The position numbers were made by a program, and so were the translations under genes. A stretch of DNA of 64,000 bases from Tessaracoccus bendigoensis DSM 12906 (GTDB taxonomy: Bacteria > Actinomycetota > Actinomycetes > Propionibacteriales > Propionibacteriaceae), in contig NZ_FQZG01000004.1 of the NCBI RefSeq assembly GCF_900141915.1, forward strand, positions 1 to 64,000, written 5' to 3'. Shown piece after piece: positions 1-64,000 of the stretch; the stretch's first letter is position 1, and each line of letters starts with the position of its first letter. Below the pieces are notes generated by a model. The model did no database searches. It was not told where the DNA came from and worked only from the letters and a program-made list of their open reading frames with translations.

Positions 1-75
1 CACGTCAAACGCGCCGCCCACGCCACCTGGCCCCAGCCCGGCGACACCACAACCATCCACGTCCAACGCTGTTAA
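1..75 (+). CDS. 3' end of an unidentified protein (partial)
   Basis: Frame 1 is open from the first base to a TAA at 73-75 and gives a 24-residue C-terminal fragment containing TWPQPGDTTTIHV and ending in QRC. Codon use (GCC, ACC, CAC, CAG) is typical of the real genes here. The fragment is too short for a family assignment; the rest lies outside the window. It could also be a chance open frame. Confidence 0.4.
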   Translation, partial: HVKRAAHATWPQPGDTTTIHVQRC

Positions 76-161
76 CTGAACGGTATTGGGCCTAAGCCAG
101 GTAGGTTTGGTCCTGTCGTCGGGTGTGGATGCGCCCGCAACTCAAGTGAAGGGACCGGCCC

Positions 162-659
162 ATGAAGGCCACCAAACTCGTCGGAGTCTTGTCAATCGTC
201 GCCGGGATCGTCATGATCATCGCCGGCGCCCTCACCTGGGGGATGGTCACCACGCAACTCAAGGCTGAGAAGATCAGCGTCCCGGGCGACTCCCAGTTCA
301 TGAACGGCGCATTCCAGGGCAAGCCCGTCGGCGGCCCCCTCACGGCCTTCGCTCAGGCCGATGCCATCAACATGCACGCCATGTTGGCCTCGGACAACAA
401 GACCTACGCCGAACTGGGTGCGCTCGCAACCGAAGCGAGGGAATCCGGGGACGACGCCTTGGCTGATGAGTACACCGCTACCCGCGCCACGGTCATGAAC
501 GCCTCCTTCCTCCGCGCCTCGCTGTTCAGCTCGGTCATCGCCTACGGCGTCGCCGCGCTCGTGATCGGGCTCGGCCTGATCATCGGCCTGATCGGCTGGG
601 CGCTGACCACCGTCCGCACCGTGCCGGTCGAGGTCGTCAAGGCGGACGTGGTTGCCTGA
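162..659 (+). CDS. small membrane protein with two hydrophobic segments
   Basis: A 165-residue protein with an N-terminal transmembrane segment (about residues 7-28), an external stretch of roughly 90 residues, and a second segment (about 124-150, rich in Gly, Leu and Ile). The ATG follows an AGGGA ribosome binding site. The layout resembles short actinobacterial proteins often mislabelled as aromatic ring-opening dioxygenase LigA; I see no catalytic motif. It is a single-gene unit, closed by the strong terminator at 693-735. Function unknown. Confidence 0.75.
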   Translation: MKATKLVGVLSIVAGIVMIIAGALTWGMVTTQLKAEKISVPGDSQFMNGAFQGKPVGGPLTAFAQADAINMHAMLASDNKTYAELGALATEARESGDDALADEYTATRATVMNASFLRASLFSSVIAYGVAALVIGLGLIIGLIGWALTTVRTVPVEVVKADVVA

Positions 660-692
660 CCAGAGGCTGAGCGGTTGAGCCCACAGCACAAG

Positions 693-735
693 CGGAGGGC
701 CGGGATCAGCAAAGATCCCGGCCCTCCGTCTTATA
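693..735 (+). terminator. intrinsic terminator of the small membrane protein gene
   Basis: A perfect 15-bp stem (693-707 with 714-728) around the loop AGCAAA is followed by TCTTATA. It separates the membrane protein gene from the ilv leader. Confidence 0.85.
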
Positions 736-794
736 TTCCGGACGCGTAACACGCAACCCTTGACAGCTTGGATGCCAGCGACCAAGGTGGACTC

Positions 795-827
795 ATGCCC
801 ATCAGCTGGCTCGTACTTATCTCATAG
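795..827 (+). CDS. ilvB leader peptide (MPISWLVLIS)
   Basis: A ten-codon open frame starts at an ATG 5 nt after AAGGTGG (784-790) and ends at TAG 825-827. Five of its ten codons are branched-chain amino acid codons (ATC, CTC, GTA, CTT, ATC), four of them in one run before the final TCA. It lies 111 bp upstream of ilvB and immediately ahead of a hairpin and a U-tailed terminator. This is the arrangement expected of an attenuation leader, in which ribosome stalling on charged-tRNA shortage lets transcription continue. Identification rests on composition and position only. Confidence 0.7.
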   Translation: MPISWLVLIS

Positions 828-895
828 CGCTTCGCGGCAGTAAAGCTCCGAAGCGCTCCCTCGTGTGCCCCATCGGGCGGCGGGGGTTTTTTCTT
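826..895 (+). promoter_or_regulatory. attenuator upstream of ilvB
   Basis: A 9-bp stem AGCGCTTCG / CGAAGCGCT (826-834 with 849-857) begins inside the leader-peptide stop codon. Directly after it is a terminator-like structure: outer stem CCCTCG / CGGGGG (858-863 with 881-886), inner stem GCCC / GGGC (867-870 with 875-878), then TTTTTT at 887-892. A ribosome at the stop codon would cover the first stem. Which alternative pairings form has not been computed. Confidence 0.65.
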
Positions 896-938
896 GGGTA
901 CAACCGATGCAGCCAGCCGATATGTGAAGGGAGAGGCT

Positions 939-2681
939 ATGGCAGACACCGATGGTCAGGTCATGACGGGGGCGCAGGCGCTCGTCGAGTCCCTCGAACG
1001 AATGGGCGTCGATGTAGCATTCGGGATTCCGGGCGGCGCGATCCTGCCCGCATACGACCCGCTGTACGACTCGAAGATCCGCCACATCCTGGTTCGCCAC
1101 GAACAGGGCGCCGGACACGCCGCCGAGGGATACGCAATGACCTCCGGGCGGGTCGGGGTGTGCATCGCGACCTCCGGGCCCGGCGCAACAAACCTCGTCA
1201 CGCCCATCGCGAACGCCTACATGGATTCGACGCCGATCGTCGCCATCACCGGTCAGGTCAACAGTGCCGCGATCGGGACCGACGCGTTCCAGGAGGCCGA
1301 CATCCGCGGCATCACGATGCCGATCACCAAGCACTCCTTCCTCATCAAGAACGTCGAGGCGATCCCCTTGGCGATCAAGGAGGCGTTCCACATCGCCGCC
1401 ACCGGTCGCCCCGGACCGGTGCTGGTCGACATCGCGAAGGACGCGATGGTGGCGAAGGCCCCGTTCGTCTGGCCGGGGGAACTCGACCTGCCTGGATATC
1501 GGCCGACCATCCGGCCACACGCCCGCCAGATCCGGGGGGCGGCCAGGATGATCGCGGAATCGAGGCGCCCCGTCCTCTACGTCGGTGGCGGCGTCGCCTT
1601 GGCCCACGCGCAACGCGAACTCGCGGAGTTCGTGGAGAAGACCCGCATCCCGGTCGTCACCACACTTATGGCGCGCGGGGTGTTCCCCGACAGCCACGAA
1701 CTGCACATGGGTATGCCAGGCATGCACGGCACCGTCGCGGCGGTGGGTGCGCTCCAGAAGTCCGACCTGCTGATTGCGCTCGGCACCCGCTTCGACGACC
1801 GGGTCACCGGCAGGCTCGACAGCTTCGCGCCGGATGCGAAGGTGATCCACGCCGATGTCGACCCCGCCGAGATCGGTAAGAACAAGGCCGTCGACGTCCC
1901 CATCGTCGGAGATGTCAGGCTCACCCTTGAGGCACTCAACGAGGCGATCGAGGCCTACGAGCCTCCCGATGCGGCCGCCTGGCGCAGGCAGCTCACCGCT
2001 ATGAAGGCACGCTATCAACCGCGCTGGGACGAGGCGCCGGACGGTCGGCTTTCCCCGCAGGAGGTCATCCAGCGGATCGGGCAGCTCAGCCCGCCAGACA
2101 CGATCTACGCCTCCGGCGTGGGTCAGCACCAGATGTGGGCCGCGCACTTCCTACCGCACGAACAACCGGGGAGATGGGTCAACTCCGGCGGGGCCGGCAC
2201 CATGGGCTTCTGTGTCCCGGCGGCCATGGGCGCGAAGGTCGCGAACCCGGACACCACGGTGTGGGGGATCGACGGCGACGGCTGCTTCCAGATGACCAAT
2301 CAGGAACTGGTCACCTGCGCACTCAACAACATCCCCGTCAAGATTGCCGTGATCAACAACAACGCGCTCGGCATGGTGCGGCAGTGGCAGTCGCTCTTCT
2401 ACGACGGCCGCTACTCCAACACGGACCTGATGACGGAGTCGTTGCCGAACTTCCCGCTCCTGGCCGAAGCCATGGGGTGTGTCGGGCTGCGGGCAACCAA
2501 CGAAGAGGAGATGGACGAAGCCATCAAGCGGGCACTCGAGATCGACGACCGTCCGGTTGTCGTCGAGTTCGTGGTCCACAAGGACGCGATGGTGTGGCCG
2601 ATGGTCCCGGCCGGTGTCAGCAACGATGAGATCCGCGTCGCCCGCGACATGGCGCCCGAGTGGGAAGAGGAAGTGCTGTGA
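939..2681 (+). CDS. ilvB: acetolactate synthase, large catalytic subunit
   Basis: Condenses two pyruvates to acetolactate, or pyruvate with 2-oxobutyrate to acetohydroxybutyrate, the first shared step of valine, leucine and isoleucine synthesis. The 580-residue protein has the three domains of a thiamine-diphosphate enzyme: the N-terminal part carries the catalytic Glu (about E55 in [13 protein letters not shown]), and the C-terminal part has the GDG...NN cofactor motif from about residue 446 (GDGCFQM, later INNNALGM). The ATG at 939 follows GGGAGAGG; an upstream ATG in the same frame has no such site. The stop overlaps the GTG of ilvN by 4 bp, so the subunits are probably translationally coupled. 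Confidence 0.97.
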
Positions 2682-3181
2682 AGTACCACACCCTGTCGAT
2701 CCTGGTTTCCAACAAGCCGGGTGTCCTGACCCGGATCGCCGCGCTGTTCTCGCGGCGTGGGTTCAACATCCAGTCGCTCGCGGTCGGCCCGACCGAACGC
2801 GAGGAGATTTCACGGATGACGGTCGTCGCGCAGGTACACGACGACGCGACCCTTGAGCAGATCGTCAAGCAGTTGAACAAGCTCATCGAAGTGCGCAAGG
2901 TGCTCGAACTCGGCAGCAACTCGGTGAGGCGCGAGATGGTCCTGGTCAAGGTGCGCGCCGACGTGCATTCCCGCAGCCAGGTCATCGATGTCGTGTCGCT
3001 GTTCCGAGGCAAGGCCGTCGACGTTTCGGCGGAGACCATCACCGTCGAGGCAACCGGAAGCGATGAGAAACTCGCCGCGCTGCTGGAGATGTTGCAGCCG
3101 CACGGCATCATCGAACTGGTCCAGTCGGGTCAGGTCGCGCTGGGGCGCGGCACCAAGACCCTCACCGAAAAAGCTAGATAG
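2678..3181 (+). CDS. ilvN: acetolactate synthase, small regulatory subunit
   Basis: The 167-residue regulatory subunit activates IlvB and gives valine feedback inhibition. An N-terminal ACT domain starts at once ([19 protein letters not shown]) with the Gly-rich [12 protein letters not shown] segment characteristic of IlvN/IlvH; the C-terminal half is the second ACT-like domain of the family. The GTG start overlaps the ilvB stop (GTGA). Length is normal for the family. Confidence 0.96.
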
Positions 3182-4231
<1,050 letters not shown>

Positions 4232-4240
4232 CCATCGGCA

Positions 4241-4275
4241 GAGGCCCGCGACGCACCGCGTCGCGGGCCTCTTGC
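4241..4275 (+). terminator. intrinsic terminator of ilvBNC
   Basis: A perfect 14-bp GC-rich stem (4241-4254 with 4258-4271) with loop ACC, followed by a short T-containing tail. Confidence 0.8.
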
Positions 4276-4320
4276 ATGTCCAGATATCTCAAAAACCACA
4301 CAGGGCAACAAAAACACATG

Positions 4321-4358
4321 GAAACAGGGTTGACATTGTTTCTGATTGGGGTGATGAT
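4321..4358 (+). promoter_or_regulatory. probable mtlA promoter with a palindrome over the -35 box
   Basis: TTGACA at 4330-4335 is followed after 17 nt by GATGAT at 4353-4358, a fair -35/-10 pair. The -35 box lies inside an inverted repeat GAAACA-N10-TGTTTC (4321-4342), well placed for a repressor. The cognate regulator is not identified; two DeoR-family genes occur in the window. Confidence 0.5.
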
Positions 4359-4429
4359 TGAGGTGTGGGCGGAGGAGCCCACCGGCTCAGCGCAGAGGAG
4401 CGGTGAGCGGACCTAGACGGAGGGCGCAA

Positions 4430-6409
4430 ATGACTCTTCCAGACGCAAGCGTCAACAAGAACCTAGAAGGGCCCGGTCTGCGGGCCAGTATCCAGCGCTT
4501 CGGCGGCAAGCTGGCCGGCATGATCATGCCCAATATCGGTGCGTTCATCGCCTGGGGCTTGATCACCGCGATGTTCATTGAGGTTGGCTGGTTCCCGAAC
4601 GCGACCCTCGCGGGCCTCGTCGGACCGATGCTCTACTTCCTTCTGCCGCTGCTGATCGGCTACACGGGTGGCCGGATGGTGCATGCGACCCGTGGCGCGG
4701 TGATCGGCGCGGTCGCCACCTTCGGCGTGATCATGGGCGGCATCACCGACTTCGCCACGCTGAGCGGCGCACCCATGCTGCTCGGTGCAATGATCATGGG
4801 GCCGCTGGCCGCATACCTGCTGAAGAAGTTCGACACGGCGATCGAGGGCAGGGTCAAGGCCGGCTTCGAGATGGTCATCGACAACTTCTCGCTCGGCATC
4901 CTCGGCCTGATCCTCGCGGTGCTCGGCACCCTCGGTGTCGGTCCGATCATGACGGCGCTGATGGCCGTCCTTTCGGGCGGCGTCGGCTGGCTGGTCGACA
5001 TGGGTCTGCTGCCGCTTGCCTCGATCTTCGTCGAGCCGGCCAAGGTGTTGTTCCTGAACAACGCCATCAACCACGGCATCTTCACCCCGCTCGCTGCGCT
5101 CGACGTGCAGGAGGCTGGGAAGTCGATCCTGTTCATGGTCGAGTCGAACCCCGGCTCCGGCCTCGGCCTTCTCGTCGCCTTCATGCTGTTCGGGCCCAAG
5201 TCGATGCGCCCGGCTACTGGCGGCGCCGTCGTCATCCACTTCTTTGGTGGCATCCACGAGATCTACTTCCCCTACATCCTGATGCGCCCCGTCCTGATCC
5301 TCGCCACGATCGCGGGTTCGGTCTCAGGCCTGTTCGTCGGAACCGCGCTCGGGGCCGGCCTCGTCGGCCCGGCCTCGCCCGGATCGATCATGGCCTACTT
5401 CCTGGTGACCCCTCCCGGCGGGCACCTGGCGATGCTTGCCACGGTCTTCACCGCCGCAGGCGTGTCCTTCATCGTGGCCGCCGCGCTGTTGAAGTTCGGC
5501 AGGGGCTCCGACGACACGGCCGAAATCGCGGCGGCCGCCGCGGCATCCGCGTCGGGGCAGCCCGGCGGTGGCAGTTCGATCGCCGGTGGTGCGATCCGCA
5601 AGATCGTAATCGCTTGCGATGCCGGTATGGGCTCATCCGTGATGGTCGCGGGCCAACTCAAGAAGAAGCTCGCCCCGTTCGGGGTCGAGGTGATCCACAC
5701 CCCGGTCGATGAGATTCCGGCAGACACCACCGTCGTGCTCACCCAGGACGGGCTGGCCGGTCGCGCCGCCAAGCGGGTTCCGGACGCACTGATCGTGCCG
5801 TTCAAGTCCTATCTGGGCGACCCGGCCTTTGATCGGGTGGAACAGGCGATCCGTGAAGGACGTGAGCTGACGGCCACCGGTTTGGGGGAGCCGACCGCCA
5901 GCAGCGCAACAGCCACTCCAGAGGCGACCCCGGCCCCAGCGCCGAGGAAGCGACGCGCCAAGCGGCTCGAAGCCGGGGTGCTGCCACGTGAGAACGTCAG
6001 GCTCGGTCTCAAGGCCGTCAACAAGGACGACGCCATCCGGCAGGCCGGGCAGGTGCTCGTAGAGGCGGGGGCCGCCGAACCGGGCTACATTGAGGGCATG
6101 CTCGCCCGCGAGTTGCAGACCACGACCTACCTGGGGCAGGGGGTCTCGATCCCGCACGGCACCAACGAGGCGAGGCAGTTCATCTCGAAGGCGGCCCTCG
6201 GGTTCCTGCAATTCCCAGACGGCATTGACTGGGACGGTGAGACCGTCCACGTGGTCATCCCGATCGCATCCAACAGCAACGAGCACGTCGGCATCCTGTC
6301 GGCGCTCGCCACAACTCTTTCCGACAGCTCGAAATCTGAGCGCCTCCGCGTCGCATCCAGCGCCGATGAGGTACTCGCACTACTTATCCCAGAACAACAG
6401 GAGGACTGA
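4430..6409 (+). CDS. mtlA: mannitol-type PTS permease EIICBA
   Basis: Imports and phosphorylates a hexitol, most likely mannitol, using phosphate relayed from PtsI and HPr. In this 659-residue protein a membrane EIIC domain (about residues 15-365, with IMPNIGAFIAWG and the family motif HFFGGIHEIYFPY) is followed by EIIB with its phosphocysteine at about C396 (ACDAGMGSS). After a Thr/Ala/Pro-rich linker comes EIIA with the phospho-histidine at about H576 (SIPHGTNEA). All three domains are intact. The ATG is preceded by GACGGAGGG; a longer frame to 4358 has no clear site. A zinc dehydrogenase follows after 6 bp. Confidence 0.93.
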   Translation: MTLPDASVNKNLEGPGLRASIQRFGGKLAGMIMPNIGAFIAWGLITAMFIEVGWFPNATLAGLVGPMLYFLLPLLIGYTGGRMVHATRGAVIGAVATFGVIMGGITDFATLSGAPMLLGAMIMGPLAAYLLKKFDTAIEGRVKAGFEMVIDNFSLGILGLILAVLGTLGVGPIMTALMAVLSGGVGWLVDMGLLPLASIFVEPAKVLFLNNAINHGIFTPLAALDVQEAGKSILFMVESNPGSGLGLLVAFMLFGPKSMRPATGGAVVIHFFGGIHEIYFPYILMRPVLILATIAGSVSGLFVGTALGAGLVGPASPGSIMAYFLVTPPGGHLAMLATVFTAAGVSFIVAAALLKFGRGSDDTAEIAAAAAASASGQPGGGSSIAGGAIRKIVIACDAGMGSSVMVAGQLKKKLAPFGVEVIHTPVDEIPADTTVVLTQDGLAGRAAKRVPDALIVPFKSYLGDPAFDRVEQAIREGRELTATGLGEPTASSATATPEATPAPAPRKRRAKRLEAGVLPRENVRLGLKAVNKDDAIRQAGQVLVEAGAAEPGYIEGMLARELQTTTYLGQGVSIPHGTNEARQFISKAALGFLQFPDGIDWDGETVHVVIPIASNSNEHVGILSALATTLSDSSKSERLRVASSADEVLALLIPEQQED

Positions 6410-6415
6410 TCAATC

Positions 6416-7462
6416 ATGTTGGCGCTTCGCTACCACGCACCCGGCGATGTCCGGATCGAAGACGTACCCGAACCGGTCTGTGGAGACGGTGAGGTGAAAC
6501 TCCGCGTCCGCAACTGCTCCACTTGCGGCACCGACGTCAAAATCCGTGCGAACGGACACGTGAACATCACCCGGGTGACCACAATGGGCCACGAGATCGC
6601 GGGCGAGGTCGTCGAGGTCGGCGCCTCGGTCGGTGGAAAGTTCTCAGTGGGGGACCGCGTACAGGTGATCGCGGCGATCCCCTGCGGTGACTGCCACGAA
6701 TGCCGCAAAGGCTGGATGGAGGTGTGCCAGAACCAGCTTTCGATGGGATACCAGTTCGACGGCGGGTTCGCCGAGTACATGATCGTCCCGGAAGAGGTCC
6801 TCCGGGTCGACGGGCTGAACCAGATTCCCGATGGCGTCGGGTTCGCCGAAGCGTCGGCAGCCGAGCCGTTGGCCTGCGCCATCAACGCGCAGGAGCAACT
6901 CGGCATCGAGAAGGGCGACTTCGTCGTGGTCTTCGGCGCCGGCCCCATCGGCTGCATGCACATCCGGGTGGTACGTGGCCTCTACGAGGCCGGGACGGTC
7001 GTGCTCGTCGACATCAACGCTGAGCGGCTAGAGATGTCGGCCAATGCGGTACACCCGGACATCGTCATCGATTCGTCGAAGGTGGACGTGGTCGAGGAGA
7101 TTCTGCGGCTCACCGAAGGGCGCGGCGCCGATGTGGTGATCACGGCCACCCCGGCCAACGTCGTGCAGGAGCAGGCGGTGGCCATGACCGCCCGCAACGG
7201 GCGCATCTCGTTCTTCGGAGGGCTCCCGAAGACCAATCCAACCATCACCCTTGACAGCAACCTGGTGCACTACCGTCAACTCCACATCCACGGGGCGAAC
7301 GGTTCCGCGCCGGAGCATCACCGTCGGGCGCTTGAGTACATTGCGACCGGCAAGATCCCGGTGTCGGACCTCATCACGCAGAGGTTGCCACTCAGCCGTG
7401 CAGCCGAGGCTCTTGACATCGTGGCGGCCGGCGAGGCCATCAAGGTGACGATCGAACCCTGA
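6416..7462 (+). CDS. zinc-dependent alcohol dehydrogenase, probably acting on a sugar alcohol (phosphate)
   Basis: A 348-residue medium-chain dehydrogenase/reductase. The catalytic zinc site shows as CSTCGTDV and GHEIAGEVVEVG, and the structural zinc site as CGDCHECRKGWMEVC. The NAD(P)-binding fold has FGAGPIGCMH. It starts 6 bp after mtlA, so it very likely oxidises the imported product. Known mannitol-1-phosphate dehydrogenases (MtlD) belong to a different, long-chain family. The exact substrate (mannitol-1-P, sorbitol-6-P or another polyol phosphate) cannot be read from the sequence. Confidence 0.85.
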   Translation: MLALRYHAPGDVRIEDVPEPVCGDGEVKLRVRNCSTCGTDVKIRANGHVNITRVTTMGHEIAGEVVEVGASVGGKFSVGDRVQVIAAIPCGDCHECRKGWMEVCQNQLSMGYQFDGGFAEYMIVPEEVLRVDGLNQIPDGVGFAEASAAEPLACAINAQEQLGIEKGDFVVVFGAGPIGCMHIRVVRGLYEAGTVVLVDINAERLEMSANAVHPDIVIDSSKVDVVEEILRLTEGRGADVVITATPANVVQEQAVAMTARNGRISFFGGLPKTNPTITLDSNLVHYRQLHIHGANGSAPEHHRRALEYIATGKIPVSDLITQRLPLSRAAEALDIVAAGEAIKVTIEP

Positions 7463-7474
7463 CCCTCAGGACAG

Positions 7475-7521
7475 AGATGAGACTGGCCGGACACCCTCGG
7501 GGTGCCCGGCCAGTCTCATCT
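7475..7521. terminator. bidirectional terminator between the dehydrogenase and ptsI
   Basis: A perfect 16-bp stem (7475-7490 with 7506-7521) encloses a second 5-bp stem CACCC/GGGTG. It lies between the convergent dehydrogenase and ptsI genes and can serve both. Confidence 0.85.
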
Positions 7522-7529
7522 GTTCAGGT

Positions 7530-9194
7530 TCAGGACAGCAGCGTGCGCGCTAGCTCCTTCGCATCGCGCGAGTTGCGGGCCTCGACGATCTTCTGGGCCG
7601 CCTCGCGACACTGCTCCATCGTCACCTTGCCGAGTTGGACGCCCACCGCGGGGATCGCCCCGGTCGCCATCGACAGCGATGTGATGCCGAGCCCGATCAG
7701 CACGCAGGCCAGCAGGGGATCAGCCGCGGCCTCACCGCAGACGCCGACCGGTTTGCCTGCCCTGGTGCCGGCGTCGCCCGCCATCTTGATCAGCCGGAGC
7801 ACTGCGGGCTGCCAAGGATCGGTCAGCGTGGCCAGCTTGCTGGACATCCGGTCGGCGGCCATCGTGTACTGCGTCAGATCGTTGGTGCCGATTGAGAAGA
7901 AGTCGACCTCTGCCAGGAACTGGTCGGCGAGCAGCGCGGCGGCAGGAACCTCGATCATGATCCCAGGCTTCAGGTTGCGTTCGCGGCACTTGCCAGCGAA
8001 TTCGAAGGCCTCGTCGACGGTGGCGATCATCGGTGCCATCACCCACGGGTCTTCGACCCCGTTGTCCTCGGCGGCCTGGGCGATCGCGTCCAGCTGACGG
8101 TCCACGATGCCTGGGTTGGTCCAGCCGAGTCGGATGCCCCTGACGCCGAGCGCAGGGTTCTCCTCCTCCTCGTGGTTTGCGAACGGCACTGGCTTGTCAG
8201 AGCCTGCATCGAGCGTCCGCACGACCACCTTGGAATCGGGGAACGCGGCGAAAACCTCACCGTAGATGCCAGCCTGTTCGGCGACGCTCGGTTCGGTCTT
8301 GGCGGTCAGGAAACAGAGTTCGGTACGGAACAGACCGACCCCCTCTGCAGGGCTGGCGGAGGCCTTGCGCGCGGCCGCGCCGTCCTGCACGTTGGCCAGC
8401 ACCTGCACGTGGGTGCCATCCGCGGTCGCGGCTGGGCCGCTCCACGAACGAACTTCTGCCCGAAGCGCCTCATCCTCGGCGACCAGCCGCTGGGCCTCCT
8501 CAGGGTCTGGGGAGACGGTGAGGATTCCGCTCGTGCCATCCACTAGGAGCATCGCTCCCTCCTGGACCGTGTCGAGGGTGGCTGCGGCCACCACGCAGGG
8601 AATCCCGAGCTGTCGGGCGATGATCGCGGTGTGGCTGGTCGGCCCGCCGAGCCTGGTTACCAGCGCGCGCACGAACGTCGGGTCGAGGCTGGCGGTGTCG
8701 GCTGGGGCCAGATCCTCCGCGCAGAGGATCACCTCGCTGGTCTGCTGTGGGACCCCCGGTTCGGGCAGACCCAGGAGTTCCGCGATCACGCGGTTGCGGA
8801 TGTCGCGCAGGTCGGTGGTGCGCTCGGCCATTACTCCGCCGAGCTTCTCGAACTGGGCGATGAAGCCGTCGATAGCGTCGGTCGTGGCGACCTCTGCCGT
8901 GCTTCCGGCATTGATCGCCTTGGTCGCGGTGCGCAGCCAACCACGATCACGGGCCAAGGCAGCCGTCGCCCCGAGAACCTCGGTGGCAACACCGGTGGCG
9001 GCGCTTGCCCGTTGGGTGAATCGCTCTGCCACCGTCTCGGCCGCAGCCTTGAAACGGGCGACTTCCGCGGGTCGGTCGTCTTCGGCGACGCTTCCCCGTG
9101 AGGTCGGCAGCACCGGGGCGGGCCTGGTCCACGCGACCGGTGCGTAGGCGAATCCCGAAACCACTCCGGTACCGCGCAACTTGACTGATTCCAT
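7530..9194 (-). CDS. ptsI: PTS enzyme I (phosphoenolpyruvate-protein phosphotransferase)
   Basis: The cytoplasmic entry enzyme of the PTS: it takes phosphate from phosphoenolpyruvate and passes it to HPr. The 554-residue protein has the phospho-histidine motif GGPTSHTAIIAR (about H188) and the PEP-binding C-terminal barrel with GVGLFRTE, ALGVRGIRL and FFSIGTNDLTQYT. I chose the ATG at 9194 because GGAGG lies 5 nt upstream; the open frame extends further without family similarity. It is divergent from a DeoR regulator, and HPr is encoded 6 kb away with fruK. Confidence 0.95.
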   Translation of the reverse strand: MESVKLRGTGVVSGFAYAPVAWTRPAPVLPTSRGSVAEDDRPAEVARFKAAAETVAERFTQRASAATGVATEVLGATAALARDRGWLRTATKAINAGSTAEVATTDAIDGFIAQFEKLGGVMAERTTDLRDIRNRVIAELLGLPEPGVPQQTSEVILCAEDLAPADTASLDPTFVRALVTRLGGPTSHTAIIARQLGIPCVVAAATLDTVQEGAMLLVDGTSGILTVSPDPEEAQRLVAEDEALRAEVRSWSGPAATADGTHVQVLANVQDGAAARKASASPAEGVGLFRTELCFLTAKTEPSVAEQAGIYGEVFAAFPDSKVVVRTLDAGSDKPVPFANHEEEENPALGVRGIRLGWTNPGIVDRQLDAIAQAAEDNGVEDPWVMAPMIATVDEAFEFAGKCRERNLKPGIMIEVPAAALLADQFLAEVDFFSIGTNDLTQYTMAADRMSSKLATLTDPWQPAVLRLIKMAGDAGTRAGKPVGVCGEAAADPLLACVLIGLGITSLSMATGAIPAVGVQLGKVTMEQCREAAQKIVEARNSRDAKELARTLLS

Positions 9195-9302
9195 GGCATC
9201 CTCCACGGGGCTGGGGTTTGGTCTATATTCCCCACTGAACCTACCAAGTCCACGTCGGTCTTGTTTGGAATGTGTAGCTAGCAAGCTCAAGGAGTGATTC
9301 GC

Positions 9303-10070
9303 GTGTACGCCGAGGAACGTCAGCACGAGATTCTTGCCCTGGCGAGGAGCTTCGGGCGGGTTTCCGTGACCGAACTCGCCAGCCGCTACGGGGTGACGCC
9401 GGAGACGATCCGCCGCGACCTTGATGCCTTGGCTGCGCGTGACCTGCTCAGCAGAGTGCACGGCGGCGCGGTGCCCCAGGAGAAACTCCTGCTGAAGGAA
9501 GCGTCACTGCGTGACCGCCAGACGACCTCGCCGGATGAGAAGTTGGCGATCGCCAGACACGCGGCCAACCTGCTGCCCGAGCGCGACGGGTTGACCGTGC
9601 TCCTTGACGCGGGAACCACGACGGGTCGCCTGTGCGCGGTCCTCCCCTCGCGGGTGTCGATGGTGGTGACGAACTCGGTGCCGATCGCCGGCGAGCTCGC
9701 CGACCGGGGCGAAGTGGAGGTCCTGTTGCTCGGGGGGCAGGTGCGGGGGCTCACGCAGGCGACGGTCGGCGTCGACGCGCACACGGCCCTTTCGCGCCTG
9801 CGGGTCGACGTTGCGTTCGTGGGCGCCAACGGGTTCTCGGTCGACCACGGTTTCTCGACGCCGGACCCGTCGGAGGCGATCATCAAGCGTGCGATGGTCG
9901 CGGCCGCACGTCAGGTCTACGTACTGGCAGACGCCAGCAAGTTCGGTGTCGACTACCTGGTCCAGTTCGCCGGGTTCGGTGACGTCGATGCCCTGGTCAC
10001 CGACTCGCGGATAGAAGAGGCATCACTGACTGCGCTTCAGGCCGCCGACCTGACGGTCGAGGTGGCCTGA
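9303..10070 (+). CDS. DeoR-family transcriptional regulator (probable PTS sugar regulator)
   Basis: A 255-residue DeoR/GlpR-type repressor. The N-terminal winged helix-turn-helix has the DeoR signature ERQHEILALARSFGRVSVTELASRYGVTPETIRRDL broken into its usual blocks; the C-terminal sugar-phosphate sensor fold contains LDAGTTTGRL and a late LADASKFG. GTG at 9303 follows AAGGAG by 8 nt; the alternative GTG at 9294 overlaps that site. It is divergent from ptsI, which suggests control of PTS genes (ptsI and perhaps fruK-ptsH) by a sugar phosphate such as fructose-1-phosphate. That role is inferred from context. Confidence 0.88.
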   Translation: MYAEERQHEILALARSFGRVSVTELASRYGVTPETIRRDLDALAARDLLSRVHGGAVPQEKLLLKEASLRDRQTTSPDEKLAIARHAANLLPERDGLTVLLDAGTTTGRLCAVLPSRVSMVVTNSVPIAGELADRGEVEVLLLGGQVRGLTQATVGVDAHTALSRLRVDVAFVGANGFSVDHGFSTPDPSEAIIKRAMVAAARQVYVLADASKFGVDYLVQFAGFGDVDALVTDSRIEEASLTALQAADLTVEVA

Positions 10071-10089
10071 AGCGCGGTGTTGCTCTCGG

Positions 10090-12570
10090 CTATTCGTTGT
10101 CCCCACCGGTGACCACGGTCGCCGCCTCGGCCTGACCCTCTGAAGCGGCGTTTCCGGCGTCGGGCCAGACCCAGTCTCGAACCTCGGGGATGTCGTCGCC
10201 GTGGGCTCGGGCATAGGTGCGGGCGTCCAGCCGAGCGTCAACCATCTCCTGCCGCAGCCCCGCGTAGCGCACGCCCAGGCTGGGGACTCGGTCGATGACA
10301 TCGATCACCAGGTGGAACCGGTCCAGATCGTTGAGCATCACCATGTCGAATGGCGTCGTGGTGGTGCCCTCCTCCTTGTAGCCACGCACGTGCAGGTTCG
10401 CGTGCCCGTTGCGGCGGTAGGTGAGCCTGTGGATCAGCCATGGGTAGCCGTGGTAGGCGAAAACGATCGGCTTGTCAGTGGTGAAGAAGGTGTCAAAATC
10501 GCGGTGTGACAGGCCGTGCGGGTGCTCGTCCACGTCCTGCAGGCGCATCAGGTCCACGACGTTGACCACGCGCACCTTGAGGTCGGGGATTCGTCGTCGG
10601 AGGATGTCGGCGGCCGCCAGCACTTCGATCGTGGGGATGTCGCCGGCGCAGCCGAGGACGACGTCGGGCTCGGTGCCTTCGACCTCGGTGCCGGCCCAGT
10701 CCCAGATTCCGAGGCCACGGGTGCAGTGCTTCACTGCCTCATCCATCGAGAGCCAGTTCGGGTTCGGCTGCTTGCCTGCGACCACCACGTTTACGTACTG
10801 CGTGCTGCGCAGGCAGTGGTCGAAGGTCGAGAGCAGCGTGTTCGCATCCGGCGGGAGGTAGACGCGCACGACGTCGGCCTTCTTGTTGACGACGTGGTCG
10901 ATGAATCCTGGGTCCTGGTGTGAGAAGCCGTTGTGATCCTGGCGCCACACATGGGAGCTGAGCAGATAGTTGAGGCTAGAGATGGGGCGGCGCCATTCGA
11001 GGTGGTTGGTCACCTTCAGCCATTTGGCGTGCTGGTTGACCATCGAGTCGACGATGTGGATAAAGGCCTCGTAGGACGACATCAGGCCGTGACGGCCCGT
11101 CAATAGGTAGCCCTCAAGCCAGCCCTGGCACTGGTGTTCGCTCAGCATCTCGACGACCTGGCCGACACGGCCGAGGTACTGGTCGACCTCGGGAGATTCG
11201 TAGTCGGCGACCCACTGCTTGTCTGTGACCTCGTAGAGCGACTGGAGCCGGTTGGAGGCGGTCTCATCGGGGCCGAAGACGCGGAAGTTGTCGCGGTTGT
11301 GTGCGGCGACGTCGCGCAGCCAGTTGCCGAGCACGCGGGTCGCCTCGTTCAAGCTGCCGCCAGGGGTTGGGACGTCGACCGCGTAGTCGCGGAAATCGGG
11401 CAGCCTGAGATCCCGGCGGATGATCCCGCCGTTGGCTTCAGGCCTTTCGCCGAGCCTCAAGCCGATGGGAGGGGTGGTTGCCTCGATCTGGGGCCCGGGT
11501 GCCCCGTCCTCGTCGAAGAGTTGGTCAGGTTCATAGGATCCCAACCAGGCGGCGAGGTCGGCCAGGTGGGCGTCGGTGTCGCGGGCACTGGCCAGCGGGA
11601 CCTGGTGGCTGCGCCAACTGCCCTCGGTCTTGCGGCCATCGATCTCCTTCGGGCCGGTCCAGCCTTTCGGGGTGCGAAGGACGATCATCGGCCAGGCCGG
11701 ACGCACGGCGTCGGCGGCGCCTTGCGTTGCTGCGACCCGGCGGATCTCGGCGATCTCGTCCATCACCTGGTCGAGCAGTTCCGCGAATCGGCGGTGGTAG
11801 GACGTGGGGTCTTCCTCGTCGAAGCCCGCGGTGAAAACGTGCGGGTTGTGCCCGTAGCCCTTCATCAGGTCGACGAGTTCGGCTTCCGGGATTCTCGCCA
11901 GCACCGTCGGGTTGGCGATCTTGAACCCATTGAGGTGCAGGACGGGCAGCACCACACCGTCGGTGACGGGGTTGAGGAACTTGTTCGAGTGCCAGGACGT
12001 GGCCAGTGGCCCGGTTTCCGACTCACCGTCGCCGACCACCGCGAACACCAGTAGGTCGGGGTTGTCGAACGCGGCCCCGTAGGCATGCGAGAGCGCGTAG
12101 CCGAGTTCGCCACCCTCATGGATCGAGCCGGGGACCTCCGGCGCGACATGTGACGGGATGCCCCCCGGGAACGAGAACTGTTTGAACAGCTTCTTCATCC
12201 CGCCCTCGTCTCGGGTGACCGCCGGGTAGATGTCGCTCCAGGTGCCGTCGAGGTAGCTGTTGGCGACCATGCCCGGGCCACCGTGACCCGGGCCGGTGAT
12301 GTAGAGCGTCGGGCGTCGTCGTTCGGCGATGACCCGGTTCAGGTGTGCGTAGAGGAAGTTGAGCCCCGGCGTGGTGCCCCAGTGGCCCAAGAGACGGGGC
12401 TTTACGTCGTCGCGAGTGAGAGGGCGTCGCATGAGGGGGTTGTCGAGCAGGTAGATCTGCCCGACGGAGAGGTAGTTGGCGGCGCGCCATCGCGAGTGGA
12501 TGCGTCCCAGGTCGGTATCGGTGAGTTCGGCCGCGCCACACTGGGCGCGCGTCTGCCAAGGCTGGTTCAT
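10090..12570 (-). CDS. xfp: xylulose-5-phosphate/fructose-6-phosphate phosphoketolase
   Basis: A thiamine-diphosphate enzyme that splits xylulose-5-P or fructose-6-P with phosphate to give acetyl-phosphate plus an aldose phosphate, a shunt around glycolysis. The 826-residue length is normal. Motifs include [51 protein letters not shown] and [17 protein letters not shown]. The ATG at 12570 has AAGGAG 7 nt upstream; an in-frame ATG 24 nt earlier is possible but has no site. No phosphate acetyltransferase or acetate kinase gene is adjacent. It is convergent with the DeoR gene. Confidence 0.95.
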
Positions 12571-12725
12571 TCTCAACTCCTTCGTTGCTTCCATCAAACA
12601 CCAGTCGACCAAGCTTGTGGCTCGATCGGCCCTGTGATCGCTGTTGGATGCGGCATGATCAAGCGTACGGACTGGTGACGTCGAATCTTGACTGAGAGCC
12701 GTCGGGTCCGGTTCTGGAAGGGAGA

Positions 12726-14204
12726 ATGTCAGTGGCGCTTCAGCCTGTCGACACCATCGAGGTAGACACCTGTGAGGGTCGCGTCCGAGGCTTCTGGCGT
12801 GACACACCCGGTGCGGTCGCCCGATCCGCTGCATTCCTGGGCATTCCGTTCGCGCAGGCTCCGGTCGGGTCGCTCCGGTTCTCTGCCCCGGCCCCGATGG
12901 AGCCTTGGGTGGGGGTACGCGACGCGTTGGCGTACGGTGCGACGGCGCAGCGCGGCGACCCGGGGGTGACGCTGATCCCGGAGCCATCGGTGCCCGGCGA
13001 ATCGACCCTGAATGTCAACGTGTTCACCCCGGATCCGTCCCACCGCACGGATTCAATGCCTGTGCTCGTCTGGATCCACGGCGGCGGATTCATTTCCGGT
13101 TCGCCTGCCAGCCCGTGGTACGACGGCCGCGCATTCAACCGGGACTCGGTCGTCGTGGTTTCGCTGGGCTACCGGCTCGGCTTTGAAGGTTTCGGGGCCA
13201 TCCAAGGCGCAACATCCAACCGTGGTGTCCGGGACTGGATCGCCGGCCTCGAGTGGGTGCAGCGCAACATTGCGGCATTCGGGGGCGACCCGTCCCGCGT
13301 CACGATTGCGGGCCAGTCCGCCGGGGGTGGTGCGGTGCTGACCCTGCTCGGGATGGAGCACGTGCAGCACCTGTTCCATTCGGTGTACTGCGCCTCGGGT
13401 GCCATCGCCGATGTGACGTCGGAGCGCGGGGCCGAGGCGGCGGGGAAGTTGGCGAAGGCAGTAGGTGTCGAGGCGACAGTCGAGGGGTTCTCCAACGTGG
13501 AGGAGGAGAGCCTGCTCGCTGCGCAGGGAGAGGCCTTCAAGTTGGGCGCGTCGGATCTCACCGCCGGGTTGCCTTTCGGGCCGCTGATCGACGGCGAGTT
13601 GATCGTGCGGCCGACACCTGAGTCGCTTCGCATGGGCGTCGGGTCGGACAAGCCACTCGTCCTGGGGGCGACCGACGACGAGTTTTCGATGATCGTGCAA
13701 GGTAAAGAGAAGTTCCTGCGCTGGCTGCCGCTGGCGCTGTTGTTGCGCCCGTTCAAGCTACCGGCTGAGGTGCGTCGAGCCTATCTCCGGGCGAATCCGG
13801 AGGTGGCCGCCTGTGGGCATGGTGCGGTGCTCGGCAGGTTCATCACGGACAACATGTTTCGAACCGTCGTCGTCCGGGTCGCCCGGGCGCGCGGCGAGGC
13901 GCCGACGTGGGTGTACCGGGTCGCATTCAAATCGAAAGCGCACGGGTCGGCCGTGCATTGCATAGATGTGCCGTTCCTCTTCGACTGCCTGGACGGGCCG
14001 CTCGTTGAACGGTTGACAGGAGAGAACCCGCCCCAGGAGTTGGCCGACGCGATCCACGGTGCCGCTGTCGCGTTCATGCGTGACGGCGATCCCGGATGGA
14101 CGCCGTGGTCCAGCGAGCCGGACACGGACGCGGTGTTCGGTGGGGCGGAGGCGACCATGGAGGTAGAGCGGGGCGGATATGGGGGAGCGCTGCCGCTGGT
14201 CTGA
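12726..14204 (+). CDS. type B carboxylesterase
   Basis: A 492-residue alpha/beta-hydrolase of the carboxylesterase/para-nitrobenzyl esterase family that hydrolyses carboxylic esters. Visible elements are the N-terminal GRVRGF and [12 protein letters not shown], the oxyanion segment [12 protein letters not shown], and the nucleophile elbow GQSAGGGAV. No signal peptide is evident, so it is probably cytoplasmic. The ATG follows AAGGGAG. It is divergent from xfp. Natural substrate unknown. Confidence 0.9.
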
Positions 14205-14265
14205 ACCCCGCCCGGAGGTTCGAGCCCCGTGCCGGACCAGGGTGCCTGCGACAAGAGGGGCCCGT

Positions 14266-14330
14266 GGCTGGTCAGTGGTCGATCTTCGTGCGCAGACGGG
14301 TCAGAATGGGCCAGTGGTCGATTTTCGGAG
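14266..14330 (+). repeat. 51-bp dispersed element, copy A (upstream of fruK)
   Basis: 14266-14316 aligns over its full 51 bp to the intergenic element described at 22526 and 30707. The left palindrome arm is worn, while CAGTGGTCGAT (14273-14283), the spacing and the GGGTC centre remain. The right end reads CCAGTG where other copies read CCACTG, and it runs into a second CAGTGGTCGAT at 14312-14322. The rest of the 270-bp gap before fruK holds the probable promoter. Confidence 0.6.
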
Positions 14331-14414
14331 GCTGGCTGCGGCTTGTGTTGGGGGAAGGTGGCCGGTCTCGCCTCCGGCCCCATGTGTGTTTAGTTGTGTT
14401 CGTGTTGGAATGGC

Positions 14415-14444
14415 TTGCTTTCTCTGGCGATTGTGCAGTACGGT
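14415..14444 (+). promoter_or_regulatory. possible fruK-ptsH promoter
   Basis: TTGCTT (14415-14420), an 18-nt spacer and TACGGT (14439-14444) lie 30 nt before the fruK start. TTGGAATG just upstream (14405-14412) also occurs in the ptsI/deoR divergent region near 9264 and may be a shared regulator half-site. Confidence 0.35.
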
Positions 14445-14474
14445 TGTTCCACCGTCCGAAGCTGGAGGCATCAA

Positions 14475-15458
14475 ATGACTGACGAAGTTGTCACCCTCAC
14501 TGCCAATCCGAGTGTCGACCGAACCATTGTCCTGCTCGACACCTTGGCCCGCGGGCAAGTGCAGCGCACTCCCTACGTCACCGAACAGGCCGGAGGGAAG
14601 GGCCTCAACGTGGCCCGGGTCCTGGCGTCCGCGGGGCGCAGCGTTGTGGCCGTAGCTCCCGCAGTGGATGCCGTTTACCGTGCGCTTGCTGCCGAGCCGC
14701 CGTCAGGGAACCTTGTCGCCGCCGTCCTCCCCGAGGGGCGACGGGTGAGGATCAACACGGCCATCACGGAACCAGACGGCACCACCACCAAGATCAACGA
14801 GGCCGGCAACGAGCTGGGGGCCGTGGATCGCGAAGCGACCGCCGAACTCCTGGCCGAAAGGGCCGCTGGGGCAAGTTGGGTTGTGCTCAGCGGGTCGCTC
14901 CCACCCGGCGCACCCGTCGACTGGTATCCGCAACTGGCGAAGGGAATCGACTGCAAGGTCGCGGTCGACACCTCGGGCCCCTACCTGCAGGCCGTTGTCG
15001 ATGCCTTGCCTCAGGTCAAGATCGATCTGCTGAAGCCCAACTCCGACGAATTGGCCGAACTGACCAGTGGAGACGCCGCAGCCTTCGAGGAAGCCGCGGC
15101 TCAGGGAGACGTCGGAGACATCGCGACTGCGGCACGCCGCCTCGTCGAAGCAGGTGTCGCGAACGTGATGGTCACCCTGGGTGGCTCCGGCGCGGTGTTG
15201 GTCAACGCCGACGGCGCCTGGTTCGCTCACGCTCCCGAGATCGCCGTGCGTAGCACAGTGGGGGCCGGGGACTCGTCGGTCGCCGGGTTCATCCTGGCAG
15301 ACCTGCGCGGCGAAGGGCCCGAAGGCTGCCTCGCAACTGCGGTGGCGTACGGTTCCGCCGCAGCGGCGCTGCCGAGCACTACACTTCCGACAGGGGCTGA
15401 TGCACAGCCGCTGCTTCCCAAAGTTGTCGCCGTGGGACGAACCACGGTGAAGCAGTAG
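14475..15458 (+). CDS. fruK: 1-phosphofructokinase
   Basis: Phosphorylates fructose-1-phosphate, the product of fructose PTS uptake, to fructose-1,6-bisphosphate. The 327-residue PfkB-family protein opens with VVTLTANPSVDRTI, has the signature AGGKGLNVARVL and the C-terminal catalytic motif VGAGDSSVAGF. The ATG follows CTGGAGG; the longer frame from 14394 lacks a site. ptsH follows after 18 bp. The fructose permease gene fruA is not in the window. Confidence 0.93.
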   Translation: MTDEVVTLTANPSVDRTIVLLDTLARGQVQRTPYVTEQAGGKGLNVARVLASAGRSVVAVAPAVDAVYRALAAEPPSGNLVAAVLPEGRRVRINTAITEPDGTTTKINEAGNELGAVDREATAELLAERAAGASWVVLSGSLPPGAPVDWYPQLAKGIDCKVAVDTSGPYLQAVVDALPQVKIDLLKPNSDELAELTSGDAAAFEEAAAQGDVGDIATAARRLVEAGVANVMVTLGGSGAVLVNADGAWFAHAPEIAVRSTVGAGDSSVAGFILADLRGEGPEGCLATAVAYGSAAAALPSTTLPTGADAQPLLPKVVAVGRTTVKQ

Positions 15459-15476
15459 AGAATCACAGGAGAGATT

Positions 15477-15743
15477 ATGGCAAGCAAGACAGTCATCGTC
15501 GGATCAACCGTTGGGCTCCACGCCCGTCCCGCCGCGCTGGTTGCCCAGGCAGCTGCAGAGTTCGACGACGACATCACGTTGCGGCTGTCCGACGCGGATG
15601 CCGACGACGCGGTGGACGCGGGCTCCAGCATGATGATCATGTCGCTCGGCGCCGCCGCTGGCGACGAGATCGTGGTCGAGTCCGACAATGCGGAAGCCGT
15701 TGAGAAGCTGGCAGCGCTGATCGAGCAGAACCTCGACGCCTGA
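15477..15743 (+). CDS. ptsH: phosphocarrier protein HPr
   Basis: The 88-residue small phosphocarrier relays phosphate from PtsI to the EII permeases. The phospho-histidine is H15 in GLHARPAA, and the helix after SSMMIMSLGAAAGDE matches the conserved second half of HPr. The ribosome binding site is AGGAGA. Co-transcription with fruK places its expression under the fructose unit, apart from ptsI. Confidence 0.95.
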   Translation: MASKTVIVGSTVGLHARPAALVAQAAAEFDDDITLRLSDADADDAVDAGSSMMIMSLGAAAGDEIVVESDNAEAVEKLAALIEQNLDA

Positions 15744-15788
15744 TCCGAGACCTCTTGGCGGATAGAGTTGCCGTCGGGAGGTGGCGAC

Positions 15789-17066
15789 ATGAGCGGGCAG
15801 ACGTACGAAGAGGCGCATGAGATCGCCGACCGTATCGCCCGACTCGACGATGTTTCGGCGGCGCTGGAGTATCGCAGCCTGCCGAAGGGCTTGGGCCTCG
15901 AGGTGTTCGAGGAACTCAACGCCTTCGACCAGCAGCGTCTACTTTCGGGCATGCGGGACGACGCCTACCGGCAGACCCTGGAGGCGATGGATCCCGACGA
16001 TCGTTCGCGTCTGCTGCAGGAGGCCCCAGCCGTCGTCGTCAAGCGGGCGCTCGCGGGCCTGAGTCACCACGAGCGCACGATGACGGCGCAGCTGCTCGGC
16101 TACCCGAAAGGGTCGGTCGGCCGCTACATGTCGCCGGAGGTCGTCACACTCCGCGAGGGCCTGGCTGTAGGCGAGGCGCTGGAGATCGTCCGCGCCAAGG
16201 GAGCGAGGGCCGACAACGTCTATACTCTCGCGGTCGTCAACGACTCCCGTTGCCTAGTTGGACCGGTGGCTCTCAGCGACCTGGTGCTCTCTGAGCCGGG
16301 CCGGGCTCTGGCTTCGGTCGTCGACGGCGACGCCATCACACTCGTCGCCACCGATGAGGCGGAGGGGGCCGCCCGACTCATCCAGGAGACCAACGAACCC
16401 AACCTACTCGTCGTCGACAGCGAACACCGGCTCGTAGGGCTGCTTTCCTATGACGATGCAATGGAGGTCCTCGAGGAGGCCGACTCGGAAGACGCCGCCA
16501 GGCAGTCCGGCGCGGAGCCTTGGGAGGGCCACTACACCTCGGTCGGTGTGTTCCGCCTCGCCAGGTATCGGGCGCTCTGGCTCAGCTTGCTGCTCGTCGC
16601 CGCGACGTTGACCGTGTCGGTAACTCAGGCGTTCGAGGCGACCCTCGCCGAGGTCGCCGCCCTGGCGCTGTTCATCCCCATGCTGATCGGCGCAGGGGGC
16701 AACGCCGGTGCCCAAGCCGCAACGGCGTCAGTGCGTGCCCTCGCCGTCGGTGAGTTGAAGTTCTCGGACCTGGGGCGGGTCGTGTGGCGCGAGGTCAGGG
16801 TCGGGCTGCTGCTCGGGCTGATGCTCGCCCTATTGGGATTCCTCGTCGGCGCCGCGTTCGTGGGGTGGCAGATCGCCACGGTGCTGGCGTGCAGCCTGAT
16901 CCTGGTGTGCGCTTGGGCGGCGACCATCGGGGGCGCGATGCCGTTGATTGCGCGGCGCCTGGGGATCGACCCGGCTGTGGTGTCCGCTCCGCTGGTGACG
17001 ACGCTGGTGGATGCGACCGGACTGGTGATCTATTTCCTGATGGCGAGGCTCATCCTTGGGCTCTGA
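15789..17066 (+). CDS. mgtE: MgtE-type magnesium transporter
   Basis: A Mg2+-gated magnesium channel. The 425-residue protein has the N-terminal MgtE domain (LEYRSLPKGLGLEVFEEL, then PDDRSRLLQE), a CBS pair (about residues 115-240) and a five-helix membrane part. That part holds the pore motif PMLIGAGGNAGAQAA (about residues 297-311) and ends with DATGLVIYFLMARLIL. The ATG follows GGGAGGTGG; a TTG 21 nt earlier is less likely. The 3' end abuts a convergent hypothetical gene. Confidence 0.93.
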   Translation: MSGQTYEEAHEIADRIARLDDVSAALEYRSLPKGLGLEVFEELNAFDQQRLLSGMRDDAYRQTLEAMDPDDRSRLLQEAPAVVVKRALAGLSHHERTMTAQLLGYPKGSVGRYMSPEVVTLREGLAVGEALEIVRAKGARADNVYTLAVVNDSRCLVGPVALSDLVLSEPGRALASVVDGDAITLVATDEAEGAARLIQETNEPNLLVVDSEHRLVGLLSYDDAMEVLEEADSEDAARQSGAEPWEGHYTSVGVFRLARYRALWLSLLLVAATLTVSVTQAFEATLAEVAALALFIPMLIGAGGNAGAQAATASVRALAVGELKFSDLGRVVWREVRVGLLLGLMLALLGFLVGAAFVGWQIATVLACSLILVCAWAATIGGAMPLIARRLGIDPAVVSAPLVTTLVDATGLVIYFLMARLILGL

Positions 17067-17067
17067 C

Positions 17068-17418
17068 TCAAGCGCCTGAGGTGTCGACGGGCGGGAAGTC
17101 GGTCATGACGAGGCCAGGTCTGGGCGCACCCTCGAGGTAGGCGGGGCGGTCATCCACGACGTGCAGGAGTGCGAGCAGGTCGGCAGTGCCTCCTTGCAGC
17201 ACATGGCATGAGGCACCCCTTGGGGCGGTGCCGTCGTCGCCGACCAACTCGATGGACGGGCAGGTTCCACAGCCGCAACGGTCACCGGCGAACGCCGAAT
17301 CGAGGAAATTCAACCAGCGCAGCCGCTGCGCAACGCTCGGCGGAGCCGTATCCGTGGTGCCGTGGCCGATTAGATGTCGGGCCCAGGCCTCCTCGTTCGG
17401 TGAGAGTGGGCGCTTCAT
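17068..17418 (-). CDS. hypothetical protein with a CGCGTC cysteine cluster
   Basis: A 116-residue soluble protein of unknown function. The first half has NEEAWARHLIGHG and RLRWLNFLDSAF, followed by RCGCGTCPSIEL (Cys at +0, +2, +5), which looks like a metal-binding or redox knuckle, and a later Cys in GASCHVLQGG. The start codon lies 6 nt after TAGCCT with no ribosome binding site, suggesting a leaderless mRNA. It is convergent with mgtE. Confidence 0.65.
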   Translation of the reverse strand: MKRPLSPNEEAWARHLIGHGTTDTAPPSVAQRLRWLNFLDSAFAGDRCGCGTCPSIELVGDDGTAPRGASCHVLQGGTADLLALLHVVDDRPAYLEGAPRPGLVMTDFPPVDTSGA

Positions 17419-17469
17419 TCCGGCAGGCTACCGAGTGGGCAGCAGCCCGGAGAGGGCGGGGTACAGCTT

Positions 17470-17502
17470 CCGGCCCGCATCCGATTGTGGGATGCGGGCC
17501 GG
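17470..17502 (-). terminator. hairpin downstream of leuB
   Basis: A perfect 13-bp stem (17470-17482 with 17490-17502) lies just past the leuB stop. It lacks a run of U, so it may be a weak terminator or an mRNA-stabilising hairpin. Confidence 0.6.
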
Positions 17503-17513
17503 ATCGAGTCGTG

Positions 17514-18566
17514 TCAGGCGAGTCGCGCCGCGATCCTGTCGCCGGTCTCGACCGTAGAGAACCTCTGGCCGCCACGCTCGGTGATGTCGGCCGAGACGGC
17601 GTCGTCCACCCGCTTCGCGAGGTCGGCGTGACCGAGGTGGTCCAGCAGCAGCGCCATCGACGAGATGGCCGCCGTCGGGTCGGCGATGCCCTGCCCTGCG
17701 ATGTCGGGTGCCGAGCCGTGGACCGGCTCGAACATCGAGGGGAACTCGCCGCTGGGATTGATGTTGGCGGAGGCGGCCAACCCGATGCCCCCGGTGACGG
17801 CGGCGGCCAGGTCGGTGACGATGTCGCCGAACAGGTTGTCTGTCACGATCACGTCGAACTGGGATGGGTCGACGACCATGGCGATCATGGCCGCGTCGAT
17901 GTGCAGGTATCTGCGCTCGACGTCGGGGAACTCCTCGCCGACCTCATTGAACACGCGGTTCCACAGCGAGCCCGCGTTGACCAGCACATTGTGCTTGTGA
18001 AGGAGGGTCAGCTGCCTGCGGCGGGCCTGAGCGCGGTGGTAGGCGTCGCGCACGACCCGCTCGACGCCGAAGTAGGTGTTGACGGAGACCTCGGTGGCCA
18101 GTTCGTGCGGCGTGCCGATGCGCACCGCGCCTCCGTTGCCGCAGTAGAGCCCCTCGGTGCCTTCACGGACGACGACGAAGTCGACCTCGCGGCCCTCGAA
18201 CACCCTCGGCGCCAGCGGCGTCGGAACACCCGGGTACAGCTTTGAGGGGCGCAGGTTGATCCCGTGGTCGAATGCGAAGCGCAGCTTCAGCAGCAGGCCG
18301 CGTTCCAGTAGGCCACTGGGGATCGCCTTGGAGCCGGGTGCGGCTCCGATGGCGCCAAGGACGATCGCGTCGAACCCCTTCAACTCCTCGAGCACGGTGT
18401 CGGGGAGCACCTCACCGGTGCGCTGCCAGTGCTCGGCGCCGAGGTCGTAGTGCGTGAAGTCGAATGCGTCCGGTCCAGCGACGGCGGTCAGCGCCTTGAG
18501 CGCCTCCGCCGTCACCTCTGGGCCGATCCCGTCGCCGCCGATGACGGCAATCCTGGCTGAAGTCAT
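17514..18566 (-). CDS. leuB: 3-isopropylmalate dehydrogenase
   Basis: Oxidises and decarboxylates 3-isopropylmalate in leucine synthesis; homologues also act on methylmalate in the citramalate route to isoleucine. The 350-residue actinobacterial-type protein starts [15 protein letters not shown], with [16 protein letters not shown] and the Mg/NAD site [17 protein letters not shown] then [14 protein letters not shown]. The ATG is 6 nt after TAGGGT (18573-18578 on the complement) with no binding site, so it is probably leaderless. It is divergent from cimA. Confidence 0.95.
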
Positions 18567-18695
18567 GGCGGAACCCTACGCGAGCCGTGCGAGGGCGGGG
18601 CGCCCGTCTCAGGTGTCCGTCCACTGGCTGAGACGCCCGCACCTGTTCCGGGCGGCGTATCCTCGGGCAGAGTTTTCCGATCAACTGGAGTGACA

Positions 18696-20276
18696 ATGCC
18701 GACGCTGCCCCAGCAACCCGCCGAGTTCCACGTGTTCGACACCTCCCTGCGCGACGGTGCGCAGCAAGAGGGGCTACACCTGTCCGTTCCCGACAAACTG
18801 AAGATCGCGGGATACCTTGACGAACTGGGCGTCACCTTCATCGAGGGCGGCTGGCCCGGCGCCAACCCGGCCGACACCGAGTTCTTCCGCCTTGCAAAGG
18901 ACCTGGGGCTGAAGAACTCGAAGCTGGTCGCATTCGGGGCCACCAGGAAGGCTGGCGCGAAGGCATCGGAGGATGCCCTCACGCAGGCGCTGGTGGATGC
19001 GGGCACCGACTACATCTGCATCGTCGCCAAGTCGCACGAGGACCACGTGCGCCGCGCGCTTCGCACCACCCTCGAGGAGAACCTCGAGATGATCACCGAC
19101 ACCGTCACGTTCCTGCGTTCGCAGGGCAAGCGCGTCTTCGTCGACGCCGAACACTTCTTCGACGGCTACCGTGCGCACCCCGAGTACGCGATCAAGGTCG
19201 TGCAGACGGCCCACGACGCGGGTGCCGAGGTCGTCGTCCTGTGTGACACCAACGGCGGCATGCTGCCCAGCTGGATCGGAGACATCGTCCGGGCCGCCGC
19301 GGAAACGGGCGCAAATCTGGGCGTCCACGTCCACAACGACACCTCCTGCGCCGTGGCGAACACCGTCGCCGCCGTCGAAGCCGGCGTCATGCACATCCAG
19401 GGCACCTTCAACGGCTACGGCGAGCGCACCGGCAACGCCGACCTGTCGGCTGTGATCCCGAATCTCCAGCTCAAGTTCGGTTGGCAGGTGCTGCCGCCTG
19501 AGCAACTCGCCGAGCTCACACGGGTGGCGCATGCGATCGCGCTGGTGGCGCATCAGCCCCTGCTTGGCCGGCAGCCCTACGTCGGGCAGTCCAGCTTCGC
19601 GCACAAGGCCGGGCTGCACGCCTCCGCCATCAAGGTGGACGAGAACCTGTACCAGCACATCGACCCCGCCCTAGTCGGCAACGACATGCGGATGCTGATC
19701 TCCGACATGGCAGGCCGCGCCAACATCCAGATCAAGGGCGAACAACTCGGGTTCGACCTGAACGACCGCGAGTTGGCAGCCAGGATCACCGAGGTCGTCA
19801 AGGCCAGGGAATCCGAGGGGTACTCGTACGAGTCGGCCGACGCGAGCTTCGAGATGCTGCTGCGTGACCAGTTGGACGTCCTGGAGTTGCCGTTCACGGT
19901 CGACTCGTGGCGGGTTTTCACCGAGGAACGGGACGGCACCAACATCTCCGAGGCGACCGTCAAGCTGACTGCGAAGGACGCCCGCCAGATGGTGGTAGGG
20001 GAGGGCAACGGCCCGGTCAACGCCCTCGACGGCGCACTGCGGGCCGCGCTCATCCCCGCCTACCCGCAGGTCGCCGACTTCGAGCTCACCGACTACCGGG
20101 TGCGCATCCTCGACGAGGGCTACGGCACCGATGCGACGGTGCGGACGCTGATCGACACGTCCTTCGACGGCCACACCTGGACCACGGTCGGTGTCGGCAC
20201 CAACGTCATCGAGGCCTCGTGGGAGGCGCTCTCCGACGCGTTGGCCTACGGGATCATCACCAAACTGGCCGACTGA
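18696..20276 (+). CDS. cimA: citramalate synthase
   Basis: A 526-residue enzyme of the homocitrate/isopropylmalate synthase superfamily that joins acetyl-CoA and pyruvate to (R)-citramalate, the first step of threonine-independent isoleucine synthesis. It has FDTSLRDGAQQEGLHL, the HVHNDTSCAVANT metal site, GTFNGYGERTGNADL, and the C-terminal allosteric domain (about residues 380-526). The motif pattern (GYGERTGNADL, FAHKAGLHASAI) and length match CimA rather than LeuA. The ATG at 18696 follows GGAG by 5 nt; GTG at 18690 overlaps that site. leuB lies divergently. Confidence 0.9.
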   Translation: MPTLPQQPAEFHVFDTSLRDGAQQEGLHLSVPDKLKIAGYLDELGVTFIEGGWPGANPADTEFFRLAKDLGLKNSKLVAFGATRKAGAKASEDALTQALVDAGTDYICIVAKSHEDHVRRALRTTLEENLEMITDTVTFLRSQGKRVFVDAEHFFDGYRAHPEYAIKVVQTAHDAGAEVVVLCDTNGGMLPSWIGDIVRAAAETGANLGVHVHNDTSCAVANTVAAVEAGVMHIQGTFNGYGERTGNADLSAVIPNLQLKFGWQVLPPEQLAELTRVAHAIALVAHQPLLGRQPYVGQSSFAHKAGLHASAIKVDENLYQHIDPALVGNDMRMLISDMAGRANIQIKGEQLGFDLNDRELAARITEVVKARESEGYSYESADASFEMLLRDQLDVLELPFTVDSWRVFTEERDGTNISEATVKLTAKDARQMVVGEGNGPVNALDGALRAALIPAYPQVADFELTDYRVRILDEGYGTDATVRTLIDTSFDGHTWTTVGVGTNVIEASWEALSDALAYGIITKLAD

Positions 20277-20309
20277 CGCTTCCCGGCCCGGGCGACTACG
20301 CTGGCGCAC

Positions 20310-21113
20310 ATGCGCATAGCCCGTTTCGCCCTCGCCGGCCAGGATCCCCAGTACGGGATCATCGAACTCGCCATCGACGGTGGCGACCATCCCGACACGA
20401 TCGCCACCCTGACGGGCGACCCCCTCGCGGGGGTCGCCGTCAACTACACCGGTGAGCGGCACGAATTGGACGACGTCCGGCTCCTGTCGCCGGTGATCCC
20501 GCGGTCGAAGATCGTCGGCGTCGGGAAGAACTACGCCGATCATGCCAGCGAGATGGGCGGTGAGGTGCCAGAGGTGCCGCTGCTGTTCTTCAAGCCCAAC
20601 ACGTCCGTCATCGGACCGAATGAGACGATCATCCGTCCAGAGGGCGTGAACGAGTTGCATTTCGAGGGAGAACTCGCCGTCATCATCGGGCGCATCTGCA
20701 AGCAGGTGCCTGTCGAGCGGGTACCTGAGGTGGTGTTCGGTTACACCATCGCAAACGACGTCACTGCGCGTGACTGGCAGCGAGCCGACGGACAATGGAC
20801 CCGTGCTAAGGGGTCGGACACCTTCCTGCCGCTCGGCCCGTGGGTCAACACCCACCTGACGCTGGAGGAAGTCGGCAAGCTCGACATCGAGACCCGCCTT
20901 GGTGACGAGGTGCGCCAGTCGGGTTCGACCTCGCAGATGGTGCGTGGGGTCGCCGAACTCATCGCCCACATCTCCCGGTCGATCACGCTGCTCCCGGGCG
21001 ACATCATCCTCACCGGAACCCCGGCAGGGGTCGGCGCCATGGAGCCCGGCGACGAGGTACACGTGCAGATAGACGGCCTCGGAACCTTGTCGAACCCCGT
21101 CGCTGACCAGTGA
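20310..21113 (+). CDS. fumarylacetoacetate hydrolase family protein
   Basis: A 267-residue member of the FAH family (hydrolases, decarboxylases or isomerases of diketo acids). The metal-binding core shows as GVGKNYADHASEMG, LHFEGELAVIIG and GYTIANDVTARDWQ, and the C-terminal DIILTGTPAGVGAMEPGD is diagnostic. The ATG is 7 nt after TACGCT with no binding site, so it is probably leaderless. It overlaps the next gene by 4 bp. Substrate not predictable. Confidence 0.88.
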   Translation: MRIARFALAGQDPQYGIIELAIDGGDHPDTIATLTGDPLAGVAVNYTGERHELDDVRLLSPVIPRSKIVGVGKNYADHASEMGGEVPEVPLLFFKPNTSVIGPNETIIRPEGVNELHFEGELAVIIGRICKQVPVERVPEVVFGYTIANDVTARDWQRADGQWTRAKGSDTFLPLGPWVNTHLTLEEVGKLDIETRLGDEVRQSGSTSQMVRGVAELIAHISRSITLLPGDIILTGTPAGVGAMEPGDEVHVQIDGLGTLSNPVADQ

Positions 21114-22033
21114 GCGAAGTCCCCCGCCTGATGGCGGTTGGCCAACCCGCCGATCCGCCGTCGGGGCTGACCTACCCGCTGGCGCTGCGTCACGGAGGGT
21201 CCAGCGGCTTCCAGTCGGTCTTCGGGATCCTGGTCGGGTTCAGCGCGTTTGCGCTGCTTGTGCCGCTGATGAATCAGTTGGTGCTTCGGATCACCCACCT
21301 GTTCCGCGGCGGTGACTGGGAGCAGTACCTCGCCGAGGCGGGCAGCTACCGGTTGCCCGAGGGACCGGCCGCGGGTCATCTCGCTCTCGCTCTGCTGATC
21401 CCGGTGTCGATCCTGATCGTCCGCTACGTCCAGGGCGTCAGCCCGCGTTGGCTGGCGTCGGTGCAGCCGGGGGTACGGTGGCGATTCCTGCTGATCTGCC
21501 TGATGGCCGCCGTGGTGGTGCTCAACGGCGTCCTTTGGTTGTCGTTCGTGACGAAGGGGGTGCCGTCATTCCATTCGGGGGAGAGCGGATGGCTCGGGTT
21601 CCTGGCGGTGTTGGTCATTACCTCGCCGTTGCAGGCCGCCGCTGAAGAGGTGTTCTTCCGTGGCTACCTCCTGCAGGCGATAGGGTCGGCAACGGGTCGG
21701 CAGTGGGTCGGTGTGGTCGGGTCGGCTCTGGTGTTCGCCTTGCTCCACGGGGGCCAGAACCCTGCGCTTTTCGCGCACCGCTTCGCCTTCGGGCTCGTGG
21801 CGGGTGCATTGGTGGTGGTCACGGGGGGTCTGGAGGCGGGCATCGCCGCGCACGCCGTCAACAACGTCGCCGCCTACTGTTACGCGATGTTCACGACGTC
21901 GATCGCCGAGTTGAAGACGGTCAGCGCGATCACGTGGGCGGATGCGGCCTGGGACATCGCCGGGTTTGCCGCCTTCGCCGCGGTCGCCTGGTGGCTGTCG
22001 AGGAGGATGAGGTTGGCCACGCAAACCCCGTGA
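21110..22033 (+). CDS. CPBP-family intramembrane metalloprotease
   Basis: A 307-residue multi-pass membrane protein with the CPBP (CAAX-protease/bacteriocin-processing) motif AAEEVFFRGYLLQ (about residues 181-193), a second motif FALLHGGQNP, and a late HAVNN. It resembles the Rce1 membrane protease fold, with about seven hydrophobic segments. The GTG start overlaps the FAH gene stop. Targets are unknown. Confidence 0.85.
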   Translation: MSEVPRLMAVGQPADPPSGLTYPLALRHGGSSGFQSVFGILVGFSAFALLVPLMNQLVLRITHLFRGGDWEQYLAEAGSYRLPEGPAAGHLALALLIPVSILIVRYVQGVSPRWLASVQPGVRWRFLLICLMAAVVVLNGVLWLSFVTKGVPSFHSGESGWLGFLAVLVITSPLQAAAEEVFFRGYLLQAIGSATGRQWVGVVGSALVFALLHGGQNPALFAHRFAFGLVAGALVVVTGGLEAGIAAHAVNNVAAYCYAMFTTSIAELKTVSAITWADAAWDIAGFAAFAAVAWWLSRRMRLATQTP

Positions 22034-22115
22034 CGGGCGCCCGGCCGCCGGTTTGTGGGTCGTGGATTCCATGGTGTAGTGTTTCACTTCGTGCCCGGGG
22101 GAAACCTTGGGACAC

Positions 22116-22187
22116 AGGGGTATGGGGTAATTGGCAGCCCGACGGTTTCTGGTTCCGTTAGTTCAGGTTCGAGTCCTGGTACCCCTG
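22116..22187 (+). tRNA. tRNA-Gln (anticodon CTG)
   Basis: A 7-bp acceptor stem AGGGGTA/TACCCCT, D-loop GGGGTAATTGGCAGC, anticodon loop TTCTGGT with CTG at 22149-22151, T-loop GGTTCGAGTCC and discriminator G. CCA is not encoded. The last pair of the anticodon stem is T-T. Confidence 0.93.
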
Positions 22188-22215
22188 CGGAAAGTGTTAA
22201 GCTCTCCATCGCTAG

Positions 22216-22288
22216 GGCCCCGTTGTGTAGCGGCCTAGCACGCCGCCCTCTCAAGGCGGTAGCGCGGGTTCGAATCCCGTCGGGGCTA
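22216..22288 (+). tRNA. tRNA-Glu (anticodon CTC)
   Basis: Acceptor stem GGCCCCG/CGGGGCT, anticodon stem CCGCC/GGCGG around loop CTCTCAA with CTC at 22250-22252, T-arm CGGGTTCGAATCCCG. It lies 28 nt after tRNA-Gln, probably in one transcript. CCA is not encoded. Confidence 0.93.
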
Positions 22289-22297
22289 CAAGGCAAT

Positions 22298-22335
22298 CGG
22301 CCTAGTCAACAACAAGTTGGCTAGGCCGTTACTCT
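22298..22335 (+). terminator. terminator of the tRNA pair
   Basis: A 13-bp stem (22298-22310 with 22316-22328, one G-T pair) with loop AACAA, then TTACTCT. Confidence 0.8.
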
Positions 22336-22525
22336 GTCCGGCTATCCGGCATCCCGCACCAGATCCCGCACCAGTCCGGGACGGGTCGCCAAAGCCGCTA
22401 CCGCGCCGACTCCATCGCATCGGCCACCACGTCGAGCCGATCCCCGAACAGGGGCCGATACAGGGCAACGTCAGCGTCGCCGACTTGTGGGCAAGCATCT
22501 GTTGCCGTCCTGCTCGCGTCCTGAA

Positions 22526-22767
22526 AATCGGCCAGTGGTCGATTCTGGTGTGTCTGGGGTCGAGTATGGGCCACTGCCTTGGTTGGCTGGGTTCGGTCGT
22601 CTTTCGTTGGAGTCGCGAGGATCGGCCAGTGGTCGATTTTGGTGTGTCTGGGGTCGAGTATCGGCCACTGCCTTGGTTGGCTGGGTTCGGTCGTCTTTCG
22701 TCGGAGTCGCGAGGATCGGCCAGTGGTCGATTTTGGTGTGGCTGGGGTCGAGTATCGGCCACTGCCT
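22526..22767 (+). repeat. three tandem copies of the 51-bp element (94-bp period), cluster B
   Basis: Copies at 22526-22576, 22620-22670 and 22714-22764. Each starts with CGGCCAGTGGTCGATT, has the centre TGGTGTGTCTGGGGTCGAG and ends with CGGCCACTG. CAGTGGTCGAT at the left can pair with ATCGGCCACTG at the right through one G-U pair (copy 1 has one change). The 43-nt spacers between copies are identical except for one base (CGTTGG/CGTCGG), so this is a tandem duplication. The 22336-22922 gap holds nothing else recognisable. Confidence 0.85.
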
Positions 22768-22922
22768 TGGGTGCCGTGGCGGGGGGAGGGACTCGGCTGA
22801 CGCATCCAGGCCTTAATTCTGTGAGCGTCGCGAGGTTATCCACAGATGTCGTGGAGGTGCGGTTGGTTGAGCCCTTCTGTTGGTTCAATGGAGCCTCATC
22901 AAGTCTCAAGGTGGAGGTTCGG

Positions 22923-23531
22923 ATGCGTCTTCTTATCGCGGCTCTCGTGTGCGTGGCGGTGTTGGTGGGATGTGGGCCGACTGGGGCGCAGACGCCTTCG
23001 CCGAGCCCGAGCCCGAGCCCGAGCGCGCCGAGCGTCACGCCCACCCCCACGCCGAGCCCGTCCCCGACCCCGACCCCGACTCCGACGGCGTTCGCGTCGT
23101 TTCCTGCGGACCTGCCGACGGAGGACCCGGAGACGGCTGCGGTGATTGAAGGTTGGCAGGCGTACTGGAAGGTATATGAGAAGTTCGCCGCCGACCCAGC
23201 CTCGTTCAAAGACTTCACAGAGACCCAGTACGTGACCACGGGTAAGCAATCGGTCGGGATACTGGACGAACTGGAGCAGATTCGTGAGGCGGGGCTGCGG
23301 AGTGACGGCGGGCGTCAGTTCAGAGACATCGATGTGGTGATCAACGATGGGTCGCCCCGGACAGCTGTGGTGAGCTACTGCATGGTCCTGGATTCGCTGC
23401 GCGTGGTTGATGCTGAGACCGGTGAGAGGGTAGTCAGGACCGGATCGGTGCTCGAACAGGACACCCTCGAGGAGATGCCAGACGGATCTTGGCGGGTGGC
23501 CTTGGTCCGGAACAAGGCGGCGGTGTGTTGA
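22923..23531 (+). CDS. secreted lipoprotein with a Pro/Ser/Thr linker
   Basis: A 202-residue protein with a lipoprotein signal peptide (MRLLIAALVCVAVLVGC, lipobox LVGC, Cys17). It is followed by a linker of repeated PS and PT units (about residues 24-58) and a 140-residue globular domain with EGWQAYWKVYEKFAADP and a closing SWRVALVRNKAAVC. The domain resembles the NTF2-like folds common in such lipoproteins, but I cannot assign it. The ATG follows GGTGGAGG; the long upstream extension of the frame runs through the cluster B repeats and is not coding. It overlaps the next gene. Confidence 0.75.
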   Translation: MRLLIAALVCVAVLVGCGPTGAQTPSPSPSPSPSAPSVTPTPTPSPSPTPTPTPTAFASFPADLPTEDPETAAVIEGWQAYWKVYEKFAADPASFKDFTETQYVTTGKQSVGILDELEQIREAGLRSDGGRQFRDIDVVINDGSPRTAVVSYCMVLDSLRVVDAETGERVVRTGSVLEQDTLEEMPDGSWRVALVRNKAAVC

Positions 23532-24463
23532 GGCTGGTCCGGCCTGCGTGGCTGATGCTAATCCTGGTGGGGTGGAACTGCTCAGTTTCGCTTGTTGATG
23601 GGGCCAGGGCTGCCGCCGATAACGACCCTTGCGGCGGATTGAATACGGTGACAGGGAACTGTGCGTACGAGGTCGCTCAAGCATCGGAATCGTCGGTCGG
23701 CTTGCTTCTTGAGGTTCGTGATGATTCCACTCAGCAGACTGTTGGCCCACGAGTCTGCTCCTTCGAAGGCGCAGTCGTCAGGTGTGTGACTGGGCTAGGG
23801 GTCTGGAGTTCATATGTGAGCGCGTGGTGCCGCCACTTACCTGATCAGCCTCCGGCCGATAATCCCGTGTGGGCTGGCCGGACCGAGGGGGCGATCTTCG
23901 AGTGCGCCCGACCGGGTTTCGATGGGCTTCCCAATCCCGGTGAGTTGACCTGGCACTGGTTACCGGATGCTCCCGGGACCGAGGTTGACCCAGAAGAGAT
24001 GGCCAGGCGTCTGTTGGCCAGCATCGAGTTCCAGTCTCCGGAGATGGGGATGTTCCCGAAGGGGGATTCGCTCCAACACATGGGTCTCGTGGGGTGGAAC
24101 ATGTGGCTTTGGGCGGCTCCCTCGTCGCAGTTGCAGTGGGGGCCGGTGACGGATTCGATCTCCGAGAGCGGGATCACGGTGACGTTGACGGCAGAGGTCG
24201 ACAGCATGGAATGGGACATGGGTGACGGCACCACCATCTCCTGCGGTAAGGGCCGGGCCTGGTCGCAGCAGGTGACGGGCGGGCGGAATGTGCCCTCGCC
24301 CGAGTGTGGGCACGTCTATAGCGGGGATGGGCGTTACACGGTGACGGCGACGTCGAACTGGGATGTGGAGTGGTCTGGGGGTGGCCAGTCGGGTTCTCTG
24401 CCGTTCACGTTGAGCCGTGACGCTGCGGTCGTCGTCGGCGAGATGCAGTCCGTCAACCGGTGA
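23525..24463 (+). CDS. secreted protein with a PKD-like segment
   Basis: About 312 residues with an N-terminal signal-like hydrophobic segment (LMLILVGWNCSVSLV). The C-terminal part contains WDMGDGTTISCG and CGHVYSGDGRYTVTATS, the GDG and Tyr pattern of a PKD/immunoglobulin-like surface domain. The GTG overlaps the lipoprotein stop, so the two are coupled and probably act together at the cell envelope. The start is uncertain (GTG 23525 or TTG 23528). Function unknown. Confidence 0.65.
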   Translation: MLRLVRPAWLMLILVGWNCSVSLVDGARAAADNDPCGGLNTVTGNCAYEVAQASESSVGLLLEVRDDSTQQTVGPRVCSFEGAVVRCVTGLGVWSSYVSAWCRHLPDQPPADNPVWAGRTEGAIFECARPGFDGLPNPGELTWHWLPDAPGTEVDPEEMARRLLASIEFQSPEMGMFPKGDSLQHMGLVGWNMWLWAAPSSQLQWGPVTDSISESGITVTLTAEVDSMEWDMGDGTTISCGKGRAWSQQVTGGRNVPSPECGHVYSGDGRYTVTATSNWDVEWSGGGQSGSLPFTLSRDAAVVVGEMQSVNR

Positions 24464-24499
24464 GTGAGGTTTTAGGCATGACAGTCTGACCTATTTGTC

Positions 24500-24517
24500 G
24501 GTAAGGTGTGCCTTACC
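24500..24517 (+). promoter_or_regulatory. DtxR/IdeR-like iron box
   Basis: Perfect inverted repeat GGTAAGG-TGTG-CCTTACC, 20 nt before the siderophore-interacting protein gene. It resembles the actinobacterial iron-regulator boxes (TTAGGTTAG dyads) in composition and symmetry, though it is not a perfect match to the consensus. Confidence 0.5.
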
Positions 24518-24537
24518 CGACTCAGGAGGTCCCGGAC

Positions 24538-25338
24538 ATGTCGTTCTCCGACGCCCGCAAGGTGCGCGGCCTGTACCGCGCCGAGGTGGCGTCGGCGCGC
24601 AGGATCAGCCCGAACTTTGTTCGCGTCACCCTTGCCGGTGACGACCTTGAGCGGCTGCCCCGACACGGGTTCGACCACTGGGTGAGGCTTTTCCTTCCGC
24701 ATCCCTCGGGCGCTCGGACCGATTTCTCGTCATTGCCCGAGACCTTCGGCGTGGGCGGCTATGTGAAATACCTCCGCCAGAAGTCCGACTCCCGACCAGT
24801 GGTTCGCAGCTACACGATCCGGGCCCAACGTGCCCGGGAGATCGATATCGACTTTGTCGCCCACGGGGACGAAGGGCCTGCCGGTTCCTGGGCCCAGCGT
24901 GCCACGGCGGGTGAGCCGGTGGCGCTCATCGACCAGGGGCGCGGTTTCGACCTGCCAGATGACGCCGGTTTCCACCTCCTGGTCGGCGACGAGTCCGCGC
25001 TTCCCGCAGTTCTCTGCATCCTGCGTGACCTGCCCGCCGACGCCACGGGGCTCGCCATCGTCGAGGTGCCCCATATTGCAGATGCTCAGGATGTCGTCAT
25101 GCCCGAAGGTGTGGAACTGCGCTGGTTGGTGCGCTCGAACCCGAAGACGATACCTGGGCGCCTCGCGCTGCAAGAACTCCGAGATTTCTCCCCGCCCGAT
25201 CCGGAGACCGTCGCGGCATTCATCGTGGGGGAGCAGGCACTGGCCACCGGTGGTCGTCGGCACCTCGTGTCGCTAGGTACCCCGAAGCCGCAGATCGAGT
25301 TCACGGGTTTCTGGCGCGTCGGCAGAGCAGCCGGCTGA
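24538..25338 (+). CDS. siderophore-interacting protein (ViuB-type flavin reductase)
   Basis: Probably releases iron from imported ferric siderophores by reduction. The 266-residue protein has an FAD-binding barrel (RISPNFVRVTLAGDDLERL, then RSYTIRAQ for flavin) and a NAD(P)H domain (HLLVGDESALPAV; AAFIVGEQALATGGRRHL), ending in the family motif TGFWRVGRA. The ATG follows CAGGAGG. The iron-box-like palindrome upstream supports iron repression. No siderophore transporter is adjacent. Confidence 0.9.
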   Translation: MSFSDARKVRGLYRAEVASARRISPNFVRVTLAGDDLERLPRHGFDHWVRLFLPHPSGARTDFSSLPETFGVGGYVKYLRQKSDSRPVVRSYTIRAQRAREIDIDFVAHGDEGPAGSWAQRATAGEPVALIDQGRGFDLPDDAGFHLLVGDESALPAVLCILRDLPADATGLAIVEVPHIADAQDVVMPEGVELRWLVRSNPKTIPGRLALQELRDFSPPDPETVAAFIVGEQALATGGRRHLVSLGTPKPQIEFTGFWRVGRAAG

Positions 25339-25394
25339 CGTCAGGTTCAGGTGTTGCGGCGGGATCCTCCTTCTCGAAGTCGCCGCAGCAAAGC

Positions 25395-25427
25395 GAGTGG
25401 CCCGGTGCTGGACACACCGGGCCACTC
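25395..25427. terminator. bidirectional terminator between the reductase and IclR genes
   Basis: A perfect 13-bp stem (25395-25407 with 25415-25427) with a 7-nt loop, between convergent genes ending at 25338 and 25442. Confidence 0.75.
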
Positions 25428-25441
25428 ATCACTTCCTGATC

Positions 25442-26167
25442 TCACTCGGGCGCGCCGCTCCTGCGGAGCACCTCGCTCAACCGCTCCGCTGCCGCGAGGA
25501 CGGCGGGGGCGTGCAGACGACCGGGGGAGCGCGTCAGCCGCTCGATGGGTCCCGAAACTGACACCGCCGCGATCAGCTTGCCCGACGGAGCCAGGACCGG
25601 GGCTGAGACAGAGGCCACCCCGGCCTCCCGCTCCGCGACCGACTGAGCCCAGCCTCGTCGGCGCACCGACTGAAGCGTCGAGAGGGTGAAGGAAGCGGTG
25701 TCGAGCAGCTTCTCGAGCTTCTCCGGCTCCTCCCAAGCCAGCAGCACCTGCGCAGCCGAACCTGCCGTCATTGAGATCTGCGCCCCCGTCGGCACGGTGT
25801 CGCGCAGACCGTGTGGCCGCTCGACGGAGGCGACGCAGACGCGCACATCGCCTTGGCGACGGAAAAGCTGCACTGACTCACCGGTGATGTCCCGGAGCCG
25901 CGAAAGGATTGGTCCGGCAGTTGCCAGCAGGGGGTCCTCGCCCGCGGACTCGGCGAGCTCGATCAGCCTCTGGCCGAGTACGAAGCGGCCTTGCAGGTCG
26001 CGTCCCACGAAGCGATGATGTTCGAGGGCCACGGCCAGCCGGTGCGCGGTGGGCCGGGCCAGCCCGGTTGCCGTGACCAGGCCTGCGAGCGTCAGAGGAT
26101 TGTGCTCAAGGGCTGCGAGCACTGCGGCGGCTTTGTCGAGTACGCCGACACCTGAGGTTTCGTCCAT
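25442..26167 (-). CDS. IclR-family regulator of leucine biosynthesis (NdgR/LtbR-like)
   Basis: A 241-residue IclR regulator. The N-terminal winged helix-turn-helix (VLDKAAAVLAALEHNPLTLAGL, then LARPTAHRLAVALEHH) is followed by the ligand-binding GAF-like domain with ERPHGLRDTVPTGAQISM. It is divergent from leuCD with 104 bp between them, the arrangement known for LtbR in Corynebacterium and NdgR in Streptomyces, which act on leuB and leuCD. The start codon lies 6 nt after TAGTCT with no binding site, so it is probably leaderless. Confidence 0.88.
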   Translation of the reverse strand: MDETSGVGVLDKAAAVLAALEHNPLTLAGLVTATGLARPTAHRLAVALEHHRFVGRDLQGRFVLGQRLIELAESAGEDPLLATAGPILSRLRDITGESVQLFRRQGDVRVCVASVERPHGLRDTVPTGAQISMTAGSAAQVLLAWEEPEKLEKLLDTASFTLSTLQSVRRRGWAQSVAEREAGVASVSAPVLAPSGKLIAAVSVSGPIERLTRSPGRLHAPAVLAAAERLSEVLRRSGAPE

Positions 26168-26199
26168 ATGGTGAGACTAACAGTCCGAATGGTGGACAA

Positions 26200-26225
26200 G
26201 CAAACTGGATCCACGCTCAGTTTGC
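26200..26225 (+). promoter_or_regulatory. palindrome in the IclR-leuC intergenic region
   Basis: Perfect inverted repeat GCAAACTG-N10-CAGTTTGC; a shorter GTGGA...TCCAC dyad (26192-26214) overlaps it. It lies between divergent promoters, a natural operator for the IclR regulator. Confidence 0.55.
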
Positions 26226-26271
26226 CCATACTTGACGAAGTTCGTTGGAGACCCTGAAGAAGCGAGGAGCC

Positions 26272-27669
26272 ATGGGGAAGACCCTGAGTGAGAAGGTTTG
26301 GGACGCGCACGTCGTCCGTTCGGTCCAGGGTGAGCCTGACCTCCTCTACATCGACCTGCATCTTGTGCACGAAGTGACGAGCCCGCAGGCGTTCGAGGGT
26401 CTCCGGCTCGCTGGCCGCCCCGTCCGCCGTCCCGATCTGACGCTGGCGACCGAGGACCACAACACCCCGACCCTCAACATCCTCGCCCCGATCGCCGACC
26501 CGGTGTCCAAGAAGCAGGTCGACACGCTGCGGAGCAACGCCAAGGACTTCGGCGTGCGCATCCATTCATTGGGCGACAAGGACCAGGGCGTGGTGCACAT
26601 CATCGGCCCCCAGCTGGGGGTGACGCAGCCGGGCATGACGATCGTGTGCGGCGACTCGCACACCTCCACGCACGGCGCGTTCGGTGCGCTGGCCTACGGC
26701 ATCGGCACCTCCGAGGTCGAGCACGTGCTCGCGACCCAGACGCTGCCGCAGGCGAAGCCGAAGACCATGGCGGTCAACATCAACGGTGAACTGCCGGACG
26801 GCGTCACGGCCAAGGACATCGTGCTCGCCCTGATCGCGAAGGTCGGCACCGGCGGCGGCCAGGGCTACATCGTCGAGTACCGCGGCGACACCGTCGAGAA
26901 CCTCTCGATGGAAGGTCGCATGACGATCTGCAACATGAGCATCGAATGGGGTGCCAAGGCGGGCATGATGGCCCCCGACGAGACGACCTTCGCCTACCTC
27001 AAGGGTCGCCCGCACGCCCCCGAGGGCGAGGACTGGGACGCCGCCGTCGAATACTGGCGCACTCTGAAGTCAGACGACGACGCCACCTTCGACGTCGAGG
27101 TCGACATTGACGCCTCCAAGCTCACCCCGTTCGTCACCTGGGGCACCAACCCCGGCCACGGCGTGCCGCTGGGTGCCACAGTCCCGGCGCCGGAAGACTT
27201 CGAATCTGAGGTCGAGCAGGCCACCGCGAAGCGGGCGCTTGAATATATGGCACTGACCCCCGGCACCCCGATGCGCGACATCTACGTCGACACCGTCTTC
27301 CTCGGCTCCTGCACCAACGGCCGCATCGAGGATCTGCGCCTGGCCGCTTCGGTTCTGAAGGGGCGCAAGAAGGCCGACTCGATCCGGATGCTGGTCGTCC
27401 CGGGTTCGGCCCGCGTACGGCTGCAAGCCGAGGCTGAGGGTCTCGACAAGGTGTTCCTCGACTTCGGTGCGGAGTGGCGCGCCGCTGGCTGTTCGATGTG
27501 TCTGGGCATGAACCCCGACCAGTTGGCGCCTGGTGAACGCTCGGCCTCGACGTCGAACCGAAACTTCGAGGGTCGCCAAGGCAAGGGCGGCCGCACCCAC
27601 CTTGTTTCCCCGGCCGTCGCCGCCGCGACCGCCATCACCGGCCATCTGTCCGCCCCGGCCGATCTCTGA
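26272..27669 (+). CDS. leuC: 3-isopropylmalate dehydratase, large subunit
   Basis: Iron-sulfur aconitase-family subunit that isomerises isopropylmalate (and citramalate). The 465-residue protein has the 4Fe-4S cysteines in [13 protein letters not shown] and [12 protein letters not shown], plus the early TEDHNTPT and [14 protein letters not shown] motifs. The ATG at 26272 follows GAGGAGC; a farther start has no site. leuD follows after 13 bp. Confidence 0.96.
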
Positions 27670-27682
27670 AAAGGACCTGAAG

Positions 27683-28288
27683 ATGGAACCCTTCGCCAAC
27701 CACACTGGTATCGCGGTCCCGCTGGAGCGCAGCAACGTCGACACCGACCAGATCATCCCCGCCGTCTACCTGAAGCGGATCACCCGCACCGGCTTCGAGG
27801 ACGGGCTGTTTGCCGCCTGGCGCAACGACCCCGAGTTCGTGCTGAACCGCGAACCGTTCACGGGTGGCACGATCCTGATCCCCGGCCCCGATTTCGGCAC
27901 CGGCTCGTCTCGTGAGCACGCCGTCTGGGCTCTCCAGAACTACGGCTTCAAGGTCGTCATCGGCACCCGATTCGGCGACATCTTCCGCTCGAACTCGGGT
28001 AAGGCCGGCCTGCTCGTTGCGCTGGTCTCCGAGGCCGACCGCGACGCGCTGTGGGAGGCCATCGACGCCGACCCGAACGTCCCGACCACCGTCGACCTGC
28101 CCTCGCAGACGATCACGCGCGGTGACCTGAACGTCAAGTTCGAGATCGACGCTTACACGAAACACCGGCTCCTCAATGGGCTCGACGACATCTCGATGAC
28201 GCTGCAGCACGCCGACGAGATCGCGGCGTTCGAGGCGACGCGCCCGTCCTTCAAGCCGAAGACCCTCCCGGTCCGCACCGCCGGCTGA
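27683..28288 (+). CDS. leuD: 3-isopropylmalate dehydratase, small subunit
   Basis: The 201-residue swivel domain partner of LeuC. It has [16 protein letters not shown], the substrate loop [14 protein letters not shown] and [11 protein letters not shown]. The ribosome binding site is AAAGGACC. The 140 bp after it hold no clear terminator, only a short GGTCGCGACC palindrome at 28295. Confidence 0.95.
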
Positions 28289-28429
28289 GCCCAGGTCGCG
28301 ACCCACGTGCCTCGCGCCGATTGGTGCGGGGCCGTTGCGATTCCTGGGAAGAGATCCCCGCCAGCCACGTCTAGTTGCGTCTAGTTGAACTCAGCACGGT
28401 GATGCCCGGTCCCGGGTAGCCTCGAGCCC

Positions 28430-29473
28430 GTGATGACTGCCGAGCAACTGCTGGCCGGGCCGCGGGGGCGGCGGCTCCTGCTTGGGCTTGCGTTGGAGAG
28501 TGACCGAACTTGCGACGATGGGCCGGGTCCCCTGTGGAGCGCGGTCTTCGACGCGTCGTTCCTCATCGCACAGTCCCAGTGTCACTCAGTGTCGCGGTTT
28601 GGTTGGGGCGACCTCACCCCGAAGCACACGGAGTTTGACGTCGCCGAAGCTCTGTCTGCGCTGACCCTCGCTCCGGTCACCGATGCACGGCTGTTCGACG
28701 CCCTTCAGCGCTCGGTCGATGCGGCGATGTACTGGCAGGAGCCCGACGGCGACGACCTGCTCTGCGCCATTCCGCAGGTCAGCCAGGCACTGATCAGGGT
28801 CGCGCGGCATGCGGCCTCTGCGCCTATCCCCGGCTGGTGGAGCGAGCCTGTGGCCCGCGACGATCAATGGGAAGTCGCCTGGGCTGAGGCACCCCTCCAG
28901 CAGGACGGCGAGCTCCTGACCTGGCGCGAGGAGGTCGTCAGGGCCGAAGTCGAGGCGCGCGTCAACCTGCCTGCCGACATCACGGCCAACGCTAGCGGCT
29001 GCTGGTGGTCGCGCCCGCCGCACTGGCTAACCAGCAGCACCCGCACCACGTCAGACGGGGTTCCCGTCGGAATGCGGCTGGTCGAGGATGGCCTTGGCTG
29101 GTCGGAGGCCACCGTGCACAAGCTCGCCGTCCCCGACCATGCTCGGGTGTATGAGGTCGACACCCCGGATGCCTGGGCCAGGTTGTGTCGCGACTTTCCG
29201 CTGGAGGTGACCGCGCAGCATCGCCACGACTGGTACCGCACCACCAGGAGGGACGGCGACTGGGTCATCCCCGACTGGTCGGCGGTCGCTGGGAGCTGGT
29301 CGGGCATACACCTCACCGTCGCTGCCTACGTGGAAGCGGCGACGACCGCGATCCCGGTGACCGGGCGACTCTCCAGCGTCATCGCGGGATGCGACCCGGA
29401 CACCACGTGGTGGTTCCCTGGAGTCGTCACCCGTACCGGCGAACAGCGCCCCATCGCGCTTCCCGCAGATTGA
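28430..29473 (+). CDS. hypothetical protein, Trp-rich
   Basis: A 347-residue soluble protein that I do not recognise. It has many Trp residues (CWWSRPPHWL, TTWWFPG, GWWSEP), a central WREEVVRAEVEARV helix and a C-terminal WSGIHLTVAAYVEAA. There is no signal peptide or membrane segment. GTG at 28430 lies 7 nt after TAGCCT with no binding site, so it is probably leaderless; ATG at 28433 is the next choice. Codon use is like that of its neighbours. Confidence 0.7.
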   Translation: MMTAEQLLAGPRGRRLLLGLALESDRTCDDGPGPLWSAVFDASFLIAQSQCHSVSRFGWGDLTPKHTEFDVAEALSALTLAPVTDARLFDALQRSVDAAMYWQEPDGDDLLCAIPQVSQALIRVARHAASAPIPGWWSEPVARDDQWEVAWAEAPLQQDGELLTWREEVVRAEVEARVNLPADITANASGCWWSRPPHWLTSSTRTTSDGVPVGMRLVEDGLGWSEATVHKLAVPDHARVYEVDTPDAWARLCRDFPLEVTAQHRHDWYRTTRRDGDWVIPDWSAVAGSWSGIHLTVAAYVEAATTAIPVTGRLSSVIAGCDPDTTWWFPGVVTRTGEQRPIALPAD

Positions 29474-29503
29474 GACAGGCCGCGCCGGAGAGGCAGGACG
29501 CAG

Positions 29504-30130
29504 TCAGTCGTCGACTTCCACCTTCAGGACCTCACCGGTGGTGGCGTCCACGTAGATCTCGACGCGACCCCCGGCCTCCGCGCGGACCAGCACCTCCCAC
29601 ACGAGCGTGCCGCGTTCCGTGTCCAGGTCCAGCTCTATGACCTCGCCAGGAGTGTTGCCCAACGCGATCCCGATCGCCTCCGTGGCGCTGATCTGAGGCG
29701 CGGTCGACTGGGTCAAGCTCAGGCGGGTGTCGCGGGTGCGCGTCACCTCGCCACTCTGGGCGTCGATCGTCAGTTCGACCCCGGTGCCGTCCTCACGAAT
29801 CACCGTCACCTCCCAGGCGCGCCGCTCGGCGTCGATCTCCACCACGGCGCCGGGCGAATGCGCAAGAGCTGCCTCGATGGCGCGGGTGGCGTCGAGAGGA
29901 CCCTCGGGGACGGCGGTCGCCGACGCTTCGTCGGTGGGGGTCGGCGTGCCTTCGGTCGTAGCTGTCGGTGTGCTCTCTGCTGACGGCGAGCCAATCGGGG
30001 CAGTCACGCTCGGCGATGTGCCGGTCGGGGAAACCTCAGGTGATGACGGCGTCGAGCAGGCCGTCGGTAGCAGCAGGGCCGCGGCCGCCAAAGAGGTCAG
30101 GGCGAGGCTGCTGGGTCGGGTGGTGGGCAT
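29504..30130 (-). CDS. PepSY-domain lipoprotein
   Basis: A 208-residue lipoprotein: signal peptide with lipobox LPTAC (Cys25), a Ser/Thr/Pro-rich linker to about residue 78, then two PepSY repeats. The first is ATRAIEAALAHSPGAVVEIDAE...TIDAQSGEV and the second ATEAIGIALGNTPGEVIELDLD...YVDATTGEV. PepSY domains are commonly linked to protease inhibition or envelope sensing. The ribosome binding site is GGGAGGA. The next gene on the same strand ends about 50 bp away on its upstream side. Confidence 0.85.
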   Translation of the reverse strand: MPTTRPSSLALTSLAAAALLLPTACSTPSSPEVSPTGTSPSVTAPIGSPSAESTPTATTEGTPTPTDEASATAVPEGPLDATRAIEAALAHSPGAVVEIDAERRAWEVTVIREDGTGVELTIDAQSGEVTRTRDTRLSLTQSTAPQISATEAIGIALGNTPGEVIELDLDTERGTLVWEVLVRAEAGGRVEIYVDATTGEVLKVEVDD

Positions 30131-30181
30131 TGGGTCCTCCCAGGGCGTCGTCGCGAATTGGGGCGTGCAGCATCGACTGGG

Positions 30182-30610
30182 TCAGGTTTGCTGCTCTACG
30201 GGTTGAGCGAGCAGTCGGCGGACCCCGGCCCGGGCGAGCATCAACACGAGGATCAGGGCCGTTACCGACCAGAAGCCGCCGAGTTTGACGGATTCCCCGA
30301 AGAAGAATGCGACCAGTTCCAGGACCACGAACTTGCTTCCAACCAGCGTAAGCCACAGCAACAAGGCTGAGGTCACCTTGCCGAAGGCCGTGGTGGAAGC
30401 CTTCATCCTGACCTTGATGCGGTCCTTGATCGCGACGACGACTTCCAGGACGGCCTTCAGCAGCACCGACGTCAGAAGTGACATGGTGAAGGTCTCGGTG
30501 ATCACCAGCGGTAGGTACTCAGCGGCCAGGTTGAGGACCACTACGTAGACGAACACATCCACCACGTCCGCGGCTGAAGGTCGCCGGTTCCGCTTCTGCT
30601 CTGTAGGCAT
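30182..30610 (-). CDS. small integral membrane protein
   Basis: A 142-residue protein with about three hydrophobic segments: DVFVYVVVLNLAAEYLPLVI, SALLLWLTLVGSKFVVLELV and WSVTALILVLMLARAGVRRL. Between the first two lies an amphipathic stretch VLEVVVAIKDRIKVRMKAS. It matches a widespread uncharacterised membrane family in my recollection, but no function is known. Its start lies 5 nt after TAACCT, possibly leaderless. It faces away from the repeat-rich gap. Confidence 0.7.
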   Translation of the reverse strand: MPTEQKRNRRPSAADVVDVFVYVVVLNLAAEYLPLVITETFTMSLLTSVLLKAVLEVVVAIKDRIKVRMKASTTAFGKVTSALLLWLTLVGSKFVVLELVAFFFGESVKLGGFWSVTALILVLMLARAGVRRLLAQPVEQQT

Positions 30611-30706
30611 GGTGAAGGTTAACGCCTATCAGGAACGGCTGTCGACGTCAGCCCTCAGCGCACAGTTGGGAGGACCTCAACCCTCGGGCCGGTCACCTTC
30701 CCCGAA

Positions 30707-30993
30707 AATCGACCAGTGGTCGATTCTGATCGGTCTGGGCACGAGGATCGGCCACTGCTCTGGTCACGGCGTGCGTCTGGTGAGCGGTAGGCGGGCTTCC
30801 GCCGTCGGCGTTGTCCGAGAATCGACCAGTGGTCGATTCTGCTCCGTCTGGGAGGCAGGATCGGCCACTGCATTGCCATCCGGCCGAGGGGCGCGGCGTC
30901 GACGTGTGGGCGTTGGCCGATTCTTCAGGCAAGAGGGGTCAGAAGTGACCAGTGGTCGATTTTGGTCCGTCTGGGCGCGAGAATTGGCCACTG
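30707..30993 (+). repeat. three copies of the 51-bp element, cluster C
   Basis: Copies at 30707-30757, 30820-30870 and 30943-30993, all the same orientation as cluster B. The first two begin with the 19-bp palindrome AATCGACCAGTGGTCGATT (two 9-bp arms around a central G). All end in A-T-(C/T)-GGCCACTG and share GTCTGGG in a 21-nt centre that otherwise varies. The spacing between copies is irregular (113 and 123 bp), and the spacers are unrelated to those of cluster B. Confidence 0.85.
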
Positions 30994-31026
30994 CCTAAGG
31001 TGGTACGCCGGGCCGGTACCGCGGCG

Positions 31027-31072
31027 GATCGGCCATTGGCCGGTCTGAAGCGTCTGGCCCTTCGACATATCG
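31027..31072 (+). repeat. decayed fourth copy of the 51-bp element
   Basis: GATCGGCCATTGGCCGGTC keeps the 9-1-9 palindrome layout of the intact copies with different bases (one mismatch per arm pair), followed by TGAAGCGTCTGG as in their centres. The right half is not recognisable. Confidence 0.4.
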
Positions 31073-31166
31073 TGGGGTTCCCCCGGGCATCCTGAGCGGG
31101 CTCGTCTGTCGGGGGTGCCGTCTCGTCAGTCAGAACACGGCCCTTGGGTCCGACGTGTGCACAAAT

Positions 31167-31219
31167 CTCTCTATACGTGGAGGCAGGTGCCATATGGGGT
31201 CGCCTCGACGTATAGAGAG
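31167..31219. repeat. 18-bp inverted repeat with a palindromic loop
   Basis: CTCTCTATACGTGGAGGC (31167-31184) is the complement of GCCTCGACGTATAGAGAG (31202-31219) at 17 of 18 positions. The 17-nt loop contains the palindrome CCATATGG. AT content is above the surroundings and there is no U-tract, so it is unlike the other terminators in the window. Confidence 0.7.
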
Positions 31220-31271
31220 GACTAGGCACGCCACGTCGGGTGACGCGGACTTGGCCGTGACCGAGGTTCGT

Positions 31272-31580
31272 GTTGTTACCAGCGGTGTTCGACGGTTACC
31301 AGCGGTATTGCTGGTCACCTGCTGTATACCGCTGGTGTCGCGCCATACTGCTGGTGTCGACGTCGTATCGCTGGTGTCGAGGTGTTGCGGTCACTGCGGT
31401 TTGCGTTGTTACCAGCGATGTTCGACGGTTACCAGCGGTATTGCTGGTCACCTGCTGTATACCGCTGGTGTCGCGCGCTATTGCTGGTGTCGGCGTCGTA
31501 TCGCTGGTGTCGCGCGCTATTGCTGGTGTCGGCATCGTATCGCTGGTGTCGCGCCATATCGCTGGCGACGGCGACCTTTC
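31272..31580. repeat. GCTGGTGTCG / TTACCAGCGG repeat island
   Basis: The decamer GCTGGTGTCG occurs eight times (31331, 31350, 31370, 31464, 31483, 31503, 31522, 31542), spaced alternately 19 and 20 nt. Its core is also present inverted as TTACCAGCG four times (31276, 31297, 31409, 31430). Two 108-nt blocks (31272-31379 and 31405-31512) are near-identical with a 133-nt offset, and the second is followed by one more 39-nt unit. CCAGC...GCTGG pairs can form several small hairpins. It starts just past the nadC stop. Confidence 0.8.
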
Positions 31581-31603
31581 CCTGGTGACGCGACCCCGAG
31601 ACC

Positions 31604-32467
31604 CTACAGATCCAACCCCAGATCCAGGACAGGCGCCGAGTGCGTCAACGCGCCGACGGCGAGGAAGTCGACCCCCGTCTCGGCGACCTCGCGAGCCCGG
31701 TCCAACGTCAACCCGCCACTGGCCTCCGTCCGGACCCCCGCCGCGCGGCAGAGGCCGACAGCGGTGACGGTGTCTGCCGTCGTGAAGTTGTCCAACAGCA
31801 CCAGATCTGCGCCCACCGAGATCGCCTCGGCGACCTGGGCAAGCGTGTCGCACTCGACCTCGACGGCGACCTCGGGCGCGTGCTGCCGGACGGCCTGGTA
31901 GGCGGCGGCGACCGAGCCGGCCGCGGCGACGTGGTTGTCCTTGATCAACGCGGCATCCCCAAGGGCCATGCGGTGGTTCACCCCGCCGCCGCAGACGACG
32001 GCGTACTTCTGTAGCGACCTAAGTCCTGGCACCGTCTTGCGGGAGTCACGCACCCTCGCGTCCGTCCCGGAGATCGCCTCGGCCCAGAGCGCGGTCTGCG
32101 TCGCCACCCCGGACAGCTGCCCCAGGAAGTTCAGCAGGGTCCGCTCAGCCGTCAGCAGCGTCCGCAGCGGCCCCGAGATCTCGAGGACGGCGTCGTCGGG
32201 GGAGACCCGGGACCCGTCCTTGGCAAGCACCTTCGTCGTCACCTCTACCCGTCGGGAGTCGGCGACCTGCCGCAACACCTCAATCGCCACCGGCACCCCT
32301 GCGATCGTCCCGGCCTCCCGGGCGACGACGAGCGCGGTGCCGACGGCGTCGGCCGGGACCGTCGCCTCCGTCGTGACGTCGGGGCCGAGGCGCAGGTCTT
32401 CGTAGAGAGCCAGGGTGACGAGGCGTCGCATCTCGTCGGTGGAGACGGCTTCGAAGGGGTCGGTCAT
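31604..32467 (-). CDS. nadC: nicotinate-nucleotide pyrophosphorylase (quinolinate phosphoribosyltransferase)
   Basis: Converts quinolinate and PRPP to nicotinate mononucleotide, the last step of the de novo branch of NAD synthesis. The 287-residue protein has ALYEDLRLGPDVTTEAT, RTLLNFLGQLSGVAT, DSRKTVPGLRSLQKYAV, and a C-terminal barrel with DLVLLDNFT and EASGGLTLD. It starts inside the last codons of nadB (4-bp overlap), so nadA-nadB-nadC form one operon. Confidence 0.96.
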   Translation of the reverse strand: MTDPFEAVSTDEMRRLVTLALYEDLRLGPDVTTEATVPADAVGTALVVAREAGTIAGVPVAIEVLRQVADSRRVEVTTKVLAKDGSRVSPDDAVLEISGPLRTLLTAERTLLNFLGQLSGVATQTALWAEAISGTDARVRDSRKTVPGLRSLQKYAVVCGGGVNHRMALGDAALIKDNHVAAAGSVAAAYQAVRQHAPEVAVEVECDTLAQVAEAISVGADLVLLDNFTTADTVTAVGLCRAAGVRTEASGGLTLDRAREVAETGVDFLAVGALTHSAPVLDLGLDL

Positions 32468-34089
32468 GCCGCGGTCCTTTCGGTGGGGGTGGGAACGGCG
32501 TCGGTCAGTGAGACGCTGCCGGAGGCGTCGAGGCCGACCGCGATCCGACGCACCCAGCCGACGTGGCTCTCGGGATGGTCGAGGCGACGGTGGCAGCCCC
32601 GCGACTCGGTGCGGGCTGCGGCCGCTGCCGCGAGCGCGACGGCGCAGAGGTGGAGGTTGGTGGCCGTGAGGGTCTCGTCCGCGATCGGTTCGCCGCCGCC
32701 CGGCAGGCTCGCCAGGAGCGCCGACAACTGGCCCAGGCCGTGGGCGGACCGCTCAACGAACGCGTGCCGCTGCATCGCCTGCTTGAGGCCAGCGACGGCG
32801 CCGCTCGAGATGGTCGCGGTGGCGGGCCGATCAACAGGCAGCCCCGGGCGCGGCAGCGGTCCCTCGGTAAGCAACCGGCCGACCCTGTCACCGGCGACCA
32901 GGGCCTCCGTCAACGAGTTCGAGGCCAGTCGGTTCGCGCCCTGCACCCCGGTTGCCGCCACCTCGCCGACGGCGAACAGGCCAGGTACCGAGGTGCGGCC
33001 GTCGAGGCTGGCCGCGACTCCACCACACGAGTAATGCGCCGCGGGGTGGATAGGGATTGGGGAGCCGATCGGGTCGACGCCGCGCCCCCGGCAGAGCTTC
33101 AGGATGCCCGGGAAGCGTTCCTCCCAGACGGCCGCCCCGAATGCGGTCGCATCCAGGAAGGCGTACGGTTCCCCGGTCTCGCCCAGGTGCGCCATGATCG
33201 CGGCCGACACGACGTCGCGCGGCGCGAGGTCGGCCAGAGGGTGTCGGCCCGCCATGATCCTGGTGCCCAAACCGTCTACGAGGAAGGCGCCCTCGCCACG
33301 GACGGCCTCGCTGATCAGCACCCCGCGCTCGGTGGCGGCGTCGTCGGCAAGCACGGTCGGGTGGAACTGCATGAACTCGACGTCGCGGGCCACGGCCCCT
33401 GCCCGCAGCGCCGCGGCGAGGCCGTCTCCGGTGGCTCCTGTCGGGTTGCTGGTCACGGGCCACAACTGCCCGATCCCGCCGCTGGCAAGCACGACGGCGT
33501 CGGCCAACAGGTCGGAGATCGCCCCATCGGCGTGCAGGAGTCGCACCCCGCAGGCACGCCCATTGGCGTCCGTCAGGATGTCGACCAGCCGGGTGTCCTC
33601 TCGGACAGTCGTGTTCGACCCTTCAAGCCCGCTTCGGAGCGCTTCCCACAGCGTGCGCTCCACCTCCGCGCCGGAGGAGTCGCCGTCGGCGTGGATGATG
33701 CGCCTGGCGCTGTGCCCGCCCTCCAGATGCAGGTCCAGTTCCCCGGACGGGGCGAGGTCGAAGCGTGCCCCCAGTGCGATGAGACGGCGGATCGCGCCCG
33801 GCGCGGAGGCGACCAGGTCGCGCACGGCGGCTTCGTCGCAAAGCCCCGCACCAGCGGTGAGGGTGTCGGCGACATGGGCTTCAAGCGTGTCGGCGTCGTC
33901 CCAGACGGCGGCCAGGCCACCCTGCGCCCAGTCGGTGGCCGAATCGGTGACCCGACCCCTGGTAACCGCCACACAGTCGACGCCCGCGGCGGCAAGGTGA
34001 AGCAGCGCGGACAGGCCGGCTGCCCCGGTGCCGACGACGACGACCCCGGTGTGCCCGGTGGCCACGGGAGCCTCGGTGACGAGCCTCAT
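32464..34089 (-). CDS. nadB: L-aspartate oxidase
   Basis: FAD enzyme that oxidises L-aspartate to iminoaspartate, the substrate of NadA. The 541-residue protein has the FAD fingerprint [20 protein letters not shown], the succinate-dehydrogenase-like [32 protein letters not shown] and [17 protein letters not shown]. The C-terminal helical domain is complete. It overlaps nadA and nadC by 4 bp each. Confidence 0.95.
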
Positions 34090-35099
34090 TCCCCACCGCC
34101 CGGGTTGCCGATGGCCACCATCTTCTCCACCGCCTTGCGTGCCGCGGCCGCGATGTCCGGGGGCACGTCGACCTCGTACTCGCTGGTCAGCGCGGGCTCA
34201 CCGAGGCAGGCCTCGATCTTCTCCGGCGTCGTCAGCTTCATGTAAGGGCAGGCCGCGCGCGGGTTGACGGCCTCGAACACGGTCGACGGGTTGGCCCGCC
34301 GCAGCTGGTGCAACATGCCGATCTCGGTGGCGACCAGCACCTTCGATGACATCTCCCGCCTCGCGGCCTCCAACATCCCGCCGGTCGACAGGATGTGGGT
34401 TCGCTCTTCGGGCAACTGCCCGCTGCCTGCCAGCCACAGCGCGCTCGTGGTGCAGCCGCATTCGGGGTGCACGTACAGGTCTGCGTCAGGGTTGGCGCCG
34501 ACGGCGTCGATCAGATTGGACGGCGAGATGTCGGCGTGCACGTGGCACTCACCCAGCCACACCTGGATGTTCTTGCGGCCAGTGACACGACGCACGTGCG
34601 CGCCGAGGAACTGGTCGGGCAGGAACAGGATCTCGCGGTCCTCGGGGATGGAACGCACCACCTCGACCGCGTTGCTGCTGGTGCAGCAGATGTCGGTGAG
34701 CGCCTTGACCTCGGCGGTCGTGTTGACATAACTGACGACGACGGCTTCAGGGAACTGGCGCTTCCACTCGAGAAGCTGCCCGGCGTCGATGGTGTCGGCG
34801 AGCGAGCATCCAGCGGCCTGATCGGGAATCAGCACGCGCTTCTCGGGGGAGAGGATCTTGGCCGTCTCGGCCATGAAGTGGACCCCCGCGAAGACGATCG
34901 TGGAGGCGCCCGACGATGCGGCGATCCGAGACAGTGCCAGGGAGTCGCCGACGTGGTGCGCGACGTCCTGGATGATCGGCGCCTGGTAGTTGTGCGCCAG
35001 GATCACGGCGTCGCGCTCGACGGCGAGCGCGTGGACGCGCGTCTGCCACTCTGCGATGTCGGTAGGGCCCCACAGGGCCGAGTCCTGCATGACGGTCAT
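34086..35099 (-). CDS. nadA: quinolinate synthase
   Basis: A 4Fe-4S enzyme that condenses iminoaspartate with dihydroxyacetone phosphate to quinolinate. The 337-residue protein has [34 protein letters not shown], and the three cluster cysteines placed as in the family: in [20 protein letters not shown] and RAACPYMKL. The ATG follows GAGGAGCG. It is divergent from nrtR across a short region holding an NrtR-type dyad. Confidence 0.96.
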
Positions 35100-35132
35100 C
35101 TATCGCTCCTCGCGGTTATCGCCTCTCAGGCG

Positions 35133-35152
35133 GAAACTTGGTCAAGGGTAAC
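35133..35152. promoter_or_regulatory. NrtR operator in the nadA-nrtR divergent region
   Basis: The dyad CTTGGTCAAG (35137-35146) sits in GAAACTTGGTCAAGGGTAAC, like the actinobacterial NrtR boxes. It overlaps the nrtR -10 box TAACAT (35149-35154) and lies upstream of nadA, so one site can control both directions. Confidence 0.7.
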
Positions 35153-35160
35153 ATTCAGGC

Positions 35161-35877
35161 ATGACGAGAGACCAAATCCGGGACGCCGACGGGGTCGCGC
35201 TCTACCGGCATGAGGCCATCGCCGCGGTCCTTCAGGTGCGTCGCGTCGACGACGTCGAGCGGCTGACCGTGCTGCTGTCGCGTCGCCGTGACGAGCCGTT
35301 CGCCGGGCTGTTCGCGTTGCCCAGCGGAGCCGTCGAGACCGGAGAGGCGCTCGACGCCGCAGTCCTGCGGCACCTGGCGGCCAAGGTCGATGTCTCAGGG
35401 GTGACACACCTGGAGCAGCTCGGCACCCGCTCCGACCCTGGCAGGGACCCGGCCCAGCGCACCATCGCGACGAGCTACCTGGGGCTCGTGCCCACCTCAA
35501 GTGACCCGGCACTGCCCGAACGGGCCCGCTGGGAGCCGGTCGACGCCCTCCCCGCGTTGGCCTTCGACCACGGCATCGTCGTGGCCGAGGCGGTGGAGCG
35601 GCTACGGGCCAAGCTCAGCTACACGAATCTCGGCTTCGCGCTGATGCCGACCGAGTTCACCATCGCCGAGTTGCGCGAGGTCTACGTCGCGGCGCTCGGC
35701 CACGATGTCGCCCCGACCAACCTGCAGAGGGTGCTCACCCGGCGAGGGCAGTTGGTGCCCACCGGCGAGCTGAGCAGGGCCGGTACCCGGGGAGGGCGCC
35801 CGGCCCGGAGGTTCCGGTTCGCCGAGGCGAGCCTGATCGTGACCGACCCATTCGCCGTGCTGCGGCCCGAAGGCTAG
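35161..35877 (+). CDS. nrtR: NrtR, Nudix-type repressor of NAD biosynthesis
   Basis: A 238-residue regulator made of an N-terminal Nudix domain (AAVLQVRRVDDVERLTVLLSRR, LPSGAVETGE) and a C-terminal winged helix (EFTIAELREVYVAALGHDV, ending GGRPARRFRF). The Nudix box is degenerate (LDAAVLRHLAAKVDV in place of REXXEE), as usual for NrtR, which senses ADP-ribose rather than cleaving it. Divergence from nadABC and the operator between them support the role. The ATG is 6 nt after TAACAT with no binding site, so it is leaderless. Confidence 0.92.
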   Translation: MTRDQIRDADGVALYRHEAIAAVLQVRRVDDVERLTVLLSRRRDEPFAGLFALPSGAVETGEALDAAVLRHLAAKVDVSGVTHLEQLGTRSDPGRDPAQRTIATSYLGLVPTSSDPALPERARWEPVDALPALAFDHGIVVAEAVERLRAKLSYTNLGFALMPTEFTIAELREVYVAALGHDVAPTNLQRVLTRRGQLVPTGELSRAGTRGGRPARRFRFAEASLIVTDPFAVLRPEG

Positions 35878-35957
35878 CCGGCCCGTCCGATTATGGAACC
35901 AAACGCACCGATCATGCCTCCCAGGCGTTGCCCCGCCCCCTTCCGCTGGTGGACTGA

Positions 35958-36076
35958 ATCCAGATAAACGACTGGATGCGGGAGTGAGCCCGGTGGATGT
36001 CCGGTCAACGCACTGGAGCGATCGGCTTGAAAGTCAAAGACGGTCCAACTCCGGCGCCGCGGGTGAGATCCCGCGG
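35958..36076 (+). promoter_or_regulatory. possible structured 5' leader of the membrane GH3 gene
   Basis: Successive hairpins can be drawn: ATCCAG/CTGGAT (35958-35963 with 35972-35977), GGG/CCC and CCGG/CCGG elements around 35980-36005, and a perfect 7-bp CCGCGGG-TGAGAT-CCCGCGG (36057-36076). CACTGG occurs on both sides (36010 and 36083). I cannot match it to a riboswitch class. The 236-bp gap contains nothing else. Confidence 0.3.
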
Positions 36077-36113
36077 TGTGTGCACTGGTTCTGTACAGAG
36101 AGGTACTTGGTCG

Positions 36114-39026
36114 ATGCTAGACATCAACATGGCGGACGTGGTGGCAGTGGTCAACTCGGTCTTGCCGCAGCTGATCACGATCGGGGTGGTGCTGCTGCTG
36201 GCGATTATCGCCACCATCGCGGTGCGGAAGCGCCCACGGCCCACACGGAAGTTCTTCCGCGCTCAAACCTGGATCGCAGCGCTGCTGGTAGCCGCGATCG
36301 CGGTCACCACGATGCTCTACGGCGGGCTGCGTAACATGCTCGACCTGGCCTCGGGTGCCGGCGTTCTCAGCCAGGAATGCGCCGACGCGGCCACCGAACT
36401 CGGCCAACAGGTCGCCGACGAAGGCATGGTGCTCCTGAAGAACGAGGCAGGCACCTTGCCGCTGGCGGCCACCACCAAGCTGAACGTGTTCGGTTGGGGT
36501 TCGACGAACCCCGTCTACGGCGGCACCGGTTCTGGCTCGCTCTCGGCAGACAGTGAACTGACCTCGCTGCTCGACGGACTGCACCACGCAGGGCTGGAGA
36601 CGAATGACGAGCTTTCGCAGTTCTACACCGACTACCGGGCCGACCGTCCCGAGGTCGGCATGTTCGCCGCAGACTGGACACTGCCGGAGCCGCCGGCAAG
36701 CACCTACCCGGAGGAACTCCTCACCGGGGTGCGTGACTACTCCGACACCTCGGTGGTCACGATCGCACGCACCGGCGGTGAAGGCTTCGACCTGCCGCAG
36801 GACGTCAACGGTGAGGTGGCCGACACCGGGCAGTTCAGCTTCACGGAGAACTCCACCGAGTACAACGACTTCGCCGACGGCGAAGGGCTGCTGGAGCTGA
36901 CCCGCTCCGAGAAGGACATGCTCGACCTGGCCAAGCAGAACTCCGACACCGTCGTCGTCGTCTACAACGGCGCCAACGCGATGGAACTCGGTGACCTGGC
37001 CGACGACCCAGACGTGGACGCCATCATCTGGGCGCTCCCTCCAGGCCAGGTGGGCTTCGATGCGCTCGGGCGGATCATCGTCGGTGACGTCAACCCCTCG
37101 GCCAAGACGCCCGACACCTTCGTCCGCGACCTCAGCGCGACGGCGACGTCGAACAACTTCGGCTCCTTCAACTACACCAACATGGACGAGTTCAAGCAGC
37201 TGTCCCCCTTCGGGACGGACCTGGAGACCGTTCCGGCCTTCGTCAACTACGTGGAGGGCATCTACGTCGGATACCGCTATTGGGAGACCGCGGCGGCTGA
37301 AGGGGTCGTCGACTACGACGCCGCGGTGCTCTACCCGTTCGGCTACGGATTGTCCTACACCTCCTTCGCGCAGGAAATGGGGCAGGTCAGCTACGCCGAC
37401 GGCACCGTCTCGTTCGACGTCGTGGTGACCAACACGGGCGACGTTGCGGGCAAGGATGTGGCCCAGGTCTACTTCACCCCGCCGTATACCAACGGTGGCA
37501 TCGAGAAGGCAGCGGTCAACATGGTCGACTACGCCAAGACGGAGATCCTCGAGCCCGGAGCGTCCCAGACCCTGAGCTTCGAGTTCAGCGACGAGGAACT
37601 GGCCTCCTATGACGCACAGGACGCCGAGGCCTACGTCCTGGAAGCCGGCGACTATGACATCTCGCTGCGCTCCGATTCCCACACAGTCATCGACACCGAA
37701 ACGATCAGCGTGGCCGACACCGTGACCTACGACAGTGCGGACAACACGCACGGCGGCGACCAGATCGTGGCGACCAACCAGTTCGGAGCTGCTCTGGGTG
37801 AGGACATCACCTACCTGTCACGTGCAGACGGCTTCGCCAACCGCGAGCAGGCGCTCGCGGCACCGACCTCCTTCGAGATGTCGGATACGTTGAAGGCGCA
37901 GTTCGTCGCCAACGACACCTTCGATCCGACCGAGTTCAACAACGACTCCGACGAGATGCCCACAACCGGCGCCGACAACGGCCTGGTGCTGGGGGACCTC
38001 GCCGACGCCGACTATGACGACCCGCGCTGGGACGACCTGCTCGACCAGATGACCTTCCAGGAGATGGACAACCTCATCGCCAACGGCGGCTACAAGACCA
38101 CCGCGGTGAACTCCGTCGGGAAGATCCTGACGGTTGACGTCGACGGTCCGGCTGCACTGAACAACAACTTCACCGGCGTCGGCTCGATCGGGTTGCCAGT
38201 GAGCGTCGCGGTGGCAGCGTCCTTCAACAAGGACCTGGCACACCACTTCGGCACGGTCATCGGCGAGATGGCCCACGACATGGAGGTTGCTGGCTGGTAC
38301 GCCCCCGCGATGAACATCCACCGCAGCGCCTACGCTGGCCGAAACTTCGAGTACTTCTCCGAGGACCCGGTGCTTTCCGGCAACCAGGCCGCTCAGGAAG
38401 TCGTCGGCGCGAGGGAACTGGGTGTCTACGCGTTCATCAAGCACTTCGCATTGAACGATCAGGAGACCAACCGCACCAACATGCTAACCACCTGGTCTGA
38501 TGAGCAGGCCATCCGCGAGATCTACCTCCGCCCGTTTGAGATCGCCGTCAAGGACGGCGGCGCCCAGGCCGTCATGAGCGCGTTCAACTACGTCGGCCCC
38601 GTCTATGCTGGCGCGACACCGGAACTGTTGAACACCGTACTCCGAGACGAGTGGGGATTCCGCGGAATGGTTCTCACCGACTACTTCGGTGGGTACGGCT
38701 ACCAGAACGCCGACCAGATCATCCGGGCCGGTGGCGACCTGATGCTGGCCACCGTCGACATGGGCGTCAACCACCTCCAGGACGACTCGGCCACGTCGGT
38801 GATCGCCGCGCGGCAGGCGTCGAAGAACATCCTGTTCACCGTCGCGAACTCCTGGATCTACGCCGATGGCCAGCCGGAGTCGACACCGGCGACGTGGGAG
38901 TACATCGCCTGGAGCGCCCTGGCGGTGTTGGGGCTTGGCGTGATCGCACTTGAGGTCGTGACCATCCGGCGCTTCCAGCGCAGGCGTGCCGAAGCCGCCG
39001 ATCAAACGGTCGCTCAGGCTGAGTAG
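36114..39026 (+). CDS. membrane-anchored GH3 beta-glycosidase with permuted domain order
   Basis: A 970-residue exo-glycosidase of family GH3. Two N-terminal transmembrane segments (about 18-37 and 51-69) and one at the C-terminus (about 929-950) anchor it. The usual order is reversed: the GH3 C-terminal domain comes first (about 95-410, VADEGMVLLKNEAGTLPL), then a fibronectin-III-like domain (FGYGLSYTSF...), and last the TIM-barrel domain (about 640-900). That domain has GRNFEYFSEDP, IKHFALNDQETNR and the nucleophile Asp at about D856 in VLTDYFGG. GAGAGG precedes the ATG loosely; MADVV 15 nt later is an alternative start. Substrate unknown, probably an envelope beta-glycoside. Confidence 0.85.
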   Translation: MLDINMADVVAVVNSVLPQLITIGVVLLLAIIATIAVRKRPRPTRKFFRAQTWIAALLVAAIAVTTMLYGGLRNMLDLASGAGVLSQECADAATELGQQVADEGMVLLKNEAGTLPLAATTKLNVFGWGSTNPVYGGTGSGSLSADSELTSLLDGLHHAGLETNDELSQFYTDYRADRPEVGMFAADWTLPEPPASTYPEELLTGVRDYSDTSVVTIARTGGEGFDLPQDVNGEVADTGQFSFTENSTEYNDFADGEGLLELTRSEKDMLDLAKQNSDTVVVVYNGANAMELGDLADDPDVDAIIWALPPGQVGFDALGRIIVGDVNPSAKTPDTFVRDLSATATSNNFGSFNYTNMDEFKQLSPFGTDLETVPAFVNYVEGIYVGYRYWETAAAEGVVDYDAAVLYPFGYGLSYTSFAQEMGQVSYADGTVSFDVVVTNTGDVAGKDVAQVYFTPPYTNGGIEKAAVNMVDYAKTEILEPGASQTLSFEFSDEELASYDAQDAEAYVLEAGDYDISLRSDSHTVIDTETISVADTVTYDSADNTHGGDQIVATNQFGAALGEDITYLSRADGFANREQALAAPTSFEMSDTLKAQFVANDTFDPTEFNNDSDEMPTTGADNGLVLGDLADADYDDPRWDDLLDQMTFQEMDNLIANGGYKTTAVNSVGKILTVDVDGPAALNNNFTGVGSIGLPVSVAVAASFNKDLAHHFGTVIGEMAHDMEVAGWYAPAMNIHRSAYAGRNFEYFSEDPVLSGNQAAQEVVGARELGVYAFIKHFALNDQETNRTNMLTTWSDEQAIREIYLRPFEIAVKDGGAQAVMSAFNYVGPVYAGATPELLNTVLRDEWGFRGMVLTDYFGGYGYQNADQIIRAGGDLMLATVDMGVNHLQDDSATSVIAARQASKNILFTVANSWIYADGQPESTPATWEYIAWSALAVLGLGVIALEVVTIRRFQRRRAEAADQTVAQAE

Positions 39027-39044
39027 AAGCCTCCTTCCAAGAGA

Positions 39045-39075
39045 TGGGGCGTCGCGCAAGCGGCGCCCCACCTTG
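39045..39075 (+). terminator. terminator after the membrane GH3 gene
   Basis: An 11-bp stem (39045-39055 with 39060-39070, one T-G pair) with a GCAA tetraloop; the T-tail is short. Confidence 0.65.
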
Positions 39076-39103
39076 GCGTCACGGACCTGTACCGTATCCA
39101 TGA

Positions 39104-40273
<1,170 letters not shown>

Positions 40274-40313
40274 GCCTTCGGCCGTGCCGATAGGGTTCCG
40301 CTACGGAGGGGCA

Positions 40314-41027
40314 ATGTTTCGGATCGGCATCGTTGACGACCAGCAGGAGAGCAGGGGCCTGCTGAGGTCCTACCTCGCACGCTATTCGGCCGAGAACGCG
40401 ACCGAGGTCATGGTGGAGGAGTTCGCCGACGGCTCGGAATTGACCGCCGCCTACGTACCGCGCTTCGACATCATCTTCCTGGACGTCCAGATGGCGAACT
40501 TGGACGGGTTCGCCACGGCCCGGCTGATCCGGGAGATCGATCCGTTGGTCATTTTGATCTTCGTCACGAACATGGCCCAGTTCGCCATCAATGGATACGA
40601 AGTGGATGCCCTGAGCTACCTGCTCAAGCCGGTGCCCTACTTCGCGTTCTCGCAGGAACTCAAGCGCTCGCTGGAACGGCTCGTGCGGTCGCGGGACGAG
40701 TACATGGTTCTGCCGGTTGACGGGGAACTGATCCGGCTGGCACTGGCGGAGGTCGTCTACGTGGAAAGCGACAAGCACCGGCTCGTGTTCCACACCCGGG
40801 ACGCCGACCTGATGATGACAGGAACGCTGAAGGAGTTGGCCGTCAAGCTTGAGCCGAAGGGCTTCTTCCGGTCCAACAGCTACCTCCTGGTCAACCTCCG
40901 TCACGTCGAGGGCTTCGGCCAGAGCGAGTCGCGCCACGTCGACGGAATCCACCTGCCGGTCAGCCGTTCAAGGAAGAAGGCCTTCCTTGAGGCCTTGACC
41001 CACTACTACGGGCAGAACCCCAAGTGA
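40314..41027 (+). CDS. LytTR-type response regulator
   Basis: A 237-residue response regulator: receiver domain (IVDDQQES, phospho-Asp D57 in IIFLDVQM, switch residue region FVTNMAQFAI, KPVPY) followed by a LytTR DNA-binding domain (ALAEVVYVESDKHRLVFHT, then FFRSNSYLLVNLRHV). The ATG follows GGAGGGGCA. The kinase gene overlaps its stop by 4 bp. Such AgrA/LytR regulators often control envelope or cell-wall genes, in keeping with the surrounding glycan genes. Confidence 0.93.
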   Translation: MFRIGIVDDQQESRGLLRSYLARYSAENATEVMVEEFADGSELTAAYVPRFDIIFLDVQMANLDGFATARLIREIDPLVILIFVTNMAQFAINGYEVDALSYLLKPVPYFAFSQELKRSLERLVRSRDEYMVLPVDGELIRLALAEVVYVESDKHRLVFHTRDADLMMTGTLKELAVKLEPKGFFRSNSYLLVNLRHVEGFGQSESRHVDGIHLPVSRSRKKAFLEALTHYYGQNPK

Positions 41028-42325
41028 CAGACGTTCTGCCTGACATCCCTCGGGCGGTGACCGGGCTGGCGGAATGGCTGGCCTGCGTTGTCTACCTGCT
41101 GGCGCTTCCCCGACGGTTCGGACCCTTCGGCACGGCTGCCCTGTTTGCCGCTGGGTTCGTGACCCTCACCGTCATCCAGCTCCTGGCCGGCGCGCTGCCG
41201 CTGCAGTTCTGGATGCCGGGGATGGCCTTGGCCGCCCTCGGTATGGGGGCCTTCATCGCCGGGGTGGCAAAGCTCGGGCCACGTGACGTCGCCTATGTGA
41301 CGGCCCGTGCCTTCGTGCTGGCCGAACTGGTCGCATCGCTGGAGTGGCAACTCCACTCCTACTATTTCCATCCGACGCCGGGGGTCTCGTCTCCACCCGC
41401 CGTCGCGACTCTGGTCGTGGCCTACTGCATCGTCTTCGGCGGCGCATACCTACTCGAGCGCCGACACTTCGACGGGGCGCCCCCTGCGATCGGCTGGCGG
41501 ACGTTGAGCATCGCGTTCGCGATGGTGGCGATCACCTTCTCGCTCAGCAACCTCAGCTTTCTGACCCCGAACACGCCGTTCAGTGGGACCGTCTCGATGC
41601 AGGTCTTCTACATCCGCACGCTCGTCGACCTCGCCGGTTACATCGCCCTGTACGCGCAGCACGAGCAGTTGCGCACGCAGCGGGCGGATCTCGAATTGGC
41701 AGCCATGGATGCCATGCTGCGGACGCAGCACGATCAGTATCTGGCCGCGAAGCGCGACATTGAGCAGGTCAGCCGGGCATCGCACGACCTCAAACACCAG
41801 TTGACGGTGATCCGTGCCGAACTTGATCCAGCGCGTCGAGACTCCCACCTCGACGCGCTGGAGGAGTCGTTGAACCAGTTCGGAGCGGCCTTCGACACGG
41901 GCAACCCGGTGCTTGACGCCATCCTCACTTCGAAGGCGCGCTACTGCCAGACAAGGGGCATCAACTTCACCTGCGTCGCCGATGGCAGGTCGCTTGGTTT
42001 TGTCGAGACCATGGACCTGGCCAACATCGCAGGCAATGCGCTCGACAATGCGATCGAATCGGTCATGAGGTTGCCGGATAAGGAGCAGTGGCTGATCCGG
42101 GTCGCCATCCATGATCAGGGTGGGTTCGTGGTGTTGCGGTTCGAGAACTACTTCGACGGCGAACTCCGCTACGCCGATGGCCAGATCGCGACCCGCAAAG
42201 CGGGCGATGGCCACGGGTTGGGCCTCAAGAGCATCCGGAACGCCGCCGAGAAATACGGGGGGAAGGCGACGGTGACCCATGAGGGCAACTGGTTCGGCCT
42301 GACGGTGCTGATGCCGGTCAGTTGA
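41024..42325 (+). CDS. GHKL-type sensor histidine kinase
   Basis: A 433-residue membrane kinase partner of the LytTR regulator. About six transmembrane segments fill residues 12-215. A coiled dimerisation helix then carries the phospho-histidine in SHDLKHQL (H254 or H258), as in AgrC/NatK-like kinases. The ATPase domain has the N box GNALDNAIESV and the G box GDGHGLGLKSI. GTG start overlaps the regulator stop. Its 3' end overlaps the convergent GT2 gene by 8 bp. Confidence 0.92.
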   Translation: MTDVLPDIPRAVTGLAEWLACVVYLLALPRRFGPFGTAALFAAGFVTLTVIQLLAGALPLQFWMPGMALAALGMGAFIAGVAKLGPRDVAYVTARAFVLAELVASLEWQLHSYYFHPTPGVSSPPAVATLVVAYCIVFGGAYLLERRHFDGAPPAIGWRTLSIAFAMVAITFSLSNLSFLTPNTPFSGTVSMQVFYIRTLVDLAGYIALYAQHEQLRTQRADLELAAMDAMLRTQHDQYLAAKRDIEQVSRASHDLKHQLTVIRAELDPARRDSHLDALEESLNQFGAAFDTGNPVLDAILTSKARYCQTRGINFTCVADGRSLGFVETMDLANIAGNALDNAIESVMRLPDKEQWLIRVAIHDQGGFVVLRFENYFDGELRYADGQIATRKAGDGHGLGLKSIRNAAEKYGGKATVTHEGNWFGLTVLMPVS

Positions 42326-43319
42326 ACCCGATCGCGAGCCTCGCCATCCGGTAGGCGGCCACCGAGACCCTGCGCCCCGCCCGACCGGGCAGGTTCACCA
42401 GCCGGCCGATGCTACTGCGTCGAAGTTGATGATGGGCCGAGGCGTGCGTGAATCGCAGTTCTTGCCAGAGGTCGCGCTTGAGGCGCAGGTGCTCGGGTTC
42501 CCCGGCCCGGATCAACATGATCGACGAGATGGCGCACACCAGCCCCAGGTAGTGCACCTGGTAGCGGTGCAGGGCCTCCGGCGTGGTCCCACTGGGTGGG
42601 AGGGCCTGGATCATGAGGTGGTTGACCTTGAGTTGCTGGTCGAGCCTGCCGAGCATCACGGCCTCGTTGACCGACTGATCGAGACGACCGATGTGGTATC
42701 GGTACAGGTCGACATCCAGGTACCGCATCCGGGTCACGTAGGGAAGCGGGACAAACGCGTACAGGTTGTCGACATAGAACGTGTGTTCCGGGAGCCGTAG
42801 ACCCGACTCACGCAGCACCTCGGTGCGGTAGGTGAGCGCGTGCATCAACAACCCCTGATCCGCGCGGAACCGACCAACATCCTGCCAGCCGAACTCGCGC
42901 CCGACCGGTAGCGTCGTGCGGTAGCGCATGGCGTGGCGTCGGCGTTTGCCTTCTTTCTCATAGACGAAGTTGGTCACGACCAGGTCGAGGCGCTGCTGCC
43001 CCCGAAGGGTTTCCAGGAGTGCGGCCAGCGCACTCCGGTCCACCCAGTCGTCGCTGTCGATCACCTTGAAGTAGTTGCCGGTGGCCGCATCCAGCCCCGC
43101 GTTGACGGCCGAGCCGTGCCCCCCATTGGGCTTGCTGACCACACGGAGGCCCGGGTGCCTGTCCGCGTAGTCGCCCGCGATCTTGGCCGTCGCATCCTTG
43201 GAGCCGTCGTCGACGACGATCACCTCCAGGTCGTCGTCGAGCGGCAGCATGGAATCCAGGCAGCGCCTCAGGTAGTCCTCAGAGTTGTAGCTCGGAACCA
43301 CCAAAGTCAGGGTCTTCAC
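42318..43319 (-). CDS. family 2 glycosyltransferase
   Basis: A 333-residue GT-A fold enzyme transferring sugar from a nucleotide donor. It has LTLVVPSYNSEDYLRRCLDS, the metal/nucleotide motif VIVVDDGSKD and the DSDDW motif. The C-terminal half is alpha-helical and lacks clear transmembrane segments, unlike GtrB/DPM1-type enzymes that make polyprenyl-phosphate sugars. The start is GTG with GAAGGGCG upstream. It is the last gene of the operon with the GtrA-like protein and the second GH3. Confidence 0.9.
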   Translation of the reverse strand: MKTLTLVVPSYNSEDYLRRCLDSMLPLDDDLEVIVVDDGSKDATAKIAGDYADRHPGLRVVSKPNGGHGSAVNAGLDAATGNYFKVIDSDDWVDRSALAALLETLRGQQRLDLVVTNFVYEKEGKRRRHAMRYRTTLPVGREFGWQDVGRFRADQGLLMHALTYRTEVLRESGLRLPEHTFYVDNLYAFVPLPYVTRMRYLDVDLYRYHIGRLDQSVNEAVMLGRLDQQLKVNHLMIQALPPSGTTPEALHRYQVHYLGLVCAISSIMLIRAGEPEHLRLKRDLWQELRFTHASAHHQLRRSSIGRLVNLPGRAGRRVSVAAYRMARLAIGFN

Positions 43320-43332
43320 TTGGCAACGCCCT

Positions 43333-43983
43333 TCATGCCTTCTCGCCGTCTTGCGAATCCTCAGTAGACGCTACCGGATCTTCGCGGAAGATGACCTTCA
43401 AAATCGGGTAGAAGACCCAGAAGGAGATGATCGCGTTGATGATCATGGTGCAGACGTCGGCGACGGTCTCTCCGGTCCTGCCCCATCCGAGCGTGTCCAT
43501 GAAGAAGGCGTAGACGGGGGCCTTGTAGAAGCCTTGGGCGGCCGCCGCGACCAGGGTGATGACGACGTAGGCGATCAGGTACCAGAAGGCGGCTCGCCCG
43601 ATGCTGGAGTTTGACTTGAAGGTGATGTTGCGCTGCGCGAAGAAGTTGATCACCTGGGCGATCAGGATCGCCAGCTGCACCGCGAGGAAGTAGGCGAGAC
43701 CCCCGCCGCCCTCTGGGAGCGCACCCGCGGCGTAGTCGAAGATGAAGTACTGCGACCCGTCGACGTTGGAACCGATGGGCCACACCTGGAAGTTGGTGTC
43801 GATCAGGGCGGTGTTGGCGAAGATGGCGCGGAAGACCGGCATGATCACGATCTGCAGCACCGTCACACCGTTGCTCACGATGAAGAACATGAGGAACCGC
43901 GACAGTTCCGGGTGGCGTTCGCTGAAGCTACCCCAGAGGGTGCGGATTCGGGTGAGCATTGTGGGTTTGCTTTCTGTGGTCAT
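43333..43983 (-). CDS. GtrA-like polytopic membrane protein
   Basis: A 216-residue protein with four main hydrophobic segments: FLMFFIVSNGVTVLQIVIMPV, LAVQLAILIAQVINFFAQRNITF, WYLIAYVVITLVAAAAQGFY and VCTMIINAIISFWVFYPILKVIF. The NFFAQRNITFKSN motif matches the GtrA/DPMS family, members of which flip or hold lipid-linked sugars. A periplasmic-like insert between the first two segments is unusual for the family. Its ATG overlaps the GH3 stop by 1 bp (CATCA); the GT2 gene follows after 13 bp. Confidence 0.8.
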   Translation of the reverse strand: MTTESKPTMLTRIRTLWGSFSERHPELSRFLMFFIVSNGVTVLQIVIMPVFRAIFANTALIDTNFQVWPIGSNVDGSQYFIFDYAAGALPEGGGGLAYFLAVQLAILIAQVINFFAQRNITFKSNSSIGRAAFWYLIAYVVITLVAAAAQGFYKAPVYAFFMDTLGWGRTGETVADVCTMIINAIISFWVFYPILKVIFREDPVASTEDSQDGEKA

Positions 43984-46376
43984 CAGTGTTGGCCTTCGAG
44001 TTGGCGGGTGAGGTTCTTGACGGTGCGGCGGTTGCGGCGGAAGCCGCCGAGCACCATCCGCAGTCCGCGGAGGTGGTGGCCGTTGGCCAACGTGACGATC
44101 CCGTCGACCATCTCGTCGTTGATAGTGCCGCCCGTCATCTTGCCGATGGCGCGAAACGGCATGTTGTAGAGGAAGGCGATGTTCAGGTCGGGTTCGCCCT
44201 TGGCCTCGCTGCGGCGACGCATCAGATCAAGCACCCAGTGGGCGACGCGCCCCAGCGGGCTCTTGGCGTGGCGCAGATCGCCGAGTGGATCGTTGCGGTC
44301 CAGTTCTGCAGGGAGCGCGTCCTGGGGGACAGTGACGCCGAGCCAGTCGCTGAATTCGGCGTCCGTCAGTCCACGCAGCATCGCAGAACGTAGCTGATCG
44401 GGATCGACCGTCGCGGAGATGCTCTCCCCGGCCACGTTCAGCTCGCCGGAGAGCCGCAGGTCCTGTGCGCTGGCGGCGATGATCACCTGACGCGTTCCCG
44501 CTTCGGTGATCCAACTGCCGGTCTCAGCATCGAAATGCCGCCAGGTGTAGCGGTCGAATGCGATCTCGACCCGGCGAGACTCGCCGGGCTCGAGGTGGAC
44601 CTTCGCGAAACCCTTCAGCTCCTTCTCGGGACGGACGATCGCGCTGCCCGGGGTCGACACGTACAACTGCGCGATCTCGGCGCCTGCGACGGTGCCGGTG
44701 TTGGTGATGGTGAACTCGGCGCCCTCGTCGGAGAGCTGAAGATCTGAGTAGCTGAACGTCGTATAGCTGAGACCGAAGCCGAACGGATACCTGACGCCTC
44801 GCCTGCTCGCGTCCGAGTACCGGTAGCCGATGAACAGGCCCTCCCGGTAGATGCTCGGCCGACCGTCGGCGGGGAAGCGTCCGAAGGTGGCAGTGTCGGT
44901 CAAGGCCATCGGGTGCGTCTCGGCCAACTTCCCGGAGGGGTTGACCTCACCGGTCAGGACCCGGACGGCGGCCTCGGCGCCGGCCTGACCCGACAGGTAG
45001 CCGTGCAGGATGGCGCGCGTCTGGTCCGCCCATTCCATGTCGACGACCGAGCCGGCACTCAGGACCACCGCGATGTTCTGGTTGACCGCCGCCAGTGCCC
45101 GCACCAGTGAGAGTTGTGCCTCCGGCAGGAAGATGTGACGGCGGTCGACCCCCTCGGACTCGCTGACCTCGTCGAGGCCCAGATACAAGACGATGACATC
45201 GGACTTGCGGGCCAGAGCGACAGCCTCGCGCTGCAGGGCCTCGTCGGTCTCGCTGTGGCGCCGGTAGCCCTGTGCATACCCGACCAGATCGATTCCGCTG
45301 GCCTCAATGACATCCTTGGCGTTGCTGACGCGCGTCGGGTTCACCGCGGATGAGCCGGCCCCCTGGTAGCGGGGGGTGGCGGCCATATCGCCGATCAGGG
45401 CCACCTTGGCGCCGGGGGCCAACGGTAGGAAGTCGTCTTCGTTCCGCAGCAGGACCATGGCCTGCTCAGCGGCCTTGCGGGCGAGCGCATGGTGGGCATC
45501 GAAGTCGATCTGTGGCTTGGGGTTGGAACGTGCTTCAAGAGCCAGTCGAACCACCTCAGCCGCGCGCTGCGTCAGGGCAGCCTCGTCGAGCCGTCCCTGC
45601 TGCACCGCGTCGACCAACTGGCGCACCGAGTCGAGCCCGGGGGCCGGCATCTCCAGGTTTGCGCCCGCTGCGATGGCGGATGCAGCGTCGTTGCTACCGC
45701 CCCAGTCGCTGATCACCACGCCGTCGAAACCCCAATCGTCACGCAGGATCTCGGTGAGCAGGTGGCGATTCTCGTGTGCGTACGTGCCATTGACCATGTT
45801 GTACGAAGTCATCAGGGCCTTTGGTGAGGCCTCTCTTACGACGATCTCGAACGCGGTCAGGTAAAGCTCGCGAAGCGTCCGCTCGTCGACGACGGAGTCG
45901 GATGCCATGCGCCTGAGCTCCTGGCTGTTTGCGGCGAAGTGCTTCGGTGTCGCCGCCACCCCCTCAGCCTGGATGCCGCGTACAAACGCGGCGGCCAGCT
46001 TTCCGCTCTGGTACGGATCCTCGGAGAAGTACTCGAAGTTTCGGCCGCCCAGCGGGCTGCGCTTCAAGTTGAGGCCGGGGCCGAGAAGGACGTCGACGTC
46101 CAGAGCCCGCGCCTCCCGGCCGAGGGCGTGGCCCACCTCATCGGCCAGTTCCACGTCCCAGCTGCACGCGATGGTGGCCGAGGTCGGGAAGCAGGTTGCT
46201 TTCACCGACGCGTTGAGCCCCAGGTGATCGCCGGCGCCCAGCTGCTTGCGGATGCCGTGCGGACCGTCCGCCATGAAGAAGGACGCTACCCCGCGTCGCG
46301 GAAGGTCGCGTGACTCCCAGACATTCTTGCCGCTGAGCAGAGCGGCCTTCTCCAACAGGGTCCAGTTCTCGATCAT
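43983..46376 (-). CDS. GH3 beta-glucosidase-type hydrolase (normal domain order)
   Basis: A 797-residue family 3 glycosidase in the usual order. The N-terminal barrel has FFMADGPHGIRKQLG, GRNFEYFSEDPYQSG, TPKHFAANSQE and the nucleophile Asp in VVISDWGG. The GH3 C-terminal domain follows (KAAEQAMVLLRNEDDFLPL), then fibronectin-III (YPFGFGLSYTTFSYSDL). The last 100 residues after that are a family-variable tail. There is no signal peptide, so it is cytoplasmic. The ATG at 46376 has CTGGAG nearby; the longer frame is unsupported. It leads the operon with GtrA-like and GT2 genes. Confidence 0.93.
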   Translation of the reverse strand: MIENWTLLEKAALLSGKNVWESRDLPRRGVASFFMADGPHGIRKQLGAGDHLGLNASVKATCFPTSATIACSWDVELADEVGHALGREARALDVDVLLGPGLNLKRSPLGGRNFEYFSEDPYQSGKLAAAFVRGIQAEGVAATPKHFAANSQELRRMASDSVVDERTLRELYLTAFEIVVREASPKALMTSYNMVNGTYAHENRHLLTEILRDDWGFDGVVISDWGGSNDAASAIAAGANLEMPAPGLDSVRQLVDAVQQGRLDEAALTQRAAEVVRLALEARSNPKPQIDFDAHHALARKAAEQAMVLLRNEDDFLPLAPGAKVALIGDMAATPRYQGAGSSAVNPTRVSNAKDVIEASGIDLVGYAQGYRRHSETDEALQREAVALARKSDVIVLYLGLDEVSESEGVDRRHIFLPEAQLSLVRALAAVNQNIAVVLSAGSVVDMEWADQTRAILHGYLSGQAGAEAAVRVLTGEVNPSGKLAETHPMALTDTATFGRFPADGRPSIYREGLFIGYRYSDASRRGVRYPFGFGLSYTTFSYSDLQLSDEGAEFTITNTGTVAGAEIAQLYVSTPGSAIVRPEKELKGFAKVHLEPGESRRVEIAFDRYTWRHFDAETGSWITEAGTRQVIIAASAQDLRLSGELNVAGESISATVDPDQLRSAMLRGLTDAEFSDWLGVTVPQDALPAELDRNDPLGDLRHAKSPLGRVAHWVLDLMRRRSEAKGEPDLNIAFLYNMPFRAIGKMTGGTINDEMVDGIVTLANGHHLRGLRMVLGGFRRNRRTVKNLTRQLEGQH

Positions 46377-46530
46377 CGAGCATCTCCAGTGATGTGCAAG
46401 TTGGCCGCGTTGCCGCAGCGGTGATGAATACAAGTCGACCATGGACGGGCCCGCAACTCGGGGGAGCCTGCACAAGTGGCACGTTCGACGGCACAATCCG
46501 TCGTTGACGGACCCATATCGCGCATGGGGG

Positions 46531-46579
46531 TTGACGCGAAGCCGAGCCTCCTCTAATCTACAACCAAATGGTTGTAGAT
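46531..46579 (+). promoter_or_regulatory. ArsR gene promoter with an operator over the start codon
   Basis: TTGACG (46531-46536), a 17-nt spacer and TAATCT (46554-46559). A perfect 11-bp inverted repeat ATCTACAACCA / TGGTTGTAGAT (46556-46566 with 46569-46579) covers the -10 end, the predicted transcription start and the ATG at 46568. Confidence 0.75.
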
Positions 46580-46921
46580 ACTGGTTCTCTGACAGGCATC
46601 ACCGACGACGAGGTCGACCGGATCTTCCGGGCGCTCGCCGACGCGACGAGGCGCGACATCCTCCGTCGCACCCTGGCGGGAGAGGTGAGCGTCTCAAACC
46701 TGGCCGCCGACTACGACATGAGCTTCGCGGCCGTGCAGAAGCACGTCTCGGTTCTGGAAGGAGCTGGTCTTGTGACGAAGACCCCGTCCGGCCGTGAGCG
46801 GAGGGTCCGGGCCAACCCCGAGACCATCCGCAAGGCCCAGCACCTGCTCGACCACTTCGCGCGGCTGTGGGTCGGCCGCATCACCCGGCTCGACGACCTG
46901 CTCGCCGAGGACAACAGGTAA
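46568..46921 (+). CDS. ArsR-family transcriptional regulator
   Basis: A 117-residue winged helix repressor. It has the motif FRALADATRRDILRRTLAGEVSVSNLAADYDMSFAAVQKHVSVLE split into its usual helices, without the Cys pairs of metal-sensing ArsR/SmtB proteins. This subgroup is usually paired with AHSA1/SRPBCC proteins, as here (next gene 10 bp on). The ATG is 8 nt after the -10 box with no binding site, so the mRNA is leaderless and the start codon lies inside the operator. Confidence 0.92.
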   Translation: MVVDTGSLTGITDDEVDRIFRALADATRRDILRRTLAGEVSVSNLAADYDMSFAAVQKHVSVLEGAGLVTKTPSGRERRVRANPETIRKAQHLLDHFARLWVGRITRLDDLLAEDNR

Positions 46922-46930
46922 GGAAACACC

Positions 46931-47908
46931 ATGCCCATCACCTCCGTCACCCAGGACCCCGAAGCCCTGACGCTCACCGTCGTCGCAGATTTCGCGGTGC
47001 CTGTGCGTCGCCTCTGGGACGCATATGTCGACCCACGCCAGATCGAGCGCTTCTGGGGTCCGCCTGGCTGGCCGGCGACCTTCACTCGCCACGATGTCGC
47101 CGTCGGTGGCCGGTCCAACTATGCGATGCACGGGCCCGAGGGCGAGAAGTCCTGCGGCTACTGGGAGTTCCTGGCCGTCGACGAATGCGTGGGGTTCGAG
47201 GTCCTCGACGGTTTCGCCGATGAGGAAGGCAACCCGAATCACGCGATGCCGACCATCCGGATGGAGTTCGCCTTCGAACCAACCGACGGCGGGTCCCGGA
47301 TGGTCACGACCAGCCACTTCGCATCGCTGGAGGAGCTGGAGAAGCTCGTCGGGATGGGCATGGTCGAGGGCATGCGGGCCGCCATGGGCCAGATCGACGA
47401 CGTGCTGGCCGACCTGGCCTCGTTCGCGGCGGGCAACGGCACCGAGGTCGCCCTGCTCGGCGACACCCAGGCCAGGATCACGCGCATCATCCGCGGCACC
47501 GTGCAGCAGGTCTGGAGGGCGCACCACGAGCCTGAACTCCTGCGCCGCTGGATGCTCGGCCCAGACGGGTGGACCATGCCCGTGTGCGAGGTGGCCACGG
47601 CGGTGGGGGAGAGCTACCGCTACGAGTGGGAGAACCAGGACTCCGGTGAACGGTTCGGTTTCACCGGGCTGCTGCTGGAGTCGCTGGCGCCGGTGCGGGC
47701 CGTGACCACCGAGGCGATGATCGGCATGGAGGGCCCGGCCGTCGTCAATGAGTTGACGCTGACCCCCCTGGAGGTCGGGACCCTCCTGAGCCTGGTTTGC
47801 ACCTATCCCGATGCTTCGACCCGCGAGCTGATCCTCGGCACTGGCATGGCCGATGGCATGGAGACGAGCTATGCGCGGCTGGAGCGGGAGGTTCTGGGCG
47901 CGCGCTGA
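46931..47908 (+). CDS. protein with two tandem AHSA1/SRPBCC domains
   Basis: A 325-residue protein made of two START-like ligand-binding domains (about 1-160 and 165-325). Both carry the family's opening (FAVPVRRLWDAYVDPRQIERFWGP; IRGTVQQVWRAHHEPELLRRWMLGP) and both have the GMGMVEGM / GTGMADGM helix near the end. AHSA1 proteins are normally single-domain, so this is an internal duplication or fusion. Co-transcribed with the ArsR gene (AAGGAAA site). Ligand unknown. Confidence 0.9.
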   Translation: MPITSVTQDPEALTLTVVADFAVPVRRLWDAYVDPRQIERFWGPPGWPATFTRHDVAVGGRSNYAMHGPEGEKSCGYWEFLAVDECVGFEVLDGFADEEGNPNHAMPTIRMEFAFEPTDGGSRMVTTSHFASLEELEKLVGMGMVEGMRAAMGQIDDVLADLASFAAGNGTEVALLGDTQARITRIIRGTVQQVWRAHHEPELLRRWMLGPDGWTMPVCEVATAVGESYRYEWENQDSGERFGFTGLLLESLAPVRAVTTEAMIGMEGPAVVNELTLTPLEVGTLLSLVCTYPDASTRELILGTGMADGMETSYARLEREVLGAR

Positions 47909-47916
47909 GGCGGAGA

Positions 47917-48240
47917 TCAGCCGATCTTGAGCTCTCCCATCTCATCCCAGCCGACGCCGTCAACCTTGCGGGAGACGATCTTCGGGGTTGCGACGAGCAG
48001 CGGGCGCATGGTGTCGAGCCCGGCGGCGAAGTGTTCCGAGCTGACGTGCGCCCCTGCGGCGCCGTCATCGGCGAAGGCCTCGACCAGGACATATTCGGTG
48101 GGGTCCTCGATGCTGCGGGACCAGTCGAACCAGAGGTTCCCCGGCTCTGCGCGGGTGGCCGCTGTGAACTCGGCCGTGCTCTCCGGAAACGTGTCGGCGA
48201 ACTCGGGCTTTACCTGGAATTTCACGACGATGAAGTGCAT
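47917..48240 (-). CDS. antibiotic biosynthesis monooxygenase (ABM) domain protein
   Basis: A 107-residue ferredoxin-like protein of the ABM/YgiN type (cofactor-free quinol monooxygenase or heme-degrading relatives). It has HFIVVKFQVKPEFADTF, AEPGNLWFDWSRSIEDPTEYVLVEAFAD and a C-terminal strand. The start at 48240 is 7 nt after TAGGGT (complement 48248-48253) without a binding site, so it is probably leaderless. It is divergent from the peptidase gene by 37 bp. Confidence 0.8.
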   Translation of the reverse strand: MHFIVVKFQVKPEFADTFPESTAEFTAATRAEPGNLWFDWSRSIEDPTEYVLVEAFADDGAAGAHVSSEHFAAGLDTMRPLLVATPKIVSRKVDGVGWDEMGELKIG

Positions 48241-48277
48241 GACACCCACCCTAACGGGGCACGGATAGGCTGGCGCG

Positions 48278-50311
48278 ATGGACGAACGCGACGAATATCT
48301 CTGGCTCGAGGACGTCGAGGGTGAGGCGGCGCTCGACTGGGTCCGGGCCCGGAACGCCGAATCCGAGGCCCAACTCGCCGACACCGTGGAGTTCGCCCGG
48401 CTGGAGGCCGAGCTATTGGCCATCTACGACTCCGACCGGCAGCTTCCCATGATCGGAAAGCACGGCAAGTGGTACTACAACTTCTGGCGTGACGCCGACC
48501 ATCCGCGGGGCATTTGGCGGCGCACGACCCTCGACGAGTACCGTCTGGCGGAGCCCACCTGGCAAACCGTGCTCGACCTGGATGCGCTCAACGAGGCCGA
48601 GGGTGAGAACTGGGTCTGGCACGGAGCGGAGTTCCTGCGGCCAGAGGCGCCGCGGGTGCTGGTCGCGCTTTCCCGGGGAGGTGCCGACGCCGACGTCACC
48701 CGCGAGTTCGACGTCGAGGCCTGCGCGTTCGTTGAGGATGGATTCGTCCGGCCCGAGTCGAAGGGCAGCCTCACCTGGCGGGATCAGGACTCGGTGTTCC
48801 TGGTCGCCGACCTCGGGCCCGGCACCGTCAACCGGGCCGGCTATGCCCGAACGGCCCGGATCTGGCGCCGCGGCACCCCGATGAGCGAGGCGACCGTGGT
48901 CTTCGAAGGGCCGGAAGACAACGCCGGTTATGGCATCTTCGCCGGCCGCGACCGGACGCCGGGTTTCATCCGCGACCTGCTGGTCCATTACCTCGACAGC
49001 CGTGACGCCGTCCTCTACATCGGCGACGCCGCCGACCGCCTCGTCCGCGTCGACGTGCCGGACTCGGCCGTCAAACACGTCCACCGCGAGTGGTTGGTCG
49101 TCGAACTGCGCGATGAGTGGAGCGTCGGCGACCAGACACATCCGGCGGGCTCGCTGTTGGTGACCGACCTCGACGACTTCCTCGCAGGCGGGCGCGACCT
49201 CGCCGTCCTGTTCACCCCGACGGAGACCTCCGCGCTGGCAGAGGTCACCTTCACCCGCAACCACATGCTGCTCAACGTCCTCACCGACGTCGTCAGCTCG
49301 CTCACCGTCGCCACCCATGTCGACGGGGACTGGCAGACGAGACCACTGGACGGCGTCCCCGAACTTGGCACCCTGCACGCAGGGGCGGTCGACGACGAGA
49401 CCTCCGACGAGATCTGGCTGGTCGTCACCGACTACCTGACGCCCACGTCGCTGCTCCTCAGTGACCTCTCGGGCGACGATCCCCCGGAGCTCATCAAGGC
49501 CGAGCCCGCCGCATTCGACGCTACCGGTCTCAGCGCCCGACAGCGGTTCGCCACCTCCGACGATGGGACCCGGGTGCCCTATTTCCTCATCGGGCCCGCC
49601 GACCTGGAGCCCGACGGGTCCCACCCGACGCTGCTGTACGGCTACGGCGGCTTCGAGATCTCGCTCACCCCCGCCTACGCCGCCGCAGTAGGGAAGGGAT
49701 GGCTCGAACGGGGCGGGGTCTACGCGGTCGCCAACATCCGAGGCGGCGGGGAGTATGGCCCCCGATGGCACCAGGCGGCGCTTCGGGAAAACCGGCACCG
49801 CGCCTACGAGGACTTCGAGGCGGTCGCCCGCGACCTGATCGATACCGGCATCACCTCGCCGACCCATCTCGCCATCCGTGGTGGCAGTAACGGTGGCCTG
49901 CTGACCGGCAACATGCTGGTGCGCACCCCCGAGCTATTCGGCGCGGTCGTCATCCAGGTTCCGCTGCTGGACATGCGCCGCTACACCCACCTCCTCGCGG
50001 GAGCGTCCTGGATGGGGGAGTACGGCGACCCCGACGTCGAATCGGACTGGAAGTTCATCCGGACCTTCTCCCCTTACCACCTCATCGACGCTGCGCGTGG
50101 CTACCCGCCGACGCTGCTGCTCACCTCGACGCGCGACGACCGCGTCCACCCCGGCCATGCGCGCAAGATGATGGCCGCGCTCGCTGAGGCGGGCAAGGAA
50201 GTGTCCTACTTCGAGAACATCGAGGGTGGGCATGGCGGCGCGGCCGACAACCGGCAAAGGGCACACATGGACGCCATCTGGCTAGGGTTCCTGTGGAGGC
50301 ACTTGGGGTAG
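48278..50311 (+). CDS. prolyl oligopeptidase (S9 family)
   Basis: A 677-residue serine peptidase that cleaves short Pro-containing peptides. An N-terminal beta-propeller (about residues 70-410) precedes an alpha/beta-hydrolase domain with GYGGFEISLTP, NIRGGGEYGPRWHQAA, the nucleophile Ser at about S537 (GGSNGGLL), Asp at about D621 (RDDRVHP) and His at about H652 (GGHGG). There is no signal peptide, so it is cytoplasmic. The ATG lies 6 nt after TAGGCT with no binding site, so it is leaderless. Confidence 0.95.
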   Translation: MDERDEYLWLEDVEGEAALDWVRARNAESEAQLADTVEFARLEAELLAIYDSDRQLPMIGKHGKWYYNFWRDADHPRGIWRRTTLDEYRLAEPTWQTVLDLDALNEAEGENWVWHGAEFLRPEAPRVLVALSRGGADADVTREFDVEACAFVEDGFVRPESKGSLTWRDQDSVFLVADLGPGTVNRAGYARTARIWRRGTPMSEATVVFEGPEDNAGYGIFAGRDRTPGFIRDLLVHYLDSRDAVLYIGDAADRLVRVDVPDSAVKHVHREWLVVELRDEWSVGDQTHPAGSLLVTDLDDFLAGGRDLAVLFTPTETSALAEVTFTRNHMLLNVLTDVVSSLTVATHVDGDWQTRPLDGVPELGTLHAGAVDDETSDEIWLVVTDYLTPTSLLLSDLSGDDPPELIKAEPAAFDATGLSARQRFATSDDGTRVPYFLIGPADLEPDGSHPTLLYGYGGFEISLTPAYAAAVGKGWLERGGVYAVANIRGGGEYGPRWHQAALRENRHRAYEDFEAVARDLIDTGITSPTHLAIRGGSNGGLLTGNMLVRTPELFGAVVIQVPLLDMRRYTHLLAGASWMGEYGDPDVESDWKFIRTFSPYHLIDAARGYPPTLLLTSTRDDRVHPGHARKMMAALAEAGKEVSYFENIEGGHGGAADNRQRAHMDAIWLGFLWRHLG

Positions 50312-50394
50312 TTCGGGAACACTCAGCAACCTGTTGCCGACAGGCAGGGCCAAGAGCCGACGCGGTTGATGTCCACACCGCTACCCTGTCCGAC

Positions 50395-50700
50395 ATGAAA
50401 CAGAAGTGGCTGGCCTACGCGCTCGTCGTGTTGGCCGCGCTAGGAGCTTTGAGCGTCTCGCTCACCGGGGAAGACGGCTTCAACGTCGCCCCCGCCGTCC
50501 TCGGGGTCGTCATCGGGGCGACCCTGCTGTTCGGGAGAAGACCCTGGTGGGCTTGGTCGGCGATAGGTGCGGCCGCTGCTACCGCGTTGGTTGCGCTGCT
50601 GCTGCGCGGCAGTGACGGATGGTACCTGCTGCCATCGGCCTTCCTGGCCGCGGTCGCCGGGCTGTTCGACCTGACGGCACCGAAGAGGGAGGCATCCTGA
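50395..50700 (+). CDS. small hydrophobic membrane protein
   Basis: A 101-residue protein with about three transmembrane segments: WLAYALVVLAALGALSVSL, APAVLGVVIGATLLFG and WSAIGAAAATALVALLL. It ends LFDLTAPKREAS. The ATG at 50395 begins the hydrophobic run; no strong binding site is seen, and upstream in-frame starts are worse. Its stop overlaps the ATG of the plsC gene. Function unknown. Confidence 0.65.
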   Translation: MKQKWLAYALVVLAALGALSVSLTGEDGFNVAPAVLGVVIGATLLFGRRPWWAWSAIGAAAATALVALLLRGSDGWYLLPSAFLAAVAGLFDLTAPKREAS

Positions 50701-51470
50701 TGGCTTTTCGTAGGCCCCACTTCGACAAGACGAACAAGGAACCGGCCTCCCGCGTCTTCCGTTTCCTCGCCCACCTTGCGCGTAACCTCGTCCCGTTCAT
50801 TGCCCGCACCAGCTGGTCCGGCGGCGAGCACATCCCCCGGGAGGGTGGCGCCATCGTGGTAGCCAACCACATCTCCAATTTCGATCCGATCACACTGGGC
50901 GAGTTCCTCATCTGGCAGGGCCGCTGGCCGAGGTTCCTCGGCAAGGCCGACATCTGGAAGGTGCCTGTGCTGGGGTGGGTCGCCAGGAAGTGCGGCCAGA
51001 TCCCGGTCTACCGCGGCACCGACCGGGCGGGGGAAAGCCTCGTGCATGCGAGGGAAGCGCTGGAGGCCGGCAACCTCGTGGCCATCTATCCCGAGGGCAC
51101 CATCACCGCAGATCCGGACGGCTGGCCCATGAGCGGTAGAAGGGGCGCGGCGCAACTTGCACTCACGACCGGCGCGCCCGTGATTCCCGTCGTCCAAAAT
51201 GGCGCCGATCAGGTGCTCGGCGGAAAGAAGATCGAAGTCAGGCGGTTGTTCGGGAGACGCAAGGACATCACGATCGTCGCCGGGCCTCCGATCGACCTCT
51301 CCCGGTTCGCCGGGCAGGAGCCGACGAAGGAACTGCTCGACTCGGTGACGACCCTGCTGCTCGACACACTCACCTCCATGCGGGCTACGCTCATCGGGGA
51401 ACCAGCACCCGAGGGTCGCTACGACATGCGGCAGGGTCGACGACTACCGATCACCAGACGCGACCAGTAG
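50700..51470 (+). CDS. plsC: 1-acyl-sn-glycerol-3-phosphate acyltransferase
   Basis: Acylates lysophosphatidic acid to phosphatidic acid at the membrane. The 256-residue protein has the HX4D catalytic motif NHISNFD (H57, D62), the glycerophosphate-binding YRGTDRAGE, YPEGTITADP and TGAPVIPVV. GAGGGAGG precedes the ATG, which overlaps the preceding stop by 1 bp. In many actinobacteria this gene is followed by gpsA and ddl; here ddl follows without gpsA. Confidence 0.92.
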   Translation: MAFRRPHFDKTNKEPASRVFRFLAHLARNLVPFIARTSWSGGEHIPREGGAIVVANHISNFDPITLGEFLIWQGRWPRFLGKADIWKVPVLGWVARKCGQIPVYRGTDRAGESLVHAREALEAGNLVAIYPEGTITADPDGWPMSGRRGAAQLALTTGAPVIPVVQNGADQVLGGKKIEVRRLFGRRKDITIVAGPPIDLSRFAGQEPTKELLDSVTTLLLDTLTSMRATLIGEPAPEGRYDMRQGRRLPITRRDQ

Positions 51471-51601
51471 CGCTTGGGCCACGGGTGAGGGGAGCGCACC
51501 AGCGCAATGCGCGTGCCCGATAGGGGATGCGGCTCCGCCGAAGGGTAGAGTGCCTGCCCGGTGGGTGTCTCAAACCCGCCGGAAATGCTTTGGAGGAAGT
51601 A

Positions 51602-52714
51602 GTGAGCGATCGTACCCACGTCGCACTGATCTTCGGTGGCCAGTCTTCGGAGCACGGTATCTCGTGCCTGACGGCGTCCTCGGTGCTGAACGCCATCGAC
51701 AAGGAACGCTACGACGTCGTTGGCGTCGGCATCTCCAAGTCGGGCCGGTGGTCGCAGGTCCCGCTCGAGACGATCGCCAACTACGAGATCGTCGACGGCG
51801 TCCCTCCCCACGTGGAGGAGGCGGACAACGAAGCCGTCTGGATGGTCGGGAAGAACGGCTGCGAGGTCGCCACCCGCACCGGCGAGACACTCGTCGACAT
51901 CAACGGCGTAGATGTGGCCTTCGCTCTCCTCCACGGCCCCTACGGCGAGGACGGCACCATCCAGGGCATGTTCGAGATGATGGGAATCCGTTACGTCGGT
52001 AGTGGTGTCACCGCCTCGGCGGTCGGCATGGACAAGCACTTCATGAAGATCGCCTTCGAAGCGGCCGGGCTGCCCGTCTACCCGTATGTGGCCGCATCGG
52101 CCCTCCGGCTCGTTCAGGAGCGCGATGCGGTCATCGCCGAGATCAACGAGTTGACCTACCCCCTGTTCGTCAAGCCGGCCCGTGGCGGCTCTTCCATCGG
52201 CATCTCGCGCGTGGCTGATCCGTCCGAATTGGATGCCGCCATCACCGAGGCGCAGCGTTACGACCCGAAGATCGTCGTAGAGCAGGGCTTCGTCGGCGCG
52301 CGGGAATTGGAATGCGCGGTCCTCGGCAATCCGGACGCCCCACTTGGTTGCGACGCGTCCGTGATCGGTGAGATCCGGGTCCAGGCCGACGACGGGTTCT
52401 ACGACTACCAGGCGAAGTACTTCGATGAGGACGGCGCCGCGCTCGACGCACCGGCCGACATCCCGGCCGAAATCTCCGAACGGTTGCGTGAGCTGGCCAA
52501 GCGGTCGTATGCCGCGGTCGACGCCGAGGGGCTCGTGCGTGCCGACTTCTTCGTCGACGGCGACGAGATCTACATCAATGAGGTCAACACCATGCCTGGC
52601 TTCACAAGGATCTCGATGTTCCCGACGCTGTTCCAGGAATCCGGCATGAGTTACGCCGACCTGGTGGGCCGCCTGATCGAATTGGCCCTCGAACGACCGG
52701 TCGGGCTCCGCTGA
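51602..52714 (+). CDS. ddl: D-alanine--D-alanine ligase
   Basis: Makes the D-Ala-D-Ala dipeptide for peptidoglycan in an ATP-grasp reaction. The 370-residue protein opens VALIFGGQSSEHGISCLTA, has HGPYGEDGTIQGMFEM, PLFVKPARGGSSIGISRV, and the C-terminal metal/ATP site VRADFFVDGDEIYINEVNTMPGFT split by the fold. GTG at 51602 follows GGAGG by 5 nt; the longer frame from 51527 is unsupported. thiL starts 2 bp after its stop. Confidence 0.95.
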   Translation: MSDRTHVALIFGGQSSEHGISCLTASSVLNAIDKERYDVVGVGISKSGRWSQVPLETIANYEIVDGVPPHVEEADNEAVWMVGKNGCEVATRTGETLVDINGVDVAFALLHGPYGEDGTIQGMFEMMGIRYVGSGVTASAVGMDKHFMKIAFEAAGLPVYPYVAASALRLVQERDAVIAEINELTYPLFVKPARGGSSIGISRVADPSELDAAITEAQRYDPKIVVEQGFVGARELECAVLGNPDAPLGCDASVIGEIRVQADDGFYDYQAKYFDEDGAALDAPADIPAEISERLRELAKRSYAAVDAEGLVRADFFVDGDEIYINEVNTMPGFTRISMFPTLFQESGMSYADLVGRLIELALERPVGLR

Positions 52715-52715
52715 C

Positions 52716-53639
52716 GTGTCGGGCGAGTTCGAGCTGATCGACCGGATCACCGCCGACCTCGAGGTGCGCGACGATGTCCTGCTCCCGGTCGGCGACGACG
52801 CAGCCGTGTTGCGGCTCTCGGGCGACACCGTCGTAACCACGGACATGCTGATCGAAAACGTCCACTTCAAACGCCAGTGGTCCCCGGCGCGCGCCGTCGG
52901 GCGCAAGGCGGTTGCCGTCAACGTCTCCGACGTCGAGTCGATGGGCGCGAGGCCGAGTTCGGTCGTCGTCGCGCTCGCCTTCCCGAAGGACCTCGACCAA
53001 GCGTGGGTCGCCGAGTTCGAGGAAGGTGTGAAGGAGGAATGCGCCACGGCAGGGGTCAGCCTCGTCGGGGGCGACCTCAGCAGCGCCGCCATCATCGCGG
53101 TGTGCGTAACGGCCATCGGCGACCTTGAGGGCCGACGCCCGGTCACCCGCTCCGGCGCCAACGCCGGCGAGGTCGTCGCGGTGTGCGGCAGGCTCGGTTG
53201 GTCGGCGGGTGGGCTCGCCGTCCTGCAGAGGGGCTTCCGCTCACCCAAGGAACTGGTCGCAGAGCACCTGACCCCAACCGTGCCCTACGGACAGGGCGCG
53301 CTCGCATCCGCTGCCGGGGCCACCTCCATGCTCGACATCTCCGACGGGCTGCTCGCCGACCTCGGCCACCTCGTGGAACGCTCGGACGTGGGCATCGACG
53401 TCGAAACCGCCAGGGTTGAGATCCCGGAAGGGGTCGAGCGGGTGGCGGCGGCCACCGGCAAACCTGCGTTGGGCTTCGTTTTGGCTGGCGGGGAGGATCA
53501 CGCCCTAGCCGCGACCTTCCGCAACGAGGCCGTCGTGCCCGCCGGTTGGACGGTGGTCGGCTCGGTCAACGATTCAGGCAAGGTGACGGTCGACGGCGTC
53601 GCCTGGGAGGGGTCGACGGGCTGGGATCACTTCGGCTGA
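52716..53639 (+). CDS. thiL: thiamine-monophosphate kinase
   Basis: Phosphorylates thiamine monophosphate to the active cofactor thiamine diphosphate, which IlvB and Xfp in this window need. The 307-residue protein has GDDAAVLRLSGDTVVTTDMLIENVHF, NVSDVESMGARPSSVVVAL, VGGDLSSAAI and the late DISDGLLADLGHL and GGEDHALAAT motifs. The GTG start lies just after the ddl stop, with coupling likely in place of a binding site. Confidence 0.94.
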   Translation: MSGEFELIDRITADLEVRDDVLLPVGDDAAVLRLSGDTVVTTDMLIENVHFKRQWSPARAVGRKAVAVNVSDVESMGARPSSVVVALAFPKDLDQAWVAEFEEGVKEECATAGVSLVGGDLSSAAIIAVCVTAIGDLEGRRPVTRSGANAGEVVAVCGRLGWSAGGLAVLQRGFRSPKELVAEHLTPTVPYGQGALASAAGATSMLDISDGLLADLGHLVERSDVGIDVETARVEIPEGVERVAAATGKPALGFVLAGGEDHALAATFRNEAVVPAGWTVVGSVNDSGKVTVDGVAWEGSTGWDHFG

Positions 53640-53744
53640 CGATCATGCCGCAGCCACCTACCCCTGCCGGTCCGAGGCTGGCATTTCCGGCGACGTCGGC
53701 GTGGAAAGTAGGCCAGTTCGTGGCCGTGGGTTAGCGTTTACCCC

Positions 53745-56279
53745 ATGGCGTCCCGCGGAACTTCCTCCTCAGCGCGGAACACCAGCACTTCGACGCGTTC
53801 AAAGGGCACGTCCAGCGCTGCACGTTCCAGCAACAATAAACCTGCCCAGAAGTCGACCTCCTCGAAGTCGTCGGCGGCCTCGAAGCGCGCCCCGGCCAAG
53901 AGCAGCACCACCACGCAGACGAAGGTGATGCCGAAGCAGGGCCCAGGAATCGGATCGGCGATCCTCAAGGGTGTCGGCGTCGCGGTCATGGGGCTCGCCC
54001 ACGGCGTCGGGTGGGTGGCCCGCAGCTTCGGCGGCGCCGCGCGGGATGTCGATCCCAAGCACCGCCGCGACGGCTGGGGCCTACTGCTCCTGATCCTCGG
54101 CATCGTCGTCGCTGCCAGGTTCTGGTTCGCCCTCCCCGGTCCGGTAGGCAACGCCCTGGACGTAGCCGTCACCACGGTGTTCGGCTCCCTGTCGATCGTC
54201 GTGCCCGCCGTGCTGCTGTACGGCTCCTGGCGGGTGCTGCGCCACCCGGGCGAAGTCGAAAAGGCGCCAAGGACCGGCCTCGGCTGGACCCTGATCACTT
54301 TGGGGGTTCTCGGTCTGGTCCACATCGCACGGGGGCTCCCCGCGCCGACGGACATGGCAGCCGTGCGGGTCGCAGGAGGGGTGCTCGGCTACGTCAGCTC
54401 CAGCATCCTGACGGATCTACTGACGCGGTGGGTGTCCGTGCCCGTCCTGATCCTCGTCACCCTGTTGGGGGTGTTCATCGTGATCGGGCGGCCGCTTCGG
54501 GACATCCTCGGGGGAATGAAGGTCGCCCTCGGAACTCTGGTCGAAAAGGACGAGGCCCCCGCGGAGAAGCTCAAGCTAGGTGTCGCCGTCCCATATGACA
54601 CGCCGCTGATCGAAGACGAACCGGTCGACTACTTCGGCGGCGAGGAATCCGACGACGACCTGCTCCCGGCCACGATGACGGTCGACCCTGACCCGGAACC
54701 GGCGTCCAGGACCCGCCCCGCGGCCGGATTGCCGAAGGACGAACCGCGCGACCTGGAACCTCCACAGCACACCACGCCGCCACCTCGTGCCGAACAGTTG
54801 CAGCTCAGCGGCGACATCGCCTACCTCCTGCCGGACGAGCAGGCACTGAAGCCGGGGACCAGGCCGAAGTCCCGCACCGAGGCCTCCGACAAGGTCGTGC
54901 GCCAACTCGCCGCGGTCCTCACCGAGTTCGAGATCGACGCGCACGTCACCGGCTACACCAGGGGTCCGACTGTGACGAGGTACGAGGTCGAGCTCGGCTC
55001 GGCGATCAAGGTCAGCAAGGTCACGGGCCTCGCGGACAACATCGCCTACGCCGTCGGCTCAAACGAGATCCGGATCCTCACCCCGATCCCCGGCAAGTCC
55101 GCCATCGGCATCGAGATCCCCAACCTCGACAAGGAGGTCGTCAGCCTCGGCGACGTGCTGCGCTCTAACAAGGCCAGGAACGACCACCACCCGATGACCG
55201 TCGGCCTCGGGAAGGACGTCGAGGGCGGGTTCGTGTGCGCGAACATGGCCAAGATGCCCCACCTGCTGGTCGCGGGCGCTACCGGCTCCGGCAAATCCAG
55301 CTTCATCAACTCGTTGATCACCTCGATCATGATGCGCGCCACCCCGGAGGAGGTGCGCCTCCTCCTGGTCGACCCCAAGCGGGTCGAACTGAACCAGTAC
55401 GAGGGCATCCCGCACCTCGTCACGCCCATCATCACCAGCCCGAAGAAGGCCGCGGAGGCCCTCGCCTGGGTGGTGCGCGAGATGGACATGCGCTACGACG
55501 ACCTCGCCGCGTTCGGGTTCCGTCACGTCGACGACTTCAACAAGGCGGTGCGGGCTGGGCAGGTCAAGCTGCCGGAGGGGTCCGAACGGGTCCTGAGCCC
55601 GTACCCGTACCTGCTGGTCGTGGTCGACGAGTTGGCCGACCTGATGATGGTCGCCCCACGCGACGTCGAGGAGTCGGTGGTGCGGATCACGCAGCTCGCG
55701 CGCGCCGCGGGTATCCACCTGGTGCTGGCAACCCAACGTCCGTCGACCGACGTCGTCACCGGGCTGATCAAGGCCAACGTCCCTTCCCGCCTGGCATTCG
55801 CCACCTCGTCGATGACCGACTCAAGGGTCATCCTCGACCAGCCGGGAGCCGAGAAGCTCGTCGGCAAGGGCGACGGGTTGTTCCTCCCGATGGGGGCCAG
55901 CAAGCCGATCCGTGTGCAGGGTGCCTGGGTCAACGAGTCCGAGATCCGAGAGATCGTCGAGTTCATCAGCGGGCAGCTCCAGCCCAACTACCGCGAAGAC
56001 GTCGCGATGGTCGGCGCCGCGGAGAAGAAGGTCGTCGACGACATCGGAGACGATCTCGAACTCGTACTCGACGCCTGTCGCCTCGTCGTGGAGTTGCAAC
56101 TCGGCTCCACATCGATGCTGCAGCGCAAGCTGCGGGTGGGGTTCGCCAAGGCCGGGCGGCTCATGGACATCCTGGAGAGCAGGGGAGTGGTTGGCCCGTC
56201 GGAAGGCTCGAAGGCGCGCGAAGTGCTCGTCAAACCAGACGATCTGGACGGGGTGCTGATGAACCTCGCCAACGGCTGA
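53745..56279 (+). CDS. ftsK: DNA translocase FtsK
   Basis: A septum-anchored ATPase that pumps chromosomal DNA and aids dimer resolution at division. The 844-residue protein has a basic Ser/Thr/Lys-rich start (1-65), four transmembrane segments (about 110-260), an acidic/Pro linker and the motor domain. The motor has the Walker A motif GATGSGKSS (about 511-519), the Walker B region YLLVVVDELADLMM and the C-terminal DNA-reading winged helix (LQRKLRVGFAKAGRLMDIL). The ATG is 7 nt after TAGCGT (53732-53737) with no binding site, so it is probably leaderless. Confidence 0.95.
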   Translation: MASRGTSSSARNTSTSTRSKGTSSAARSSNNKPAQKSTSSKSSAASKRAPAKSSTTTQTKVMPKQGPGIGSAILKGVGVAVMGLAHGVGWVARSFGGAARDVDPKHRRDGWGLLLLILGIVVAARFWFALPGPVGNALDVAVTTVFGSLSIVVPAVLLYGSWRVLRHPGEVEKAPRTGLGWTLITLGVLGLVHIARGLPAPTDMAAVRVAGGVLGYVSSSILTDLLTRWVSVPVLILVTLLGVFIVIGRPLRDILGGMKVALGTLVEKDEAPAEKLKLGVAVPYDTPLIEDEPVDYFGGEESDDDLLPATMTVDPDPEPASRTRPAAGLPKDEPRDLEPPQHTTPPPRAEQLQLSGDIAYLLPDEQALKPGTRPKSRTEASDKVVRQLAAVLTEFEIDAHVTGYTRGPTVTRYEVELGSAIKVSKVTGLADNIAYAVGSNEIRILTPIPGKSAIGIEIPNLDKEVVSLGDVLRSNKARNDHHPMTVGLGKDVEGGFVCANMAKMPHLLVAGATGSGKSSFINSLITSIMMRATPEEVRLLLVDPKRVELNQYEGIPHLVTPIITSPKKAAEALAWVVREMDMRYDDLAAFGFRHVDDFNKAVRAGQVKLPEGSERVLSPYPYLLVVVDELADLMMVAPRDVEESVVRITQLARAAGIHLVLATQRPSTDVVTGLIKANVPSRLAFATSSMTDSRVILDQPGAEKLVGKGDGLFLPMGASKPIRVQGAWVNESEIREIVEFISGQLQPNYREDVAMVGAAEKKVVDDIGDDLELVLDACRLVVELQLGSTSMLQRKLRVGFAKAGRLMDILESRGVVGPSEGSKAREVLVKPDDLDGVLMNLANG

Positions 56280-56294
56280 GCCATAATAGGTTCG

Positions 56295-57707
56295 ATGTCC
56301 AGCCCGCTCCGCTCAGTCCATATCGCATCGCTTGGATGCGCGCGCAACGACGTCGACTCGGAGGAGTTGGCCGCCCGGCTGGAATTGGGCGGTTTCACCC
56401 TGGTCGAGGATGCTGGCGAGGCCGAGACCGTCGTGGTCAACACTTGCGGGTTCGTGGAGCAGGCGAAGAAGGATTCGATCGACACGCTGCTCGCTGCCGC
56501 GGACCTCAAAGATGCGGGCACCGTCAGGTCCGTCGTGGCCGTCGGCTGCATGGCCGAGCGCTACGGCGTCGAGCTGGCCTCTTCGTTGCCTGAGGCGGAC
56601 GCGGTGCTCGGGTTCGACGCATACGCAGACATCGCCGAACGGCTGCGTTCGATCCTCGAAGGAGAGCAGCAGATCTCGCATGTGCCGAGGGATCGCCGCA
56701 AGCTTCTTCCCCTCACCCCGTCGGCCCGCCCGGCCGCCGCGGTCGCCGTCGCGACGCCGGGCCACTCGCCGCTGCCGGAGGGTCTGGCTCCGCTCAGCGG
56801 ACCACCGACCCTGCGGCGCAGGCTGGCCAGTGGGCCGTCAGCGTCGCTGAAGATCGCCTCGGGCTGTGACCGGCGCTGCGCCTTCTGCGCGATCCCTGCG
56901 TTCCGTGGGAGCTACCTCTCGCGGCCGATCGAGGAGTTGGAAGCCGAAGCCCGCTGGCTGGTCGAGGATGGCGTCAGGGAACTGTTCCTGGTCTCGGAGA
57001 ACACCTCGTCGTATGGCAAGGATCTGGGAACCGGGCACCGACTGGAGCGACTGCTCGGGCGGTTGGCCGGAATCGACGGGCTGGAGTGGATCCGCGTCAG
57101 CTACCTCCAACCGGCCGAGATCAGGCCATCGCTGATCGACGCCATGCTCGGCACCGAGAAGGTCGTGCCCTACTTCGACCTGAGCTTCCAGCACGCTTCG
57201 CCGTCGGTGCTGCGCGCGATGCGCCGCTTCGGCGACCCCGACAGTTTCCTTTCGCTGATCGGTCAGATCCGGTCCAAGTCGCCTGAAGCAGGGATCCGCA
57301 GCAACGTGATCGCAGGGTTCCCGGGCGAGACCGACGCGGATGTCGAATGCCTGCGCCAGTTCATCATCGACGCCGACCTCGACATGCTAGGGGTGTTCGG
57401 CTACTCCGATGAGGAGGGCACCGAGGGCGCCACTCTTCCGGGGCACCTGGCCGCCGAGGAGATCGAGGAGCGTCGCGCCATGTTGGCCGATGTGGCTATC
57501 GAGGTGTGCGAATCGCGCGCCTCAGAGCGCATCGGCGAGGAAGTCGTGGTGCTCGTCGAGGAGGCCGACGGGATCGGTCGGGCCATGCATCAGGCGCCCG
57601 AGACCGACGGCAACACCACTCTTGACGGGCCTGCTGAAGTAGGCTCGCTCATCCCCGCCCGGGTGATCGATTCGGACGGTATCGACCTGATCGCGGAGGC
57701 GAAATGA
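56295..57707 (+). CDS. rimO: ribosomal protein S12 methylthiotransferase
   Basis: A radical-SAM enzyme that methylthiolates Asp in ribosomal protein S12. The 470-residue protein has the N-terminal 4Fe-4S Cys set ([36 protein letters not shown]), the radical-SAM motif [11 protein letters not shown], and a C-terminal TRAM domain. The ATG is 7 nt after CATAAT (56282-56287) with no binding site, so it has its own leaderless promoter just after ftsK. It overlaps pgsA by 4 bp. Confidence 0.93.
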
Positions 57708-58300
57708 GCGACGATAAACCCAGCAACTGGAACGTCCCGAACATCCTGACCGTGATCCGCATGGTCATGGTGCCGATCTACGTGATGTTGCTGTTCCTCG
57801 GCCCGGACCAGTTCTCGTGGCGTATCGCCGCAACGCTGGTGTTCACCGCCGCGATGCTCACCGATCTGGCCGACGGTCACATCGCCCGCAAGTACAACCT
57901 GGTCACGGACTTCGGCAAGCTCTGGGACCCAATCGCCGACAAGTCGCTCACCGGCGCGGCGTTCATCTCGCTCAGCATCCTGGGCGAACTTCCTTGGGCG
58001 TTCACCATCATCATCCTGCTGCGCGAATGGGGCATCACCTGGGTGCGTGAGAGGTTGAAGAAGTACGGCACCGTGATGGCGGCAAACAAGGGTGGAAAGG
58101 CCAAGACCTTGACCCAGACGTTCGCGCTCATCCTGTTCAACCTGAACCTGAGCTTCCTCCCCGGGCCGCTCGGGGTCATCGCCTGGGTGCTGATGTGGGC
58201 CGCGCTGATCCTGACGGTGGTCACCGGCATCGACTATCTGCGTCAAGCGTGGCGGATTCGCCGTGATTCAATCGCCGACAAGCAAGGCCCGGTAGCCTGA
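57704..58300 (+). CDS. pgsA: phosphatidylglycerophosphate synthase
   Basis: A CDP-alcohol phosphatidyltransferase making phosphatidylglycerol phosphate from CDP-diacylglycerol and glycerol-3-phosphate. The 198-residue polytopic protein has the full catalytic motif D-G-X2-A-R-X8-G-X3-D-X3-D ([19 protein letters not shown] and on to IAD). It begins with [11 protein letters not shown]. The ATG overlaps the rimO stop; cinA follows after 31 bp. Confidence 0.93.
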
Positions 58301-58331
58301 CGGGCAACGACCACCCCGGCTGGAGGACGCC

Positions 58332-58811
58332 GTGACACTCGCTGAAGAGCTGATCAGGAAGATGGCGGGGCGGTCACTGACCCTGTCGACATGTGAATCG
58401 CTCACCGGCGGAGGGATCGGTGCGGCTCTGACCTCCGTCCCAGGAGCGTCCGCGGTGTTCCGGGGTGCCCTCGTCACCTACGCACGAGACCTCAAAGCAT
58501 CGTTGGCAGGAGTCGACGAGGAACTGATCGCGCACGAGGGCGTCGTCAACGAACTCACTGCCCTCCAGATGGCCCTGGGTGCCCAGACCGCCTGCGGTTC
58601 GGACTGGGCGGTGTCCACCACCGGTGTAGCCGGGCCCACTGAGACGGACGGCGCCAAGGTCGGCACTGTCTGGTTCGCCGTGGTCGGGCCGCGGATCGGT
58701 ACGTTCGAGGGGGCGAAGTACACAGAACTCAAGGAGTTCCAGGGAGATCGCGAGCAGATCCGGCACGCCGCCATCGACCATTCCTTCGAGATGCTGCTGC
58801 GGGTCCTCTAG
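58332..58811 (+). CDS. cinA: nicotinamide-nucleotide amidohydrolase (CinA C-terminal type)
   Basis: The 159-residue protein consists only of the CinA C-terminal (PncC) domain, which deamidates NMN to nicotinate mononucleotide and so recycles NAD. It has LSTCESLTGGGIGAALTSVPGAS, GALVTYARDLKASL, AVSTTGVAGPTETDGAKVGTVWFAV. The GTG start follows GGAGGAC. It is in the usual actinobacterial position between pgsA and clgR, and no N-terminal MoaB-like domain is expected at this length. Confidence 0.9.
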   Translation: MTLAEELIRKMAGRSLTLSTCESLTGGGIGAALTSVPGASAVFRGALVTYARDLKASLAGVDEELIAHEGVVNELTALQMALGAQTACGSDWAVSTTGVAGPTETDGAKVGTVWFAVVGPRIGTFEGAKYTELKEFQGDREQIRHAAIDHSFEMLLRVL

Positions 58812-58944
58812 CCTCCTCTGGCCTGCTCCGACCAGCTGTTGTACTCGGGCTTGGAATCTTTCGCTCAAGGGGGAACAATTCGGACCAGAACTTGGTTACA
58901 ACAACCGATGGCGGGCAGTCGGTCCGCCAAAAGGTAGGTACACC

Positions 58945-59220
58945 ATGAAGACGATTCTGATCCGTAAGGTGATGGGTGAGACGCTCCGGGAACTCCGGAT
59001 CGCCGCAGGCATGACGCTGCGTGAGGTCTCCATGGCTAGCATGGTTTCGCTCGGGTATCTGTCCGAGATCGAACGCGGCCACAAGGAAGCCTCTAGCGAG
59101 GTCCTCTTCGCAGTCGCGTCGGCCTTGGGCGTGTCCCTGTCCGATTTGATGGTCGCCGTGAGCGGGAAGTTGGCCGTCCTCGAGACGGCGCGTCTCCCGA
59201 AGGTGGCAGCGGCCGCATAG
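58945..59220 (+). CDS. clgR: ClgR-type XRE regulator of protease genes
   Basis: A 91-residue helix-turn-helix protein with LRELRIAAGMTLREVSMAS, VSLGYLSEIERGHKEASSEVLFAVASALG, the highly conserved ClgR DNA-binding block. ClgR activates clp protease and stress genes in actinobacteria. It is at the conserved site after cinA. The ATG follows AAAGGTAGG. It is slightly shorter at the C-terminus than many ClgR proteins. A 7-bp hairpin (59210-59226) overlaps its stop codon and may serve as a weak terminator. Confidence 0.9.
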   Translation: MKTILIRKVMGETLRELRIAAGMTLREVSMASMVSLGYLSEIERGHKEASSEVLFAVASALGVSLSDLMVAVSGKLAVLETARLPKVAAAA

Positions 59221-59230
59221 CGGCCGTGAT

Positions 59231-60091
59231 TCAGTCTCCGACGAAGCCAAGCACCTCGCGAGAGGTGCGGCGCCCGCGGGGTGTCGTCTCACCGAGGCGC
59301 GCCGCCTCCACCACGTGGACCTCGATACCTGCGTCACGGAAACCCTGGAGTTCCTCCTCCGGGGCCCCGGAGTCGGTTACGAGCACCTGAAAATCGGTCA
59401 GCCCTGCCATCTTGGCAAGGGTCCGGTGTCCGATCTTGCTCGAATCGACCGCGACGATCACGGTCTGCGCGCGATCGATCATCGCGTAGTTCGTCCTGGC
59501 TTCGATCTCGTCGTGCGTCGTGAGGCCCCCGGAGACGCTCACCCCGTCGGCACCGATCACTGCAGTGCCCACATTGACCAGTTTCATGGTCGATTCGGCG
59601 AGCGAGCCGACCAGTTCAAGCGAGTTTGAGCGCAGCACGCCACCTGCGATCAGCACTCGGGCCTGGCCCTGTTCAGCCGCCTCAAGGCCAATGCTGAGCG
59701 AGTTGGTGATGATGGTGAGGTCGCTACGGCTGCGAAGAACCCGAAGCACCTCAGCGGTAGTGGTGCCGCCGGTGAGCCCTATTGCATGCTTGCCCTGCGG
59801 GATCAGAGTCGCGACTTTGCGCGCTATCCGACGCTTGGACTCCTGGTTCCGGCCGTCCCTGAGGCGCACCGGCAATTCGCGATTGCCCTTCACCGGACGG
59901 GCACCTCCGTGCGTGCGCTCCAGAAGCCCTTGTGAGGCAAGCAGGGCAACGTCGCGTCGGATCGTGGCAGCTGAGGCATCGAGCGCGTCTGCCAGGTAGG
60001 ACAGCGGCAACTGTCCCTGCTCGGTGAGAAGCGCCAGCAGCGCTACCATCCGGTCTGACCTCTTGTGGGACGGCGTTCCGGGCGCATTCAT
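59231..60091 (-). CDS. DeoR-family transcriptional regulator
   Basis: A 286-residue DeoR/AgaR-type repressor. The winged helix (RMVALLALLTEQGQLPLSYLA, LDASAATIRRDVALLASQGLLERTHGGA) is followed by the sugar-phosphate sensor domain (IGLTGGTTTAEVL, ADGVSVSGGLTTHDEIEA, VAVDSSKIGHRT). No sugar operon is adjacent. It sits antisense within the conserved clgR-DUF3046-recA block, suggesting insertion by rearrangement or transfer. AAGGAG lies 10 nt from the ATG. Two palindromes upstream may be its own operators. Confidence 0.9.
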   Translation of the reverse strand: MNAPGTPSHKRSDRMVALLALLTEQGQLPLSYLADALDASAATIRRDVALLASQGLLERTHGGARPVKGNRELPVRLRDGRNQESKRRIARKVATLIPQGKHAIGLTGGTTTAEVLRVLRSRSDLTIITNSLSIGLEAAEQGQARVLIAGGVLRSNSLELVGSLAESTMKLVNVGTAVIGADGVSVSGGLTTHDEIEARTNYAMIDRAQTVIVAVDSSKIGHRTLAKMAGLTDFQVLVTDSGAPEEELQGFRDAGIEVHVVEAARLGETTPRGRRTSREVLGFVGD

Positions 60092-60121
60092 CCGGTTGGG
60101 CTCCTTCGCACCTGTGGCTCA

Positions 60122-60186
60122 GTTGTGAGCAGTATGCGCACAACGACTGAGCGTAAGTGTACTAAACCTGAGTGCCTGTGCGCACA
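60122..60186. promoter_or_regulatory. palindromes upstream of the DeoR gene
   Basis: Inverted repeat GTTGTG-N11-CACAAC (60122-60144) and the perfect palindrome TGTGCGCACA (60177-60186) share TGCGCACAA. They are plausible DeoR operators shared by the divergent DeoR and DUF3046 genes. Confidence 0.45.
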
Positions 60187-60256
60187 AAGTGATCGCTCAC
60201 GCGAGCATCTGAACTGCGCGAAACTGGACGATGGACTCAGGGAGTAGGGTGTCCGG

Positions 60257-60451
60257 GTGCGTGAGGTTGAGTTGTGGCAGCGGTTGAACTCCGTGCTGCC
60301 CGGAGGCTATGCGGCGTCCTGGGCCGACCAGGTCGTGATGGAGGAGCTCGGCAGTCGCACCGTCCGGGAGGCTCTGGCGGCGGGGATACCTTGCAAGCGC
60401 GTCTGGCGCGCGGTCTGGGCTCAACTCGAACTCCCCGCGAATCTGCGCTGA
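60257..60451 (+). CDS. DUF3046 family protein
   Basis: A 64-residue conserved actinobacterial protein of unknown function found just upstream of recA. It has REVELWQRLNSVLPGGYAASWADQVVM and a C-terminal VWRAVWAQLELP. The GTG start is 6 nt after TAGGGT (60245-60250) with no binding site, so it is leaderless. Confidence 0.88.
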   Translation: MREVELWQRLNSVLPGGYAASWADQVVMEELGSRTVREALAAGIPCKRVWRAVWAQLELPANLR

Positions 60452-60475
60452 GACGTCGGCGTGTCGAGTTCCATT

Positions 60476-60489
60476 CGAACGGATGTTCG
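60476..60489 (+). promoter_or_regulatory. SOS (LexA) box of recA
   Basis: CGAAC-GGAT-GTTCG is a perfect 5-bp inverted repeat matching the actinobacterial/Gram-positive LexA box (CGAAC-N4-GTTCG), with TAGGAT as a candidate -10 box 1 nt downstream. It lies 124 nt before the recA start. Confidence 0.85.
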
Positions 60490-60612
60490 GTAGGATGATG
60501 GTTAGTTGTCCACAGGTTAGAGACTCGGTGCAAGATTGTCTGAGCTCCTTCCTACAGTGATTGTCGACGACACCAACTGGCCCACCCGGGTCAGCCCGAG
60601 GAAGGAAACCCC

Positions 60613-61639
<1,027 letters not shown>

Positions 61640-61656
<17 letters not shown>

Positions 61657-62167
61657 CCAGCCGACCGAGGAGCGGGCCACCCAACTGGAGGTGGCCCGTC
61701 GGATCGCACTGGACCAACTCGCGGTCCGGCAGCGCTCGTCGAAGGAACTGCGCGACGCACTCGCGAAACGCAACGTGCCCGAAGATGTCGCGGAGGAGAT
61801 CCTGCAGCGATTCACGGCGGTGGGGCTGCTCGACGACGCGGCCTTCGCACAGGCTCTCACCCAGTCCCGGTGCCGAAACGGAATGCGTGGCAAGGCCCGG
61901 ATCCGTCAGGAACTGAGGGAGAAGGGGGTCGACAGGGAGACCGCCGAGGAGGCAGTGGCGCAACTGGCACCTGAAGACGAGTATGAAGCGGCCCTGGCAC
62001 TGGCACGTCGGCGGGCAGTCGCTATGGCCAGGTTGGAGCCCCATGTCATGAGGAGGCGACTCGCCGGTCAGTTGGCACGCAGGGGGTTCTCGGGAAGCGT
62101 CGTCGGATCGGTGATCGCGGTTGTCACAGACGCCGACCCGGTTGAGTTTTCCACAGGTGAGCAATAG
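61640..62167 (+). CDS. recX: RecX, regulator of RecA
   Basis: A 175-residue modulator that binds RecA filaments and limits their activity. It has the triple-helix repeats of Rec[39 protein letters not shown] and [22 protein letters not shown] at 61640 lies inside the last codons of recA (17-bp overlap) behind GGAGACCG, so the two are translationally coupled. Confidence 0.92.
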
Positions 62168-62205
62168 GCTCGGTGGTCAAGGTCACAGAACCCCGCATGA
62201 ACTGA

Positions 62206-62225
62206 CGGCCAGCCCCCGCTGGCCG
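62206..62225 (+). terminator. hairpin after recX
   Basis: A perfect 8-bp stem CGGCCAGC/GCTGGCCG with a CCCC loop. It has no T-run; a second hairpin GGCGC-TT-GCGCC follows at about 62249-62260. Possibly a paired terminator in the recX-rny gap, which otherwise shows nothing clear. Confidence 0.5.
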
Positions 62226-62387
62226 GTTGAACCGATATTTCTCCAAGCGGCGCTTGCGCCGAATGAAAATCAGTAGCCCGTCGGCGCTCGCCGAGAGCCG
62301 ATTCGGTCACCCGCCCCCGGTGGTGGGTCGCCGCCGTCGCCAGTGCGTATCCCTGTGTCCGGAACAATCCGACAGGAGGAGAAGCGC

Positions 62388-63995
62388 ATGCCCGAACTTG
62401 GTTGGCTGCTGGCGGGCGTAGCGCTGGTGTGTGCCATCGTTCTCGCGCTGCTCCTGGCCCGGATCTCTCGGGCGGTGCGCGCCGAGCGGGCCAACCTGGG
62501 TGAGCGGTTAGCCAAGGAGCGTTCCGAGATCAGGGCCTCTGTTCAGGAGAGCGCGGACCTGCTGCGTGCCGACGCAGAACGAGCCCTTGAAGAGGCCCGG
62601 AGCCGGGCCCGGGACCTGGTGGATGCCGCCGAGCAACGACGTGCCGACGTCGAGTCTGGATTGTCGGCCAAGCGTGCCGAACTGAGGGAGGAGCGCGGTG
62701 CGCTTGAGCGCAGGGAATCACGGTTGCAGGATCGCGAGGACCGCATCTCCGTCGACACGCAGGCTCTGGCGACCCGTTCCGAGCGTGTCGAGGCTCAGCG
62801 CCTGCACGTGAGAGCCGGACGGGAGCAACTCGTGGCAGACCAGGAGCGCGTCGCCTCGGAACTGCAGCGGGTCGCTGGCCTCTCCGTCGAGGAAGCCAAG
62901 CACGAGATCCTCGCGGATGCGGAGCGCCAGGCTAAGTTGTCCGCCACGGCGATCGCGCGCGAGATTGAGGCGACCGCCAGGCGAGAGGCCGACCGGTTGG
63001 CGCGCTCGATCATCGTCACCGCCATCCAGCGCGTCGCATCCGAGCAGACCAACGAGTCCGTGGTGAGCACCGTCCATCTTCCCAGTGACGAGATGAAGGG
63101 GCGGATCATCGGGCGCGAGGGCCGAAACATCCGGGCTTTCGAGCAGATCACTGGGGTCAACATCCTGATCGACGACACCCCTGAGTCCGTGTTGCTGAGC
63201 AGCTTCGACCCGGTAAGGCGCGAGACGGCAAGGCTCACCCTGGTTGACCTAGTGGCCGACGGCCGCATCCATCCGGCTCGGATCGAAGAGGTCTACGACC
63301 GGAGCCAGCGTCAGATGGGGGAGCGGATCGTCCGCGCCGCCGAGGATGCGCTCACCGAGGTCGGCATCGTCGACCTGCATCCGGACCTGATCCCGATCCT
63401 CGGGTCGCTGGCCTACCGGACCTCCTACGGGCAGAACGTGCTGCGGCACCTGGTCGAGAGCGCGCACCTTGCCGGGGTCATGGCGGCGGAACTCGGGCTG
63501 GAGGTCACGGTCGTCAAGCGGGCCGCGTTCCTGCACGACATCGGAAAGGCTCTGACCCACGAGGTGGAGGGGCCACACGCCCTCATCGGAGCCGAACTCC
63601 TACGCAAGCACGGTGAGCATGAGGACGTGGTGCACGCCGTGGAGGCGCACCACAATGAAGTGGAGCCGCACACCGTGGAAGCGGTGCTGGTGCAGGCAGC
63701 CGACGCCATCTCGGGGTCCCGGCCCGGCGCCAGGCGCGAGTCGCTCGAGGCTTATGTGGAGCGGATGGAGAACCTGGAACACATCGCCACGGCCCACGAC
63801 GGGGTCATGCGTGCGTACGCGATGCAGGCGGGGCGTGAGGTCCGGGTGATGGTCGCCCCCGAGGCGATCGACGACGCGGCGGCCCAGGTGCTGGCCCGCG
63901 ACATCGCCCAAGAGGTCGAGAAGAACCTCAGCTACCCGGGGCAGATCCGCATCACCGTGGTGCGGGAATCACGGGCGACCGAGACCGCGCATTAG
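62388..63995 (+). CDS. rny: ribonuclease Y
   Basis: A membrane-anchored endoribonuclease that starts mRNA decay. In this 535-residue protein, a single N-terminal transmembrane segment (about 5-25) is followed by a long Arg/Glu-rich coiled coil (about 30-210). Then come a KH RNA-binding domain (GRIIGREGRNIRAFEQITGV) and an HD domain (VKRAAFLHDIGKAL) with the metal-binding His-Asp pair. The ATG at 62388 has AGGAGGAGAAG upstream; the frame extends 45 nt further without a site. Confidence 0.95.
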   Translation: MPELGWLLAGVALVCAIVLALLLARISRAVRAERANLGERLAKERSEIRASVQESADLLRADAERALEEARSRARDLVDAAEQRRADVESGLSAKRAELREERGALERRESRLQDREDRISVDTQALATRSERVEAQRLHVRAGREQLVADQERVASELQRVAGLSVEEAKHEILADAERQAKLSATAIAREIEATARREADRLARSIIVTAIQRVASEQTNESVVSTVHLPSDEMKGRIIGREGRNIRAFEQITGVNILIDDTPESVLLSSFDPVRRETARLTLVDLVADGRIHPARIEEVYDRSQRQMGERIVRAAEDALTEVGIVDLHPDLIPILGSLAYRTSYGQNVLRHLVESAHLAGVMAAELGLEVTVVKRAAFLHDIGKALTHEVEGPHALIGAELLRKHGEHEDVVHAVEAHHNEVEPHTVEAVLVQAADAISGSRPGARRESLEAYVERMENLEHIATAHDGVMRAYAMQAGREVRVMVAPEAIDDAAAQVLARDIAQEVEKNLSYPGQIRITVVRESRATETAH

Positions 63996-64000
63996 CTGAC

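Follow-up and report, generated by a model that had tools for sequence, protein, structure and literature searches.

The island beside nadC

In the window, by which we mean the whole stretch of 64,000 nucleotides analysed here, the nadC gene ends about 17 bp from an island of short, regularly spaced half-sites (Table 1). The preliminary description had pointed to eight exact decamers with alternating 19- and 20-nt spacing and to four inverted cores, and this observation is confirmed. The decamer GCTGGTGTCG occurs eight times, always between 31331 and 31551 (0.36 copies expected in the window, with a maximum of two in 100 shuffles), starting at 31331, 31350 and 31370 and then at 31464, 31483, 31503, 31522 and 31542, in alternate steps of 19 and 20; the four inverted TTACCAGCG cores carry ACCAGC at the left-arm positions of Table 1. 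The block duplication, previously put at 108 nt, is real and larger, with 115 of 126 aligned bases identical between two blocks at an offset of 133 bp.

The 19/20 alternation continues outward through the degenerate half-sites GCTGGC and CCTGGT and inward through an ACCTGC in each copy, so that what had been described as inverted cores are the left arms, and the decamers the right arms, of two bipolar elements. The island is therefore composed of two tandem copies of one bipolar element, in which a 20-bp dyad, ACCAGC-N8-GCTGGT (ACCTGCTGTATACCGCTGGT in the nadC island), is followed in both directions by outward-running half-sites, at 19 bp and then at 20 bp. The right arm of the second copy follows steps of 19/20/19/20/19/20 counted from 31464. 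No predicted gene overlaps the island according to a purpose-written codon-usage gene finder, in keeping with its earlier description as gene-free, and mechanical open frames do traverse it. When positions 29000-33000 were scanned against Rfam, the single match was to M23, below threshold (E 0.51) and located at 31001-31052, so not within the array.

Table 1. Features of the nadC island and its surroundings, in window coordinates.
Feature	Position	Strand	Basis or remark
Third-family repeats, CAGTGGTCGAT-N22-ATCGGCCACTG	30700..30998	+	
Separate dispersed hairpin family, 18-bp inverted repeat with 17-nt loop	31167..31219	.	repeat search
Bipolar element, copy 1 (126 bp; repeat period 133 bp)	31254..31379	.	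repeat search; 115/126 identical to copy 2
Left-arm half-site ACCAGC, copy 1, outer	31278..31283	-	next one at 20 bp
Left-arm half-site ACCAGC, copy 1, inner	31298..31303	-	dyad half-site at 19 bp
Central dyad, copy 1, ACCTGC-TGTATACC-GCTGGT	31317..31336	.	left half-site one base off consensus
Right-arm half-site, copy 1	31350..31355	+	19 bp outward of dyad half-site 31331
Right-arm half-site, copy 1	31370..31375	+	another 20 bp out
Block copy 2	31387..31512	.	repeat search, alignment; right arm continues to 31586
Left-arm half-site, copy 2, outer	31411..31416	-	
Left-arm half-site, copy 2, inner	31431..31436	-	
Central dyad, copy 2, ACCTGC-TGTATACC-GCTGGT	31450..31469	.	
Right arm, copy 2	31483..31586	+	exact at 31483, 31503, 31522, 31542; degenerate at 31561 (GCTGGC) and 31581 (CCTGGT)
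nadC, adjacent gene	31604..32467	-	end about 17 bp from array

A family of bipolar arrays in two Tessaracoccus species

The proximity to nadC that had been noted is correct, and the array is not specific to this gene. In the source genome (G000; 4.13 Mb in 158 contigs), GCTGGTGTCG is found 110+111 times, against 22+23 for a reversed-pattern control, and the spaced pair GCTGGT-N13/14-GCTGGT 110+128 times, against 7+3. The same pair reaches 156+128 (control 2+5) in one congener, G026, stays between 0 and 9 in the other 34 genus genomes of the same search, and is found at counts of about control size in 24 genomes from the rest of the order. The nadC island is one of dozens of scattered arrays in the source genome, and G026 carries a set of its own.

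The search of relatives for the 19/20-nt array proposed in the preliminary description gave a narrow range. The strict pattern ACCAGC-N8-GCTGGT-N13-GCTGGT is present in three of 198 family genomes, at 19+23 sites in the source genome, at 57+57 in G026 and at a single site in G016, with controls at zero; 36 of the 37 congeners besides the two carriers have no match to it and the remaining one has the single site. The family is lineage-restricted, with two carrier species plus one single site among the 198 genomes, and a restriction to one strain, part of what the preliminary description would have counted against its reading, does not hold, given the arrays of the second species (a comparison between species). 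No carrier besides the source genome was found among 396 genomes of a phylum sample. Three matches in IMG/VR were judged by eye to be low-complexity or chance, and no viral copies were accepted. A de novo search for bipolar arrays of any exact 6-bp half-site found none in G015 or G025 (400 kb of each), nor in 232 kb of G026 away from the listed arrays; this search was strict, recovering arrays in 20 of 21 sources from G026 and in just 9 of 39 from the source genome, so that degenerate arrays would be missed. In a nadC tree, the source genome joins G015 and G008 and not G026, with a support of 92/89 that is not decisive. The two carriers, set against the 37 congeners, provide the comparison by which the gene of a putative binder could be located.

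The anatomy of the element was followed in 21 regions of G026 and 38 of the source genome around listed sites, plus the window, which hold part of each genome's sites. With a step script that tried 19 first and then 20, 18 and 21, allowing one mismatch and counting tandem copies separately, the first outward step was 19 bp in every continuing arm, 109/109 in G026 and 94/94 in the source genome (203/203 in total); one arm and 14 arms, respectively, had no further half-site past the dyad. The second step was 20 bp in 55 of 58 cases in G026 and in 82 of 84 in the source genome, and later steps were mostly 20 in the former and a mixture of 19 and 20 in the latter. Neighbouring half-sites in minus-then-plus order stood 14 bp apart in 55/61 and 39/74 instances, respectively.

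The arm consensus reads GCTGGTg.CGAgcaAcAACGCTGGT in G026 and GCTGGTg.CgAGc..TaccGCtGGT in the source genome; judging from these sequences, homology between the two sets seems to extend past the half-site. Mean pairwise identity between loci, computed on 23 loci of G026 and 28 of the source genome, was 1.00 and 0.91, respectively, for half-sites, 0.67 and 0.59 for inner spacers, and 0.53 and 0.67 for the centre, a contrast between half-sites and spacers that is inflated, partly by construction, since the loci were recognised by their half-sites; common descent and the picking of loci could contribute in part to half-site conservation. Directly after GCTGGT (both strands), GTCG (91) and GACG (79) lead in the regions of the source genome, and GAAC (78) and CAAC (64) in those of G026. 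As GACG follows GCTGGT in many units of the source genome, CGTC precedes ACCAGC on the opposite strand.

Genomic position, neighbours and spread

In the examined regions the arrays lie between predicted genes. The codon-usage gene finder gave no gene overlap of more than 40 bp for any of the 61 clusters. These clusters include L278:1544-1625, on contig C51 of the source genome, an unrelated 19-bp tandem repeat of GCTGGTTGAGCCGGGCTGG which imitates the spacing of the half-sites and is included in the counts; three regions of the source genome (L299, L302 and L313) gave no cluster under the rule used, and a 100-base stretch (L315) was left out. For the 52 clusters with both flanks, the flanking genes are oriented ++ in 15 cases, -- in 13, +- in 12 and -+ in 12, which corresponds to 28 gaps between genes of the same direction, 12 convergent and 12 divergent.

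The adjacent genes are ordinary chromosomal ones, with, for instance, domains of an era-like GTPase, leuA, glutamate dehydrogenase, pgi, glutamine synthetase, thymidylate kinase, secG and mscL. Pfam was scanned one by one for 78 of the 110 adjacent proteins (45/45 in G026 and 33/65 in the source genome) at E 1e-6, and 17 of the 78 had no match at this threshold. A separate tally of recurrent families over all 110 neighbours, restricted to the 25 commonest of 70 families in G026 and of 85 in the source genome, brought up repeatedly only LacI-type regulators (3/45 in G026 and 2/65 in the source genome) and Epimerase (2/45), which were judged ordinary. No transposase, recombinase, Nop, cas or replication-initiator domain was found among the 78 scanned neighbours. 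As 17 of these have no Pfam match, an enzyme of a new type may be among them or be encoded at some other place in the genome.

The placement of the arrays does not look inherited site by site at the loci compared. Two consecutive neighbour genes are common to both species in two pairs of loci, L284/L268 (methylmalonyl-CoA mutase) and L312/L271 (pgi), and in both pairs the arrays of the examined regions lie on opposite sides of the common genes. Tandem copies specific to one locus are frequent, and long similar blocks connect different loci in the source genome. Opposite-side placement and local tandem copies together suggest a family that spreads, by moving or by recombining.

Joining to other repeats is also observed. 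At L288, L309 and L318 of the source genome, copies of a 227-bp element whose inverted ends read CCAGGACTCCTGAC stop short next to arrays, which shows mosaic joining; array-MITE junctions are one-sided, with neither a clean insertion site nor a target duplication to be seen. This MITE-like element is found at L285:3884-4110 (contig C77), with ends CCAGGACTCCTGAC/GTCAGGAGTTCTGG, and has nearly full copies in L291 and L292; of the copies in L286, one is cut by the end of the contig and another is incomplete. One flanking repeat contains an open frame of 149 residues, which was considered and rejected, as it has no Pfam match and the repeat is the 227-bp element itself.

What may read the arrays

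The bipolar half-site arrays constitute a genuine family, specific to its lineage; most likely a protein reads them and recombination or transposition has spread them. Strict spacing, near-invariant half-sites next to variable spacers, use of divergent gaps and the lack of excess pairing point to half-sites recognised as DNA by a protein more than to terminators or hairpin RNAs. We thus consider it reasonably probable, if well short of certain, that the nadC island is one locus of a repeat family which is dispersed between genes, confined to a lineage and made up of half-sites for a sequence-specific DNA-binding protein. In such a mechanism, the 20-bp dyad would be read by a dimer or a larger assembly, and extra subunits would load on the outward half-sites in steps of 19 and then 20 bp, close to two turns of the helix. 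Copies would get to new gaps by transposition or recombination, and each locus would then grow as the whole element is duplicated in tandem and as half-site units are gained or lost. As to the protein, the two probable candidates are a recombinase moving the family and an architectural DNA-binding protein. If a protein does read the arrays, the order 'dyad, then 19, then 20' would represent a testable footprint of a cooperative DNA-binding assembly. Of the three readings offered in the preliminary description (a multi-site protein-binding array, a nucleoid or replication-related site, and a chain of hairpins ending nadABC transcription), the first is the best fit, with binding deduced from the sequence pattern, so that the earlier interpretation is partly supported overall.

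A more ambitious version of this reading is that of a chromosome-marking system, where a dedicated protein would nucleate on the 6-N8-6 dyad and load outward at 19 and then 20 bp. Dozens of intergenic loci, concentrated in one part of the chromosome and flanking parAB in one species, would thereby carry nucleoprotein platforms with two arms, the family being mobile and lineage-specific. We regard this version as doubtful. Also unlikely in our view is a cellular site for chromosome organisation or replication, at which a conserved protein would nucleate on the dyad, load outward and mark an origin-side domain. This is weakly hinted at by the distribution of the arrays. In the source genome, a contig of 5,435 bases (L318, on C66) contains parA and parB, as assigned by Pfam, and three parS-like sites, with half-site arrays at both contig ends. 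The parS-like sites were scored against what we take to be the parS consensus, and each of these three has two mismatches. In G026, five of the eight listed loci on C1 (2.02 Mb) lie within its first 187 kb, and the rest of this contig, 1.84 Mb or about 56% of the genome, holds just 3 of 24 listed loci; 14 further entries, beyond the listed ones, come after C7 in the order of contigs and are therefore not on C1. Contig C2, with six of the listed loci, is the one on which the parS-like sites and parAB of G026 lie. Against an organising role, no listed array is present between 162 and 246 kb of C2, whose parS-like sites are at 183 kb, nor did the 16 kb surrounding these sites yield any. The limits of the clustered regions were drawn post hoc, contigs tend to break at repeats, and the GC skew is too flat to place the origin arms. 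Arrays in just 2 of 39 genus genomes would also be odd for a core function. An origin-side role is taken here as a lead.

The family could alternatively consist of REP/BIME-like palindromes moved by a RAYT (a Y1 tyrosine transposase), existing mostly as RNA hairpins downstream of genes; like these, the arrays are dispersed, intergenic, palindromic, many-copy and patchy among species. This we hold to be unlikely: the Y1_Tnp profile (PF01797) matched none of the 39 genus genomes (the control matched in 5/14 genomes), and there is no excess of pairing between arms. Within the Actinomycetota, we take Acidipropionibacterium thoenii to belong to the same family as Tessaracoccus. RepRanger tabulates REP calls for this phylum, that species included (PMC12306157), and untagged REP-like sequences are mentioned in M. 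tuberculosis in an account whose list of five phyla with CGTC repeats lacking a dedicated transposase does not include Actinobacteria (PMC3733652). Members of the GTAG and CGTC superfamilies of REP, BIME and REPIN sequences are dispersed extragenic palindromic repeats, as the arrays are, and the CGTC that precedes ACCAGC in many units of the source genome recalls the second superfamily (PMC3733652). However, REPs as described there prefer tandem and convergent gaps, whereas the arrays use divergent gaps as freely as convergent ones; in addition, the arrays have bipolar half-site arms, are not accompanied by a RAYT in the 39 genomes, and do not carry the single unpaired tag at the end of a stem-loop that marks CGTC-tagged REPs (PMC3733652).

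Less probable still is a chain of RNA hairpins that would end or stabilise nadABC and other transcripts. The short distance to the end of nadC fits this reading, and positions 31254-31600 do fold better than shuffles (z -6.21 on the plus strand and -4.35 on the minus strand), but the inverted arms and half-sites force such folding. Arms that paired as RNA, or as a DNA hairpin under selection, would be expected to have left and right spacers that agree better within an element than between elements. Matches between left and right spacers numbered 194/299 against 201.4 in shuffles for G026 and 191/364 against 217.1 for the source genome, so that complementarity between opposite arms does not exceed shuffles in either and is below them in the latter. 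Self-pairing of the centre is also below column shuffles in both species (38/92 against 50.3; 69/112 against 76.2), and the low pairing is ascribed to a putative conserved asymmetry copied in both orientations. In a scan of positions 31000-31700, no intrinsic terminator, understood as a G+C-rich hairpin with a T run 3' of a gene, was found in the array; the sole terminator-like site, at 31250-31265, precedes the first half-site and is on the plus strand, opposite to nadC. In 13 congeners, one of them G026, the nadC locus was found to lack any exact half-site pair. Together with the 12 divergent gaps of 52, these results speak against the termination of nadABC that had been suggested.

Neutral expansion of a tandem repeat without any binding protein, which we judge very unlikely, would account for the local duplications that clearly enlarge single loci; it would leave unexplained why the same dyad and the 19-then-20 rule recur at dozens of loci in two species, and why half-sites are near-invariant next to variable spacers. 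A guide-RNA array of the TIGR-Tas type (short repeats, short spacers and 36-nt guides) is the least probable of all: it shares with the Tessaracoccus arrays short conserved words about every 20 nt, variable stretches between them, a unit near 40 nt and, in TasR-type repeats, a final CCA that the minus strand of the half-site also contains (PMC12045711), but the arrays have two arms about a dyad and occur at dozens of scattered loci, their intervening stretches have a consensus and are not unique, no Nop-domain gene is among the 78 scanned neighbours, and snoRNA-type boxes are absent or rarer than in the flanks, a weak piece of evidence since it rests on snoRNA box motifs and not on the CCA/UG definition of the published system. 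A CRISPR, which the preliminary description had already set aside, was rejected as well, as the spacers share a consensus and the scanned neighbours contain no cas domain. The resemblance to iterons that had been noticed stands as such and does not go beyond it. Plasmid iteron origins with an inverted-repeat operator combine direct repeats of about 19-22 bp with an inverted repeat of the same half-site. The arrays have direct repeats of similar length plus an inverted repeat of the half-site, but, contrary to these origins, they are chromosomal, occupy dozens of loci and have no rep gene among the scanned neighbours.

The nearest known system is the neisserial dRS3/NIME arrays. The dRS3 repeat, ATTCCC-N8-GGGAAT, is a 20-bp palindrome with almost 700 copies in the meningococcus, where it forms intergenic mosaic arrays (NIME); these repeats are thought to recombine, and one type is the integration target of phage Nf1 (PMC3898611). 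Both systems share a 20-bp palindrome of 6-N8-6 architecture, many copies and intergenic arrays at least a few hundred bp long, and differ in taxon and in core sequence, which is ACCAGC-N8-GCTGGT in Tessaracoccus (PMC3898611). Furthermore, in Tessaracoccus single half-sites run outward as direct arrays at 19/20 bp, and no counterpart of the RS elements, which occupy 30-160 bp between the neisserial palindromes, was recognised (PMC3898611). No phage link of the dRS3-Nf1 kind was found for the arrays. Dispersed palindromic repeats are treated mainly in Gram-negatives in the papers cited (PMC3733652, PMC3898611), and no earlier description of bipolar half-site arrays was found in the searched, mostly open-access literature.

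Other dispersed repeats adjoin some of the arrays, without a regular alternation with dyads being seen in what was not a systematic survey. Two further families are represented close to the nadC island. The inverted repeat at 31167-31219 has relatives in five other regions of the source genome (L300, L305, L278, L310 and L311). The third family, with complementary ends CAGTGGTCGAT and ATCGGCCACTG, is found at one place in G011, at none in 37 other genus genomes, G026 included, and at 32 places in the source genome; in the window it occupies positions 22527-22770 in addition to those given in Table 1.
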